Shown piece after piece: positions 1 through 64,000 of a stretch of DNA of 64,000 nt (within the stretch, counting starts at the first letter, position 1; every line of letters begins with the position of its first letter). Under the pieces are notes generated by a model that saw only the letters and a list, made by a program, of their open reading frames with translations, did no database searches and was not told the origin of the DNA. This stretch comes from an uncultured Flavobacteriaceae bacterium (GTDB lineage: Bacteria; Bacteroidota; Bacteroidia; Flavobacteriales; Flavobacteriaceae). A program made the position numbers and the translations under genes. The DNA is taken from positions 44,399 to 108,398 of the forward strand of contig CALKEO010000004.1 of assembly GCA_938088195.1 (NCBI GenBank), written 5' to 3'.

Positions 1-1
1 T

Positions 2-1189
2 TTTAATATTTGTTTCTCTCAATCTTCCAATAATCCAAAAAATATTAAAACTATTATTCTTAAAAACTCCAAATCGGTAGCGCCATATATAAATTTAGAG
101 GATAGTATTGAATTAAGTTTTGATGATTTAGAGGCTGATGAAAAAAGTTATTATTTTCAAGTAAATCATTTCGACTATATTTGGAATCCTTCAAAACTAA
201 ATAAAGCTGAATTTTTAAATGGTTTTGATGATTTAAGAATTAAAAATTATTATAATTCGTTCAATACTCTTCAGCCATATACTAATTACTATTTAAAAAT
301 TCCTAACGAAGAGCTAAATTTTAAAATTTCAGGTAATTATTCTTTAAGTATTCACTTAGCTAACGGTAATAAAGTTTTTGAAAAAAGATTTTCAATATTT
401 AAAGACGAAATACCAATACAAATATCAATTTCAAAATCAAATTCAATAAAAAACATAAACACCGATCAAAGAATAAAGGTTGTTGTGAATTGCAATAACT
501 GTACTAATATTTATAGTAATTCGTCAAAATTAAAACTTGTAATAATTAAAAACAATAACTGGCTAAGTTCGATTGTTGTAGACAAACCGAAATATATTCT
601 TTCAAATAAATTAATTTATGAAGATATTTTTTTTAATGGAGGAAATGAATTTTTTCATTTTGATAATTCTAATATTTATAACACAAATTTAAGGATTTAC
701 AGATCAACCCTAAATAACCTTTACAATAACTTTTTAACTACTGACAAAGAAAGAACTAAAAAAATTTATGAATATAATCCTGATATTAACGGAGAATTTG
801 TTGTTGCCTCAAATAATAATTCTAACTCAAACATTGAAAACGATTATGCAAGAGTATTTTTTAATTTAAAATCAGATAGATTTGATTCCGATAGAACCGT
901 GTATATAATTGGAAGATTTAATGATTTTATGATTAATGAAAATTATAAACTTTCCTACAATCAATCCACAAAAACTTACGAGGGATCTTTTTTATTTAAA
1001 CAAGGTTTTTATAATTATAAATATGCATTTACACACAAAAGCAATTTAAATCAAATCAAATATTTTTATGGAAATTATTGGCAGACAGAAAATAGCTACA
1101 GAGTTTTACTTTATCAAAAAAAAATAAATGATAAATACTATAAAATTATTGGATCTTCTGAACTAAGTTCCATAAACATAAAAAATTAA
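2..1189 (+). CDS. Type IX secretion system plug protein (DUF5103 family), 5' truncated by window edge
   Basis: Frame 2 is open from base 2 (FNICFSQSSNNPKNIKTIILKNSKSVAPYINLEDSIELSFDDLEADEKSYYFQVNHFDYIWNPSKLNKAEFLNGFDDLRIKNYYNSFNTLQPYTNYYLKIPN...) into the listed ORF 485..1189, so the listed start is internal. Motif pattern resembles DUF5103. Confidence 0.8.
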   Translation, partial: FNICFSQSSNNPKNIKTIILKNSKSVAPYINLEDSIELSFDDLEADEKSYYFQVNHFDYIWNPSKLNKAEFLNGFDDLRIKNYYNSFNTLQPYTNYYLKIPNEELNFKISGNYSLSIHLANGNKVFEKRFSIFKDEIPIQISISKSNSIKNINTDQRIKVVVNCNNCTNIYSNSSKLKLVIIKNNNWLSSIVVDKPKYILSNKLIYEDIFFNGGNEFFHFDNSNIYNTNLRIYRSTLNNLYNNFLTTDKERTKKIYEYNPDINGEFVVASNNNSNSNIENDYARVFFNLKSDRFDSDRTVYIIGRFNDFMINENYKLSYNQSTKTYEGSFLFKQGFYNYKYAFTHKSNLNQIKYFYGNYWQTENSYRVLLYQKKINDKYYKIIGSSELSSINIKN

Positions 1190-1246
1190 CTGTAGCACAT
1201 TCTTTTTGAAACATTAAATTAATATATTCGCCTATAATACACCGTC

Positions 1247-1633
1247 ATGATTAATCACGTAACCAAAGGAATAAAAGTTTCTGTAAAAACATTATACGAT
1301 GGTTCATATTTTAAAAATTACAAGCTTCATTTTTCTTTTAATTATGTAATAAAAATTACAAATTACAGTAAAAATAGTGTTCAATTGAAATCACGGCATT
1401 GGAGAATATATGATTCATTGAACGCAAATATAATAATTGATGGAGAAGGTGTAATTGGTGAAAAACCTTTAATAAGCCCTGGCGAATCATTCGAGTACTC
1501 CTCTGGGTGCTTAATTTCATCACCTGTTGGAGCCATGAGAGGTTTTTACAACATGATTGATGTTAATACTGGTCAAAAGTTCAGAGCGTACATACCTACC
1601 TTTAAGCTGAATGCTCCTCAAGCATTAAATTAA
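1247..1633 (+). CDS. apaG: ApaG family protein
   Basis: 128 aa; SRHWRIYDSLN...VIGEKPLISPGESFEYSSGCLISSPVGAMRGFY is the ApaG signature. Confidence 0.95.
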   Translation: MINHVTKGIKVSVKTLYDGSYFKNYKLHFSFNYVIKITNYSKNSVQLKSRHWRIYDSLNANIIIDGEGVIGEKPLISPGESFEYSSGCLISSPVGAMRGFYNMIDVNTGQKFRAYIPTFKLNAPQALN

Positions 1634-1655
1634 AGTTTAATTTATAAAAATTATT

Positions 1656-3281
1656 ATGAAAGAAAATATATTTCAAGTTCCAGATCGTGTCAATGAGCCT
1701 GTTAAAAATTATTTAAAAGGATCAGAAGAAAGAAAGAATGTTTCAGAAACTTATCATTCTATGTTTTCTTCAAAAATTAACATTCCATTATATATAGGAG
1801 AAGAAGAAATACATACCAAAGAAACTAAGGATATTAACCCTCCTCACGATAAAAATAAAATTGTTGGAACCTTTTCTGTATGTAATTCTAATCATGTCGA
1901 AAATGCAATTAATAATTGTTTAGAGATTAAAGATAGTTGGACTAATACACCCTGGAAACAAAGAGCAGCTATATTTTTAAAAGCAGCAGAACTAATTGCC
2001 GGACCTTACAGAGCAAAAATAAATGCTGCCACTATGATAGGTCAATCAAAAAATATTTTTCAGGCTGAAATTGATGCTGCATGTGAATTTGTGGATTTTT
2101 TGAAATTCAACATTATTTATATGTCTGAAATATACAACGAACAACCTCTAACAGTTGGAAATGTTTCTAACAGTCTAGAATACCGTCCTTTAGAGGGGTT
2201 TGTTTATGCTATAACTCCTTTTAATTTCACAGCAATAGGAGGAAATTTATGTGCTAGTGCAGCATTAATGGGTAATGTTGTGTTATGGAAACCTAGTGAC
2301 CATCAAATTTACTCTGCAAAAGTTATAATGGACGTTTTTAATGAAGCTGGATTGCCTAAGGGAGTTATTAATATGATTACTGGGGATCCTGAAATGATTA
2401 CAAATATTGCTTTAGAAAATTTTAATTTATCTGGAATTCATTTTACTGGATCAACCCATGTTTTTAAAGAGATTTGGTCAAAAGTAGGAGCAAATATTTC
2501 TAAATACAAGGACTACCCAAGAATAGTTGGAGAAACTGGTGGTAAAGATTTTATTGTGAGCCACCCATCTGCTGATTCATTGGTAGTCTCAACTGCAATC
2601 GTAAGAGGAGCTTTTGAATATCAAGGGCAAAAATGTTCAGCAGCTTCTAGAGTATATATTCCTGCATCTAAATCAATACAAATTTTTGAAAATTTAAAAA
2701 ATCAGGTTAGTACTATAAAAATGGGGTCTCCTATTGATTTTGAAAATTTTATGACGGCTGTTATTCATCAACGTTCTTACAACAAAATTGTCAGTTATAT
2801 TGAAAAAGCTAAAAATGATGAGGATTCGAAAATTTTAATTGGCGGGGATTATGATGATTCAAAAGGCTATTTTATTTCTCCAACAATTATTATCACTACA
2901 AACCCTAAATGTGCGACTATGACACAGGAAATATTTGGGCCAGTTGTCACTATATACGTATATCCAGATAATGAATGGAAAAAAACACTTCAATTAGTAG
3001 ATCAAACATCCGATTATGCTTTGACTGGTGCTTTTATTTCAAATGAAAAAGAAACGATTGATTATGCCTTAAAGCACTTGAGATATAGTGCAGGTAACTT
3101 TTATATAAATGACAAACCATCAGGAGCTGTAGTAGGTCAACAACCGTTTGGGGGTTCCAGAGCTTCGGGAACTAATGATAAAGCAGGTTCAAAACTAAAT
3201 TTATTGAGATGGGTATCGCCAAGACTAATAAAAGAAAATTTTAATCCGCCAACTGATTATCCTTACCCTTACATGACATAG
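1656..3281 (+). CDS. pruA: L-glutamate gamma-semialdehyde (1-pyrroline-5-carboxylate) dehydrogenase
   Basis: 541 aa aldehyde dehydrogenase; ITPFNFTAIGGNL, GETGGKDF, FEYQGQKCSAASR motifs. Confidence 0.95.
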   Translation: MKENIFQVPDRVNEPVKNYLKGSEERKNVSETYHSMFSSKINIPLYIGEEEIHTKETKDINPPHDKNKIVGTFSVCNSNHVENAINNCLEIKDSWTNTPWKQRAAIFLKAAELIAGPYRAKINAATMIGQSKNIFQAEIDAACEFVDFLKFNIIYMSEIYNEQPLTVGNVSNSLEYRPLEGFVYAITPFNFTAIGGNLCASAALMGNVVLWKPSDHQIYSAKVIMDVFNEAGLPKGVINMITGDPEMITNIALENFNLSGIHFTGSTHVFKEIWSKVGANISKYKDYPRIVGETGGKDFIVSHPSADSLVVSTAIVRGAFEYQGQKCSAASRVYIPASKSIQIFENLKNQVSTIKMGSPIDFENFMTAVIHQRSYNKIVSYIEKAKNDEDSKILIGGDYDDSKGYFISPTIIITTNPKCATMTQEIFGPVVTIYVYPDNEWKKTLQLVDQTSDYALTGAFISNEKETIDYALKHLRYSAGNFYINDKPSGAVVGQQPFGGSRASGTNDKAGSKLNLLRWVSPRLIKENFNPPTDYPYPYMT

Positions 3282-3891
3282 GCAAGTAAACTATTTTTTT
3301 TGTTTCAAAAAATACATGATTGAAATGGTTGCTAATATCAAATACCTTTATATTATCAATGTCTTTCAATTCATTTACCAAATCACCACCTTTAAGGTAT
3401 AAAATTCCATTTTTTAATGAATTTTTACAGTTTGATGAGATTTTTCCATCAACTATTTTTATAAAATCAGTCATATTAGTAACAGCCCTACTTACAACAA
3501 AATCATATTGCTGATCGACATTCTCAGCTCTAATTTTTTCAGCTACTACATTCTTAAGACCAAGTTTCTTAGTTATTTCAGAAACTACTTTAATTTTTTT
3601 TCCAATTGAATCAGTTAGGTGAAATAAAACTTTAGGAAACATAATAGCTAAAGGAATTCCCGGAAACCCCCCTCCCGTGCCAACATCAAGAACTTTAGTG
3701 CTTGGCACAAACTTGATGATTTTTGAAATACTTAAAGAATGTAAGACATGTCTCGTATTTAATTCGAAAATATCTTTTCTTGAAATAACATTTATTTTAT
3801 TATTCCAGCTTTCATAGAGTTTTGCTAAACTTTCAAACTGTTGAAATTGAACGTTTGACAATTCAGGAAAATTAGATTTAATGATGTTCAA
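3241..3891 (-). CDS. rsmG: 16S rRNA (guanine527-N7)-methyltransferase RsmG
   Basis: 216 aa; VLDVGTGGGFPGIPLAIMFP and FVVSRAV motifs. Confidence 0.95.
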   Translation of the reverse strand: MNIIKSNFPELSNVQFQQFESLAKLYESWNNKINVISRKDIFELNTRHVLHSLSISKIIKFVPSTKVLDVGTGGGFPGIPLAIMFPKVLFHLTDSIGKKIKVVSEITKKLGLKNVVAEKIRAENVDQQYDFVVSRAVTNMTDFIKIVDGKISSNCKNSLKNGILYLKGGDLVNELKDIDNIKVFDISNHFNHVFFETKKIVYLPMSCKGKDNQLAD

Positions 3892-3972
3892 AACTTTTAT
3901 TTATTTGTTTAAAATTACATGAATATTTTTATCAAAATAAATATCTTTAATATTATTCTTAATACATAATTA

Positions 3973-5076
3973 ATGGAAACCAATATCATTAAATTCTCAA
4001 GAAAAGATTCAAAAAAATTTTTTAAAACTTTAAACATAAGAGTTAATAATTATTTTAAAGAACAAAATATCACTAAAAAAGGTAACTGGAAGATATGGTT
4101 GAAAACATTTATAATGTTTTACTTGCTAATAACGCCATATGTTTTAATATCTATAATGACAATTCCCACCTGGATTCAAATATCACTTTCAGTTATTATG
4201 GGCATTGGTTTAGCAGGTGTTGGAATGAACGTTATGCATGATGGAAATCATGGTTCTTTTTCGAACAAAAAATGGATAAACAGAATAATGGGAGGCAGTA
4301 TTTATTTGTTAGCTGGGAATAGATATAACTGGCAAGTACAACACAATGTTTTACATCACTCTTATACTAATATTCATGGCCATGACGAAGATTTAGAAGC
4401 TGGAAGAATAATAAGATTTTCGAAACACTCTGAGTGGAGATGGTTTCATAAATTTCAACATTACTACTCAGTTCTACTTTATGGTTTGTTAACAATAAAT
4501 TGGGCAATCACCACAGATTTTTTGCAAATGAAAAGATACATGAAAAAAAAACTTTCGCATGGTAAGTTTCCAAATCCATTTATAAACTGGACAAAATTAT
4601 TAGTTTCCAAAATACTATATTTTTTGTTCTGGATTTTTGTTCCAATTTTTATTTTCAACCTTGTTTGGTGGAAAGTATTATTTTCATTTTTAGTCATGCA
4701 CTACACAGCTGGACTAATCTTAAGTTTAGTTTTTCAATTAGCTCATATAATGGATGAAGCAGAAATGCCATTACCTAATTCACAAGGAAATATAAAAAAC
4801 AGTTGGGCAATTCATCAATTAAAAACAACCGTTAATTTTGCTTCCAAAAATAAATTACTTAATTGGTTTACGGGAGGATTGAATCACCAAGTAGAACATC
4901 ATATTTTTCCCAATATATCCCATGTACATTATAATAAAATTGCTAAAATCGTTAAAAAAACCACCCTCGAATTTAACCTTCCTTACAATGAATTCAATAC
5001 ATTTTTAGATGCAATAATTGCACACTTTCGATTTCTAAAAATTATGGGTGAGAAGCCTAAAACAACAAATAAATAA
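3973..5076 (+). CDS. Membrane fatty acid desaturase (acyl-CoA desaturase family)
   Basis: Three His boxes: HDGNHGS, HNVLHHSYTN, HQVEHHIFP; multiple TM segments. Confidence 0.9.
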   Translation: METNIIKFSRKDSKKFFKTLNIRVNNYFKEQNITKKGNWKIWLKTFIMFYLLITPYVLISIMTIPTWIQISLSVIMGIGLAGVGMNVMHDGNHGSFSNKKWINRIMGGSIYLLAGNRYNWQVQHNVLHHSYTNIHGHDEDLEAGRIIRFSKHSEWRWFHKFQHYYSVLLYGLLTINWAITTDFLQMKRYMKKKLSHGKFPNPFINWTKLLVSKILYFLFWIFVPIFIFNLVWWKVLFSFLVMHYTAGLILSLVFQLAHIMDEAEMPLPNSQGNIKNSWAIHQLKTTVNFASKNKLLNWFTGGLNHQVEHHIFPNISHVHYNKIAKIVKKTTLEFNLPYNEFNTFLDAIIAHFRFLKIMGEKPKTTNK

Positions 5077-5079
5077 AAC

Positions 5080-6273
5080 ATGACGAACAAGCTTTCCGAT
5101 AGAATTAAAAATTTACCTGTTTCTGCAACATTAGCCATGGCTGCAAAAGCAAGAAAATTAAAAGAAAATGGCATTGATATTATAGGCTTAAGTCTTGGGG
5201 AACCTGATTTTAATACACCTGATTTTATAAAAAATGCTGCAGTTCAAGCAATAGAAGATAATTATAATTCATACACTCCAGTTGACGGTTATTTAGATTT
5301 AAAAAAATCTATATGTAAAAAATTTAAACGTGATAATGGCCTTAATTATAATGCCAATCAAATTGTTGTATCCACAGGTGCAAAGCAATCAATAGCAAAT
5401 ACCATTCAAGTTTTGATAAATCCTGGAGATGATGTCTTATTAGTAGCACCCTATTGGGTTAGTTACTCTGCTATTGTAACTTTAGCAGAGGGTAATCCTA
5501 TTGAAATTAGATCAGATATTTCATCTGATTTTAAAATTACTGCAGCACAGTTAGATAATTCAATTACTCCAAATACTAAACTGGTAATAATTAACTCCCC
5601 TAACAACCCAAGCGGAACAGTTTATACAAAAGATGAATTAATAGAACTATCAATGGTTCTTGAAAAATATCCAAATATCTATGTGCTTTCTGACGAAATA
5701 TATGAACACATCAACTATGGTGTTCCTCATTTCAGTTTTGCTAAGATACCCTCAATGTTTAATAGAACAATCACAGTGAATGGTTTAGCAAAAGCTTTTG
5801 CTATGACAGGATGGAGAATTGGTTACATAGGAGCACCTGATTGGATAGCAAAAGCATGTACTAAAATGCAAGGACAAATTACTAGCGGAACTAACTGCAT
5901 TGCTCAAAGAGCAACTATAGCAGCTCTGGATGCTTCGGTTGGTGAAATAAAATATATGGTTGATGAATTTAAAGAACGTAGAAAACTAATTATCGATTTA
6001 TTAAATAATATCAAGGGTATTAAAGTAAATCAACCTATGGGTGCTTTTTACGTTTTCCCTGATATTTCTGATTTTTTTGGAAAAACTATCAAAGGTAAAA
6101 CAATTAAAAATGCTTCAGATTTTGCGATTTTTTTACTAGAGGAGTCACATGTAGCAACAGTAACTGGAGACGCTTTTGGTTGTCCAAATAATATTAGAAT
6201 TTCTTACGCAGCATCCAAAAAACAAATAGCTGAAGCTATTAAAAGAATTCAATCAGCCCTTGAGGATCAATGA
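5080..6273 (+). CDS. Class I PLP-dependent aminotransferase, aspartate aminotransferase-like
   Basis: 397 aa; IGLSLGEPDFNTPDFI, NSPNNPSGTVY, VNGLAKAFAMTGWRIGY. Confidence 0.9.
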   Translation: MTNKLSDRIKNLPVSATLAMAAKARKLKENGIDIIGLSLGEPDFNTPDFIKNAAVQAIEDNYNSYTPVDGYLDLKKSICKKFKRDNGLNYNANQIVVSTGAKQSIANTIQVLINPGDDVLLVAPYWVSYSAIVTLAEGNPIEIRSDISSDFKITAAQLDNSITPNTKLVIINSPNNPSGTVYTKDELIELSMVLEKYPNIYVLSDEIYEHINYGVPHFSFAKIPSMFNRTITVNGLAKAFAMTGWRIGYIGAPDWIAKACTKMQGQITSGTNCIAQRATIAALDASVGEIKYMVDEFKERRKLIIDLLNNIKGIKVNQPMGAFYVFPDISDFFGKTIKGKTIKNASDFAIFLLEESHVATVTGDAFGCPNNIRISYAASKKQIAEAIKRIQSALEDQ

Positions 6274-7769
6274 TCTCTCCAAAAGAATGGGGTAAATAAA
6301 ATTAAAACAGTAAAGAGTTCTAACCTCCCAACTAACATTAAAAAAGAACACCAATATTTTGCTAAAATTGGAAGACTATCGAAATTACTTATTGGCCCCA
6401 GTGTTCCGAGTGCAGGACCCACATTTCCTATAGATGAAGCTGCTCCTCCAATTGCGGAAATAAAGTCAAGACCTAACAAACTCAACACACCAGCTCCAAT
6501 TATAAAAAGAATAAGATATAATATAAAGAAGGCCAATACGTGAATAACAATTGGTTTTTCTACAACCGAATGATTATGTCTAAGCGGAATAATTGCATTT
6601 GGGTGAAGTGATCTTTTAAATTCTAATATTCCATTTTTAATCAAAATTAAATGTCTCAATATTTTAACACCACCTGAGGTAGATCCTGAAGATCCACCTA
6701 AAAACATAATTCCAAAGAAAAACATTGTTATAAATGGAGTCCATGAAATAAAATCTCCTGTAACAAATCCAGTGGTTGTTATAATTGCAACTACCTGAAA
6801 CAGGGCATGTCTAAAACTGCTTTCAAATTTACCATAAACTTGAGGGTGAAAAACATTTGTTTCATTTAAATCAACTGAAAAAAATAAAACCAAAGTAATT
6901 ATGCAAGTAAAAACTATAACAAAAGAAAAATACCATAAAAATTCAGTATTGTAAAACATTTTTTTAATTTTTCCAGTTAGTCCAAAATATATGAGTATAA
7001 AATTAGTTCCAGCTAAAAACATAAAAATTATTATTATATATTGAACTATTGGCATATTATTCCAATAAGCAATACTTTGATTTTTTGAAGAAAAACCTCC
7101 CGATGCAATATTACTCATAGAGTTGTTTATTGCATCAAAAAAAGTCATACCTGCAAAGTTTAAAAGAACCGTTTCAGCAATAGTTAACCCTACATAAATC
7201 ATCCATAGTCTTTTTGCAGTATCGCTTATTCTGGGATGTATTTTATCACCTGAGATTCCTGTTCCTGGTGCTTCGGCAGAAAAAAGTTGCATACCTCCTA
7301 TTCCTAAAAGTGGTAGAATAGCAATAGCTAATACTATAATACCCATTCCTCCAAGCCAATGAGTCATACTTCTCCAAAAAATAATTCCCTTAGGTAAAGA
7401 CTCAATATCATTTAATATTGTTGAACCCGTAGTTGTATAACCCGACATGCTTTCAAAAAATAAATTATGAAAGTTTGTTATAGAACCTGTCAAGTAATAT
7501 GGAATCATTCCAGAAAACACCATAGTTAGCCATCCAATTGTGACAATTAAATAACCGTCTCTCTTATTTATCTGTCTGATGTTTTTCTTAAAAAAAATCA
7601 TTAATGTCCATCCTAGTACCACTACGATAATTGCCGATTGAATTATTTCTTTAAAAAACCCATCACTATAAATCAAACTAACAATTGAAGAAACAAACAT
7701 TGCTCCCCCGTTAAAAACTAAGAGTAAACCAATTATGTATAAAATTAATTTTTTGTTTAGCTTGGTCAT
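6267..7769 (-). CDS. trkH: Potassium uptake protein TrkH family
   Basis: 500 aa polytopic; SMSGYTTTGST, HWLGGMGIIVLAIAILP, GGSSGSTSGGVK selectivity-loop repeats. Confidence 0.95.
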   Translation of the reverse strand: MTKLNKKLILYIIGLLLVFNGGAMFVSSIVSLIYSDGFFKEIIQSAIIVVVLGWTLMIFFKKNIRQINKRDGYLIVTIGWLTMVFSGMIPYYLTGSITNFHNLFFESMSGYTTTGSTILNDIESLPKGIIFWRSMTHWLGGMGIIVLAIAILPLLGIGGMQLFSAEAPGTGISGDKIHPRISDTAKRLWMIYVGLTIAETVLLNFAGMTFFDAINNSMSNIASGGFSSKNQSIAYWNNMPIVQYIIIIFMFLAGTNFILIYFGLTGKIKKMFYNTEFLWYFSFVIVFTCIITLVLFFSVDLNETNVFHPQVYGKFESSFRHALFQVVAIITTTGFVTGDFISWTPFITMFFFGIMFLGGSSGSTSGGVKILRHLILIKNGILEFKRSLHPNAIIPLRHNHSVVEKPIVIHVLAFFILYLILFIIGAGVLSLLGLDFISAIGGAASSIGNVGPALGTLGPISNFDSLPILAKYWCSFLMLVGRLELFTVLILFTPFFWRDH

Positions 7770-7775
7770 GATAAC

Positions 7776-9125
7776 CTATAAAAATAAACTTTCTACTTTT
7801 TTAAGAGCTTCAGCTGTTGAACAAACTAAAACTCTATCTCCAAGTTTAATTTCAAAATCTCCAAGAACAATTAATCCTTTGTTATCTCTTATAACTCCGC
7901 CAATAATGGCTTTCCTAGGAAAATCTAAGTTTACAATTTTTTTGTTCAAGACTTTGGAATATTCACTGACATTAAATTCAACTATTTCTGCATCCATATT
8001 ATTTAACTTGGCAAGCTCCACAATATCTCCATTTCTAACAAAACGAAAAATATCATTAGCTGCTAAAAGTTTTTTATTGATTAAAGTGTCAATTCCAATT
8101 GATTGAGATAAATTGAAATAGTCCATATTATCAACAAGTGCAATTGTCTTTTTGATATTTTTAGACTTTGCCATTAAACAAGACATAATATTCGTTTCTG
8201 AATTTCCAGTCGTAGCTATAAAAGCATCCATGTTTTCTAAATTTTCTTCCACAAGTAAATCAACATTTCTACCATCAACATTTAACATCATGACATTTTT
8301 AACCTCTTCCACAAAATGATTAGCTTTTTTGGAATTTATCTCTATAATTTTAACATTTAAACCTTCGTTACTTAACTCTTTGGCTAGTTTAGAGCCTATC
8401 CTACCGGCCCCTAAAATCATAATATTATCAATATTTTGTTTTTCCGTTCCGATTAGATCATAAAGCTCTTTTAAACCTTTTTCATTAGTTATAAAATAAA
8501 CTTGATCACCATGTGAAAAAACAGTATCTCCTCTAGGAATAATTGTTGTATCAGAATTTTCTTTTTTTATTGCTATAGGCATAAAATGAACGCCTGGGAA
8601 AACTGATGCAGATTCCATTACTGTTTTTCCAACAAAAGGGGCATTTTCTTCAAGTTTAACCCCCATCATTTTTAGTATACCATCTTCAAAATCATGACTG
8701 TTAGTAAAAGCAGACTCATGAACTAAAAGTTTAATCTCTTCTGTAGCTAAACTTTCTGGTGAAATTAGTTCATCAATTCCAATAGAACTAAAATCTATTT
8801 CTTTATTCCCCTCAATGAATTCTGAGTTTGAAATTCTAGCAATTGTTCTTTTAGCTCCTAACTGTTTAGCTAAAAAACATGTTGTAAAATTAGTAGTTTC
8901 AGATGTAGTTAATGAAACAACTAAATCGCAATTTTGAACATTAGCCTCTTTTAAAACTGAAATAGAGGCTGAGTCTCCCTCAATTGTCTTAATGTCTAAT
9001 TGATTTTCAGCAATAATTAGGTTTGATTTATTATTATCAATTAATGTAATATCCTGTGATTCATAGGAAAGCAACTTTGCCAAATGAAACCCAACTTCAC
9101 CAGCTCCTGCGATAATGATTTTCAT
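7776..9125 (-). CDS. trkA: Trk system potassium transporter NAD-binding subunit TrkA
   Basis: Two RCK/Rossmann repeats (MKIIIAGAGEVGFHLAKLL; NIMILGAGRIGSKLAKEL). The listed start at 9146 adds 7 residues; the internal Met at 9125 starts the Rossmann fold. Confidence 0.92.
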   Translation of the reverse strand: MKIIIAGAGEVGFHLAKLLSYESQDITLIDNNKSNLIIAENQLDIKTIEGDSASISVLKEANVQNCDLVVSLTTSETTNFTTCFLAKQLGAKRTIARISNSEFIEGNKEIDFSSIGIDELISPESLATEEIKLLVHESAFTNSHDFEDGILKMMGVKLEENAPFVGKTVMESASVFPGVHFMPIAIKKENSDTTIIPRGDTVFSHGDQVYFITNEKGLKELYDLIGTEKQNIDNIMILGAGRIGSKLAKELSNEGLNVKIIEINSKKANHFVEEVKNVMMLNVDGRNVDLLVEENLENMDAFIATTGNSETNIMSCLMAKSKNIKKTIALVDNMDYFNLSQSIGIDTLINKKLLAANDIFRFVRNGDIVELAKLNNMDAEIVEFNVSEYSKVLNKKIVNLDFPRKAIIGGVIRDNKGLIVLGDFEIKLGDRVLVCSTAEALKKVESLFL

Positions 9126-9240
9126 GTATTTTACATTGAATAACATTACAAATATAATTGATTTTAAAAAACACTAATATTTTTAGTAATAAAAAAATAA
9201 CATAGTTTGATTGAAAGTATTTGTAAATTCGAATATTATT

Positions 9241-9945
9241 ATGAAACAAATTTGTTTAGTTTTTTTTTTGATACTAATATCTTCCAATAACTTTGGTCAA
9301 AATAAAGGCTCAAATGTTGAAAACTTACAAAATTTTGATAAAAAAAAACTTCATTTTGGCTATTTTGTTGGATTAAATCAATATAATTTTAAAATTGACT
9401 ACAAAGAAAATCCTAACTATACTACTCAGGTCGAAGAAGAGTTTGGATTAAATATTGGTTTAATTGGAGATCTTAGAATTAATGAATATTTAAACCTTCG
9501 ATTTGAACCTGGTTTACATACTAACAAAGGAGCACTAAAATTTAATGAAAGGTCTAATTTTACTCAAAATAGTGATACAATAAGATTGATTAAATCAACC
9601 TACATTCATTTACCTTTATTATTAAAATTTAGTTCAAAAAGAATTGGTAATTACAAGCCTTACATAATTGGAGGTATTTCTTCTTCATTTAACTTATCTA
9701 GCAATGAAAATTCCCCTGAAGATAATAAAAACAATGTTTTTAGATTAAAAAATAACACTATGTATTATGAGTTGGGTTTTGGAATTGATTTTTACTTACA
9801 ATATTTTAAATTTTCTCCCTCAATTCGAGGTTTATTTTCTTTGAAAAATGAAATAGTTCCTGATGAAGATCCAAATAGCCCTTGGACTGGTCATATTGAA
9901 AGATTCAGTACCAGGGGAATTTTTATAAACCTAACTTTCCATTAA
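9241..9945 (+). CDS. porT: Outer-membrane beta-barrel protein, PorT-like (T9SS-associated)
   Basis: Signal peptide MKQICLVFFLILISSNNFGQ; KKLHFGYFVGLNQYNFKIDY...YLNLRFEPGLH...YIHLPLLLKFSSKR...YKPYIIGG...ELGFGIDFYLQYFKFSPSIR resembles PorT. Start moved from 9211 to the ATG that begins the signal peptide. Confidence 0.7.
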   Translation: MKQICLVFFLILISSNNFGQNKGSNVENLQNFDKKKLHFGYFVGLNQYNFKIDYKENPNYTTQVEEEFGLNIGLIGDLRINEYLNLRFEPGLHTNKGALKFNERSNFTQNSDTIRLIKSTYIHLPLLLKFSSKRIGNYKPYIIGGISSSFNLSSNENSPEDNKNNVFRLKNNTMYYELGFGIDFYLQYFKFSPSIRGLFSLKNEIVPDEDPNSPWTGHIERFSTRGIFINLTFH

Positions 9946-10673
9946 GAAAATTTCCCTTTTATTTCGCTTAAAAAAATTGCCAATGAGGAAGCCAGATTTA
10001 AGCTTTCAGGAAATAGTTGGTTTTTTGGTCTTGGAATACTAAATTTTTTATCAATTATTTCTAATAGTTCCTTTGAGATTCCATTAGCCTCATTTCCAAA
10101 AATCAAAATTCCACTGTTAATTTTAGATTTAAGTCCATAAATTGATTCACCTTTAAGCGCAGTTCCAAATGTTTGTAATTTGGAAGCTTGCAAAAATGGT
10201 TTTAAATCTAAATAATTTATATTTATTCTTGATGAAGAGCCCATTGAAGCTTGAACGACCTTTGGATTATAGAGGTCAACGGAATCTTTGGAGCAAACAA
10301 TTTGTTTAACTCCAAACCATTCACAAGTACGAATTATTGTCCCTAAATTTCCTGGATCTCTAATTGATTCAAGAGCTATAATTAAGCTGTTGTAGTCTAA
10401 GGATTTAGTCTCCCTTTTTTTGAAAATTGCTAAATGATCGTCGGGATTGATTAATGAGCTTATTTTTTTTAATAATTTAAAGTCAATCTGAAAATGATTT
10501 TCAATATTTTTAAAAAATGATTTATCAATTGAATACAGTTTGATAACATCGTAATTTGAATTTATAAATTCACTAATTGACTTTTTTCCCTCAACAACAA
10601 AGGAGTTGTTTAAATCTCTGAATTTTTTTTTCTTTAGGCTATTTATGAATTTTATTTCATTTTTGGTAACCAT
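9942..10673 (-). CDS. TrmH/SpoU-family RNA methyltransferase
   Basis: ALESIRDPGNLGTIIRTCEWFGV, FGNEANGISKELLE, IPRPKNQLFPESLNLASSLAIFLSE motifs. Confidence 0.9.
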   Translation of the reverse strand: MVTKNEIKFINSLKKKKFRDLNNSFVVEGKKSISEFINSNYDVIKLYSIDKSFFKNIENHFQIDFKLLKKISSLINPDDHLAIFKKRETKSLDYNSLIIALESIRDPGNLGTIIRTCEWFGVKQIVCSKDSVDLYNPKVVQASMGSSSRININYLDLKPFLQASKLQTFGTALKGESIYGLKSKINSGILIFGNEANGISKELLEIIDKKFSIPRPKNQLFPESLNLASSLAIFLSEIKGKFS

Positions 10674-10706
10674 ATTTAAAGATGTATTTTTGATTATATA
10701 TTTTTA

Positions 10707-13211
10707 TTGGTGAAAAATTTTTTTACAAAAATACTATTATTTATATTTTTGATCTCATTTTTGAAATCTTGTATGATTTCAAAAAATTTAAAATACGAAG
10801 GGATTATACTTAAATCAAATGATATTTTCATAAACGGTAAATTAATCTCTAAAGATTCCTTAAGTCCTCTAATTACTCAAAATAAAAATAATTATCTATT
10901 CGGAATTCCATTATCGGCATTATTATATGAATCCTCCAAAAAAAATTCGGATTCAATATTTAATAAATGGATTAATAAAAAATCTAAAAGAAATGAAAGA
11001 ATAACAAAAGTTTTTTCAAAAAAACAAGTAATACAAATAAAAAAATATATTGAAGATTTTAATAATTGGAAAAAAAGAAATGGTGAAGAACTACAAATAA
11101 TTGATTCTACAAAAACTAATATATCAATTGAGAATTTAAAATCTTTTTTTAAAAATAATGGTTATTTTGATTCTGAAATTTCATCCAGTATTGAAATTAA
11201 TAAAAAAAATCAAAAATTCGGAAAAGTAATTTACAATATTGATTTAGGAAATCAATATTACTTAGACAGTATCAAGTCTAATATTCAATCTCCAATATTG
11301 GACTCACTATACCAAAAAAATATTGGTAAGAGTTTTTTAAAGAAAAATAATTCATTTAACACATTAGATTTTGAATCAGAGAGAAATAGATTAGATAATC
11401 TTTTTAAAAACTCTGGAATATATAACTTTCAAATAAGCTCTATATCATTTCAAGTCTCAAGAGATACAACGGGGACAGATTTAAGAATTCCTGTTCAAAT
11501 AAATATCTTAGAAGATTCTTCAAATAAATACAGAATTCATTACATAAAAAATATAAATATTTATACTAGTAATTTACTTTCACTAAAAACTGATACGCTT
11601 AATAATCCAATAGTTTTTGATGATATAAATATTTTTTCTATAGGCAAATTGAGATATAAACCAAAAAACTTAACAAATGTAATCTCTTTTAAAAAAGGAG
11701 ATTACTATAGCGATCAAAAAAGGTCTAATACAATAAAACAACTTAACAACTTAGAAAATTTTCAATATCCAACTGTTAGCTATAATTATTTAATAAACTC
11801 TAAAAGTGAATTAGAGGCTAATGTATTGTTAAACCCAAAAGAAAGATTTTCTTTAGGATTTGGGGTTGATCTTAAACACTCTAATATTGAAGATATAGGT
11901 GTCGCCTTTGAAACTTCATTTACCAGTCGTAATGTTTTTCAAGGTGCTGAAAGATTAGAATTTAGCTCTAGAGGAACACTTGGAAAGTCAGGAAACACAA
12001 CAATATCAGAGTATGGATTTGATATAAGACTTAAATTTCCTCGACTTTTTCTTCCAAGCAAACTTAAAAAGGTGCTTAATTTAGATTATAACCCAAATAC
12101 TTACATTGGTCTTGGAACTTCAAAGCAAACAAACATCGGATTAGATAGGCAAAGTTTTAAGTTTGATTTAAATTATAACTGGACAAATTTAAATGATAAA
12201 AAAATAAACTTAGGCTTGCTAAATATTGAACTGGTTAATAATAAAAATAGTGTTAACTATTTTAATATTTATTCAAACTCTTTTAATTCCATTAACTCTA
12301 TCGCATTAAACAACAATACAAACAGTTCCTACTTTAACTCATTAAATAAATTGATTGTTCCTGAGGGAATAAATTCTTTTATAAAGGATGTAATTAACAG
12401 AAACTTATCATTAAATGAAGATGACTTTAATACTGTAAATTATATTAATGATAGGCGTAATAGACTTACTGCAAACAATCTAATAATTGGATCAAGCTAC
12501 AGCTTAATTTCTGATAATAGAAAAAGTTTATTTGATCAAAACTTTTCTCAATTAAAAATTAAATTTGAACTTGCTGGAACTTTAACTAATTTTTTTGCCA
12601 ATCAATTTAACGCTGAGGTTGATCAATATAACAACAAAAAAATTCTTGGTTTAGCTTATTCCCAATATTTCAAAACTGAATTTAATTATATAAAACATTG
12701 GGCTATTTCTTCCAACTCAACCCTTGCATTCAGGGGCTACTACGGAATTGCCATACCTTTTGGTAATTCTGATAATATTCCATTTTCAAAATCATTTTTC
12801 TCTGGCGGCTCTAATGATAACAGAGCTTGGGAAGTTTACAGGTTAGGACCCGGAAGCAGTGGAGCAATTAGTGAATTCAATGAAGCTAATATGAAAATTG
12901 CATTTAATATTGAATACAGATTTGGATTGTTTGGAAAGCTTGATGGAGCAATTTTCACTGATGTTGGAAATATTTGGAATGTTTTTGACGACACACAAGA
13001 TCCGAGAAGAACATTTGATGGTTTTAATGATTTAAATGAGTTAGCCATTGGAAGTGGTTTTGGTATTAGATACAATTTAGGTTACTTTGTTCTGAGACTC
13101 GATATGGGACTAAAAGCTTATAATCCCGTTCTAGATTCAAATGAAAGATGGATGACTGATTTCAAACTCAACAAAGCTGTTTTTAATATAGGCTTGAATT
13201 ATCCTTTCTAA
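10707..13211 (+). CDS. BamA/TamA family outer membrane protein (lipoprotein-type N-terminus)
   Basis: 834 aa; N-terminal LISFLKSC lipobox-like, C-terminal barrel motifs (SGGSNDNRAWEVYRLGPGS, GDGAIFTDVGNIW-like, GFGIRYNLGYFVLRLDMGLKAYNP, ending NYPF). TTG start at 10707 or GTG at 10710. Confidence 0.88.
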   Translation: MVKNFFTKILLFIFLISFLKSCMISKNLKYEGIILKSNDIFINGKLISKDSLSPLITQNKNNYLFGIPLSALLYESSKKNSDSIFNKWINKKSKRNERITKVFSKKQVIQIKKYIEDFNNWKKRNGEELQIIDSTKTNISIENLKSFFKNNGYFDSEISSSIEINKKNQKFGKVIYNIDLGNQYYLDSIKSNIQSPILDSLYQKNIGKSFLKKNNSFNTLDFESERNRLDNLFKNSGIYNFQISSISFQVSRDTTGTDLRIPVQINILEDSSNKYRIHYIKNINIYTSNLLSLKTDTLNNPIVFDDINIFSIGKLRYKPKNLTNVISFKKGDYYSDQKRSNTIKQLNNLENFQYPTVSYNYLINSKSELEANVLLNPKERFSLGFGVDLKHSNIEDIGVAFETSFTSRNVFQGAERLEFSSRGTLGKSGNTTISEYGFDIRLKFPRLFLPSKLKKVLNLDYNPNTYIGLGTSKQTNIGLDRQSFKFDLNYNWTNLNDKKINLGLLNIELVNNKNSVNYFNIYSNSFNSINSIALNNNTNSSYFNSLNKLIVPEGINSFIKDVINRNLSLNEDDFNTVNYINDRRNRLTANNLIIGSSYSLISDNRKSLFDQNFSQLKIKFELAGTLTNFFANQFNAEVDQYNNKKILGLAYSQYFKTEFNYIKHWAISSNSTLAFRGYYGIAIPFGNSDNIPFSKSFFSGGSNDNRAWEVYRLGPGSSGAISEFNEANMKIAFNIEYRFGLFGKLDGAIFTDVGNIWNVFDDTQDPRRTFDGFNDLNELAIGSGFGIRYNLGYFVLRLDMGLKAYNPVLDSNERWMTDFKLNKAVFNIGLNYPF

Positions 13212-13261
13212 ATCAATATTTCTTATTAATTTAGCCACCTAAAATTAATCAACCGATCAAT

Positions 13262-14329
13262 ATGAAATCTATTAAAGGTGGTGTAGCAACAAGCGATGAA
13301 GTTCAAAAGATATTTTGTTTAGCAAAAGAAAAAAAATTTGCTTTACCTGCGGTTAATGTAATTGGATCTAATACAATTAATGGCGTCTTAGAAACTGCGT
13401 CTTCATTAAATGCCCCTGTAATAATTCAATTTTCAAATGGTGGTGCTATTTTTAATGCTGGAAAAGGATTGTCTAATGAAAATCAAAATGCAGCGATAAA
13501 TGGTGCTATTGCAGGTGCTAGACATGTTCACGAACTCTCAAAAGCTTACAATGTTCCTGTAATCCTTCACACTGATCATGCTGCAAAAAAACTACTTCCA
13601 TGGATTGATGGATTACTTAATGCTAGTGAGAAAAATTTTGAATTGACAGGGAAATCACTTTTTAGTTCACACATGATTGATCTTTCTGAAGAGCCCATTG
13701 AAGAAAATATTTCTATTTGTAAAGAATACTTAAAGAGAATGGATAAAATAGGAATGACTCTTGAAATTGAACTTGGAATTACTGGTGGTGAGGAAGATGG
13801 CGTCGATAATACTGATGTTGATGATTCAAAATTATACACGCAACCTGAAGAAGTCGCATACGCATACGAAGAACTTTCCAAAATAAGCAAAAGATTTACA
13901 ATAGCAGCTGCATTTGGAAATGTTCATGGAGTATATAAACCTGGAAATGTGAAACTAACTCCTAAAATTTTAAAAAATTCTCAAGATTATGTTTCACAAA
14001 AATTCAATTTACCTAATAATACAATTGATTTTGTTTTTCATGGTGGTTCAGGTTCTTCAATTGATGAAATTAGAGAGGCAATCGATTACGGAGCTATAAA
14101 AATGAATATTGACACTGACATGCAATTTGCATTTATGAGTGGTGTTAGAGATTATTTTAATAGTAATCAAGAGTATTTAAAAAATCAAATTGGCAATCCT
14201 GATGGCTCTGATATTCCAAATAAAAAATATTATGATCCCAGAGTTTGGCTTAGAAAAGCAGAAAATAGTTTTAAGGAGAGATTAACTAAAGCTTTTCATG
14301 ATTTAAACAATGTAAATACGCTCGAATAA
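13262..14329 (+). CDS. fbaA: Class II fructose-bisphosphate aldolase
   Basis: 355 aa; PVILHTDHAAKKLLPWIDG, GGEEDGVDNT, FVFHGGSGSS, KMNIDTDMQFAF. Confidence 0.95.
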   Translation: MKSIKGGVATSDEVQKIFCLAKEKKFALPAVNVIGSNTINGVLETASSLNAPVIIQFSNGGAIFNAGKGLSNENQNAAINGAIAGARHVHELSKAYNVPVILHTDHAAKKLLPWIDGLLNASEKNFELTGKSLFSSHMIDLSEEPIEENISICKEYLKRMDKIGMTLEIELGITGGEEDGVDNTDVDDSKLYTQPEEVAYAYEELSKISKRFTIAAAFGNVHGVYKPGNVKLTPKILKNSQDYVSQKFNLPNNTIDFVFHGGSGSSIDEIREAIDYGAIKMNIDTDMQFAFMSGVRDYFNSNQEYLKNQIGNPDGSDIPNKKYYDPRVWLRKAENSFKERLTKAFHDLNNVNTLE

Positions 14330-14364
14330 ATTAGGATTCTTATATTTGAAAAAAACCTTTTGAA

Positions 14365-15228
14365 ATGGCATGGTTTAATAGAACAAATAAAGGAATTAAG
14401 ACTGCTACTAAGGAAAAAAAAGATACGCCAGAAGGTCTTTGGCATAAAACACCTACAGGAAAAATTATTGATAAAGAAGAATTAGAACAAAATTCTTTTG
14501 TTTCACCAGAGGATGGTTTTCATTTAAGAATTGGAAGTGAAGAGTACTTTAAAATTTTGTTTGATAATAAATTTAAAGAAATTGATCCTAATATCTCTTC
14601 AAAAGATCCTCTGAAATTTTTAGATAATAAACCATACAAACAAAGAACTAAAGAAGCTCAAAAAAATACTGGTTTAAAAGACGCTATTCGTATCGCTGTT
14701 GGAAAATCTATGGGACAAAATGTAGTTATCGCTTGTATGGACTTTAGATATATTGGAGGGTCGATGGGTTCGGTTGTGGGAGAAAAAATTAGTAGAGCCG
14801 TTGATCAAGCTATTTCAAAAAAAATTCCATTAATTATAATATCAAAGTCTGGAGGTGCTAGAATGATGGAAGGTGCTATTTCTCTAATGCAAATGGCAAA
14901 AACTTCGGCAAAACTTGCTCAACTATCAAATCAAAAACTTCCGTATGTGTCGTTGTGTACAGATCCAACTACGGGTGGCACAACTGCGTCTTTTGCTATG
15001 TTAGGAGATATTAATATCTCTGAACCTGGGGCTTTAATTGGCTTTGCGGGCCCGAGAGTTGTTAAAGATACTACTGGAAAAGATTTGCCAAAAGGATTCC
15101 AAAAATCTGAATTTTTATTAGAACACGGATTTTTAGATTTTATTATTCCGAGAACTCAACTTAAAGAAAAAATTAATCTATATTTTGATTTGATACTTAA
15201 CAACCCTGTTAGAACAAATAATTTATAA
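14365..15228 (+). CDS. accD: Acetyl-CoA carboxylase carboxyltransferase subunit beta
   Basis: 287 aa; [69 protein letters not shown]. Confidence 0.95.
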
Positions 15229-15260
15229 TTGTTTCTTTTCAAAATTTAATCCTATATTTG
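15229..15260 (+). promoter_or_regulatory. Bacteroidota-type promoter for rpsO (TTG -33 / TATATTTG -7)
   Basis: TTG at 15229-15231 and TATATTTG at 15253-15260, 21-nt spacer; agrees with the TTTG/TAnnTTTG consensus. Confidence 0.6.
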
Positions 15261-15314
15261 CGCCTCCAATAAATAAATATTGGTTACATAAGAATTATTT
15301 ACAAAAATATTGGC

Positions 15315-15584
15315 ATGTATTTATCTAAAGAAAACAAAAAAGAAATTTTTAAAAAACACGGAAAGTCAGACTCAGATACTGGATCTGCTGAGGGTCAAAT
15401 CGCTTTATTTACAGTTAGAATAAATCATTTAACTGAACATCTTAAAAAAAATCGTAAAGATTTTAATACTGAAAGATCTTTGGTAATGATGGTTGGTAAA
15501 AGAAAAAGTTTACTTAGCTACTTAAAAAATAAAGATATTACTCGTTACAGAGAAATTATTAAGAAACTTAATCTGCGTAAATAA
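15315..15584 (+). CDS. rpsO: 30S ribosomal protein S15
   Basis: 89 aa; GSAEGQIALFTVRINHLTEHLKKNRKDFNTERSLVMMVGKRKSLLSYLK. Confidence 0.98.
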   Translation: MYLSKENKKEIFKKHGKSDSDTGSAEGQIALFTVRINHLTEHLKKNRKDFNTERSLVMMVGKRKSLLSYLKNKDITRYREIIKKLNLRK

Positions 15585-15647
15585 ATATTTTTTACATAGT
15601 TTTTCATTGGTATTCTACTTTTTAAGACACAACACCTTAATTAATTA

Positions 15648-17852
15648 ATGAAAAATATGAAAATTAAAACCTACAATGAGTCCATCGATTTAGGTGATGG
15701 GCGAAAAATTACCCTAGAAACTGGAAAACTTGCTAAACAAGCTCATGGATCAGTTGTCGTTCAAATGGGAAAGGCAATGCTTTTATGTACAGTTGTTTCA
15801 AATTATGAGGCATCTAATGTAGATTTCCTTCCACTAACTGTTGATTACAGAGAAAAATTTGCTGCTGCGGGAAGATATCCTGGTGGATTTTTTAAAAGAG
15901 AAGCTCGTCCAAGTGACGGAGAAGTACTTACCATGAGATTGGTAGATAGAGTACTTCGTCCATTATTTCCAAAAGATTATCATTCGGAAGTCCAAGTTAT
16001 GATTCAATTGATGTCACATGACGAAAATGTAATGCCAGATGCATTAGCTGGTCTTGCTGCCTCTGCTGCAATACAGCTGAGTGATTTTCCTTTTGAATGT
16101 GCAATTTCTGAAGCAAGAGTAGCCAGAGTTGATGGTAAATTTGTAATCAATCCAAGTAGAGCTCAATTAGCTAATGCAGATATTGAAATAATGGTAGGTG
16201 CTTCAGCAGATTCAGTTATGATGGTTGAGGGAGAAATGGATGAATGTAGTGAGGAAGAAATGGCAGATGCTATAAAGTTTGCTCACGAATCCATAAAAAT
16301 TCAAATTCAAGCTCAAGAAAGATTGGCAAATGCTGTTGGTAGAAAAGAGGTTAGAGAATATGAAACTAGTACTGAAAATGAGGAATTAGCCAAAACTATT
16401 CATGATGCTTGTTATGATAAATGTTATGCAATAGCCAAAAAAGGTACTTCAAAAGCTGAGCGTAGCTTAGCTTTTTCAAAGTTAAAAGATGAAGTTAAGG
16501 CATCTTTTAGTGAAGAAGAAATTGAAGAAAATGGAAAATTAATTGGAAAATATTTTAATAAATCGCAGAAAGAAGCTATCAGAGAACTAACATTGAGTGA
16601 AGGAGTTAGACTCGATGGTAGAAAAACTAACGAAATTAGAGATATATGGAGCGAAGTCGATTATTTACCATCAACTCATGGCTCTGCAATATTCTCAAGA
16701 GGTGAAACTCAAGCATTAGCAACCGTTACATTAGGAACCTCCAGAGAAGCAAATAAGATTGATATGCCATCTTATGAAGGTGAAGAAACATTTTATTTAC
16801 ACTATAATTTTCCTCCCTTTTGTACTGGAGAGGCTAGACCACTTAGAGGAACCTCAAGAAGAGAAGTTGGTCATGGTAACTTAGCTCAAAGAGGATTAAA
16901 AGGGATGATACCTGAAGACTGCCCTTATACCGTAAGAGTTGTTAGTGAAGTTCTTGAATCAAATGGATCTTCATCAATGGCAACAGTTTGTTCTGGAACA
17001 ATGGCATTAATGGATGCCGGAGTACAAATTAAACGTCCTGTCTCAGGAATTGCCATGGGTCTAATTTCGGATGGGGAAAGGTATGCAGTTCTAAGTGACA
17101 TTCTTGGTGATGAAGACCACTTAGGAGATATGGATTTTAAAGTAACAGGTACTACTGAAGGTATTACTGCTTGTCAAATGGATATTAAAATCAAAGGATT
17201 ATCATATGAAATTCTAGTCAATGCACTAAAACAAGCTAGAGATGGAAGACTTCATATTTTAAATAAAATAGCCGAAACAATAGAAAAACCTAACGAAGAT
17301 GTTAAAGCACACTCTCCTAAAATGGTAACCAGTAGAATTCCTAACGAATTTATAGGTCCATTTATTGGTCCTGGAGGAAAAGTTATTCAAGAATTGCAAA
17401 AAACTACAGGCTGCACTATAGTAATTAATGAAGATCCTGAAACAGAAGAAGGAATTGTTGAAATTCTAGGAACTGACCAGGAAGGGATAGATGAGGTATT
17501 AGCAAAAATTGATTCTTTGTTATTTAAACCTGAAAAAGGAAATACTTATAAAGTTAAAGTCATTAAAATGCTTGATTTTGGAGCAGTAGTTGAATACTTA
17601 GACGCCCCTGGAAACGAAGTCTTGTTACACGTCAGTGAAATTGCTTGGGAAAGAACGAACAATGTAAGTGATGTATTAAAACTTGGTGATGAATTAGAGG
17701 TTAAATATTTTGGAGTAGACCCTAGAACTAGAAAAGAAAAAGTTTCTAGAAAAGCTTTGTTAGAAAAACCTGAAGGATATGTTGAAAGACCTGCTAGACC
17801 ACCAAGATCTGATAACAGAGGGAGAGATAATAGAAATAGAAATAACAGATAA
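15648..17852 (+). CDS. pnp: Polyribonucleotide nucleotidyltransferase
   Basis: 734 aa; two RNase PH domains, [16 protein letters not shown] (KH), C-terminal S1 domain. Confidence 0.98.
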
Positions 17853-17937
17853 TCAGTTCTTCTATTATTTCTTGTTTTTTTAAACAAATTGTAACCTTTT
17901 TATAAATTTCAACGTATAATAACTTTAACACATTTCA

Positions 17938-18801
17938 ATGAGACAATTAAAAATTACAAAACAAGTTACCAATAGAGAAACTGCGTCTTTAGACAAATAT
18001 TTGCAGGAAATTGGAAAAGTTGATTTAATAACTGCTGAAGAGGAAGTTGAGTTAGCTCAAAAAATTAGAGCAGGTGATGAAAATGCGTTAGACAAATTAA
18101 CAAAAGCTAATCTTAGATTCGTTGTTTCAGTTGCCAAACAATATCAAAATCAAGGATTAACATTACCTGATCTTATTAATGAAGGTAATTTGGGTCTTAT
18201 AAAAGCTGCAAAAAGATTTGATGAAACAAGAGGGTTTAAGTTCATATCCTATGCTGTTTGGTGGATTCGTCAATCAATTCTTCAAGCCCTTGCAGAACAA
18301 TCAAGGATTGTAAGGCTTCCTTTAAATAAAATTGGCTCAATTAATAAAATTAATAAGATGTACGCTTTCCTAGAGCAAGCTAATGAAAGAGTTCCCTCTG
18401 CTGAAGAAATTGCCAAAGAGTTAGATATGACAATTTCAGATGTAAAAGAATCAATGAAAAATTCTGGAAGACATGTTTCAATGGATGCTCCTCTTGTTGA
18501 AGGGGAAGATTCAAATCTCTATGATGTTTTAAGAAGTGGTGAATCTCCAAACCCTGATAAAAATCTTCTTCATGAATCTTTACGAACTGAAATTGAAAGA
18601 GCACTGGAGACACTAACACCCAGAGAAGCTGATGTTGTTAGATTATATTTTGGACTTGGAGAAAAGCACGCCATGACACTTGAAGAAATTGGAGAGACAT
18701 TTGATTTAACAAGAGAGCGTGTAAGACAAATTAAGGAAAAAGCAATTAGAAGGCTGAAACATACTTCAAGAAGTAAAATTTTGAAAACTTATTTAGGTTA
18801 A
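17938..18801 (+). CDS. rpoD: Primary sigma factor RpoD (short Bacteroidota type)
   Basis: 287 aa; [54 protein letters not shown]. Confidence 0.95.
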
Positions 18802-19455
18802 ATGAAATTAGTTGCACCATCTATGCTGGCATGTGACTTTGGAAATCTCGAAAATGAGATTTTAATGGTTAACAAAAGTAAAGCAGACTGGTTTCATATA
18901 GATGTAATGGATGGTGTTTTTGTTCCAAATATTTCTTTTGGAACACCCATTATGAATGTTTTAAAGAAACATTCAAAGAAACCATTAGATGTTCATTTAA
19001 TGATAGTTAATCCTGACGATTATTTAGAAAAATTTTCTAAACTAGGAGCTAACGTATTAACAGTTCACGCTGAAGCATGCACACATCTACACAGGACTAT
19101 CCAAAGAATTAAAAATCTTGGAATGAAAGCTGGAGTAGCTTTGAACCCGCACACCCCTATATCCTCATTAGAGTCAATTATAAATGAAATTGATTTAGTT
19201 TGTTTAATGAGTGTCAATCCAGGATTTGGTGGGCAGTCATTTATCGAAAATACCTTTAAAAAAGTTGTAGATCTTAAATCATTAATCAATATTAGTAATT
19301 CAAATGCGCTAATAGAAATTGATGGTGGTGTCAATTCAAAAAATGCAAAAAAATTAATTGAACAAGGAGCTGATGTTCTTGTTGCTGGTAGTTTTGTATT
19401 TAAATCAGAAAATCCAACCAATACAATAAGTGATCTTTCTGCCCTTATAAATTAG
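18802..19455 (+). CDS. rpe: Ribulose-phosphate 3-epimerase
   Basis: 217 aa; HIDVMDGVFVPNISFG, MSVNPGFGGQSFI, EIDGGVN; starts immediately after the rpoD stop. Confidence 0.97.
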   Translation: MKLVAPSMLACDFGNLENEILMVNKSKADWFHIDVMDGVFVPNISFGTPIMNVLKKHSKKPLDVHLMIVNPDDYLEKFSKLGANVLTVHAEACTHLHRTIQRIKNLGMKAGVALNPHTPISSLESIINEIDLVCLMSVNPGFGGQSFIENTFKKVVDLKSLINISNSNALIEIDGGVNSKNAKKLIEQGADVLVAGSFVFKSENPTNTISDLSALIN

Positions 19456-19498
19456 TTTCTTACATATTTTATTTACTTTAATAACACAATTATTAAAT

Positions 19499-20563
19499 AT
19501 GTTTAGTAATTACGTAAACGTGATAGGTATTATGAGCGGCACCTCTTTAGATGGTGTAGATTTATGTTTAGTTTCTTTTGATAAAAGTAATTATACAAAA
19601 TATAAAATTGAACATGCAAAAACATTTAATTATGATAATGTATGGATAAAAAAATTAAAAGAGGCAATTTCTTTAAATAGGGAAGAACTAATTAAGATTG
19701 ATAATGATTATGGTGAATTATTAACTCATTATATAAAAAAGTTTATAAAAGAATTCTCTATATCTAAAATTGATTTAATATCCTCTCATGGTCATACAGT
19801 TTTCCATAATCCTAAAAAGAAAATAACACTACAAATTGGAAATGGATATATAATTAATAAAAACACCAAACTAAAAGTTATTTGTGATTTTAGAACTCAA
19901 GACATTAAGTATAATGGCCAGGGTGCCCCATTAGTTCCTATTGGAGACTTAGATCTTTTTCCAAATTATAAATTTTGTCTAAATCTGGGCGGGTTTTCAA
20001 ATATTTCTGTTAAAGAATTAGATGGGATTAAAGCTTTTGATATCAGCCCTGTTAATACCGTTTTGAATTATTATTCAAAAAAACTAGGTCTAGACTATGA
20101 CAAAAATGGTAAATTTTCAAGAGAAGGTAATGTAAATAATAGTCTTTTTAATGAACTAAACGAAATGGAGTTTTATAAAAGATCGGGGCCAAAGTCTTTA
20201 GGAATTGAATTTGTAAACTCAAAAGTATTACCATTAATAGAAAATTACATGTTGAAACCTGAAGATATTTTAAAAACATATATAGAACATATCTCTCACC
20301 AAATTAATAGAACTATTTCTGATTTTTCAAAAAATAAGATATTAGTAACAGGTGGGGGAACTTATAATAAAACCTTAATTGATTCAATAAAAAGAAAAAT
20401 AAAACATGAATTAGTAGTGCCAGAAAAAAAATTAATAGATTTTAAAGAAGCTATGATTTTTGCCTATATGGGACTTCTAAAAATTGAGGGGAAAATTAAT
20501 TGTTTAAAAAGCGTAACTGGCGCAATAAAAGACCACTCTTCGGGAAAAATATTTAAAAATTAA
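19499..20563 (+). CDS. anmK: Anhydro-N-acetylmuramic acid kinase
   Basis: 354 aa; GIMSGTSLDGVDL, SSHGHTVFH, GQGAPLVPIGD, LNLGGFSN. Confidence 0.95.
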   Translation: MFSNYVNVIGIMSGTSLDGVDLCLVSFDKSNYTKYKIEHAKTFNYDNVWIKKLKEAISLNREELIKIDNDYGELLTHYIKKFIKEFSISKIDLISSHGHTVFHNPKKKITLQIGNGYIINKNTKLKVICDFRTQDIKYNGQGAPLVPIGDLDLFPNYKFCLNLGGFSNISVKELDGIKAFDISPVNTVLNYYSKKLGLDYDKNGKFSREGNVNNSLFNELNEMEFYKRSGPKSLGIEFVNSKVLPLIENYMLKPEDILKTYIEHISHQINRTISDFSKNKILVTGGGTYNKTLIDSIKRKIKHELVVPEKKLIDFKEAMIFAYMGLLKIEGKINCLKSVTGAIKDHSSGKIFKN

Positions 20564-21272
20564 TACCTAAATCAGATTTTTTAAATTCATGAATTCTAAT
20601 ATTTTTCCATTTTACTTTTATTCCTCCCCCATCGTGAATTTGTAACGCTATTCTTCCATCTGCATCACCAATTTTTTCATCAGAATAAGTAATCATCTGT
20701 TTACCATTAAGAAAAGTAGTTACAGAATCTTCATAAACTTTGATTGTTAACTTGTTCCAGTCCCCCATTTTTAAAGAAGAATCTTTACCATCAAGAGGCT
20801 TTATCAACCACCCTCTTCCATATGATTCGTAAATTCCACCGGTAAATAATCCTGGAGGAGCCACTTCAACTTGCCAACCACTAACTTTAGTTCCATTGAC
20901 AGTGGATCTAAAAAATACTCCACTATTTCCATTTGCTTCTTGTTTAAATTCAAGATTTAAAATAAAATTTTTATAAAACTTTTCGGTTCCTAAATAACCA
21001 TATTTAGCATCAGGGCCACTTTCACAAACTAAAAGCCCATCTTCTACATACCAATTTTCAGTTCCGTAGACTATCCAACCACTTAAATCTTTTCCGTTAA
21101 ACAAATCTTTATAGTCTAATTTACTTCCACTTATCACAGTTTTATTATCATTTTTAATTTCTTTTTTAGGATAATTATGATTGTGTGTTTCAGGAGATAG
21201 TATTCGTACCGATGCACATGAACTTAGTGTTAAAGAAATAATTAATAAATAGGAGTAGAAAATGTTTTTCAT
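20553..21272 (-). CDS. Lipoprotein with 3-keto-disaccharide hydrolase (DUF1080) domain
   Basis: Lipobox LTLSSC; FNGKDLSGWIVYG, GNSGVFFRS, GGIYESYGRGWL, IALQIHDGGG. Confidence 0.88.
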   Translation of the reverse strand: MKNIFYSYLLIISLTLSSCASVRILSPETHNHNYPKKEIKNDNKTVISGSKLDYKDLFNGKDLSGWIVYGTENWYVEDGLLVCESGPDAKYGYLGTEKFYKNFILNLEFKQEANGNSGVFFRSTVNGTKVSGWQVEVAPPGLFTGGIYESYGRGWLIKPLDGKDSSLKMGDWNKLTIKVYEDSVTTFLNGKQMITYSDEKIGDADGRIALQIHDGGGIKVKWKNIRIHEFKKSDLGINF

Positions 21273-21355
21273 TTTAATGAATGTTGGTATTTAAAAATAC
21301 TAAAATTATTCATAAATTAATGAATGAAAAGATTAATAATCTTAAAAAATAAATC

Positions 21356-22447
21356 ATGAAAAACTTGACTTTAATATTAATAATTTTAATCACTTTCAAC
21401 TCTTACACCCAAAAAAGAAAAGTGTTTTTTAAAAGTTCTAAAGGTAACTTTCTTATTTCTTCTGATTTACATATACACAGTGTGTTTTCAGACGGTGAAG
21501 TATGGCCAAGTATTAGGATTAAAGAGGCAAGAAGAGATAGCCTTGATTTAATCTCTTTAACTGAGCATTTAGAATATTTAAGTTACAGAAATGACATAAT
21601 TATTCCAGACAGAAATAGATCTTACATAGTTTCTAAAGGGTTATTACAAAAAGAGGAGGCATTAACCGTTGTTAACGGTACAGAAATTACAAAACCAATG
21701 CCACCTGGTCATTTTAATGCGATCTTCATAAAAGATGCTAATCCACTTTTAAATCCTGATGGTAAAGTAGCAATACAAGAAGCTAATAATCAAGGTGCTT
21801 TTATTTTTTGGAACCATCCAAATTGGGTAGAAAACAGAGACGATGGTATAGCTAGACTAGATCCCTTACATAGAGAATTACTTAATGAAAAATTATTTCA
21901 TGGAATAGAAGTTGTAAATGAAAACACCTACTCTGAGGAGGCTTTAGAAATTGCTCTTTCAAATAATTTAACTATCATGGGAACTAGTGATATTCATGGA
22001 CTAATTGATTGGGAATATAAAAAAAATGATGGAGGACATCGTCCGATTACATTTATCATTTCTAAAAATAGAACTATTAAAAGTATAAGAGATGCGTTAT
22101 TTAATCAAAAAACTTTTGTTTGGCATAAAGATATGCTAATTGGAAAAGAGGAAAATATTTTGCCTGTGATTGAAGAAAATATGATAATTAGTAGTAAAGG
22201 TTATTATAAAAAAATAGTTACAGTAAATATTAAAAATCATAGTGTAGTTCCTTTCAAATTAAAATATTTAGGTGAATATACATTTCATAGCTATAATTCC
22301 TTTCTAGAAGTCCCAGCAAAAGGAGAGTTAAACGTTACTATTAAAACGAAGGAAATATTGGACTCAATTGAAATGAAATTTCAATTTTTAAACATTGTAA
22401 CAGCACCAAAAAAATTTCTAGAAATAACCAAGTCGGTTAAATTATAA
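21356..22447 (+). CDS. PHP-domain phosphodiesterase (Sb-PDE-like family)
   Basis: DLHIHSVFSDGEVWPSIRIKEARRDSLDLISLTEHLEY, FWNHPNW, GTSDIHG; signal peptide. Confidence 0.8.
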   Translation: MKNLTLILIILITFNSYTQKRKVFFKSSKGNFLISSDLHIHSVFSDGEVWPSIRIKEARRDSLDLISLTEHLEYLSYRNDIIIPDRNRSYIVSKGLLQKEEALTVVNGTEITKPMPPGHFNAIFIKDANPLLNPDGKVAIQEANNQGAFIFWNHPNWVENRDDGIARLDPLHRELLNEKLFHGIEVVNENTYSEEALEIALSNNLTIMGTSDIHGLIDWEYKKNDGGHRPITFIISKNRTIKSIRDALFNQKTFVWHKDMLIGKEENILPVIEENMIISSKGYYKKIVTVNIKNHSVVPFKLKYLGEYTFHSYNSFLEVPAKGELNVTIKTKEILDSIEMKFQFLNIVTAPKKFLEITKSVKL

Positions 22448-22458
22448 AAATAATTTTT

Positions 22459-23583
22459 ATGAAAATTAGATTTTATTTTTTATTAATATGCTTCTTATTT
22501 TTAAATCAATCTTGTAATATGAAAACAGAAATTAAACTATTGAACAAAAATGACTTTTTTAAAAATATTAACGGAAAAGAAACAACTATTTATGTGTTGA
22601 AAAATAGAAATGGTTTAGTTAGTGAAATCACTAATTACGGAGCTAGAGTTATTTCCTTGTGGGTCCCTGATAATAATGGAAATTTTGATGATATTGTTTT
22701 GGGATTTGACAATATTGATGATTATATCAATGCCAAAGAAAAGTATTTTGGCGCAACAATAGGAAGATATGGAAACAGAATAAAGGAAGGCAAGTTCTTA
22801 ATTAATGATAAAGAATATTATTTAGAAAAAAATAATGGATTAAATCATCTTCATGGTGGAAATATGGGATTTAGTGATGTTGTATGGAATGCAAAACAAA
22901 TTGACAATCAAACTTTAGAACTAAATTACTTCTCAAAAAATATGGAAGAGGGATATCCTGGTAATTTAAATGTTAAGATTATATATCATTTAAATAATAA
23001 AGATGAGTTAAAAATAGAATACTTTGCTAAAACAGACGAATCCACACATGTTAACCTAACACATCATTCTTTCTTTAATTTACTTGGAGCAGGAAACGAA
23101 ACAATTAATGAACACTTGCTTTACATAAATGCTAATTCATTTACTCCTGTTGATGAAACACTAATTCCAACAGGTAATATAGAATTAGTTGCAAATACCC
23201 CATTTGACTTTAGTGTGCCAACGAAAATAGGGAATAGGATTAATCAAGAAGACAATCAATTAAATTATGGAAAAGGATACGATCACAATTATGTACTTAA
23301 CAATTCACAGTCCGAAGAAATAATTGCAGCAAAAGTTTATGAAAAAAAATCTGGAAGAACATTAGAAGTCTACACTAATGAACCTGGGATGCAGTTTTAT
23401 GCTGGCAACTTTTTAAGTGGTACTATTGGGAAACATGGTAAATCTTATAAAAAAAGATCAGCATTTTGTCTTGAAACCCAACATTTTCCAAATAGTCCTA
23501 ACCAGAAAAACTTTCCCAGTACAATACTAAAACCTAATGAAGAATATTACTCAATTTGTATTTACAAATTTTCTATAAATTAA
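22459..23583 (+). CDS. galM: Aldose 1-epimerase (lipoprotein)
   Basis: 374 aa; LNQSC lipobox; ITNYGARVISLWVPD, GATIGRYGNRI, LTHHSFFNL, YDHNYVL, QFYAGNF. Confidence 0.9.
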   Translation: MKIRFYFLLICFLFLNQSCNMKTEIKLLNKNDFFKNINGKETTIYVLKNRNGLVSEITNYGARVISLWVPDNNGNFDDIVLGFDNIDDYINAKEKYFGATIGRYGNRIKEGKFLINDKEYYLEKNNGLNHLHGGNMGFSDVVWNAKQIDNQTLELNYFSKNMEEGYPGNLNVKIIYHLNNKDELKIEYFAKTDESTHVNLTHHSFFNLLGAGNETINEHLLYINANSFTPVDETLIPTGNIELVANTPFDFSVPTKIGNRINQEDNQLNYGKGYDHNYVLNNSQSEEIIAAKVYEKKSGRTLEVYTNEPGMQFYAGNFLSGTIGKHGKSYKKRSAFCLETQHFPNSPNQKNFPSTILKPNEEYYSICIYKFSIN

Positions 23584-23591
23584 TTGTTATT

Positions 23592-23789
23592 TTATTTTTC
23601 ATCATGTAAAAAGAGTTTTTCAATTGAAGTTTTGAAAAGTTTAGCCATTTTAAATGCAGTTGGTAAACTCGGGTCAAATTTTTCTTTTTCAATTGCGTTT
23701 ATAGCTTGACGTGATATTCCTATTAACTTTGCAAGATCTTCTTGAGTTAATTATTGATTTTTTCTAAATTCTCTAACTCTATTTTTCAT
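23592..23789 (-). pseudogene. Small XRE-type helix-turn-helix regulator interrupted by an in-frame TAA
   Basis: Minus-strand reading: MKNRVREFRKNQ*LTQEDLAKLIGISRQAINAIEKEKFDPSLPTAFKMAKLFKTSIEKLFLHDEK*. 66 codons, intact frame, single TAA at codon 13 (23751-23753). ATG overlaps the upstream stop as ATGA. Absent from the ORF track. Confidence 0.8.
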
Positions 23790-24172
23790 CTATATCTTCT
23801 TGAGTTAATAACAAGAGAAGAGATATATGAAATGCAAATAAAAAATACTAAATATTCAAATTCAGGTTCAGATTTAATCAGTCCATAATCAAAGGAAGTC
23901 TCGTATGCAAGTCCAACAATTACTGTTAGTCCTAATGTAATGGCCATTGCTTCAAAATGAATTTTCTTTTGTAATTCATCATAATACTTAAATAAATTTT
24001 TATTTGCTATAATCATACCAACTCCTATAGCTAAATTTATTATTAAACCTATAGTAGTTATAATTAAACTATCCCACAAGAAGTTTACACCATAGGATAA
24101 AATTGCTGTACTTGCACACCAGGCGAATGTCCATCCTATCAAAATTTTTGATTGTTGTTTTTGTTTTTTCAT
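23786..24172 (-). CDS. Small membrane protein (DUF2178-like), upstream partner of the HTH gene
   Basis: 128 aa, about four hydrophobic segments; ATGA overlap with the HTH gene. Confidence 0.65.
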   Translation of the reverse strand: MKKQKQQSKILIGWTFAWCASTAILSYGVNFLWDSLIITTIGLIINLAIGVGMIIANKNLFKYYDELQKKIHFEAMAITLGLTVIVGLAYETSFDYGLIKSEPEFEYLVFFICISYISSLVINSRRYR

Positions 24173-24181
24173 TTTTATATT

Positions 24182-24206
24182 TTGTAATGTTTACCTTACA
24201 AATATA
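24182..24206 (-). promoter_or_regulatory. Palindromic candidate operator overlapping a TATATTTG -7 element
   Basis: TTGTAAnGTnnACnTTACAA at 24182-24201; minus-strand TATATTTG at 24199-24206; further TGTAAGG copy at 24223-24229 in opposite orientation. Confidence 0.45.
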
Positions 24207-24254
24207 TAAATAATTTTAATAATGTAAGGTTTTATTTACTTTTTAATAAAATCC

Positions 24255-24282
24255 AAAAAAAACCTCACGAACAAAGTGAGGT
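24255..24282 (-). terminator. Rho-independent terminator downstream of tRNA-Arg
   Basis: Minus strand: ACCTCAC-TTTGTTC-GTGAGGT followed by T8. Confidence 0.85.
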
Positions 24283-24287
24283 ATGTA

Positions 24288-24364
24288 TGGTGACCCAGGG
24301 AGGATTCGAACCCCCAACCCTCAGAGCCGAAATCTGATATTCTATCCAGTTGAACTACTGAGCC
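24288..24364 (-). tRNA. tRNA-Arg (anticodon UCG), CCA encoded
   Basis: GGCTCAG TA GTTC-AACTGGATA-GAAT A TCAGA-TTTCGGC-TCTGA GGGTT GGGGG-TTCGAAT-CCTCC CTGGGTC A CCA; all arms pair, 77 nt. Confidence 0.95.
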
Positions 24365-24372
24365 ATTATTAA

Positions 24373-24822
24373 TTAAGAAAGTTTGTTTCGAACTATGTTA
24401 GAAATAGTCTTACCATCTGCCACGCCAGATAATTGTTTGGATGCCATTCCCATAATTTTACCCATATCTTTCATCCCAGATGCCCCAGTTTTATTTATTA
24501 ACTCTGAAACAATTTTTTCAACCTCTTCAGGACTTAATTGTTTGGGTAAAAAACGTTCTATTATTTTTGATTGATTAATTTCAACTTCAGCAAGTTCAGA
24601 ACGATTTTGAGAAATATAAATCTCAGCACTTTCTTTTCTTTGCTTAACTAACTTTTGTAAAATTTTAATTTCCTCCTCAGCTGAAATGCCAGATGAGTTG
24701 CCTTTTTGAGTTTGAGCTAAAAGTAATGCAGATTTAACAGCCCTCAAGGACTCAAGTGAAATAGTGTCTTTTTCTTTCATTGAAGCTTTTATTGCTTCTG
24801 ATATTTTTTCTATTAGTGTCAT
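24373..24822 (-). CDS. GatB/YqeY domain protein
   Basis: 149 aa; LRAVKSALLLAQTQKG, EIKILQKLVKQRKESAEIY, IIERFLPKQLS. Confidence 0.93.
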   Translation of the reverse strand: MTLIEKISEAIKASMKEKDTISLESLRAVKSALLLAQTQKGNSSGISAEEEIKILQKLVKQRKESAEIYISQNRSELAEVEINQSKIIERFLPKQLSPEEVEKIVSELINKTGASGMKDMGKIMGMASKQLSGVADGKTISNIVRNKLS

Positions 24823-24841
24823 TAAATTTTTTTAAAATTAA

Positions 24842-26692
24842 TTAATCTACATTATCATGTAAAAATGAATTGTTTGTTCTTAAGTTGATTTCTCCGTTGG
24901 TATCTTCACTTACACTGGTTCGAGATGCTTTTACAAGTTCCGCATCCTCTAAATTTACTCCTGCACGTTTAAAGGCAGGTTCTTTTTCCATTTCTGAAAT
25001 TCTTTTAGCTTTATTAAAATTATAATTATATTCTTTTAATTTTATTTTTCTATCCTCAGTTCTTTTAGCAAGTCCCTCAGCTATTGAACTATTCATTGGA
25101 TTAATTACTCTCTTATTTTCTTTCAAATCTGAGGATTCATTAATCTCCTTCAATTTTGAATAATCATCTATTCCAGATTTTGTAATTTCAGAACCATCAA
25201 CTTCGTTCACAGGGATTATTTGTATTGGGTCATTGACAATAATTTCATTGACATCTTCTATTAGTTCATGAACAATTTTATCTGAGTAATCTTTATTGTT
25301 TGTGATTGGCATATCAAAATCTAAAGAAACTTGATCAACTGGTTCTACTAGTTCAGGATCTTTAACTTCAAATTCATTTATTTTAACAGTAACGTCTTCA
25401 ATTTCAATTTCTTCCTCATTAACAAAATCCAAATTAATTTCATCATAAGAAACCTCTATATCATTAATATTTATTTTAGAGTCTATTATAGTGCTATCTT
25501 CATCCATATTTCCAACATTACTATTATTTTCTTTGATAGAGTCTAATGAAACATCTGTATTTTTAAAATCAATTGAATCTGATGAAAAATCAAATTGTAA
25601 AGGAATTTTATTCTGTTTCTTATCATGTAAGTTCTGTACAATTTCATTATTATCGTCTAAATTATGAATGATTTTTTTAGGATCTGCATGAATAATTTCT
25701 TGTTGTTGATTGGGATCAAATCCAGTGGCGATTACTGTAACTGAAATAGAACTTTCAAGAGATTCATCATCTCCTATACCCATAATTATATTGGCTCCAT
25801 GACCCGCTCTTTCCTGTATGTAATCATTAATCAACCCAATTTCATCAATTGTAATTTCCTCAGTTCCAGAAACTATTAAAAGTAAAACGTTTTTGGCTCC
25901 AGTTATTCTGTTATCGTTTAATAAAGGAGAATCAAGGGCAGATGAAATGGCTTCAAGCGATCTTTTAGACCCAGATGCTGTAGAAGAACCCATAATAGCA
26001 TTTCCACTATTTTCTAAAACTGTCTTAGCATCTTTTAAATCAATATTTTGAGTGTAATGATGTGTTATAACTTCAGCAATACCCTTAGATGCTGTGGCCA
26101 GGACTTCATCGGCTTTTGCGAATCCTTCTTTAAATCCCAAATTTCCATAGATATCTCTTAATTTATTGTTGTTTATAACAATTAATGCATCTACTTGTTT
26201 TCTTAATTTGTTTACACCTATTTTTGCTTGATCAGATCTAATTTTACCTTCAAACTGGAAAGGCATTGTTACAATTCCTACTGTAAGAATATTCATTTCT
26301 TTGGCAAGTTTTGAAATAATTGGGGCTGCTCCAGTACCAGTTCCTCCTCCCATACCCGCAGTTATAAAAACCATTTTGGTATTAGTTTCAAACATTTTTC
26401 TTATATCATCAAAGCTTTCAACAGCAGCTTTTTCTCCAATTTCTGGATTTGCACCTGCTCCTAATCCCTCGGTTAATGTTATTCCTAGTTGAATTTTATT
26501 CTCAACATGACTACTTTCTAAAGCCTGAGAATCTGTGTTACAAACTACAAAATCTACACCCTTAATTCCCTTTGAGTGCATGTAATTTATAGCATTACTA
26601 CCTCCTCCTCCAACTCCAATAACTTTAATTACATTGCTTTGATTTTTTGGTAAATCAAAAGGGAGGTTATTAATTTCTGGATTTAATTGCAT
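24842..26692 (-). CDS. ftsZ: Cell division protein FtsZ
   Basis: 616 aa; VIGVGGGGSNAINYM, GMGGGTGTGAAPIISK; long acidic C-terminal linker. Confidence 0.98.
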   Translation of the reverse strand: MQLNPEINNLPFDLPKNQSNVIKVIGVGGGGSNAINYMHSKGIKGVDFVVCNTDSQALESSHVENKIQLGITLTEGLGAGANPEIGEKAAVESFDDIRKMFETNTKMVFITAGMGGGTGTGAAPIISKLAKEMNILTVGIVTMPFQFEGKIRSDQAKIGVNKLRKQVDALIVINNNKLRDIYGNLGFKEGFAKADEVLATASKGIAEVITHHYTQNIDLKDAKTVLENSGNAIMGSSTASGSKRSLEAISSALDSPLLNDNRITGAKNVLLLIVSGTEEITIDEIGLINDYIQERAGHGANIIMGIGDDESLESSISVTVIATGFDPNQQQEIIHADPKKIIHNLDDNNEIVQNLHDKKQNKIPLQFDFSSDSIDFKNTDVSLDSIKENNSNVGNMDEDSTIIDSKININDIEVSYDEINLDFVNEEEIEIEDVTVKINEFEVKDPELVEPVDQVSLDFDMPITNNKDYSDKIVHELIEDVNEIIVNDPIQIIPVNEVDGSEITKSGIDDYSKLKEINESSDLKENKRVINPMNSSIAEGLAKRTEDRKIKLKEYNYNFNKAKRISEMEKEPAFKRAGVNLEDAELVKASRTSVSEDTNGEINLRTNNSFLHDNVD

Positions 26693-26702
26693 AATTATTT
26701 TT

Positions 26703-28001
26703 TTATTCAGCGTTATCTAAAAAAGTTTTTAGTGATTGTGTGAACCTTTCAAATATGGTTGTTCTTTCGATAGTTTCACTCTCACTTTCATTATTATTTA
26801 ATTCTATATTATTTTCTGATTCTTCATTTTTATTAATCTTTTTAACTTTAGTTGAATTCATTACTAGTCCAACAGCTGTAGCATACATTGGACTTGAAAT
26901 TTCAATTGAATTATTACCTGCTAAATGTTCACTTGGATATCCTAATCTAGTGTCCATTCCAGTAATATATTCAACCAATTGTTTTAAATGTTTGAGTTGA
27001 CTCCCTCCCCCTGTTAGTACAATTCCACCAATTAACTTTTTTTTCTGTTCTTCATGACCATAGTTTTTAATTTCAATGTAAACTTGTTCGATAATTTCAA
27101 CTACCCTTGCGTGAATTATTTTAGATAAATTTTTAAGAGTAATTTCTTTAGGTTCTCTCCCTCTTAAACCAGGGATAGAAACAATTTCATTTTCTTTATT
27201 CTCACCAGGCCAAGCTGATCCAAACTTAACTTTTAATAGTTCAGCTTGCTTTTCAATTATTGAACAGCCTTCTTTAATATCTTCAGTTATTATATTACCA
27301 CCAAACGGAATTACTGATGTATGTCTAATTATACCATCTTTAAAAATTGCTAAGTCGGTAGTTCCTCCTCCAATATCAATTAAAGCTACACCAGCTTCCT
27401 TTTCTTCATTACTTAAAACTGCATCAGCTGATGCTATAGGCTCTAAAGTAATTCCCTCGAAATCAATACCAGCACTCTTTATACATCTAGCAATATTTTT
27501 AATGGACGAAACTTGACCAACTACAACATGAAAATTAGCCTCAAGTCTTCCACCAAACATTCCAATGGGTTCTTTTATTTCTCCTTGACCATCAACTTTA
27601 TATTCTTGAGGAAGAACATGAATAATTTCTTCTCCTGGCAGCATAACCAATTTATAAACTTGATTAATCAAGCTTTCTAAATCATCTTTATCAATAACTT
27701 GATCTGAGTTTGTTCTTGTAATGTAATCACTATGTTGAAGACTTCTTATATGCTGGCCAGCTATTCCAACTATAACTTTCTCAATTTTTTCAGATGAATC
27801 TGCTTCCGCCTCACTAATAGCAGCTTGAATAGATTGAATAGTTTGGGTAATATTATTTACTACTCCTCTATGAACACCTAGACTCTTAGACTTTCCAATC
27901 CCAATAATTTTTAACTTATTATACTCGTTCAAAGATCCTATCATTGCTACAATTTTAGTAGTACCAATATCTAATCCAACAAATAAATTTTTTCCTACCA
28001 T
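26703..28001 (-). CDS. ftsA: Cell division protein FtsA
   Basis: MVGKNLFVGLDIGTTKIVAMIG, IDIGGGTTDLAIF, GGIVLTGGGSQLKHL. Met at 28001 preferred over listed 28019; it removes the overlap with ftsQ. Confidence 0.96.
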   Translation of the reverse strand: MVGKNLFVGLDIGTTKIVAMIGSLNEYNKLKIIGIGKSKSLGVHRGVVNNITQTIQSIQAAISEAEADSSEKIEKVIVGIAGQHIRSLQHSDYITRTNSDQVIDKDDLESLINQVYKLVMLPGEEIIHVLPQEYKVDGQGEIKEPIGMFGGRLEANFHVVVGQVSSIKNIARCIKSAGIDFEGITLEPIASADAVLSNEEKEAGVALIDIGGGTTDLAIFKDGIIRHTSVIPFGGNIITEDIKEGCSIIEKQAELLKVKFGSAWPGENKENEIVSIPGLRGREPKEITLKNLSKIIHARVVEIIEQVYIEIKNYGHEEQKKKLIGGIVLTGGGSQLKHLKQLVEYITGMDTRLGYPSEHLAGNNSIEISSPMYATAVGLVMNSTKVKKINKNEESENNIELNNNESESETIERTTIFERFTQSLKTFLDNAE

Positions 28002-28002
28002 A

Positions 28003-28710
28003 TTACCTCTTTTGAACAATTACTTGGTTTCTAAAATTCAAATTAATTGATTTTAATTTAACCAAAACACTATCATTAATGACAGTTTTATAAAACACTT
28101 TATAATTATTAAAACGAGATTTAAAGTCACTTAAATCTTTCATTTTAATTAAATACTTAAAGCTATTGACATGAAACAAAAATTCATTATCAATTATTTC
28201 TAAACCTGTTATATGATTACTTAAAAAGGTGTCATTTTTAAAATAATTACCCAACAAACCTAAACTCTTTAATTCAGTGGAATCGACCTCACTTAGAATC
28301 AATGGGATTCTTTCAGAATAATTTTCTGATAATGGCATTATGCTTCCACTTAAATCAATATAGTAATCATCATCTAATACTCTAAAAACAGGTTCTTTCT
28401 CAACAATTCTAACACCAAGTTCACCGTTTAATTCTAAAGAAACATCAGCTGAACTTATAAACGAATTTTTATTAATTAATTTCTCAATAACTTTCAAATT
28501 TAAATCTCTTTTTACAAGCTTTAAAGAAATAGAATCACTTTGTTTTAACATTTTATTAACCGATTCTACTGATATAAACTTAAACTTTGAGTCAAGATAA
28601 TTTATATTAGAAAAATCAATTTCTCTATCGCCATTTCTAACAATACTAAAAGCCATCAAAAAAGTAATTAAGAACAACATTATCAATAATTTAAGTACTC
28701 TAAATTTCAT
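28003..28710 (-). CDS. ftsQ: Cell division protein FtsQ
   Basis: 235 aa, one N-terminal TM, POTRA-like VRIVEKEPVFRV...YYIDLSGSIMPLSENYSERIPLI; position murC-ftsQ-ftsA. Confidence 0.88.
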   Translation of the reverse strand: MKFRVLKLLIMLFLITFLMAFSIVRNGDREIDFSNINYLDSKFKFISVESVNKMLKQSDSISLKLVKRDLNLKVIEKLINKNSFISSADVSLELNGELGVRIVEKEPVFRVLDDDYYIDLSGSIMPLSENYSERIPLILSEVDSTELKSLGLLGNYFKNDTFLSNHITGLEIIDNEFLFHVNSFKYLIKMKDLSDFKSRFNNYKVFYKTVINDSVLVKLKSINLNFRNQVIVQKR

Positions 28711-28711
28711 T

Positions 28712-30052
28712 TTAATTTAGTATTGCATTTTTAATTTTTTCTACTTCAACCGAAATATCACCGGCACCCATTACAACTATTACTTCCGCATCTGATTTTG
28801 AAATATAATCTTTCAAATCAATTTTTTTAAGTAATGTTTTATTTTCATTAATGGTTCTATCTAATAATTCTTTTGAGCTAATTCCCTTTAATGGTCTTTC
28901 TCTGGCTGGATATATATCTATCAATACTATTTGACTAAATTTTGATAGTTCTCTTGCAAAATCATCCATAAAGTCTTTTGTCCTTGAGAACAAATGTGGT
29001 TGAAATACTACCATAATTTTTTTGTTAGGGTATAAGGCAAAAACAGATTCACGAACAGCTTTAATTTCATTTGGGTGATGAGCATAATCATCAATTAGTA
29101 TTTTAGGGGATCTTAACACATAACTAAACCTTCTTTTTACTCCTTTAAATGTTCCAAATGATTTTACTAAATCTTTGTCATTAATTTTTAAGTTTTTACA
29201 AATTGCAAATGCTGCTAATGCATTACTTACATTATGTTTCCCAGGCATTTTAAATTTAATGTTTTCACATATTGAATCCGAGTATTTTATATCAAAACAA
29301 GAGAAATCATTTTCAATTCTATAATTAATTATTGAATACTCTGCTTTTGAATTAAAACCATAATCGACTCCATTAATTGGTAAGTTAAAATTTTTAAAAA
29401 GTACACCATCTTTTTCTAAATTTCCAGCGAATTCCTTAAATGAATTTTGTAACTCGGAGTTGGAACCATATATATCCATATGGTCTGCATCAATTGATGT
29501 AATACAAGCTATATTGGGTTTTAAATATAAAAATGATCTATCAAATTCGTCAGCTTCAACCAAAATAATATCTTGTCCATTATCAATTAAATTGCTATTA
29601 TAATTTTCTGAGATTCCACCAATAAAAGATGTAAAACTAATGTTGTTTTCAAAAAGCAAATGTGATAGAATAGTCGAAGTTGTTGTTTTTCCATGAGTAC
29701 CAGCAATTGCAATACAAAATTTATTTTGAGAAATAAGACCTAAAGTTTGAGCTCTTTTTAAAACATCAAAATCATTTTTTAAAAAATAATCTAATAGAAT
29801 ATTATCAATAGGAATAGCAGGTGTATACACAACTAAAGTGTTTGTACTATCTTTAAATTCTGATGGTATTTTATTCAATTTTTGTTCGTAATTAATTAGG
29901 GCTCCATTGTTTGATAAACTTAAAGTTAAATCTGTTTTGGTTTTATCATATCCACCAACTAATTTTCCTCTATTTAAAAAATATAATGCTATTGCAGACA
30001 TGCCAATTCCTCCTATTCCAATAAAAAATATTTTACTGTAATTTATTTCCAT
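28712..30052 (-). CDS. murC: UDP-N-acetylmuramate--L-alanine ligase
   Basis: FIGIGGIGMSAIA, IAGTHGKTTTSTIL, DDYAHHPNEI, FQPHLFSRTKDF. Confidence 0.97.
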   Translation of the reverse strand: MEINYSKIFFIGIGGIGMSAIALYFLNRGKLVGGYDKTKTDLTLSLSNNGALINYEQKLNKIPSEFKDSTNTLVVYTPAIPIDNILLDYFLKNDFDVLKRAQTLGLISQNKFCIAIAGTHGKTTTSTILSHLLFENNISFTSFIGGISENYNSNLIDNGQDIILVEADEFDRSFLYLKPNIACITSIDADHMDIYGSNSELQNSFKEFAGNLEKDGVLFKNFNLPINGVDYGFNSKAEYSIINYRIENDFSCFDIKYSDSICENIKFKMPGKHNVSNALAAFAICKNLKINDKDLVKSFGTFKGVKRRFSYVLRSPKILIDDYAHHPNEIKAVRESVFALYPNKKIMVVFQPHLFSRTKDFMDDFARELSKFSQIVLIDIYPARERPLKGISSKELLDRTINENKTLLKKIDLKDYISKSDAEVIVVMGAGDISVEVEKIKNAILN

Positions 30053-31139
30053 TTTTTAATCTTGTCTTAACTTTTTCAATTATTTTATTTGTAGCTTGAG
30101 GCATAGCTAATAGCTTTATAGCTTTAGAAAGCTCATTACTAAATTTTTCATTATTAATTACTTTATCAAATACTTTAAAAAATATCTCATTTAAATCTTT
30201 TTCTTTTACCATCACTGCAGCATTTTTATTTACAATATTTAATGCGTTTTTAGTTTGATGATCTTCTGCCAAATTTGGTGATGGTATGAAAATTACTGGC
30301 TTAGCGACAATACATAATTCGGATATTACACTAGCACCAGATCTTGAAATTATGTAATCTGCAGAACTATAGGCTTTGTTCATATTTTTTAAAAACGGAA
30401 ACACTTTAATTTTTTTTGAATTGTATTTTTTATAAGAGTCATAATACATATTTCCACATTGCCAAATAATTTGAATTTTGTACTTATTAAAAAAATCTAA
30501 ATTTTTTGAAATAAATTCATTTATATTTTTGGCTCCTAAACTTCCTCCTAAAACCAGTAAAACTTTGTTGGGCCTTGTTATATTAAAAAAAATATCAGAT
30601 TCTTTTTTTGAAATATTTGTCTCAAAAATTTCTTTCCTCACAGGGTTTCCTGTGAAGAATATTTTATTTACAGGAAAGTACTTGCTCATACCATCATAAG
30701 CAACACAAATGGTTTCAACCGACTTCGATAATATTTTATTAGTAAGTCCTGCATAAGAATTTTGTTCTTGAATAAGGGTAGGTAAATTAAGTTTGGAGGC
30801 TACATACAGAATTGGACCACTTGCAAATCCACCGGTTCCAATTACAAAATCAGGTTTAAACTTTTTTATTATAAAATATGATTTAATTAAGCTGTGTAGC
30901 AATTTGAATGGAACTAATAAATTTGTAAAATGTAATTTTCTTTTAATTCCACTAATCCATAAACCGATAATATTATAACCCCTTTCAGGGACTTTTTTCA
31001 TCTCCATTCTTTGATTAGAACCAACAAATAAAATTTCTGATGAATGAAAGTTCATTGATAATTCATCTGCAATTGAAATAGCAGGATATATATGACCGCC
31101 AGTTCCTCCACCAGAAATTAAAAATTTATATTTCTTCAC
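30033..31139 (-). CDS. murG: Undecaprenyldiphospho-muramoylpentapeptide beta-N-acetylglucosaminyltransferase
   Basis: ISGGGTGGHIYPAISIA, VIGTGGFASGP, IQEQNSYAGLTNKIL, SRSGASVISEL. Confidence 0.97.
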   Translation of the reverse strand: MKKYKFLISGGGTGGHIYPAISIADELSMNFHSSEILFVGSNQRMEMKKVPERGYNIIGLWISGIKRKLHFTNLLVPFKLLHSLIKSYFIIKKFKPDFVIGTGGFASGPILYVASKLNLPTLIQEQNSYAGLTNKILSKSVETICVAYDGMSKYFPVNKIFFTGNPVRKEIFETNISKKESDIFFNITRPNKVLLVLGGSLGAKNINEFISKNLDFFNKYKIQIIWQCGNMYYDSYKKYNSKKIKVFPFLKNMNKAYSSADYIISRSGASVISELCIVAKPVIFIPSPNLAEDHQTKNALNIVNKNAAVMVKEKDLNEIFFKVFDKVINNEKFSNELSKAIKLLAMPQATNKIIEKVKTRLKNGNKLQ

Positions 31140-32301
31140 TTAAAATATTTAAAGGGTTATTGGTCTCATTATTTTCTTTGCTATTTTTATTGACACTAAC
31201 GCTTAAAACAATTCCTAAAGCCATAAACGTCATCCAAATTGATGTCCCTCCAGTACTTATCAATGGAAGTGGTTGACCAGTTACTGGAAAAAGCTGAACT
31301 GCAACACCCATATTAATATATGCTTGAAAAATAATTGGGAGTCCTACACCTAAAGCTAATAGTTGACCAAAAACAGTTTGAGATTTATATGAAACTATTA
31401 TGATTCTAAATAATAACCAAGTGTACAATAATAAAATAGAAATTGCTCCAACAGTCCCATATTCTTCAGTTACTATAGCATATATAAAATCAGAGGTGCT
31501 TTGTGGAAGTAGATTTTTCATTGAACTTTTACCTGCTCCTACACCAAAAACTGATCCATTAGCTATTGCTGATTTAGCTCTTATTATTTGGTAATTTGCC
31601 TCACTACTTTCGGAATCCAAATAATTTTCAATACGATTAGTCCAAGTATCAATTCTGTTAGGCATCTTTTCTGGAAAAGTCTTTGCCAAAAGAACAAAAA
31701 ATGATAAAAAAAAGATTCCCGAAAAAATTATTCCAATTAAATATTTAATTGGATATCTTCCAATAAATATTAATGTCAGAATCATTAAAAATATCATCGC
31801 CGCTGTTGAAAAATTTGATGGTAGAATCAATAACACCACCATTAATATTGGTGTCCAAAGTGGTAAAATTGTACTGCTAAATTTTATTTCTTTTCCATAG
31901 TTTTTTGACAAATAAAAAGCCGTATAAACCATTAATATTACTATCGCCATTGATGATGGCTGAAAAGATAGACCAACAACAGGTAATCTTATCCATCTGC
32001 TAGCATTAGCTCCATCAATTAAATTTCCCTGAATTGCAGTAAGGAATAATAAAACAATTATGACAGGTAATCCAATTACAGATAACCCCTTGAAATATTT
32101 GTAAGGAATTAAATGAGTTGCATACATTATTAAAATTCCGATAAAAATAATAGCAATGTGCTTTATCATATTTGAAAAAATAAGATCATTTCCTAAATTT
32201 GAACTAGCACTGTAAACGGGTAAAAAAGAAAAAATAGCCAATAAAGAAACAATTGTCCATATTATTTTATCTCCCTTAATTTTATTTAATAATATTCTCA
32301 T
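31126..32301 (-). CDS. ftsW: Peptidoglycan glycosyltransferase FtsW
   Basis: 391 aa polytopic SEDS protein; GANASRWIRLPVVGLSFQPSS, FPVTGQPLPLISTGGTS. Confidence 0.95.
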   Translation of the reverse strand: MRILLNKIKGDKIIWTIVSLLAIFSFLPVYSASSNLGNDLIFSNMIKHIAIIFIGILIMYATHLIPYKYFKGLSVIGLPVIIVLLFLTAIQGNLIDGANASRWIRLPVVGLSFQPSSMAIVILMVYTAFYLSKNYGKEIKFSSTILPLWTPILMVVLLILPSNFSTAAMIFLMILTLIFIGRYPIKYLIGIIFSGIFFLSFFVLLAKTFPEKMPNRIDTWTNRIENYLDSESSEANYQIIRAKSAIANGSVFGVGAGKSSMKNLLPQSTSDFIYAIVTEEYGTVGAISILLLYTWLLFRIIIVSYKSQTVFGQLLALGVGLPIIFQAYINMGVAVQLFPVTGQPLPLISTGGTSIWMTFMALGIVLSVSVNKNSKENNETNNPLNILSEEI

Positions 32302-33641
32302 TATAATTTTCTAACACATTCTTTAAATTGATTACCACGATCTTCATAATTTTCAAATAAATCAAAACTAGAACAAGCTGGAGAAAGTAAAACAACGTCA
32401 TTTGGTTTTGCAATTCTATAAGCAGAATTAACAGCTTCGTTCATACTAGATGTTTCTATAATTAAATCAGAGATAGATGAAAAAGTTTCTATAATTTTCT
32501 TATTATCTAATCCCAAACAAATTATTGCCTTGACTTTTTCCCTAACAAGTGGCAAAAGTTCATTATAATTATTTCCTTTGTCAACTCCACCAACAATCCA
32601 TACTGTAGAGTTTTTCATAGAGTCCAAAGCATAGTAAACAGCATTAACATTTGTAGCTTTAGAATCATTTATATATTTAACTTTTTGAATCGTAAGGACA
32701 TTCTCCATTCTATGATTGATGCTTTGAAAATTTCCTAAAGATTCTTTTAAAGCTTGATTTGAAATGTTTAATAATTGGGCAACGGTAGCAGCTGCCATAC
32801 TATTTTGAATATTATGTTTTCCTTTTAGGGATAGGTTTTCTATCGATATCATAAATTTATTTTTATTAATTTGAGATTGTATTTTGTTATTTTCAATGTA
32901 AGTCTGATTAGATGAAGTGTTTTTTAAAAATGAAAAAGATAATTTTGAGGAGTTTATTTTTCTAAACTTTATCTCCTTTTCAATTATAGTATCATCTCCA
33001 TTATATATTAGAAAATCAGAACTTAATTGGTTAGAAATTATATTGAATTTAGCATCTATGTATTTTTTGAAGCTATTATCATGTCTTTCTAAATGGTCGG
33101 GTGAGAGATTAGTAATTACTGCTATTTTGGGTCTGAATTGGAAAACTCTTTCTAATTGAAAACTACTCAACTCAATAACTATAAAATCAAACTTCTTTTT
33201 TGAGATTAAAAAGGCAAAGCTATTCCCAATATTTCCACATATACCAACATTTAATCCAGACGATTTTAAAATATGATATATTAAACATGTTGTAGTTGTT
33301 TTTCCATTTGATCCAGTAACCCCTATAATTTTAGCATTTGTAAACCTACTTGCAAATTCAATTTCAGAAATTATTGGAATATTATTTTTTAATATTTTGA
33401 GTACTAAATCACAATCATTAGGAATACCGGGACTTTTAATAATTTCATTCGCTTTTAAAATTTTATTTAAACTATGTTTACCCTCCTCAAATTCAATACC
33501 ATTATCAATTAATATTTTTTTATAACTATTTTCTATTATATTTATTTCAGATAAAAAAACATTCATTCCGTTTTTATTGGCTAAATAAGCCGCTCCGACT
33601 CCACTTTCTCCCCCTCCTAACACAATTAAGTTAGTTTTCAT
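32301..33641 (-). CDS. murD: UDP-N-acetylmuramoyl-L-alanine--D-glutamate ligase
   Basis: GVTGSNGKTTTTCLIYH, ELSSFQLE, NLSPDHLERH, YINDSKATNVNAVYYAL. Confidence 0.97.
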   Translation of the reverse strand: MKTNLIVLGGGESGVGAAYLANKNGMNVFLSEINIIENSYKKILIDNGIEFEEGKHSLNKILKANEIIKSPGIPNDCDLVLKILKNNIPIISEIEFASRFTNAKIIGVTGSNGKTTTTCLIYHILKSSGLNVGICGNIGNSFAFLISKKKFDFIVIELSSFQLERVFQFRPKIAVITNLSPDHLERHDNSFKKYIDAKFNIISNQLSSDFLIYNGDDTIIEKEIKFRKINSSKLSFSFLKNTSSNQTYIENNKIQSQINKNKFMISIENLSLKGKHNIQNSMAAATVAQLLNISNQALKESLGNFQSINHRMENVLTIQKVKYINDSKATNVNAVYYALDSMKNSTVWIVGGVDKGNNYNELLPLVREKVKAIICLGLDNKKIIETFSSISDLIIETSSMNEAVNSAYRIAKPNDVVLLSPACSSFDLFENYEDRGNQFKECVRKL

Positions 33642-33642
33642 T

Positions 33643-34842
33643 TTATCTAATTTTTAATGTTATTAAAGAGAGAATTGCCATTAGTATACCAATAATCCAA
33701 AATCTAACTACAATTTTACTTTCGTGATAACCTTTTTTTTGAAAATGATGATGTATTGGAGACATTAAGAATACCCTTTTTCCAAAACCTAACTTATTTT
33801 TGGTGTATTTAAAGTAGCTTACTTGAATTATTACAGAAAGTGTTTCAATTAAAAATACCCCACAAATCAGTGGAAGAAGAAGTTCTTTTCTTACAATAAT
33901 AGCAATTACAGCAATTATTCCTCCAATAGTTAAACTACCCGTATCACCCATAAATATTTGAGCTGGAAAAGTATTGTACCACAAAAAACCAATTAATCCC
34001 CCCATAAATGCTGAAATAAAAATTACAATTTCACTTATTCGAGGAATATACATTACGTTCAAATACTCGGAGAATATGATATTTCCAGAAATCCATGCAA
34101 AAATTCCTAAAGTAAGAGTTATAATAACTGAAGAGCCAGTGGCTAAACCATCAATTCCATCAGTTAAATTTGCTCCATTTGAAACAGCACTAATAATTAA
34201 AATGACAAAAAAAACAAAAACTACAATACTATATTCTTTAGATTTACCTCCAGTCCAAGAAATTAAATATGAGTAATCCAGTTCATTGTTTTTTAAGAAA
34301 GGAACTGTTGTTTTTGTAGATTTATATTCTACTTTTTCAAACGATTCATTAACTCCAAATTTATCTTTAATAGTAACATCTGGATGATAAAATAAAATTA
34401 AACCTATTATAAGACCTAACGAAATTTGTCCAATTAGTTTAAATTTCCCTTCTAATCCATCCTTATTTTTTTTGAAAACCTTAATATAATCATCAACAAA
34501 ACCAATAAATCCTAACCAAACTGTTGTAAAAATTAATATTATTATATAAATATTTTCAAAATTTGAAAACAATAAAACAGGGATTATGGTAGCCATAATT
34601 ATTATTAAACCACCCATTGTAGGAGTGCCTTTTTTTTCTTTTTGACCATTTAAACCTAAATCTCTTATGGTTTCTCCAATTTGTTTTTTTCTTAAAAAAT
34701 TTATTATATTTTTTCCGTATCTAATTGAAATCATTAATGAAAAAATAAACGCCAAGGCCGATCTAAATGATAGGTATTGAAACAACCCTGCACCAGGTAA
34801 TTGATATTTTAATTCTAAATATTCAAATAAAAAATATAACAT
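33643..34842 (-). CDS. mraY: Phospho-N-acetylmuramoyl-pentapeptide-transferase
   Basis: [60 protein letters not shown]. Confidence 0.98.
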
Positions 34843-34843
34843 A

Positions 34844-36307
34844 TCATTTCTTTTTTATTAAAAATTCTTCTAGTATTTTTTTATCATCAAACTCAATTTT
34901 TTCTTTACCATTTATTTGAAACTTTTCATGACCTTTTCCTGCGACTAATATCACATCATTATATGAGTTAATTTCACAAGCATATTTTATTGCTTTCTTT
35001 CTATCTACTATATTTGAAACCTTATGTAGATCTTTTTTGTCAACGCCCAAAAGTATTTGATCAATAATTAATTTTGGATTTTCAGATCTTGGATTATCAG
35101 ATGTAAAAACAACTTTATCACTTAACGAAGCTGCTATTCTTCCCATTTTTGGTCTTTTTTCCACATCTCTATCTCCACCACAACCAATTACTGTGATAAT
35201 TATTTCGTTTTTAGATTTTAATTCATTTAAAGTTTCTAATATTTTTTGTAAAGAATCTGGACTATGAGCATAATCAACTATTCCTATTTTATTTAAATCA
35301 TTACCAATAATTTTTTCAAACCTTCCCTCAACCGTGTTTAAGGCGCTAATATTACTCAATATTTTATCCTCATCTAAATGAAATAATTTTGCCAAACAAT
35401 ATGTCGCTAAAATATTGTAAGAGTTAAAATCTCCAATTAGTTTAGTCCAAACCTCGTTACCATTAATTGACATTTTCGTTCCATTAAAGTCTTTTTCAAA
35501 AATTTTTAAAGAAAAATCTGCTTTGGTTTTTATTGCATAACGGTAAATATTTGCTTTTGAATTTTGAATCATATAATTACCATTTTTATCATCAATATTT
35601 ATAATAGCAAGTGAATTACAACTCAATGAATCAAAAAATATTTTTTTTACGTCTCTGTATTCACTAAATGTTTTATGATAATCTAAATGATCTTGAGAAA
35701 GGTTCGTAAAAATACCTGCAGCATAATCTAATCCAGAAATTCTTTTCTGTTTTATAGAATGTGAAGAAACTTCCATAAAACAAAATTTAATGTTAGATTC
35801 TACCATTTGATTCAAAACCTTAAAAAGAGTTAATGGGTCTGGTGTTGTAAGATTAGATACTATTTTTTTTTCTCCGATTATAATTTTGTTAGTTGAAATT
35901 AGTCCTACCTGAAAATCAAAAGATCGAAAAAGTTGAAACATTAAATTAGCAGTGGTGGTTTTTCCATTAGTACCAGTAATACCAATGAGTTTTAATTTTT
36001 GTGAAGGATTGTCATAAAAGTTATTACATAATAATGATAAGGATTCTCTAGCATCTTTTACTTTAATATAAGTAACGTCTTTTACAAAAATTTCAGGAAA
36101 TATTTGACATACAACAACTTTAGCTCCATTTTCAATAGCATGAGGAATAAATTTATTTCCATCCATTCTATTTCCTATAATCGCTACAAATAAATCGTCT
36201 TCGGAAATTTGTAAAGAATTGAACTCTATTTTATTCACAAGAGTTTCCGTAGAACCTATGACGGAATCAATATTTACTTTATATAGTAGGTCCTTTAATA
36301 TTTTCAT
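34844..36307 (-). CDS. murE: UDP-N-acetylmuramoyl-L-alanyl-D-glutamate--2,6-diaminopimelate ligase
   Basis: [44 protein letters not shown] (Dap-type signature). Confidence 0.97.
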
Positions 36308-38286
36308 GATAATTCGATTACAATCTTTTTTAAGTTTATTTTATTGATAATATTATAATTCTTAACTACTAATCCATTTCCTTTAAGTTCAACTTTGAAA
36401 CCTAGGTTTTCAAGAGCAGGTAAAATATCATTTAAGTTTTTACCCTTTAAGCTTTTTATATCCCCATTTGTTGAATAAATATTTACTTTATTATTCTCTT
36501 TTATATTTTGATTAATGTTTGTCCAAGAAATTTCCGATTTGATTTGGGGAGAAATCGAGTATATTTTATCAGCTATTTTTTTAAAAACTGGGGCTGCAAC
36601 AGTTGATCCATAATACCCTTTTTGTTTATTTGGTTTATGTATAACTACTATACATGAATATTTAGGTTTATCTGCCGGAAAATAACCAACAAAAGTTGAA
36701 ACATATTGAACGTTTTCTGTATCGTAATCTATTTGACATGTACCTGTTTTTCCTGCAATTTTAAAAATATCAGATTTTATATTATAAGCAGTTCCTCCCT
36801 CCTCATTTACCACATTTTCTAACATTAATTTTACTTTTGATAAAGTCTGATTTGAACATATTGAAGGATTTAAAACAGTTTTTTTTACATGATTTTCTGT
36901 TTTTAATTCAGAACTTAAATTACTTATAAAAACAGGTTTCAATAATTCTCCATTATTAGCAACTGCATTATAAAATGTTAATATTTGAATTGGTGTTAGA
37001 GAAACACCATAACCATATGCCATCCATGGCAAGGAAAGACCATTCCAACTTTTATCGTTTGGATGAGGAATTTTAGGTTCCCCCTCACCCTTTATAGACA
37101 AATTTAATTTAGAATTTAAACCCATATTATATAATCTATCAGAAAATTTTTTAGGATCGTTTCCATATCCTTTTGTAATTATATCTACGATTCCTGTATT
37201 TGAGGAGAACTTAAACACATCGTTTATAGATATTTTTCCATAGCCTCCTTTTTTTGAATCTCTAACTTTACTTCCATAGAAGGATAATGTTCCATCTTTT
37301 GTATCTACTAAAGATGAAGAATCTATAATGTTATCCTCAAGTGCAGCTATCATTGACATTAATTTAAATGTAGATCCTGGCTCATGAGATTCTCCCACAG
37401 CATAATTTAATCTTTCATAATATTTCCCTTTATTAGTTCTTCCCAGGTTTGAAATTGCTTTAATTGCTCCAGTTTTAGTTTCCATAACTACAACAGACCC
37501 ATGATCTGCTTCAAATTTTTCTAATTGTTCTAATAGCGAATGATGAGCTATATCTTGAAAACCAACATTTATTGTACTAATAATATCTAAGCCTGCTTTT
37601 GGTTCAATTTGACTAGAACTTTCTATCCGTTTCCATTTACCATTTGATATTTTTCGCATTAGCTGGGACCCATCTTTTCCTCTTAAAATTTCTCCGAAAG
37701 CATGTTCTAGACCAACACCAACAAATACATTATTATTATTTTTTCTTTCGTAACCAATTGTTCTTTCAGCAATTTTATTTAAAGGATATTCTCTTGATAT
37801 TTTTTTTTCTATAATTAACCCTCCTCTTATTCCACCCATTTTAAAAAGAGGCATTTGTTTAATATCATTCAAAAGATTTATGGAAATATCTCTGGCAATT
37901 AAATGATATCTCTTATTTAATTTCTTAGCTGTAACAAGTGAGTTTTTAAAAAACTCAGTGGGTTTTTTTAACTTAATTGAAAGAGCGTTTGAAAGTGGGT
38001 TGATGAATTGATTAAAATTTTTATTTGATACTGTTACTGCATCAAAATAAATATCATACTGAGTTGATGACGAGGCCAATAAACTACCATCATCAGAATA
38101 AATATTTCCTCTTTTCGGAGATATTATAAAATTTTTAATTGTTTTTTCTTTCGCTAAATTTCTAAACTTTTCTCCTTCTAAAAATTGAATATGAAAAATT
38201 TTATAACCTATACCAAAACCTAAAACAACCATTACAGTAGCAACAAAATAGAGCCTATATAAAAATTGTTTTTGATTGGTTAACAT
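36304..38286 (-). CDS. ftsI: Division transpeptidase PBP3/FtsI with C-terminal PASTA domain
   Basis: 660 aa; EPGSTFKLM, SSNTG, AGKTGTCQ; C-terminal LKGKNLNDILPALENLGFKVELKGNGLV. Confidence 0.95.
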   Translation of the reverse strand: MLTNQKQFLYRLYFVATVMVVLGFGIGYKIFHIQFLEGEKFRNLAKEKTIKNFIISPKRGNIYSDDGSLLASSSTQYDIYFDAVTVSNKNFNQFINPLSNALSIKLKKPTEFFKNSLVTAKKLNKRYHLIARDISINLLNDIKQMPLFKMGGIRGGLIIEKKISREYPLNKIAERTIGYERKNNNNVFVGVGLEHAFGEILRGKDGSQLMRKISNGKWKRIESSSQIEPKAGLDIISTINVGFQDIAHHSLLEQLEKFEADHGSVVVMETKTGAIKAISNLGRTNKGKYYERLNYAVGESHEPGSTFKLMSMIAALEDNIIDSSSLVDTKDGTLSFYGSKVRDSKKGGYGKISINDVFKFSSNTGIVDIITKGYGNDPKKFSDRLYNMGLNSKLNLSIKGEGEPKIPHPNDKSWNGLSLPWMAYGYGVSLTPIQILTFYNAVANNGELLKPVFISNLSSELKTENHVKKTVLNPSICSNQTLSKVKLMLENVVNEEGGTAYNIKSDIFKIAGKTGTCQIDYDTENVQYVSTFVGYFPADKPKYSCIVVIHKPNKQKGYYGSTVAAPVFKKIADKIYSISPQIKSEISWTNINQNIKENNKVNIYSTNGDIKSLKGKNLNDILPALENLGFKVELKGNGLVVKNYNIINKINLKKIVIELS

Positions 38287-38591
38287 TAGTTTACTATTAT
38301 TTTATTTGGTGGATTAATTGAACTTTTTATTTTTTTTAACTTCATAAATGATAATACATTTGATTCCATTCTAAGTCTCATGACCGTTTTTCGATTTTCT
38401 AAAAATTCACTTTCTAAAATCGAAATTTCATATTTTATATCAGCAATTGATATTATTTTTTTATCAACTAAATGAGATGAAAAAATCATAATTACTGCCA
38501 TAATAAAAAGAACAGTCACAAACCTCCATTTTTTAAAAGAGCCCTTCTCAATTAAAAAATTTCCAAGAATTATTTTATTTAAATTATTCAT
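38286..38591 (-). CDS. ftsL: FtsL-like cell division protein
   Basis: 101 aa, one TM plus coiled-coil, position rsmH-ftsL-ftsI. Confidence 0.8.
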   Translation of the reverse strand: MNNLNKIILGNFLIEKGSFKKWRFVTVLFIMAVIMIFSSHLVDKKIISIADIKYEISILESEFLENRKTVMRLRMESNVLSFMKLKKIKSSINPPNKIIVN

Positions 38592-39481
38592 GTTCTTATG
38601 GCTGATCTCAACTTTGCACTTCTTGATCTACTATTTTTTCTTATTTCAATTAAACCGGGTGACAAATATTTAAATGATTTTTTAAAAGGCAGTTTATATT
38701 TACCAAAATCATCTTTTGAAGGTTCTGAATCAAAACAACCATTTTGAATAAATCTTTTAACTATTCTATCTTCAACTGAATGATATGTTATTATCACCAT
38801 TTTTCCTCCCTTTTTTAAAACATTTGGAAGTTGAACTAACATTTTTTTTAAAGATTCCATTTCATCATTGACCTCAATTCTTAATGCTTGGTATATTTTA
38901 GCCAAAGTTTTATTTTCATAACCCTCGCTTAAAAATGGATTTAAAATATTATTAAATTGTTCAGTGGAAATTATTTTATTTTGATTTCTTTTTTCAACAA
39001 TTAACTTAGCTATAGACCTTGAATTTCTTAAATCTGAATATTCAAAAAAAATATTAGACAATTCTTTTTCGGAGTAATTATTTAATATTTCTGATGCTGT
39101 TAATTTTCCGTTTTTATTCATTCTCATGTCTAAGTTTGAACCTTCTCTAATTGAAAAACCTCTTTCTAAACTGTCAAATTGGAAGGAGGAAACTCCTAAA
39201 TCTGCTAGAACTCCGTCAACAAAATCATATCCATGAAAGTTTAGGTTTTGCTTTAAAAATTTAAAATTTTGATTAAGAAGTAAAAGTCTTTCATCATCAA
39301 TTTTATTTTCAATAGCATCTATGTCTTGATCAAAAGCTATTAATTTCCCTTTTTTACTTAAAAAATTTAATATTGCTTTGGAATGTCCACCCCCACCAAA
39401 TGTTAAGTCTACATAAGCACCATCCTTTTTAATTTCAAGGCATTTAATTGATTCTTTTAGCATTACAGGTTTATGATACAT
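38588..39481 (-). CDS. rsmH: 16S rRNA (cytosine1402-N4)-methyltransferase
   Basis: YHKPVMLKESI, YVDLTFGGGGHS, DGVLADLGVSSFQFD, RGFSIR, ITYHSVEDRIVK. Confidence 0.98.
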   Translation of the reverse strand: MYHKPVMLKESIKCLEIKKDGAYVDLTFGGGGHSKAILNFLSKKGKLIAFDQDIDAIENKIDDERLLLLNQNFKFLKQNLNFHGYDFVDGVLADLGVSSFQFDSLERGFSIREGSNLDMRMNKNGKLTASEILNNYSEKELSNIFFEYSDLRNSRSIAKLIVEKRNQNKIISTEQFNNILNPFLSEGYENKTLAKIYQALRIEVNDEMESLKKMLVQLPNVLKKGGKMVIITYHSVEDRIVKRFIQNGCFDSEPSKDDFGKYKLPFKKSFKYLSPGLIEIRKNSRSRSAKLRSAIRT

Positions 39482-39938
39482 TATTGTTTTGATTTCCCAT
39501 TACTTGTTCAGATAATTTTGCAAAATTTGTTTCCGAACTATTAATGACTTTTTCATAAGATTCTTTATCCCATAATTCAATCATGTTTATTGCAGTAGTT
39601 AACACAAGATTGTTTTTTGAAAAATATCTTTTTAATAAATCTTTTGGAATTAAAATCCTTCCGTTGTTGTCTAAATCAACTATTCTAACTCCAGCAGTAT
39701 ACATTCTGATAAAATCATTATTTTTTTTTATAAATCTATTAAGACCATTCACCTTATTCATTGTTAATTTCCATTCAACATAAGGATGAAGTTCAAGACA
39801 AGGATGAAAAACTGATCTTTTTAAAATAAAGCTTTCATTGATTAAGTTACCCAGTTGTCTTTTTACTGCAACTGGAATCATTAGTCGTCCCTTGACGTCA
39901 ACCTTACACTCAAATGTTCCAATCAAATTAACCATCAC
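39471..39938 (-). CDS. mraZ: Transcriptional regulator/division protein MraZ
   Basis: 155 aa; GTFECKVDVKGRLMIPVAVKRQL, DNNGRILIPKDLL AbrB-type repeats. Confidence 0.95.
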   Translation of the reverse strand: MMVNLIGTFECKVDVKGRLMIPVAVKRQLGNLINESFILKRSVFHPCLELHPYVEWKLTMNKVNGLNRFIKKNNDFIRMYTAGVRIVDLDNNGRILIPKDLLKRYFSKNNLVLTTAINMIELWDKESYEKVINSSETNFAKLSEQVMGNQNNNVS

Positions 39939-39958
39939 TTATTTTTATGCCGTTATCT

Positions 39959-40004
39959 CAAATATATTGAAATTTTACCACTTTTTACCACTTTTTACCA
40001 CTTT
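39959..40004 (-). promoter_or_regulatory. mraZ promoter (-7 TATATTTG) with three MraZ boxes
   Basis: Minus strand AAAGTGGTAAAAAGTGGTAAAAAGTGGTAAAA: AAAGTGG at 39998-40004, 39988-39994, 39978-39984 (exact 10-bp period); -7 TATATTTG at 39959-39966. Confidence 0.85.
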
Positions 40005-40157
40005 GTTAATAAAAAATAAAATGAATATTAATACTATATCAAACTATTGATTGTCAGTGTTTTGTGTATTGATAATTAGTTATATTGAATAAAATATTAA
40101 TTAAAATTTATAAATACTAAATAGTTATCTTTGAGGTATATTAAATATTTATTTTTT

Positions 40158-40925
40158 ATGAATAATGAAAAATATGTTGAAAATGGTGGTTTTAAATATC
40201 TAACTAGTGGTGAAGGACAACCCATAGTAATTCTTCATGGTTTAATGGGTGGATTAGGTAATTTTCAGGGTTTTATTTCACATTTTCCTAAATTAGGATA
40301 TCAAATATTTATGCCTGAATTGCCAATATATTCTGCTTCATTATTAAACACCAATGTAAAATACTTTGCAAAATTTATAAATAATTTTATAAATTTTTTA
40401 GGACTAGATCAACCAATATTTGTTGGAAATTCTCTTGGTGGACACGTTGGACTTTTACATGCTAAACTTTTTCCTACAAACACTAAAGCTTTGATTTTAA
40501 CAGGAAGTTCTGGATTATATGAAAATGCTATGGGAGATACCTATCCTAAAAGAGGAGATTACGAGTTTATAAAAAAAAAGACACAAGATGTTTTTTATTC
40601 GCCAAAAATAGCTACCAAAGAAGTAGTCGATGAAGTGTTTGAGTCTGTTAACAATAGAGGAAAAGTTATCAAGATTTTAGCAATGGCCAAAAGTGCCATT
40701 AGACACAATATGGCAAAAGATCTACCAAATATCAAAACTCCGATTGCTTTAATATGGGGAGAAAATGACAAAGTAACTCCCCCAGAAGTTGGTAAAGAGT
40801 TTAACAACTTACTTCCAAATTCAAAATTATTTTGGATTAAAAAATGTGGCCATGCGCCCATGATGGAACATCCAAATAAATTTAACGAAGTTGTTAGGAG
40901 TTGGTTTGCTGAAAAAAAATTTTAG
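40158..40925 (+). CDS. Alpha/beta hydrolase
   Basis: VILHGLMGGLGNF, FVGNSLGGHVGLLHA, IWGENDKVTPPE, KKCGHAPMMEHP. ATG at 40158 preferred; the listed 40131 start overlaps a -7-like TATCTTTG at 40126-40133. Confidence 0.9.
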   Translation: MNNEKYVENGGFKYLTSGEGQPIVILHGLMGGLGNFQGFISHFPKLGYQIFMPELPIYSASLLNTNVKYFAKFINNFINFLGLDQPIFVGNSLGGHVGLLHAKLFPTNTKALILTGSSGLYENAMGDTYPKRGDYEFIKKKTQDVFYSPKIATKEVVDEVFESVNNRGKVIKILAMAKSAIRHNMAKDLPNIKTPIALIWGENDKVTPPEVGKEFNNLLPNSKLFWIKKCGHAPMMEHPNKFNEVVRSWFAEKKF

Positions 40926-40927
40926 CG

Positions 40928-41515
40928 ATGATTATTAAATCTACTGCTTTTATTAAAAGTAGCTCAAGTTGTAGTGAGTGTCCAACTAATGATATTCCTG
41001 AGTTTGCATTTATAGGAAGATCTAATGTTGGAAAATCATCTCTAATTAATATGCTAACTCTGACAAAGAAATTAGCAAAAATTTCTGGTAATCCTGGAAA
41101 AACACTACTAATTAATCACTTTTTAATTAATAAAAATTGGTTTTTAGTTGATCTTCCTGGATACGGATATGCAAAAATTTCAAAAAAAGAAAAAAGAAAA
41201 ATTAAAAATATAATTATTGATTATTTCACTAGTAGATCTAATATTACACTTACTTTTTTATTAGTGGACATTAGACATAATCCTCAACAAATTGATTTAG
41301 AGTTTATGGACTGGTTAAATAAAAACAATATAGATTTTAAGTTAATTTTTACTAAAGATGATAAATTAAAAATTAGTGAAAATGAGAAAAAAGCAACAAA
41401 TTATATTGAAACCATTTATAAACAATTTTTAATAAAACCTGAGTTTATTATAAGCTCCTCAAAAACAAAAAAAGGAAGAGAAAAAATTTTAAATTTAATT
41501 TTTTCTAAAATTTAA
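40928..41515 (+). CDS. engB: Ribosome biogenesis GTPase YihA/YsxC/EngB
   Basis: FIGRSNVGKSSLINML, DLPGYGYAKIS, TKDDKL. Confidence 0.96.
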   Translation: MIIKSTAFIKSSSSCSECPTNDIPEFAFIGRSNVGKSSLINMLTLTKKLAKISGNPGKTLLINHFLINKNWFLVDLPGYGYAKISKKEKRKIKNIIIDYFTSRSNITLTFLLVDIRHNPQQIDLEFMDWLNKNNIDFKLIFTKDDKLKISENEKKATNYIETIYKQFLIKPEFIISSSKTKKGREKILNLIFSKI

Positions 41516-41847
41516 TTTGAAGGGGGCTGTAGTTTTAAATTTTTTGAAAAATATTCACAAAACTGTTTAAATGCATCCGTCATTTTTTCATTTTGAGTGG
41601 ATTTTGAAAAAGTTTCACTCATACTTACCAAAGTTTGATGAAAAAAAACATTCATTTGGTCTAAAGGCATGTCTTTTGTCCATAAATCAATTTTTAAAGT
41701 CTCCTGCTTTTTATGATCCCAAACGGAAATAAAAACAGCTTTAGAATTCTCATTTGAAATTCCACCATCTGGCGCAGACCAATTAATTTTTTCAGGAATC
41801 TTATTCTCATCAAGTTCAACATTAAATGATATTTGAGTCTTTTTCAT
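41512..41847 (-). CDS. gldC: Gliding motility protein GldC
   Basis: 111 aa; ISFNVELDENKIPEKINWSAPDGG; adjacent to gldB. Confidence 0.92.
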   Translation of the reverse strand: MKKTQISFNVELDENKIPEKINWSAPDGGISNENSKAVFISVWDHKKQETLKIDLWTKDMPLDQMNVFFHQTLVSMSETFSKSTQNEKMTDAFKQFCEYFSKNLKLQPPSN

Positions 41848-42788
41848 TATTTTTTTGGTTTATATTTGGATTTTATAAAAATTTCATAATAGTCCTCATT
41901 TAAAAGACTTTTAACATTTACATTATTGTTTTTCATATACGAATTTACAATTTTATAGCCTAACCATTTACCAATACTTCCGGGTGATTGTTTATCAATA
42001 TCAAGATTAAATTTAGAAAATGGTGCGAATGAAATAAATCTAGATTTCAAATCATTTTTTGTACTGAACAAAAAATCATTTTCAATAAAAAAACTCCAAA
42101 TATTGCGTTCATTTTCATTAGCCCAAACTAACTTTTCTTTTGTTGAACGAAATTGTACGAAATCTTTTTTTTCAGCATTAAAAAATTTATTTAAATAAAT
42201 AATCTTACCATGATATATCATCTCACTCAATAAAGTCCTGTCAATAGGTTTTCTTGCAAATTTTTCTAAAATTTTGGTAGAAACATCGATGATTAAGTGT
42301 TGCTTAGTCATATTAGTTGAAATATATTTTGGCAAATCAGGATAAAAAGTATCACCAAGAAATGAATCAAGAGAAATAAACAACAAGGAATCAGAATAGA
42401 TAACTCGATTTTCATATTCAGATTGAGAATTTAACGTTATAATTTTAGGTCTTGAGAATGTTGGAATATTTTCTTCAATATTCAAAAATAAAGTCAATAA
42501 TTTTTTTTTTTCATCGACAAAATTATTAAATACTAGTGAACTTTTGTCAAAAATCGCTAATCTAATAGAGTCTTTTAAAAAAGACTCCCAAGTCTCTATT
42601 GGGTATTGTTTTGGAAATAAATATGGGTATTTTTTAATGAGCAATTGAAGATCATCTTTAGATGAATTATAGAATTCATTCTCAAAACGGTTAATAATTA
42701 AATTATTTTTAATTGAATTATTTTCACATCCAAAAAAAAACAATAAAAAAAAAGGGAAAATGAACTTATATATTTTAAAATTTATCAT
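41847..42788 (-). CDS. gldB: Gliding motility lipoprotein GldB
   Basis: Lipobox FFFGC; YPYLFPKQYPIETWESFLKD, FISLDSFLGDTFYPDLPKYI; gldBC pair. Confidence 0.92.
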   Translation of the reverse strand: MINFKIYKFIFPFFLLFFFGCENNSIKNNLIINRFENEFYNSSKDDLQLLIKKYPYLFPKQYPIETWESFLKDSIRLAIFDKSSLVFNNFVDEKKKLLTLFLNIEENIPTFSRPKIITLNSQSEYENRVIYSDSLLFISLDSFLGDTFYPDLPKYISTNMTKQHLIIDVSTKILEKFARKPIDRTLLSEMIYHGKIIYLNKFFNAEKKDFVQFRSTKEKLVWANENERNIWSFFIENDFLFSTKNDLKSRFISFAPFSKFNLDIDKQSPGSIGKWLGYKIVNSYMKNNNVNVKSLLNEDYYEIFIKSKYKPKK

Positions 42789-42871
42789 AAAACCATTAAT
42801 TTTACTTGATTAAAAATAATAAATCTAGCTTAACTTAAACCAACACAAACTTTTAATTAATTAAAAATTTA

Positions 42872-43660
42872 TTGATGAATTCTAAAAAAGTTATTGATAA
42901 TATCACTGAATGGTTAAATAATTATTCTTTAAAATCTAAAACCAATGGATTTGTGGTTGGCATTTCAGGTGGAGTAGATTCTGCTGTTACATCAACATTG
43001 TGCGCCAGAACTGGATTACCTGTTTTATGTCTAGACATGCCAATATTACAAAGCTCAAATGAACAAAATAGAGCTATAAAACATATTGATTGGTTAAAAA
43101 ATAATTTTAAAAATGTCTCGTCAAAATCTATAGACCTAACTCAAACTTTCTTGTCATTGAAAGACTCTATTGAAGAAACTTCAACTGAAAAAAATTTATT
43201 GTCTTTGGCTAATTCAAGATCAAGGTTAAGAATGACTACATTATATTATTTTGCTGGAATTTATAATAGTTTAGTTGCCGGAACCGGAAATAAAGTTGAA
43301 GATTTTGGAATCGGATTTTATACAAAATATGGAGATGGAGGTGTTGATATTAGTCCAATTGCTGATTTATTTAAAACTGAAGTCTTTAAAATAGCAAAAC
43401 AATTAAATATAATTAATGATATTTTAATAGCAAGACCTACAGATGGTTTGTGGGATGACGGAAGAACAGACGAAGAGCAAATTGGAGCTACTTATAAGGA
43501 ACTGGAATGGGCAATGAGAGAAAAAGATTTTGGAAAAAAATCTTTTGATTTTGAAGGTAGAGAAAAGAAAGTCTTTGAAATACTTAATAAATTTAATAAA
43601 GAGAACCTTCATAAAATGAATCCAATCCCTATTTATCTAGTTCCAGATGAATTACGTTAG
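42872..43660 (+). CDS. nadE: NAD(+) synthase
   Basis: VVGISGGVDSAVTSTL, VAGTGNKVEDFGIGFYTKYGDGGVDISPIADLFKTEV. Confidence 0.95.
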   Translation: MMNSKKVIDNITEWLNNYSLKSKTNGFVVGISGGVDSAVTSTLCARTGLPVLCLDMPILQSSNEQNRAIKHIDWLKNNFKNVSSKSIDLTQTFLSLKDSIEETSTEKNLLSLANSRSRLRMTTLYYFAGIYNSLVAGTGNKVEDFGIGFYTKYGDGGVDISPIADLFKTEVFKIAKQLNIINDILIARPTDGLWDDGRTDEEQIGATYKELEWAMREKDFGKKSFDFEGREKKVFEILNKFNKENLHKMNPIPIYLVPDELR

Positions 43661-43661
43661 T

Positions 43662-45596
43662 CTACAATACCCTGTTTAGCTTTTTGGATAATAACGATTT
43701 CAATTTATAATAATCTGTTATTTCTTCTAAAATTTCATTGTTGTTAGACTCTTTTAGTGTGTTTTTTTGAAGTTCTTTTACTTTTTCATTTATAAGATAA
43801 GTTCTCAAACTAAGAATTGTTTCTGAAACTAATTGTGGAATTACTCCAGATTTATTTTTGACAACAATATCTTTACTAATCCAGTCATGAAGTTGATACC
43901 TGTCCTCGTTCATTAAAATTGATGTTACGTGACCAGCCAGTTCGCTGTTTAAATTATTTATAAAAACTTCTAATACAAGTTTATTTCTTTTTTGAAGTTC
44001 CATTATTATTAAATTATAAAGATTCTTAAAAGATTCGTTTGTGAATTCAATTTCATCTTGTTGTAAATCCAAAAAAATTTTTTCATAAACCAACGATTCG
44101 ACTATACTAGGCTCCATCAACACCTCACCATTTTCACCTTTTTTTAAAATCACTTCCTCAAATTTTTCCTTTTTATCTCCATATAACAATAAAATTTCAA
44201 TTATCTTTTTTTCTAATTCAAATAATACATCAACAGTTTTATTTTTTTTTGTTTTTTGAACTTTAGTGATTTTATTTTTTGAAAAATATTTTATTTCACT
44301 TTTATTGAGTTGTGCTAAAGAATTGAATAACACCTCTTCTGAAACATCCATAATTCTAGAGCAATGCTTAACATAAATTTCTTGCTTTATCCTATCTGGT
44401 ATCATGGAAATACTAGTGACTATCTCATTAATGGTTTTTGCTTTTAAAATTGGATCATCAATACTCTTATTAACTAAAATTGAAGCTTTAAATTGAATAA
44501 AATCTTTAGAGTTTTCAATTAGAAAATCGTTTAACTCCTCATAACTTTTATCTTGACTAAAACTATCAGGGTCTAAACCCTCTGGAAATGTACATATATT
44601 AACATTCATCCCGACTGATAAAATCATATCAACACCTCTTAAAGTTGCATTAATACCGGCTTTATCACTATCGTATAACATAGTAATGTTTGAAGTTAAT
44701 CTTCTTATCAGGGTAATTTGATCAATCGTTAGAGCCGTTCCAGAAGATGAAACTACATTTTTAATTCCTTTTTGATGAAGTTGAATAACGTCAGTGTAGC
44801 CTTCAACAATATAGCAATTATCGAGTTTGGCAATTTCTTGTTTTGAATAATAAATTCCATATAAGACTTTACTCTTGTTATAAATTAAGCTTTCTGGTGA
44901 ATTTAAATATTTAGCTGTTTTTATTTGATTATTAAGAATTCTTGCTCCGAATCCTAAAACTCTACCCGACATACTATGAATTGGAAAAATCACTCTTCCC
45001 CGAAATCTATCAGCAGATTTATTTTCTTGAAAAATTGAAAGTCCTGTTTTTTCTAAAAAACTTTTATCATATCCTTTTTCTAATGCAGTTTTAGTAAAAA
45101 TGTTTATTTCTTTGCTTGAAAATCCTAAATCAAAACCATCAATTGTATCAGCTGAAAACCCTCTTTCTTTAAAATACGAAAGACCAATAGTTTTTCCCTC
45201 TGTAGAATTATTTAAATTTTTTTTGAAATAATCTTTTGCGAATTCCGAAACTATATATAAACTTTCTCTTTCACTGGCTTTCTCTTTATCTTCACTGTTT
45301 AATTGCGTTTCTTCAATTTCTATATTGTATTTTCTAGCTAAATACTTTATAGCTTCAGGATATGTAAAATGCTCATGTTCCATTAAAAAAGCAATCGAAT
45401 TACCGCCTTTTCCGCTACTAAAATCTTTCCAAATTTGTTTAACAGGGGAAACAACAAAACTTGGTGTTTTTTCATTAGAAAAAGGACTTAAAGCTTTAAA
45501 ATTAGACCCGGCTTTTTTTAATTGAACAAAATCACCGATCACTTCCTCGACTCTGGATTGTTCAAAGACCTTTTCTATGGTGTTTTTAGAAATCAC
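43662..45596 (-). CDS. dnaG: DNA primase
   Basis: 644 aa; KALSPFSNEKTPSFVVSP, Toprim VEGYTDVIQLHQKGIKNVVSSSGTALT. The usual CHC2 Cys/His cluster at the N-terminus is not obvious. Confidence 0.95.
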   Translation of the reverse strand: MISKNTIEKVFEQSRVEEVIGDFVQLKKAGSNFKALSPFSNEKTPSFVVSPVKQIWKDFSSGKGGNSIAFLMEHEHFTYPEAIKYLARKYNIEIEETQLNSEDKEKASERESLYIVSEFAKDYFKKNLNNSTEGKTIGLSYFKERGFSADTIDGFDLGFSSKEINIFTKTALEKGYDKSFLEKTGLSIFQENKSADRFRGRVIFPIHSMSGRVLGFGARILNNQIKTAKYLNSPESLIYNKSKVLYGIYYSKQEIAKLDNCYIVEGYTDVIQLHQKGIKNVVSSSGTALTIDQITLIRRLTSNITMLYDSDKAGINATLRGVDMILSVGMNVNICTFPEGLDPDSFSQDKSYEELNDFLIENSKDFIQFKASILVNKSIDDPILKAKTINEIVTSISMIPDRIKQEIYVKHCSRIMDVSEEVLFNSLAQLNKSEIKYFSKNKITKVQKTKKNKTVDVLFELEKKIIEILLLYGDKKEKFEEVILKKGENGEVLMEPSIVESLVYEKIFLDLQQDEIEFTNESFKNLYNLIIMELQKRNKLVLEVFINNLNSELAGHVTSILMNEDRYQLHDWISKDIVVKNKSGVIPQLVSETILSLRTYLINEKVKELQKNTLKESNNNEILEEITDYYKLKSLLSKKLNRVL

Positions 45597-45663
45597 TTTA
45601 TTAAATTATTACTCTACTGAAATTAAATAAAAAAAATGTATAAGAATAAATTAATTGAGAAAA

Positions 45664-46641
45664 TTAATATTCTCGTTCAATGACATAATTTACAAGTTGA
45701 ATTAAACTTTTTTTGTATCGATTGTCATTGAATCCACTTAAAGAATCCAAAGCTTGCTTTTGAAATAATTTTAATTTAGAGATAGTGTAATCGATTCCAC
45801 CTGACTCTTTAACAAACTCAATAACCTCTTTTACAACTTTTTTATCGTTATTATGATTTTTTATACAATTAATAAGCCATCTTTTTTTTGATTTTGAAGA
45901 TTTATTCAAAACATGAATGATTGGAAGTGTTAATTTTTTTTCTTTTAAATCAATTCCTATAGGTTTACCTATTTTTTTATTTCCATAATCAAATAAATCA
46001 TCTTTTAATTGAAATGCAATTCCTATTTTTTCTCCAAAATCAGCCAATTGATTTATTTTATCTTTAGAAACTCCGGATGCAGATGCACCAAGAGCACAAC
46101 AAGAAGAAATTAGGGAAGCTGTTTTTTTTCTGATAATTTCGAAATATATTTTTTCATCTATATCTAATCGTCTTGCTTTTTCAATTTGCAATAACTCACC
46201 TTGACTCATATCTTTTACAGATTTTGAAATTAATTTAAGTAAATCAAAATCATCATTATCTATACATAGAAGCATTCCTTTTGACAATAAGAAGTCACCC
46301 ACTAAAACAGCAATTTTATTTTTCCATAATGCATTTAATGAAAAAAAACCTCTTCTCATATTACTTGAGTCCACAATATCATCATGAACTAATGTAGCAG
46401 TATGGATTAACTCAATTACCGAGGCAGCTCGATATACTTTATCATCAATTTTTCCATTTGTCAGCATTTTAGCAGTTAAAAAAACAAACATTGGTCGCAT
46501 TTGTTTCCCTTTTCTGTTAACTACATAATGAGTAATTCTATTTAATAATGGAACATTTGAATTCATCGATTTTAGAAATTTTCCCTCAAAAAGTTCCATT
46601 TCTTTTTTAATAGAAAATTTAATTTTTTCGATTTCTTTCAT
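45664..46641 (-). CDS. Polyprenyl synthetase family protein
   Basis: LIHTATLVHDDIVDSSNMRRG, FQLKDDLFDYG motifs (two DDxxD-type). Confidence 0.94.
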   Translation of the reverse strand: MKEIEKIKFSIKKEMELFEGKFLKSMNSNVPLLNRITHYVVNRKGKQMRPMFVFLTAKMLTNGKIDDKVYRAASVIELIHTATLVHDDIVDSSNMRRGFFSLNALWKNKIAVLVGDFLLSKGMLLCIDNDDFDLLKLISKSVKDMSQGELLQIEKARRLDIDEKIYFEIIRKKTASLISSCCALGASASGVSKDKINQLADFGEKIGIAFQLKDDLFDYGNKKIGKPIGIDLKEKKLTLPIIHVLNKSSKSKKRWLINCIKNHNNDKKVVKEVIEFVKESGGIDYTISKLKLFQKQALDSLSGFNDNRYKKSLIQLVNYVIEREY

Positions 46642-46669
46642 TAATTAAATATACGACTCAAAATAAAAT

Positions 46670-47707
46670 TCAAACAATAAAATTGTTTGCAAGCTGTCCA
46701 CAAGCAGCATCGATATCCTTTCCTCTTGACTTTCTTATAGTTACTGGAATTTTATTTTTTTCTAATTCATAAACATATTTATCAATTATGTGGTCGTCAG
46801 CAGAAATAAATAATGAATTTTCTATTTTATTGTATTCAATGATATTAACTTTTGAAGGAGAGGCCTTACAGTAGCTTACTAATGCGTTAATATGCTCTAA
46901 ATCATCATTAACACCTTTCCAAATAATATATTCATAGGTCACTATTTTTCCAGTTTTTTTAAACCAGTATTTTATTGCATCAAGCAGCTCATCAAGTGGA
47001 AATTTTTTAGAAAAGGGCATTATTTTATTTCTAGTTTTTTCAATTGCTGAGTGTAAAGAAACAGCCAAATTAAATTTGACTTTATCATCAGCCATTTTAA
47101 TAATTAATTTTGATATTCCAGAGGTTGATACTGTTATTCTTTTAGGAGAAAGGCCCAACCCGTCTTTACTCGTTATTTTTTCTATGCCTTGGATTAAATT
47201 ATTATAATTCAATAAAGGTTCTCCCATACCCATGAAAACAATGTTTGAAATTGGTCGGTTATAATAAAGCTTGCTTTGACGGTTAATTGTGGAGGCCTGA
47301 TCAAATATTTCATCGGGATTCAAATTTCTCATTCTTTTTAACTTAGAAGTGGCGCAAAACTCACAATCTAAACTACATCCTACTTGACTTGATATACATG
47401 CAGTAGTTCTTTTTTTTACTGGGATTAGAACTGATTCAACATAAAGATTATCAAATAATGTTACTGCATTTTTTATAGTACCATCACTACTTTTTTGAAT
47501 ATTATCAATCTTTATATGGTTAATAACAAATTCTTTTTTTAACAATTCTCTCAACTCGAGAGAAACATTTGTCATTTCATCAAAAGAGAAAGAAGATTTG
47601 TTCCATAACCAATTATACACCTGATTTCCTCTAAAAGATGGATAATTTTTGGATTCAAAAAAAGAACATATCTCTTTAAGACTTAAAGAACGTATGTCTT
47701 TTTTCAT
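46670..47707 (-). CDS. rlmN: 23S rRNA (adenine2503-C2)-methyltransferase RlmN
   Basis: CSLDCEFCATSKL radical-SAM motif, FMGMGEPLLNY, SLHSAIEKTRNKIMP. Confidence 0.97.
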   Translation of the reverse strand: MKKDIRSLSLKEICSFFESKNYPSFRGNQVYNWLWNKSSFSFDEMTNVSLELRELLKKEFVINHIKIDNIQKSSDGTIKNAVTLFDNLYVESVLIPVKKRTTACISSQVGCSLDCEFCATSKLKRMRNLNPDEIFDQASTINRQSKLYYNRPISNIVFMGMGEPLLNYNNLIQGIEKITSKDGLGLSPKRITVSTSGISKLIIKMADDKVKFNLAVSLHSAIEKTRNKIMPFSKKFPLDELLDAIKYWFKKTGKIVTYEYIIWKGVNDDLEHINALVSYCKASPSKVNIIEYNKIENSLFISADDHIIDKYVYELEKNKIPVTIRKSRGKDIDAACGQLANNFIV

Positions 47708-47711
47708 AAAA

Positions 47712-48761
47712 TTATATTATTAACATGGCATCGCCATAAGAATAAAAATTATATTTTTCTTTGATAGCAACTTGGTAAGCTTCTTTAACAAAATCATGAC
47801 CACCAAAAGCTGCGGCCATCATTAGCAATGTAGATTTAGGTGTATGAAAATTTGTAATCATAGAATCTGCTAGACTAAAATCATATGGTGGAAAAATAAA
47901 CTTATGAGTCCAACCTGAATAAGGATTTAATGTTTTAAAAGATGACACTGAGGATTCCAAAGCCCTCATTGAGGTTGTTCCAACAGCACATATTCTTTTT
48001 TTATTTTTTTTTGCATTATTAACAATATCACAGGCATTTTGATTGATAAAGAGCTCTTCCGAATCCATTTTGTGTTTAGAAAGATCCTCAACTTCGACTG
48101 GATTAAAAGTGCCTAAACCAACGTGAAGTGTTATTTCTGCAATATTAATTCCTTTGATTTCAAGTCTTTTCAACAAATGTTTAGAAAAATGCATTCCTGC
48201 TGTTGGTGCAGCAACAGCACCCTCGTGCTTAGCGAAAATTGTTTGATACCTATCTTTATCAAAGCCTTCCTCTTCCCTTTCAATATACTTTGGTAACGGA
48301 GTCTGTCCTAATTCAAAAAGTGCTTTACGAAACTCATCATATGAACCATCAAATAAAAATCTTAATGTTCTTCCTCTTGATGTTGTATTGTCAATTACTT
48401 CGGCAACCAAGCTATCATCTTCTCCAAAATAAAGCTTATTTCCAATTCTTATTTTTCTAGCCGGATCCACTAATACATCCCATAATCTTTGTTCATCACT
48501 TAACTCTCTTAAAAGAAAAACTTCAATTCTAGCTCCAGTTTTTTCTTTATTACCCATTAATCTCGCAGGAAAAACTTTAGTATTATTTAATACAAAAGCA
48601 TCACCTTCATCAAAATAATTAACTACGTCTTTAAATGTTTTATGCTCAATAGTTTCATTTTTTCTATCAAGAACCATCAATCTAGATTCATCTCTGTGGT
48701 CAGAGGGATATTGTGTTAATAATTTAGATGGTAATTCAAAGTTAAAATGAGATAATTTCAT
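47712..48761 (-). CDS. queA: S-adenosylmethionine:tRNA ribosyltransferase-isomerase
   Basis: [63 protein letters not shown]. Confidence 0.97.
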
Positions 48762-48781
48762 GTGTTTTATTTTTAAAAATG

Positions 48782-48813
48782 CAAATATACACTTGTGAAA
48801 GTAGCAAAGTCAA
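48782..48813 (-). promoter_or_regulatory. Bacteroidota-type promoter for queA
   Basis: Minus strand TTG-N21-TATATTTG directly upstream of the queA start. Confidence 0.6.
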
Positions 48814-48834
48814 GTTTATTTAAATATAATTTCT

Positions 48835-50061
48835 TTAGACCTCTGATAATTTAAAGTTTAATTTCTCTAAGACTGACCAAAAAGAGGGAAAAGATTTAGA
48901 AATTACTTTGGGATTATTAATTATTATTGGTTTAACTATTCCTAAAGTTGCAAAAGCCATTGCCATTCTGTGATCATCATAGGTATTAATGATAATATCT
49001 TTTTTGATTATTATTGATTTTTTTAAATGTAAACTATCTTCTGTAATAATTACGGTTGCACCTAATTTTTCAAGTTCCACCTTTAATGCTAATAGCCTAT
49101 CGGTTTCCTTTATTTTAAGAGTGTGTAGCCCATAAAGATCGCACGGCAATCCTAATCCAAAACAAGTTACCGCTATAGTTTGAGCTAAATCTGGCGTATC
49201 ATTTAGCTTAAGCTCCAGTTTCTTTGGAAGTTTAAAATTTCTAGTCTTTTTTAAACTAACCTTATTGTTTTTAAAAATAGTTTTCACACCTAATTTATCA
49301 TAAATTTCAACTAATTTTTTATCGCCCTGAATTGAATTTTTAAAATATGTTCCAATATTAATTTCTGAACTTTTGGACAGTGCAACTACACTGAAAAAAT
49401 ATGATAAAGAACTCCAATCAGATTCTACATAATGTTTAGAAATATTTAAATTTCCAACTGGTTTAATCTCAATTCTATTATTTATAAATGAAGTTTCTAC
49501 TCCAATTCTGTCTAGTAAGGCTAGGCTCATATCAATATATGGCTTTGATGTAATTTCACCTATTAAATTAATAATTAAACCTTTTTCTAAACTTGGAGCA
49601 ATTAGAATTAAAGCTGTTATATACTGACTACTAATTTTTGCATCTAGAGAGACATTAAATACATTTAACTTTTTACCATTAATTTTTAAAGGGGGATATC
49701 CTGTTTTATCAATATATTTTACATCAGCTCCCAAATCATTTAAAGCATCTACTAAAATTTTAATTGGTCTATCATGCATTCTATCCGACCCGGAAATTAC
49801 ATAAGACTTGTTTTCTTGAATCGAAAAATAAGCAGTCAAAAAACGCATAGCTGTACCTGCATGGTGAATATTTACTTTACCCGAATTACTTAAAAGACCT
49901 TTTTCTAATACAACAGTATCATCAGAGTCAGATATATTATCTATTTCTATATTTTCCAAAAGATATTTCAAAATAAGTAATCTGTTAGATTCACTTTTAG
50001 AGCCTGAAATATTAAAAGATTTTTTTATTTCATTGTTAGGATGTGAAATTAAAAATCTCAT
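48835..50061 (-). CDS. aroA: 3-phosphoshikimate 1-carboxyvinyltransferase
   Basis: SGSKSESNRLLIL, HAGTAMRFLTAYF, SDWSSLSYFFS, IKETDRLLALKVELEKLGA, DDHRMAMAFA. Confidence 0.95.
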   Translation of the reverse strand: MRFLISHPNNEIKKSFNISGSKSESNRLLILKYLLENIEIDNISDSDDTVVLEKGLLSNSGKVNIHHAGTAMRFLTAYFSIQENKSYVISGSDRMHDRPIKILVDALNDLGADVKYIDKTGYPPLKINGKKLNVFNVSLDAKISSQYITALILIAPSLEKGLIINLIGEITSKPYIDMSLALLDRIGVETSFINNRIEIKPVGNLNISKHYVESDWSSLSYFFSVVALSKSSEINIGTYFKNSIQGDKKLVEIYDKLGVKTIFKNNKVSLKKTRNFKLPKKLELKLNDTPDLAQTIAVTCFGLGLPCDLYGLHTLKIKETDRLLALKVELEKLGATVIITEDSLHLKKSIIIKKDIIINTYDDHRMAMAFATLGIVKPIIINNPKVISKSFPSFWSVLEKLNFKLSEV

Positions 50062-50393
50062 TTATTTTTATTTAGTTTAGGGTTATTAATATGTCTTACA
50101 CGATCTCTTTTAGATTTTAATTTTAATTTATCACTAAAGGCTGATTCTAAATCACAATTCGTTTGATTGGCAATACAAAAAACAACAAATAAAACATCTG
50201 ATAATTCTTCACTTAAGTTTTTTTCTTTATCTGATTCTTTCTCTGATTGTTCCCCATATCTTCTTGCGATTATTCTTGCCACTTCACCCACTTCCTCAGA
50301 AAGTTGAGCCATATTAGTTAAAGGGTCAAAATAACGAACCCCATATTGTTTTATCCAATTATCAACTTGCTTTTGTAGTATTTTTAATCCCAT
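50058..50393 (-). CDS. MazG-like nucleotide pyrophosphohydrolase
   Basis: MGLKILQKQVDNWIKQYGVRYFDPLTNMAQLSEEVGEVARIIAR...LSEELSDVLFVVFCIANQ. Met at 50393 preferred over listed 50441, removing the overlap with dtd. Confidence 0.9.
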   Translation of the reverse strand: MGLKILQKQVDNWIKQYGVRYFDPLTNMAQLSEEVGEVARIIARRYGEQSEKESDKEKNLSEELSDVLFVVFCIANQTNCDLESAFSDKLKLKSKRDRVRHINNPKLNKNK

Positions 50394-50394
50394 T

Positions 50395-50856
50395 TTATTC
50401 TTTGTTTTTTGAATCAATAAAAATTGTAACTGGACCGTCATTCTCTATTTTTACTAACATATCTGCTCCAAAAATTCCAGCTTTTGGTTTTTTGTTAATT
50501 CTAGTTTCAATTGATGTTAAAAATTTTTGATAAATTTTTTTAGCGTAATCACTTTTAGCAGCCTTAATATAGGAGGGTCTATTTCCTTTTTTAGTTAAAG
50601 CATGTAATGTAAATTGACTGATTACAATAACATCGCCCTTAACGTCAACTAATGACTTATTCATTATTCTGCTTTCATCATCAAAAATTCTTAACTGACT
50701 TAGTTTTTTAGTTGTCCAATCTATATCATTTTCATTATCATTGATTTCTATTCCCAGTAATATGACCATCCCTAGATCTATAAACGATACCACTGAATTT
50801 CCAACTTCAACACTAGCTTTTTTTACTCTTTGTACAACTACTCTCATTAATTCCAA
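50395..50856 (-). CDS. dtd: D-aminoacyl-tRNA deacylase
   Basis: MRVVVQRVKKASVEV, VISQFTLHALTKKGNRPSYIKAA, GIFGADMLVKIENDGPVTIFID. Confidence 0.96.
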   Translation of the reverse strand: MELMRVVVQRVKKASVEVGNSVVSFIDLGMVILLGIEINDNENDIDWTTKKLSQLRIFDDESRIMNKSLVDVKGDVIVISQFTLHALTKKGNRPSYIKAAKSDYAKKIYQKFLTSIETRINKKPKAGIFGADMLVKIENDGPVTIFIDSKNKE

Positions 50857-51788
50857 AAATCAGTTCTATAATTTTTATTTTCATCTACCATCATGCTTAA
50901 ATAATTTTTATATCTAGATTTAGAAATCTGTCCATTATTTAAACTGTTTTTTACAGCACAGTTTGGTTCATTTTGGTGTAAACAATTGTTAAATTTACAA
51001 TCATGCTTGATTAATCGAAATTCTGAAAAATAATTACTTAATTCACTTTTGTCTATATCAATTAATCCAAAACCTTTGATTCCTGGGCTGTCAATAATTT
51101 TAGCTCCAAATTTTAAATCAAACATTTGAGCATAAGTTGTTGTATGTTGGCCTTGTTGATTTTGATGGGAAACTGAAGCTGTTTTTAAATTTAAATTAGG
51201 ATCCAAAAGATTTATTAAACTAGATTTCCCTACACCACTATGACCAGTAAAAATTGAAATTTTATTTTTCATTAGATTTTTAACGAAATTGATATTTATT
51301 TTTTCTTTTACAGAAATATTCAAACATTTGTAACCTATTTTTGAATAAATATCTTTTAAAGATTCAATAAAATCCGTATCGCTGGTTGAATAACTATCAA
51401 TTTTATTAAATAAAATAACTGTTTCAATTCCAAAAGATTCAGTTGCTACCAAAATTCTGTCAATAAAAACAGAAGAAGTAATTGGATTATTTGGCGTAAC
51501 AAATAGAAAACAACAATCAATATTAGAAGCAATAATATGTGAAAGTTTTGATAAGTTCACTGATTTTCTAATTATGTAATTTTTTCTTTTTTCAATTTTA
51601 TAAATTACACCAGTGTATTCGTTTTGATTTACAATATCAAATAAGACCCTATCACCAACAGCAATTGGATTTGTACTTTTAATACCATATGATCTGAATT
51701 TTCCTTTTATTGTACAATTATAAACCTCCTTAATCTCTGTTTTAACAGAATATAAGTTTCCGGTTGATTTATAAACAGTTCCTATCAT
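50847..51788 (-). CDS. rsgA: Ribosome small subunit-dependent GTPase A
   Basis: FTGHSGVGKSSLINLLDP, QHTTTYAQMF, DSPGIKGFGL, C-terminal Cys-rich zinc region. Confidence 0.96.
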   Translation of the reverse strand: MIGTVYKSTGNLYSVKTEIKEVYNCTIKGKFRSYGIKSTNPIAVGDRVLFDIVNQNEYTGVIYKIEKRKNYIIRKSVNLSKLSHIIASNIDCCFLFVTPNNPITSSVFIDRILVATESFGIETVILFNKIDSYSTSDTDFIESLKDIYSKIGYKCLNISVKEKININFVKNLMKNKISIFTGHSGVGKSSLINLLDPNLNLKTASVSHQNQQGQHTTTYAQMFDLKFGAKIIDSPGIKGFGLIDIDKSELSNYFSEFRLIKHDCKFNNCLHQNEPNCAVKNSLNNGQISKSRYKNYLSMMVDENKNYRTDFWN

Positions 51789-51791
51789 AAA

Positions 51792-52874
51792 TTAACCATT
51801 AATAACTCTTTTTTGATGATTAATTGATTCTTGATGAATTGCTTTAAACATTCTTAAAATAAACTCCTCACTTAATCCCTTTTTTTCACCGTCTAAAATC
51901 ATTTTTCCTAAAATTTCATTCCATCTTTTGGTCTGTAAAACTGCAACATTTTTTTTCTTTTTTAAGTTACCAATTTCAATGGCTACTTTCATTCTTTTAC
52001 CTAAATTATCTAGAAGACCGTGATCTATAACATCAATTTGAGTTCTAAATGTGTTTAAGCTGTTCTTGTAATCAAATTCTTCATTAGTAATTTTTCTCAT
52101 TTTTAAATCCTCCATCATTTTGATTAGAACTTTTGGGGTGATTTGTTGAGCAGCATCACTCCAAGCTTTGTCAGGATTTGTGTGCGTTTCAATCATTAAT
52201 CCATCAAAATTCAAATCCAAAGCTGTTTGAGAAATATCTTGCAAAATATCTCTTCTTCCAGCTATGTGTGAGGGATCACAAATTAAAGGCAAATCAGGAA
52301 ACCTGTTTTGTAATTCAATTGGTAATTGCCACTCTGGGTTATTTCTATAATTAGTTTTTTCATAAGTCGAAAAACCTCTGTGAATAACTCCAAGTTTTTT
52401 GATATTAGCACTGTATAACCTTTCAATTCCTCCAAGCCACAAGGCCAAGTCTGGATTTACTGGATTTTTTACTAATACAATTTTGTCAGTTCCTTCAAGA
52501 GCATCAGCAATTTCTTGAATAATAAATGGACTAACTGTTGATCTGGCTCCAATCCATAAGATATCCACATCATGATCTAAGGCAAGCTTCACATGATTAG
52601 AATTAGCAACTTCCGTTGCTATTAAAAGACCTGTTTCTTCTTTTACCTTCTGTAACCATTTTAAACCAATAGCCCCAACACCTTCAAACATTCCCGGCCT
52701 CGTTCTAGGTTTCCAAATACCAGCTCTAAATATTGAAACATCCGAATTTTTTAGCTCATGTGCAATTTTTAAAACCTGATCTTCAGTTTCTGCACTACAT
52801 GGTCCAGCAATTACCAACGGGTGATTAAGTTTAAAATCATCAAGCCAATTTTTCATTTCTTTTTTATTTTCCAT
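51792..52874 (-). CDS. Bifunctional DAHP synthase / chorismate mutase type II
   Basis: VIAGPCSAETEDQVLKIA, RAGIWKPRTRPGMFEG, HRGFSTYEKTNYRN; C-terminal chorismate mutase helices. Confidence 0.93.
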   Translation of the reverse strand: MENKKEMKNWLDDFKLNHPLVIAGPCSAETEDQVLKIAHELKNSDVSIFRAGIWKPRTRPGMFEGVGAIGLKWLQKVKEETGLLIATEVANSNHVKLALDHDVDILWIGARSTVSPFIIQEIADALEGTDKIVLVKNPVNPDLALWLGGIERLYSANIKKLGVIHRGFSTYEKTNYRNNPEWQLPIELQNRFPDLPLICDPSHIAGRRDILQDISQTALDLNFDGLMIETHTNPDKAWSDAAQQITPKVLIKMMEDLKMRKITNEEFDYKNSLNTFRTQIDVIDHGLLDNLGKRMKVAIEIGNLKKKKNVAVLQTKRWNEILGKMILDGEKKGLSEEFILRMFKAIHQESINHQKRVING

Positions 52875-52884
52875 TATTATAATT

Positions 52885-53727
52885 CTATTTTGTTAAAATT
52901 TGTTTAATTCTATTTGTGTTATTAAGGATTGAAGATAACGTTGAATAATTATTTTCTTCAATCATTTCCTTAATTTGATTTAGGTTAGATATATATTCAT
53001 TAATCGCTAAAACTAAATTGTTTTTGTTTTGCAAAAAAATTGGAGTCCAAGTTGCTGGAGAACTTTTTGCCAACCTTACAGTAGATTCAAATCCACTTCC
53101 AGCTAAATCAAAAATATTTTTTTCGTTTTTTTCCTTTTCAATTACTGTCTTTCCTAACATAAAAGAGCTAATGTGAGATAAATGAGAAACATATGCAACA
53201 TGAACATCATGAGATTTTGAGTCCATTTTTATAATATTCATATTGAGCATCTTAAATATTCGAAGGGCTTTTTTATAAATCTTAGGATTGGTTTTTTCAA
53301 TTTCACACACAATATTATTTTTATTTAAATAAAGGCCTTCAACAGCAGCATTTGGGCCTGAAAATTCAGTACCAGCCATTGGATGTGTTGCCAGAAAGTT
53401 TTTTCTATTTGGGTGATTTAATAATGCTTCACAAATTGGAAGTTTTGTCGAACCTACATCAAAAACTAATGTATCCTTATTTACAGAATTTAGAATTTTA
53501 GGTAACTCTTCTAAAGATTTATCGACAGGTATTGCTACAAGTACTACATCAACCTTTGATAATTGTTCCAAAGTTATTAATTCATCGATTAACCCTAATT
53601 CTAAGGCACGATTTTCATTTTTTTTAGATTTATCTAATCCGAAAATTTTAGATTTCGGATAAATTGATTTAAAATCTAAAGCAAAAGAACCTCCCATCAA
53701 ACCTAATCCTATAATTCCTAATTTCAT
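52885..53727 (-). CDS. tyrA: Prephenate dehydrogenase
   Basis: LGIIGLGLMGGSFALD, FDVGSTKLPI, FLATHPMAGTEFSGP, SHLSHISSFML. Confidence 0.93.
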   Translation of the reverse strand: MKLGIIGLGLMGGSFALDFKSIYPKSKIFGLDKSKKNENRALELGLIDELITLEQLSKVDVVLVAIPVDKSLEELPKILNSVNKDTLVFDVGSTKLPICEALLNHPNRKNFLATHPMAGTEFSGPNAAVEGLYLNKNNIVCEIEKTNPKIYKKALRIFKMLNMNIIKMDSKSHDVHVAYVSHLSHISSFMLGKTVIEKEKNEKNIFDLAGSGFESTVRLAKSSPATWTPIFLQNKNNLVLAINEYISNLNQIKEMIEENNYSTLSSILNNTNRIKQILTK

Positions 53728-54875
53728 TTTTTACATCTTTTTATAGCATCCTTAATTTTTTCTTCGTCAACACATAAAGAAAACCTAATATAACCCTCTC
53801 CATTACTACCGAAAATTGTCCCAGGAGCAATAAAAATATTTTTTTTAGTTAATAAAGTATTAATAAAATTTTCTGAACTATTAATGTGATTAGGAAGCTT
53901 AGCCCAAACAAACAATCCTTTCGAATTTTTATCAAATTCACATTTTAAAATTGTAGCAAGTTGCCAAACTAACTCTCTTCTTCTTTTATAAACTTTATTT
54001 AATTCATCAAACCATTTTTTGTCAAGATTAAGGGCTTCAATAGCACCTTTTTGAATCCCATAAAACATTCCTGAATCCATATTACTTTTAACTTTTAAAA
54101 CTCTTAAAATATTTTCTTTAGACCCCAAAAGCATCCCTACTCTCCAACCCGAGAGATTGAATGATTTACTCAGAGAATTGAGCTCCATACAGTTTTCTTT
54201 TGCCTTGTTTATGGTTAATAAACTGATAAAATCATCATTTAAAATAAAACTGTAAGGATTATCATTTATTAAAAGAATATTATTTTTTACCGAAAATTTG
54301 ATTAATTCATTTAATTGTTTTTTAGTCGCAAATGATCCTGTCGGCATATTGGGATAATTAATCCACATAATTTTCACTTTTTTTAAGTCTTTTTTTTGTA
54401 ACTCTACTACGTCCGGAAACCAATTGTTTTCCTTCTTTAAGTCATAAAAAACTGGGGTTGCTTCTACAAGATTAGTCACTGTTAAATATGTGGGATACCC
54501 AGGGTTTGGAATTAAAACTTCATCCCCTTTATTTAAAAATGCCATGGATATGTGCATAATACCCTCCTTAGAACCCATTAATGGTAAAATCTCGTCAACT
54601 GGACTAGATTTAACTTTAAAAAATTTTAAATAGAATTTTGAAATTGCTTCTCTAAGTTCTGGAAGACCTTGATAACTTTGGTATCTGTGAGAATTTAAAT
54701 CTGACAAACTGTTTTTCAAAATATTTATTACAGTTTTTGATGGAAACAAATCAGGACTACCTATACCCATATTAATTATAGGTTTTCCTGATTTAATTAA
54801 TGAGGCTACCTCTCTCAATTTTTTTGAGAAATAATATTCTTTAACAGTATCTAGCCTATTTGAACCTTTAATCAT
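53724..54875 (-). CDS. PLP-dependent aminotransferase in the aromatic operon
   Basis: NMGIGSPDLFPS, PNPGYPTYLTV, NYPNMPTGS, NSLSKSFNLSGWRVG. Confidence 0.9.
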   Translation of the reverse strand: MIKGSNRLDTVKEYYFSKKLREVASLIKSGKPIINMGIGSPDLFPSKTVINILKNSLSDLNSHRYQSYQGLPELREAISKFYLKFFKVKSSPVDEILPLMGSKEGIMHISMAFLNKGDEVLIPNPGYPTYLTVTNLVEATPVFYDLKKENNWFPDVVELQKKDLKKVKIMWINYPNMPTGSFATKKQLNELIKFSVKNNILLINDNPYSFILNDDFISLLTINKAKENCMELNSLSKSFNLSGWRVGMLLGSKENILRVLKVKSNMDSGMFYGIQKGAIEALNLDKKWFDELNKVYKRRRELVWQLATILKCEFDKNSKGLFVWAKLPNHINSSENFINTLLTKKNIFIAPGTIFGSNGEGYIRFSLCVDEEKIKDAIKRCKK

Positions 54876-55689
54876 TTCTGTGGTTTTTATATATCCCTAA
54901 GACTTTTAAAGACGCTGATTTTTCTTTTATTAGGTCAAGAGCATTGTTGAAATTGTCATATTGATCAAAAGTAATGTCTATAAAAAAAGAATATTTCCAT
55001 GGAATTTCAATAATTGGTAAAGATTGAATTTTTGTCAAATTTAAATTGTATTCTTTTAAAATGTTTAAGACTAAAGCTAAACTGCCAGTTTTATGGCTCA
55101 ATGAAAATTTTAGAGAAGCCTTATTATTAATGTTATTTTCAAAATATAATTTAGAAACTATGACAAATCTTGTCTCATTATTTTTTATTGTTTGAATGTT
55201 TCTATTTAAAATTTCTAAATCATAAAGTTTAGCTGCATTAATACTTGCAATAGCGCCTAGGTTTTTGATTTTATCTCTTTGAATTCTATAAGCTACCTCA
55301 GCAGTATCTTTATCTTCAATAAGAGTTATTTTGGGGTAACTTTTAAAAAAGCTTTTACATTGTAGAAGAGCCATAGGATGAGATGAAACAGTACTTAAGT
55401 CTTTTATTTTAGTGCCTGGCAAAGCCATCAGTTGGTGGTTAATATTAATATAATACTCTCCAACTATTTTTAAATTTAAATCATCAATCAAAGCGTAATT
55501 TGGTATAATTGATCCTGCAATCGAGTTTTCAATTGCCATAACAGCAAAATCACAATGACTGTTTTTAATAGAGTTTGCAACTTCGTCGAATGATAAAAAC
55601 TCAATTATTTCTAACTTGTTTTTAAAATACTCATTAGCGACTTGGTAATGGTACGAACCCTTTATTCCTTGAATAGCTACCCTTTTCAT
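54868..55689 (-). CDS. pheA: Prephenate dehydratase
   Basis: VAIQGIKGSYHYQVANEYF, DFAVMAIENSIAGSIIPNY, SHPMALLQC, NNETRFVIVSK; C-terminal ACT domain. Confidence 0.94.
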   Translation of the reverse strand: MKRVAIQGIKGSYHYQVANEYFKNKLEIIEFLSFDEVANSIKNSHCDFAVMAIENSIAGSIIPNYALIDDLNLKIVGEYYININHQLMALPGTKIKDLSTVSSHPMALLQCKSFFKSYPKITLIEDKDTAEVAYRIQRDKIKNLGAIASINAAKLYDLEILNRNIQTIKNNETRFVIVSKLYFENNINNKASLKFSLSHKTGSLALVLNILKEYNLNLTKIQSLPIIEIPWKYSFFIDITFDQYDNFNNALDLIKEKSASLKVLGIYKNHRND

Positions 55690-55697
55690 TTTTATTT

Positions 55698-55730
55698 AAA
55701 AAAAAAGTCCTGAGTTAATCAGGACTTTTT
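55698..55730 (-). terminator. Intrinsic terminator of the pheA attenuator
   Basis: RNA AAAAAGUCCUGA-UUAAC-UCAGGACUUUUU, 12-bp stem, U-tract continuing through 55698; 9 nt before the pheA ATG. Confidence 0.9.
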
Positions 55731-55750
55731 AAAATATATTTTTTTAATTA

Positions 55751-55828
55751 TTACATATACAAAAGTCCTTTTTTAACTTCATAATAGAAGAAAAAATAAA
55801 AATTTTGGAAATAATAATTGCGTTTCAT
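55751..55828 (-). CDS. Phe/Tyr-rich attenuator leader peptide (25 aa)
   Basis: ATG AAA CGC AAT TAT TAT TTC CAA AAT TTT TAT TTT TTC TTC TAT TAT GAA GTT AAA AAA GGA CTT TTG TAT ATG TAA = MKRNYYFQNFYFFFYYEVKKGLLYM; 10 of residues 5-16 are Phe or Tyr. Confidence 0.88.
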   Translation of the reverse strand: MKRNYYFQNFYFFFYYEVKKGLLYM

Positions 55829-55845
55829 AATTAAATTGTCAGATG

Positions 55846-55876
55846 TAAAAGTAATATTAGTTATTGAAAAAACAAA
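55846..55876 (-). promoter_or_regulatory. Candidate promoter for the leader/pheA operon
   Basis: Minus strand TTTG-N19-TACTTTTA (near TTTG-N19-TAnnTTTG), about 18 nt before the leader ATG. Confidence 0.5.
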
Positions 55877-55885
55877 TTTTCTTAA

Positions 55886-56869
55886 TTAATTACTTAAAAT
55901 TGAAGTATGTTTTCTTGTGAATATTTCTGATAGTAATTCTCTTAACTGATCAAATTCAATTAAAAAAGCATCATGTCCATGATCAGATTTTATAGTTTTA
56001 AAAAACATATTATCTTTAATTACACAGGCTTTATAAAAAGTTTCTCTGTTCTGAAAATCAGTAAAAAATAAATCTGAGTCAACTGAAACTATATATATAT
56101 TCCCTTTAACCTTTGAAATAATATTTTCAAATTTCAATTTTCCTCCTCTAGTTATATCTATTTTTGACAACAAATGGTTCATTAATTTATAAGATTTTAG
56201 CTGAAATCTTTCCTGAAGTTTTTTACCATGGTGAAGTAACCAGCTTTCAACGTTGAAAATATGAGAATCTTTAGATCTGTCGAATTTTTTTTGAAATGAT
56301 AAAGGCGACCTGTAACACAACATAGCATGCATTCTTGCATCGTGAACAGGTTGGGAGGAATTGTTTAAAATCTGTTTTTGAAGTCTGGTGTTAGCTAAAA
56401 GCCAATCACTAGATTTCCAATCAGATGCGATAGGAATATAATTTTCAGAAAGTTCTGGAGATAATGCTGCAATTTCCCAAACTAACCCACCTCCAATAGA
56501 ACCTCCAATTATAGCAAATAATTTTTTTATTTTTAATTTTTCAAGACCAATTAAAAAAATATTTGCAATATCCCTCAAAATCAAGTCTTTATAATTTTTA
56601 ATAAAAAATCCATCATAACCATTCCCTGGAAAATTAAATGCCAGTACAGTAAAATCATTAGTGTCAATTAATTTATTTTGACCAATTAATGAGTTCCACC
56701 AGCCGTTTTTCCCTGTAACAGATGAGTTTCCTGTTAAAGCATGATTAACAAGAACAATTGGAGCTTGTCCCAAAGGTTGTCCAAATAATTCATAAGTAAG
56801 CTCAATATCAAAGTTTTTTTCATTTTCAGAAATGTAATCTTTAATATTGAGCTTAAATAAGTTATCCAT
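55886..56869 (-). CDS. metX: Homoserine O-acetyltransferase-like alpha/beta-fold protein
   Basis: VLVNHALTGNSSVTGKNGWWNSLIG, IIGGSIGGGLVWEIAALSPE, DSDLFF, DHGHDAFLIE; adjacent to metY. Confidence 0.88.
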   Translation of the reverse strand: MDNLFKLNIKDYISENEKNFDIELTYELFGQPLGQAPIVLVNHALTGNSSVTGKNGWWNSLIGQNKLIDTNDFTVLAFNFPGNGYDGFFIKNYKDLILRDIANIFLIGLEKLKIKKLFAIIGGSIGGGLVWEIAALSPELSENYIPIASDWKSSDWLLANTRLQKQILNNSSQPVHDARMHAMLCYRSPLSFQKKFDRSKDSHIFNVESWLLHHGKKLQERFQLKSYKLMNHLLSKIDITRGGKLKFENIISKVKGNIYIVSVDSDLFFTDFQNRETFYKACVIKDNMFFKTIKSDHGHDAFLIEFDQLRELLSEIFTRKHTSILSN

Positions 56870-56875
56870 ATATAA

Positions 56876-58168
56876 TTATGCTAATACTTTGGAATCAATT
56901 TTAGAAAAAGCTATTTCTAAATCGTTTTTAAGGTCACTTATATCTTCAATTCCAACTGAAAGTCTTATTAGTTCACTTGTAACTCCAGTTGTCGCTTGAT
57001 CTTCAACACTTAATTGTTGATGGGTTGTACTAGCGGGATGAATTATTAAAGATTTAGTATCTCCAATATTAGCTAACAAAGAAAAAACAGTTGTTTTATC
57101 TGCTATTGTTTTTGCAGACTCGTAACCTCCTTTAACTCCGAAAGTGACAATACCACTTTGACCTTTTGGGAGATATTTATTAGCATGTGATTTATATTTA
57201 CTTGAATTTAGTCCTGGATAATTTACCCATTCTACTTCACTTCTTTTTTCTAACCATTGAGCTAATTCAAGAGCATTTTCGCTGTGTTTCTTCATTCTTA
57301 TATCTAGAGTTTCAAGACCTTGAAGAATTTGAAATGCATTAAATGGACTTAGCGCACCTCCTAAATCTCTTAGTCCTTCAATTCTAACTTTAGCAATAAA
57401 AGCTGCAGCACCTAAAGCATCGTGATACACTAATCCATGATAACCAGGTGAAGGCTCGGTAAACTCAGGAAATTTTCCACTAGACCAATCAAATGTTCCA
57501 GCATCAATTATAGCACCTCCCAAAGCTGTTCCATTTCCATTAATGTATTTAGTTAAAGAATGGATAACGATATTTGCTCCGTGTTCTATAGGGTTTAATA
57601 ATGCTGGAGATGCAACAGTATTATCGACTACGAAAGGAATCTTTGATTTTTTTGCATGTTTAGATATTTCTTTTAAATCCAATACATCTAATTTTGGATT
57701 TCCTAAAGATTCAGCAAAAAATACCCTGGTATTTTCTTTTACCGCATCTGCGAAATTTTGAGGGTTTGATGCATCTACAAATGTTGTAGTAATTCCTAAT
57801 CTAGGAAGCGTAACATTTAAAAGATTAAAAGTTCCTCCATATAGACTGCTTGAAGCAACTATATGATCTCCTGCTCTAAGCATTACTAATAAAGCTGTAG
57901 ATATAGCTGCTGTTCCCGATGCTGTAACTACAGAGGCTATTCCTCCCTCAAGTGCAGCAAGTCTCTGCTCTAATACATCATTGGTTGGATTGTTCAACCT
58001 TGTGTAAATATACCCTGGCTCTGCAAGTGAAAATAAATTTGCAGCATGTTCAGAATCATTAAAAACATAAGATGTTGATTGGTAAATAGGTACAGCTCTT
58101 GTACCTTGGCTTAAATTGGTGTCATGCCCTGCATGCAATGCTTTAGTTGATAATTTTTGGTCACTCAT
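56876..58168 (-). CDS. metY: O-acetylhomoserine aminocarboxypropyltransferase / cysteine synthase
   Basis: STKALHAGHD, PIYQSTSYVF, YTRLNNPTNDVLEQRLAALEGG, IHSLTKYINGNGTALGG. Confidence 0.95.
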   Translation of the reverse strand: MSDQKLSTKALHAGHDTNLSQGTRAVPIYQSTSYVFNDSEHAANLFSLAEPGYIYTRLNNPTNDVLEQRLAALEGGIASVVTASGTAAISTALLVMLRAGDHIVASSSLYGGTFNLLNVTLPRLGITTTFVDASNPQNFADAVKENTRVFFAESLGNPKLDVLDLKEISKHAKKSKIPFVVDNTVASPALLNPIEHGANIVIHSLTKYINGNGTALGGAIIDAGTFDWSSGKFPEFTEPSPGYHGLVYHDALGAAAFIAKVRIEGLRDLGGALSPFNAFQILQGLETLDIRMKKHSENALELAQWLEKRSEVEWVNYPGLNSSKYKSHANKYLPKGQSGIVTFGVKGGYESAKTIADKTTVFSLLANIGDTKSLIIHPASTTHQQLSVEDQATTGVTSELIRLSVGIEDISDLKNDLEIAFSKIDSKVLA

Positions 58169-58241
58169 TTTTTATAATTTTTAATTATTAATTAAAAAAA
58201 TTAATTTCTGAGAAGATTTGACTAAAAGTTTTGGAAAGCAT

Positions 58242-58290
58242 CTGCTTTAGCACTTTTTTATTGAGGTTGCAATCAGTCAAATCGATCCTC
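58242..58290 (-). ncRNA. SAM-II-like (SAM_alpha) riboswitch aptamer upstream of metY
   Basis: RNA GAGGAUCGAUUUGACUGAUUGCAACCUCAAUAAAAAAGUGCUAAAGCAG: P1 GAGG/CCUC, loop with GAUUUgAC..AUUGCAA, 3' GCUAAA, and CUG/CAG pseudoknot, in SAM-II order; 74 nt before metY. Confidence 0.82.
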
Positions 58291-58343
58291 TTCGTTAACA
58301 ATTAAATGCTAATCTAAAGTTTTTTTTAATAAAAAAAAAAAAA

Positions 58344-59354
58344 TTAACGAAAATTAATTGAAATCCCAGCAGATAAGGTTTTATAATCTTGGAATGTAAA
58401 ATCAATAAAAGCACTAAAAATCAAAAATTTGAATTTAGCTCCTAAAGTAGTTTGAAAATCAGATGCTTTAAAATTCATATCAATAGGATCTTTTAACCTT
58501 CTAGTTATTGGAACATTAGACTGTGTTTGATATTCCAAATCATAATCTCCCAACATTTTAAAAGATGAGTTACCTCCACTTAAGCCAATGGCTCCATAAA
58601 AATTTACTATAAAAACATCATATGAAGCTAAAATCAATAAATTATAATTATTAATACTAAACTGAGATACTTGACCAGATCCACCAATAGAACTAAAAGA
58701 TTGAATATCATAATCTATTTTCATTTTGGAATAAGATGCAAAAGCGGAAATATTAATTGGTATTTTATCAACTGGACCGAAATACTGAAGCAAATCATGT
58801 TTTACTCCAATCCCTTTTAGAGTCATGTCTATTCCCTTTCTATGATATTCGGGACTGTATCTTAAAACCAGTTCTGTCTTAAATGGGATTCCAATTCCAA
58901 GCTGTAGCATTGGAGCAGGAACTCCGCCAAAAGGAAGCCTACTCTTAATTCCCTTAGGGGCCTTTATTACTGTTTTCATTTCTGGACTTAGACCGTCTTT
59001 TGGAATGGTGACAAATAAATTTTCTTGTCTACTATCTCCAATAATTGTTGGTAAATTAATAGCGTCAGTAGTTGTATAATCTAAATCATTTATTGAAAAG
59101 ACCTGATCTGAGCTTGGAACAAATGATGTGCTTAATCTTAGACTTAAATCTATTCCTAATTTTTTATGAGGTTTTGCAGTATTATACCAACCAGAGTTAG
59201 AGCTGTAAATAACTCCTTTCATCAAGGGATTCATATAACGCTGATACAATTTTTTTGAATCGCTCTCAACAGCAAGTAAAATAGATTCAAAACCAGATTG
59301 TGACCAGCTTAAATAAGGTAAAATTAACAGGTATATAAGGGTTTTTAGCTTCAA
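58344..59354 (-). CDS. DUF6588-like outer-membrane family protein
   Basis: 336 aa, signal peptide, GVPAPMLQLGIGIPFKTELVLRYSPE and beta-barrel-like alternation. Confidence 0.65.
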   Translation of the reverse strand: MKLKTLIYLLILPYLSWSQSGFESILLAVESDSKKLYQRYMNPLMKGVIYSSNSGWYNTAKPHKKLGIDLSLRLSTSFVPSSDQVFSINDLDYTTTDAINLPTIIGDSRQENLFVTIPKDGLSPEMKTVIKAPKGIKSRLPFGGVPAPMLQLGIGIPFKTELVLRYSPEYHRKGIDMTLKGIGVKHDLLQYFGPVDKIPINISAFASYSKMKIDYDIQSFSSIGGSGQVSQFSINNYNLLILASYDVFIVNFYGAIGLSGGNSSFKMLGDYDLEYQTQSNVPITRRLKDPIDMNFKASDFQTTLGAKFKFLIFSAFIDFTFQDYKTLSAGISINFR

Positions 59355-59409
59355 CTAAAATATTTTAATTAAAGTTAACACTTTAAGGAAACAAAAAAAT
59401 TAAAAGATT

Positions 59410-62181
59410 TTATCTACCGCCTCGGCCACCTTGACCCCCTCGGCCACCTTGACCGCCACGGCCACCTTGACCACCCCCAGAGGAGTTCAAACTTGTTAAA
59501 TCGTATTTAATTCTAAAAACAGTATATCTTGGTTGGATAATATAGGATCTTGTTTGGTTATAAAGTTGATTGAAACTATCCCTGTTAATAGAGGTGTCAT
59601 CAAACAAATTAGTAACTCCAATACCAAACTCCCACTTGGAGCCATCTTTGTTGTAAGACAGGTCCGCTTCTAAAAATCGATATTCATTTAGTGTTACTTC
59701 CTGATTTCTATAATAATTGTATGAATATTCAGCTGTAAACACAAAACCTTTTCCAAAGTAAGCGTCAAGCTCTATAAAAGGTGAATCAGTATAAAAATAA
59801 TTTACATTGAGACCATTCTCATACTTTCTTTTATTGTAAGTGTAACCTATTTCTATATTAGGTTTGTCCCTAAAATTAGTTGCTAGTGAGGCTCTATATC
59901 TTTGTGTAAAATTAATGGATTTTAAAGGATTTCCATTTACAACATTATTAAAGTCACTGTAATTAAAGTTCATAGTAAATCCTGCTCTAAAATTTTTAAA
60001 TCTTTTGTCTATTCTTCCTGATGCAGAGTAAGATTCTCTAGGAATAGTTGAGTTTTCAGAAGACCTTACACTATTAATTCCACTAATTAAAGTTTTATTC
60101 TGGATTGAATTACTTCTTTTAGAATAATTTAAATTAGCAAAAATATTAGTAAAAGTAAAAATATTAATACTTTGATAGTTAAGACTAAAGTTGTTTACTT
60201 TGGCAGCTTCTAAATTTGGATTTCCTTGAAAGAAAGAATTATAATTATTAAAAATATATCCCTTAGCCAGGTTATTAACATCGGTAAATTGAGTTGTTAA
60301 CCTGTAATTAAATCTAAGACTCTCAGCATCTTTAAATTTCATAAATACCCTCATGTTTGGCCTTATGTCTGAAAATGAATTAGAAATAGTATTTCCTAAT
60401 TGAATATTACTTGTTTTGTAAGAGTGTATCGTAAATCCTGGATCAAAAGTAAAAATTCCAGTGATAAACCTGTATCTAAAAGAAAGATAAGCATCTGTAA
60501 AGTTAAAATCCACATCATTACCCAGTAATTGATCTTCAAACTTGTTTTGAGAATTGTTGTCTAATAATTGAAAAATATTTGAATTAAATTTTTGAGAAAC
60601 ATCTGTAATACCAAACGTAAAATTTAGATTTGATTTTGGAGATAAGATATAATAGTAATCTAATTTTCCTTCAACTTTATCAGTACTTGTGTTTCTAGAT
60701 TGATTAATATTAAAATTAGACTGATTTGTATCTAGTGGCAATATATTTCTAAAAGGTTGTATTTCTTTTATTGCTTGATAAAAAGGGTCTTCATCTTGAG
60801 ATAAATGTTGAGCTTCAAAAGAAAAAATATGATCTTCATTTAAAGTATAATATGCTTTGAGTTCTTGGTTAATTGAAGTAGGCTCTTGACTTTTTAAAAT
60901 AGCTATATTTTCTGTTTCTAAACTTGAACTTCCTCTGCTATTTGAACTAGATACAAGATCAGTGTTTTCAAAATTACTTGCTGATCTTACAAGTAAATTA
61001 TATTCTGTTTGAAGCCTATCATTGGGATTATATTCTGTAGAAAATTTATAAATCTGTTGTTCATTATCTTGAACAACATAATCTGAAGTTTGCTGTACTG
61101 CATTACTGGCAGTGTAAACTCTATCAACTTTTTCTTCTAAAATATTTTGAGTTTTAGCTATTATAGCAAAACCACTTAATTCCCATTTTTCGTTTGGAGA
61201 ATGGCTAAAATTATAAGCGCCTAATTTAGCATCAATAGATTTAGCTCTGTTATTTTGAAGATTACCTATTCCAGCGCCATCAGAGGAAATATTTATAGAA
61301 GTCCCAGTCTGAGCATTTAAGTTATTAAATCCTCCACTAAATCTATAAAAATCTCTTCTTGAAAGTACTGGATCTCCGATATTATTACTGTTTCCAAACA
61401 AACTCATACTTAAATCTTTTGCGTAATAGAATATTTTTGGAGCAGCTAAAAAAGTATCATCGTTTCCAGCACCTCCCAATATTTCACCAAACCAAAATTT
61501 ATCTTTTCCACTTTTTAGACTAATATTAATAGCAATGTTATCTTCATTATTAGTGACATTTCTTAATTGATTATTTTCGGTGAAATTTCTTAAAACCTCT
61601 ACTTTACCTACTGCATTTGCTGGAAGATTTTGAGTAGCAAGTTTAGAGTCCCCGTCAAAAAAATCTTTACCTTCAACTGTAATCTTAGTAATTTCTTTAC
61701 CCTCTACCTCAATAGTTCCATCGTCGTTAACTTCAATTCCTGGAAGATTTTTTAAAACATCTCCTAGTTTTTTTTCAGAGCCCGTATTGAACGAATCGGC
61801 ATTGTATACAATGGTATCACCTTTAATGGTTACAGGCATTTCATAAACAATTTCTACTTCATCTAATGCTTCAGCTTGTTCTTCCAAAATAAAGTTTTTT
61901 TCAAAATCTTCACTTAGGTTTAAATCAAGTTCAATTTGTTGAAAACCTATGAAAGAAATTTTAATTTCATAATCTGTGTTTTTCTTTAATGATAATCTGT
62001 AAAATCCTGAATCACTGGAAATTCCAAAACCATCCAATACTTTTGAATCTTTTTCAACAGCAATTACATTTGCTCCCATTATAGTGTTTCCATCAAAATC
62101 AGTAATAATTCCCTCAAATCTTACTTGAGAATATGAAATTGAAATAAATAATAATAATAAGATTGAAAATATGTTTTTCAT
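59410..62181 (-). CDS. TonB-dependent-receptor-like outer membrane protein with N-terminal carboxypeptidase-regulatory-like domain
   Basis: 923 aa; FEGIITDFDGNTIMGANVIA, plug region KLGDVLKNLPGIEVNDDGTIEVEGKEITKITVEGKDFFDGD, large barrel. Confidence 0.9.
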   Translation of the reverse strand: MKNIFSILLLLFISISYSQVRFEGIITDFDGNTIMGANVIAVEKDSKVLDGFGISSDSGFYRLSLKKNTDYEIKISFIGFQQIELDLNLSEDFEKNFILEEQAEALDEVEIVYEMPVTIKGDTIVYNADSFNTGSEKKLGDVLKNLPGIEVNDDGTIEVEGKEITKITVEGKDFFDGDSKLATQNLPANAVGKVEVLRNFTENNQLRNVTNNEDNIAINISLKSGKDKFWFGEILGGAGNDDTFLAAPKIFYYAKDLSMSLFGNSNNIGDPVLSRRDFYRFSGGFNNLNAQTGTSINISSDGAGIGNLQNNRAKSIDAKLGAYNFSHSPNEKWELSGFAIIAKTQNILEEKVDRVYTASNAVQQTSDYVVQDNEQQIYKFSTEYNPNDRLQTEYNLLVRSASNFENTDLVSSSNSRGSSSLETENIAILKSQEPTSINQELKAYYTLNEDHIFSFEAQHLSQDEDPFYQAIKEIQPFRNILPLDTNQSNFNINQSRNTSTDKVEGKLDYYYILSPKSNLNFTFGITDVSQKFNSNIFQLLDNNSQNKFEDQLLGNDVDFNFTDAYLSFRYRFITGIFTFDPGFTIHSYKTSNIQLGNTISNSFSDIRPNMRVFMKFKDAESLRFNYRLTTQFTDVNNLAKGYIFNNYNSFFQGNPNLEAAKVNNFSLNYQSINIFTFTNIFANLNYSKRSNSIQNKTLISGINSVRSSENSTIPRESYSASGRIDKRFKNFRAGFTMNFNYSDFNNVVNGNPLKSINFTQRYRASLATNFRDKPNIEIGYTYNKRKYENGLNVNYFYTDSPFIELDAYFGKGFVFTAEYSYNYYRNQEVTLNEYRFLEADLSYNKDGSKWEFGIGVTNLFDDTSINRDSFNQLYNQTRSYIIQPRYTVFRIKYDLTSLNSSGGGQGGRGGQGGRGGQGGRGGR
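59416..59475 (-). repeat. 18-bp minisatellite encoding (GGQGGR)n C-terminal tail
   Basis: Minus strand GGTCAAGGTGGCCGTGGC / GGTCAAGGTGGCCGAGGG / GGTCAAGGTGGCCGAGGC. Confidence 0.9.
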
Positions 62182-62211
62182 TAAAGTATAAATTTGATTA
62201 AACTAAAAAAA

Positions 62212-63036
62212 TTAATTGGAGATTCTTCTTGCGCTACCTCCTCCACGTCTTCCTCGGTACATACTTTGCATTTCTTCTTGTTTATCCTTTGCAATTTTTT
62301 CGTATTCAAGGCTTGTAACTTGTTTTCCTTTGGAAGGTTCTTTAATTTTTATTTTATCTTTGGGATTAATGATGACCTTTGTACATAACATAGTGGTTCT
62401 ATCATCGTTAATTTCTAAAATTAAACCCGGTAATCCGCCATACATAGATGGACCTGTTGAGACTGGTATTTCAGGTGTAAACCATGCGGTCATAACCACT
62501 TCACGAATCCTCATTTCAGGTTCAGCCGGTGCTTCACCTGGTCTGGATCTACCAAAACTCATCACTCTTTCTTCAACCTCCTTAGTTATGGTTGCTTTCA
62601 ATGCATTATAAATACCAATTTTTTTTGATTCTCCTGTCATGACCCACTTGTTAGGTTTCAAACTATCCTTTACTAAAAATATTTTCCCAAATAATTCTTT
62701 TTTATTTACGTACATATTAGACTGCAAATCCTTGTAAATATTTCCTTGAGCAGGTCCTGTAACAAATTGCATCCAATTGAATCCACCTCCTTGGCCGCTA
62801 GGATCAAGTCTTTCTTCTTCGGCAAAGTAGGATGAATTACTATTGAACTCTAAAGTAAAGTTCTTTTCAGTCGCAGTTTTCATTCTTGCCTTCATATATT
62901 TAACCCTATCTGGTGGCATATTCTTCATAAAATCCATGTTCACATTCATTTTTGACATATAGAATGCCCTTCCTTGAAATTCTTGAGAAAATCCATTGAT
63001 ACTCAAAAACATAACGATCACTAATATTTTTTTCAT
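62212..63036 (-). CDS. GLPGLI family protein
   Basis: Signal peptide; YGGLPGLILEINDD signature; Gly/Arg-rich C-terminus MYRGRRGGGSARRISN. Confidence 0.93.
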   Translation of the reverse strand: MKKILVIVMFLSINGFSQEFQGRAFYMSKMNVNMDFMKNMPPDRVKYMKARMKTATEKNFTLEFNSNSSYFAEEERLDPSGQGGGFNWMQFVTGPAQGNIYKDLQSNMYVNKKELFGKIFLVKDSLKPNKWVMTGESKKIGIYNALKATITKEVEERVMSFGRSRPGEAPAEPEMRIREVVMTAWFTPEIPVSTGPSMYGGLPGLILEINDDRTTMLCTKVIINPKDKIKIKEPSKGKQVTSLEYEKIAKDKQEEMQSMYRGRRGGGSARRISN

Positions 63037-63170
63037 AATAATAATTTTAAAAGCGCAAGTCTAGCGATTATTTAATAAATAGACAATTAGCAAGCAATAA
63101 AGTTTAATTAGAATATTTTTTTTTCAAATTAATATTTTAAATTAGATGCTACACTTTTTAAATAATAGTT

Positions 63171-63782
63171 ATGCATATTGCTATTGCAGGAAATATTGGA
63201 GCTGGAAAGACATCTCTAACCAAGTTACTATCAAAACATTACAAATGTGAGGGTCATTATGAAGATGTTTTAAAAAACCCTTATTTAGATGATTTTTATG
63301 ATCAAATGGAAAGATGGTCTTTTAATCTACAAATTTATTTTCTAAATAGTAGGTTTCGTCAAATAAAAGATTTTGAAGAAAACGGAAAAAATATTATTCA
63401 AGATAGGACTATTTATGAGGATGCAAATATTTTTGCCCCAAACCTTTTAGCAATGGGATTAATGACAAATAGAGATTTTGACAACTATAAATCAATTTTT
63501 AATTTAATGGAATCCTTTGTTAAAGCCCCTGATCTTTTGGTCTATTTGCGTAGTGGTATACCTAATTTAGTAGATCAAATTCACAAAAGAGGGCGTGATT
63601 ATGAAAATTCAATCAGCATTGATTACCTAAGTAGACTTAACGAAAGGTATGAAGCATGGATTGAAACTTATGATAAAGGTAAATTACTTGTAATAGACGT
63701 TGATGATTTAGATTTTGTTAAAAATAAAAAAGACCTTCAAACAATTACCGACAAAATCGATAACGTTTTAAAAGATCTTTAA
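63171..63782 (+). CDS. Deoxynucleoside kinase
   Basis: IAIAGNIGAGKTSLTKLLSKHY, QDRTIYEDANIFA, LVYLRSGIPNLVDQIHKRGRDYE. Confidence 0.93.
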   Translation: MHIAIAGNIGAGKTSLTKLLSKHYKCEGHYEDVLKNPYLDDFYDQMERWSFNLQIYFLNSRFRQIKDFEENGKNIIQDRTIYEDANIFAPNLLAMGLMTNRDFDNYKSIFNLMESFVKAPDLLVYLRSGIPNLVDQIHKRGRDYENSISIDYLSRLNERYEAWIETYDKGKLLVIDVDDLDFVKNKKDLQTITDKIDNVLKDL

Positions 63783-63804
63783 AATATACTTTTTTATTTT
63801 AAGC

Positions 63805-63999
63805 CTAATCCTTATTAATTTGTCCCATCGCTGCAATCCCTATATTATTAGCTGCAAAAATAACTTCCTCTTTAGTTCCAGTAATAACTTTAGATGTTTT
63901 TACTCCATCTTCTTGAAAAGTTCTAGTCATAGTCCAAACATCATTTTCTGCTTCAATAACTACCTCTGTCTGAATTTGGTGATCAGCAGAAGCATGATT
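63805..63999 (-). CDS. Conserved hypothetical protein, N-terminus beyond window
   Basis: Open frame ...NHASADHQIQTEVVIEAENDVWTMTRTFQEDGVKTSKVITGTKEEVIFAANNIGIAAMGQINKD*. Confidence 0.6.
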   Translation of the reverse strand, partial: NHASADHQIQTEVVIEAENDVWTMTRTFQEDGVKTSKVITGTKEEVIFAANNIGIAAMGQINKD

Positions 64000-64000
64000 T

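Follow-up and report, generated by a model that had tools for sequence, protein, structure and literature searches.

What does a short minus-strand reading frame crowded with phenylalanine and tyrosine codons do directly upstream of pheA? The question arises from a 64,000-nt stretch of DNA (the window) from an uncultured Flavobacteriaceae bacterium. The earlier note had read the frame as a leader peptide sensing both charged tRNAs, and the leader-peptide reading gains strong support here from well over 100 loci, in which the ORF is conserved and its aromatic codons keep to one frame, a terminator is present, and an antiterminator co-varies with it at a spacing that resembles a ribosome footprint. 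The pheA leader is very probably a ribosome-mediated transcription attenuator, through which the availability of charged aromatic tRNAs would govern how strongly the pheA-aminotransferase-tyrA-DAHP synthase/chorismate mutase genes are expressed.

Re-translation returned exactly the ORF that had been described: 26 codons, five Phe and six Tyr in MKRNYYFQNFYFFFYYEVKKGLLYM, ten aromatics in the 12-residue run YYFQNFYFFFYY, and a gap of 61 nt between the end of the ORF and the pheA ATG at 55689 (Table 1). The leader ATG at 55828 has an A at -3 and no Shine-Dalgarno sequence. The same is true of most leaders in the family, with A at -3 in 84 of 108 and a Shine-Dalgarno-like sequence in none, and a start of this kind fits the translation habit of Bacteroidota (PMC6847099). 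Upstream, metX ends at 55886 on the same strand. The TTG-N19-TACTTTTA arrangement that precedes the leader is, by pattern match, its candidate promoter; a TTG-N19-TACWTTTR layout also precedes the leader of the close relatives L002, L031, L032, L033, L039 and L041, and the promoter pattern scores at least 8 of 9 in 89 of 107 family loci, against 7% of shuffles.

Table 1. Features of the pheA leader and of the gene block that it precedes (window coordinates).
Feature	Position	Strand	Details
Predicted promoter, Bacteroidota type	55846..55875	minus	TTG 55873-55875, 19-nt spacer, TACTTTTA 55846-55853
Leader ORF	55751..55828	minus	MKRNYYFQNFYFFFYYEVKKGLLYM*, 25 aa + stop
Control codons, run YYFQNFYFFFYY	55781..55816	minus	codons 5-16 of leader
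Segment 2, antiterminator arm, AGGACTTTT	55761..55769	minus	inside 3' end of leader ORF
Segment 3, terminator 5' arm, AAAAAGTCCTGA	55719..55730	minus	alternative partner of segments 2 and 4
Segment 4, terminator 3' arm, TCAGGACTTTTT	55702..55713	minus	U-tract 55698-55706
pheA, prephenate dehydratase without fused chorismate mutase	54868..55689	minus	PF00800, 1.4e-54
Class I/II aminotransferase	53724..54875	minus	PF00155; 8-nt overlap with pheA
tyrA, prephenate dehydrogenase	52885..53727	minus	PF02153/PF20463 (PDH_N/PDH_C); NF006307 above cut-off
DAHP synthase-chorismate mutase fusion	51792..52874	minus	PF00793 + PF01817
rsgA GTPase, D-Tyr-tRNA deacylase, MazG-like, aroA (EPSP synthase)	48835..51788	minus	Pfam

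The statement that the operon serves both Phe and Tyr synthesis stands, with pheA and tyrA each borne out by Pfam. Beyond the DAHP synthase gene, after a gap of 3 nt, the rsgA, D-Tyr-tRNA deacylase, MazG-like and aroA genes overlap one another, and no second minus-strand terminator-like site was found in 48600-56900 besides that at 55702-55730. Given the overlaps, the 3-nt gap and the lack of an intervening minus-strand terminator, the operon probably continues into these four genes, their co-transcription being deduced from this arrangement. The D-Tyr-tRNA deacylase and aroA genes (48835-50856, minus) sit in this probable extension, so the leader may control both as well.

Between the leader ORF and pheA lies a strong intrinsic terminator, AAAAAGTCCTGA-TTAAC-TCAGGACTTTTT, with its stem-loop at 55702-55730 and a T-tract reaching 55698. 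It has a 12-bp stem, a 5-nt loop and nine T residues; shuffling the 401-bp stretch gave an expectation of 0.0 such structures. The 9-nt segment 2, which lies within the ORF near its 3' end, can pair with 55721-55729. This duplex has an energy of -11.9 kcal/mol, against an average of about -5.8 for shuffled sequences (p=0.007 with dinucleotide shuffles). The terminator, the antiterminator segment inside the ORF and the promoter pattern were all absent from the earlier note. The locus thus has the features of a trpL/pheL-type attenuator: a short Phe/Tyr-rich ORF upstream of a Phe/Tyr biosynthesis operon, a terminator between that ORF and the first structural gene and, from pairing predictions and the joint variation of the arms, an antiterminator that could not form together with the terminator and would be covered by a ribosome that has reached the leader stop.

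The regions upstream of pheA were compared across the family and the phylum, as the earlier note had proposed. Relatives of pheA were taken by similarity from family genomes and GTDB contigs, and a leader was scored as an ATG-started ORF with at least six aromatics in 12 codons. Among the 110 Flavobacteriaceae loci so obtained, which are related and in some cases near-duplicates, so that the counts are not independent events, 109 carry such a start- and stop-bounded aromatic ORF, beginning 123 to 372 nt upstream of pheA. The sole exception, L042, has just 104 nt of upstream sequence and keeps the terminator. A terminator was detected by program in 109 of the 110 (that of L005 is visible by eye), and the design of leader, terminator and antiterminator is present in 108. 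All 18 of a set of more divergent family members have leader and terminator, with antiterminator pairing at p<=0.05 in 16.

Of the 20 nearest loci beyond the family, 13, belonging to other orders or classes of the phylum, possess all three parts (p<=0.02), with leaders that differ in sequence, such as GCCGGGACT and GAGAACTT. In one further locus, G269, the leader is accompanied by a weak terminator and antiterminator pairing is unsupported, and no leader was found in the remaining six (G212, G292, G273, G306, G320 and G290). There was likewise no leader before 20 more distant pheA genes sampled from the phylum (L161-L180). Several of these have a frame that is open over 300 nt ahead of the PDT domain, a layout compatible with a fused protein.

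The region is AT-rich and metX ends just upstream on the same strand, which leaves room for a chance ORF beside a terminator that merely ends metX transcription. Such a coincidence is extremely improbable. When the 400 nt preceding pheA were shuffled 2000 times, nine aromatics in 12 codons turned up once and ten, the number in the leader, never; the whole 64 kb, shuffled 20 times by dinucleotides, yielded ATG ORFs of 10-50 aa with at most eight. Conservation throughout the family, and the recurrence of the arrangement with quite different sequences in other orders and classes, also speak against chance. So does frame specificity, since the best 12 codons hold a mean of 8.6 aromatics in frame 0 across 108 loci, and 2.3 and 3.6 in frames +1 and +2. 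This contradicts the idea, raised in the earlier note as a possible refutation, that the run is unselected AT-rich sequence. A separate short ATG ORF on the plus strand of the window (41826-41903, MIFESFSLFFWFIFGFYKNFIIVLI) has eight aromatics in 12 codons and is likely a chance overlap.

Within the leaders, third positions vary (TTT/TTC, TAT/TAC), and F and Y swap places between the close relatives L001, L039 and L041. The pattern looks like selection for aromatic codons rather than for one peptide. An action of the peptide itself, whether by nascent-chain arrest of the TnaC/Erm type or as a small functional hydrophobic protein, would account for its conservation and hydrophobicity. We consider it very unlikely, because the order of the F, Y and W residues varies freely and because the ORF ends before segment 2 in nine loci (L028, L040, L068, L069, L071, L073, L075, L105 and L109), all of which retain the RNA segment a few nucleotides past the stop. 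The RNA is thus kept where the end of the peptide is not, and the C-terminus is dispensable. In these early-stop loci, a ribosome at the stop would need its front edge to mask segment 2, a different masking geometry.

The antiterminator was sought by duplex folding; an exact shared-word search for segment 2 was dropped as too strict, since G-U pairs are in use. The segment 2:3 duplex is more stable than the mononucleotide-shuffled mean in all 108 loci (mean -12.6 versus -7.1 kcal/mol), and reaches p<=0.05 in 76 of the 108 when dinucleotides are shuffled (p=0.34 in the relative L041). Because dinucleotide shuffling weakens the significance at single loci, the argument is carried by joint variation and geometry. 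The core comes in four types (GTCCTG, GTCTCG, GTCCCG and ATCCTG), each with matching segments 2 and 4. A leader combined with a terminator of its own type gives -12.2 to -15.7 kcal/mol, versus -5.3 to -11.5 when types are swapped. In the sequences compared, the antiterminator and terminator arms change jointly between lineages.

At the window locus segment 2 begins 11 nt past the last aromatic codon of the run, and the corresponding distance is 9-12 nt in 95 of 108 loci and exactly 11 in 68. An offset of about 11 nt places segment 2 where the front edge of a stalled ribosome would be. We folded the RNA with a fixed ribosome footprint whose front edge lies 13 nt from the first A-site base, the value for Escherichia coli. 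In this model of the window locus, segment 3 is held by upstream RNA with a probability of ~0.77 for every position of the A site within the run, of which codon 16 is the last; the probability is 0.55 at codon 17 and drops to 0.07 at codon 18, with 0.02 at the stop. In the model the antiterminator is therefore available as long as an aromatic codon occupies the A site, and it disappears within about two codons of the end of the run; segment 2 is still free with the ribosome at codon 2, so that no strong protector hairpin of segments 1 and 2, of the kind seen in E. coli trp, is evident. Means for the 108 loci are 0.75 in the run versus 0.07 at the stop, and all 108 change in that direction. When full-length RNA is folded to equilibrium, the terminator prevails in four of five example loci, which means that the switch has to be a kinetic one, decided during transcription.

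We computed what parts the element has, how far they are conserved, how they vary together and how they are spaced. From these results we infer its operation, in which the leader would be translated, ribosomes would stall, transcription would terminate in the cell, and Phe and Tyr (and Trp) would be sensed. RNA polymerase would start shortly upstream of the leader ATG and a ribosome would translate the leader. When charged tRNA-Phe or tRNA-Tyr is scarce, the ribosome would slow in the run YYFQNFYFFFYY, with its front edge halted just short of segment 2, leaving segment 2 to pair with segment 3 as it emerges; the 3:4 terminator would then not form in time and the operon would be transcribed. 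When the tRNAs are charged, the ribosome would reach the stop codon and cover segment 2, segment 3 would pair with segment 4, and transcription would end before pheA. Where a leader carries a Trp codon, Trp might be sensed in the same manner.

Which amino acids matter is the less certain part of the model. Each of the 108 leaders has at least two Phe and at least two Tyr codons, and joint sensing of both is plausible. It is also conceivable, though on balance unlikely, that the attenuator is real but has a single main effector, most probably Phe, with the Tyr (and Trp) codons mattering little. Phe codons are slightly commoner (a mean of 5.0 per leader versus 3.9 Tyr), and the AroR leader of Corynebacterium glutamicum, with its Phe-Tyr-Phe stretch, answers Phe and not Tyr (PMC11802643). 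However, the presence of both codons in every leader, the exchange of F and Y between close relatives and the presence of tyrA as well as pheA in the operon do not favour a single effector, and the footprint model shows segment 2 to be free at each of the aromatic codons in the run.

Alternatively, the leader might sense all the aromatics including Trp, the operon having the only DAHP synthase, and the lineage of the window would have lost its Trp codon. Exactly one Trp codon is found in 67 of the 108 leaders, and a single family DAHP synthase encoded in the operon would give a reason for it. By Pfam the operon's fusion is that single enzyme: it is the sole PF00793 match in the genome of the window (assembly about 80% complete), and no class II DAHP synthase was found in that genome or in 29 further family genomes. 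In those 29, PF00793 matches the operon fusion and, in all but one, a second shorter protein, which is a KDO8P synthase in the one case tested. Nevertheless, 41 of the 108 leaders have no Trp codon, including those of the window's clade and Flavobacterium, and family genomes have the same single operon DAHP synthase with or without it, for which reason we rejected the notion that Trp codons track DAHP synthase copy number. A lone Trp codon may stall the ribosome little, and trpE has a leader of its own. Sensing of all three amino acids is accordingly a doubtful proposition.

The same genome encodes further leaders, and the presence of both Trp and His examples means that leader attenuation recurs there. 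Before hisG (L201, about 1221-1350) there is a His leader, MKFNRNNHHHLNILKRAM (HHH), with terminator and antiterminator; the antiterminator begins 11 nt from the last His codon and was matched by 0 of 200 shuffles. By its predicted parts, this leader shares the design of the pheA leader. Before trpE (L125, about 1330-1389) a Trp leader, MLKNLMFNIWWVINYDISR, is followed by a terminator, with neither a Bacteroid-trp match at the Rfam cut-off nor a detectable pheA-style antiterminator. The trp attenuator of this clade may use another pairing, perhaps through the terminator loop TCGCGA. An antiterminator of the pheA segment 2 type was mostly not found in the Trp leaders examined; the design thus differs between operons.

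The kind of regulation is well known. The attenuator of E. coli pheA (pheL; RF01859) likewise has a short aromatic leader, a terminator before pheA and alternative hairpins set by the ribosome. However, pheL is a Phe-only leader preceding a chorismate mutase-prephenate dehydratase fusion, whereas here Phe and Tyr, and often Trp, are mixed ahead of a pheA-aminotransferase-tyrA-DAHP synthase/chorismate mutase operon. The Rfam Phe_leader model RF01859 scores 19 bits at the locus, versus a cut-off of 55, and covers only the terminator region (55698-55749); judged by this score, the pheA leader is without sequence kinship to that family. Nor did any known Rfam riboswitch aptamer, T-box or Bacteroid-trp RNA (RF01692) match there. 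Bacteroid-trp, which entered Rfam from PMC2864571, is also a leader-peptide cis-regulator of Bacteroidota but is a different RNA, with Trp codons and the trp operon as its target; it scores above threshold before trpE of the relative L112. The only mixed precedent found in the literature on Phe/Tyr leaders is AroR, where Phe and Tyr codons also direct ribosome-stalling attenuation, before the DAHP synthase operon of C. glutamicum. AroR differs in belonging to the Actinobacteria, in its Phe-Tyr-Phe stretch as against ten aromatics and in controlling aroF, not pheA/tyrA; expression rose on Phe limitation and was unaffected by Tyr (Neshat et al. 2014, reviewed in PMC11802643).

According to a survey of 2010, leader-peptide systems had been known solely from Proteobacteria and Actinobacteria until it added a case in Firmicutes (PMC2965389). 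For Flavobacterium psychrophilum, the main text of a 2021 study offers strong clues for leader-peptide attenuation before amino acid operons and describes a structured 5' transcribed element before pheA, kept in other genera of Flavobacteriaceae and not in Rfam (PMC9723704). It is very likely, from that description, the same element as here. The main text gives no peptide, Phe/Tyr/Trp content, antiterminator or spread beyond the family. The suggestion in the earlier note that a mixed Phe/Tyr leader was undescribed was therefore too strong, given the F. psychrophilum element, RF01692 and AroR: the kind is known and the element has probably been seen before, and as far as the literature consulted shows, what is new is the peptide, its mixed specificity, the geometry of the antiterminator and the spread beyond the family.

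The pheA leader is a defined and testable regulator of aromatic amino acid synthesis in a large and little-studied phylum, and its mixed codons allow one to ask whether a single leader reports on several tRNAs. The mechanism needs a ribosome close behind RNA polymerase, and its wide conservation argues for transcription-translation coupling in Bacteroidota, which use few or no Shine-Dalgarno sequences. A broader proposition, put forward tentatively and at somewhat less than even chances, is that of a phylum-spanning attenuator in these bacteria, in which one peptide would integrate Phe and Tyr tRNAs, joined by Trp in many species, to regulate the only enzyme that leads into the shikimate pathway, the antiterminator lying one ribosome front edge past the last control codon. 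Usual gene calling overlooks leader genes of this length, and most annotations therefore probably lack the element.

Two other RNA elements were identified in the window. A SAM-II long-loop riboswitch (58237-58296, minus; RF01726, 70.5 bits) lies upstream of the metZ-like and metX-like genes, such that the met genes preceding the pheA leader and the aromatic operon have different RNA switches in tandem. An S15-Flavobacteria ribosomal protein leader (RF03161, 74.7 bits) is located at 15253-15317 on the plus strand.
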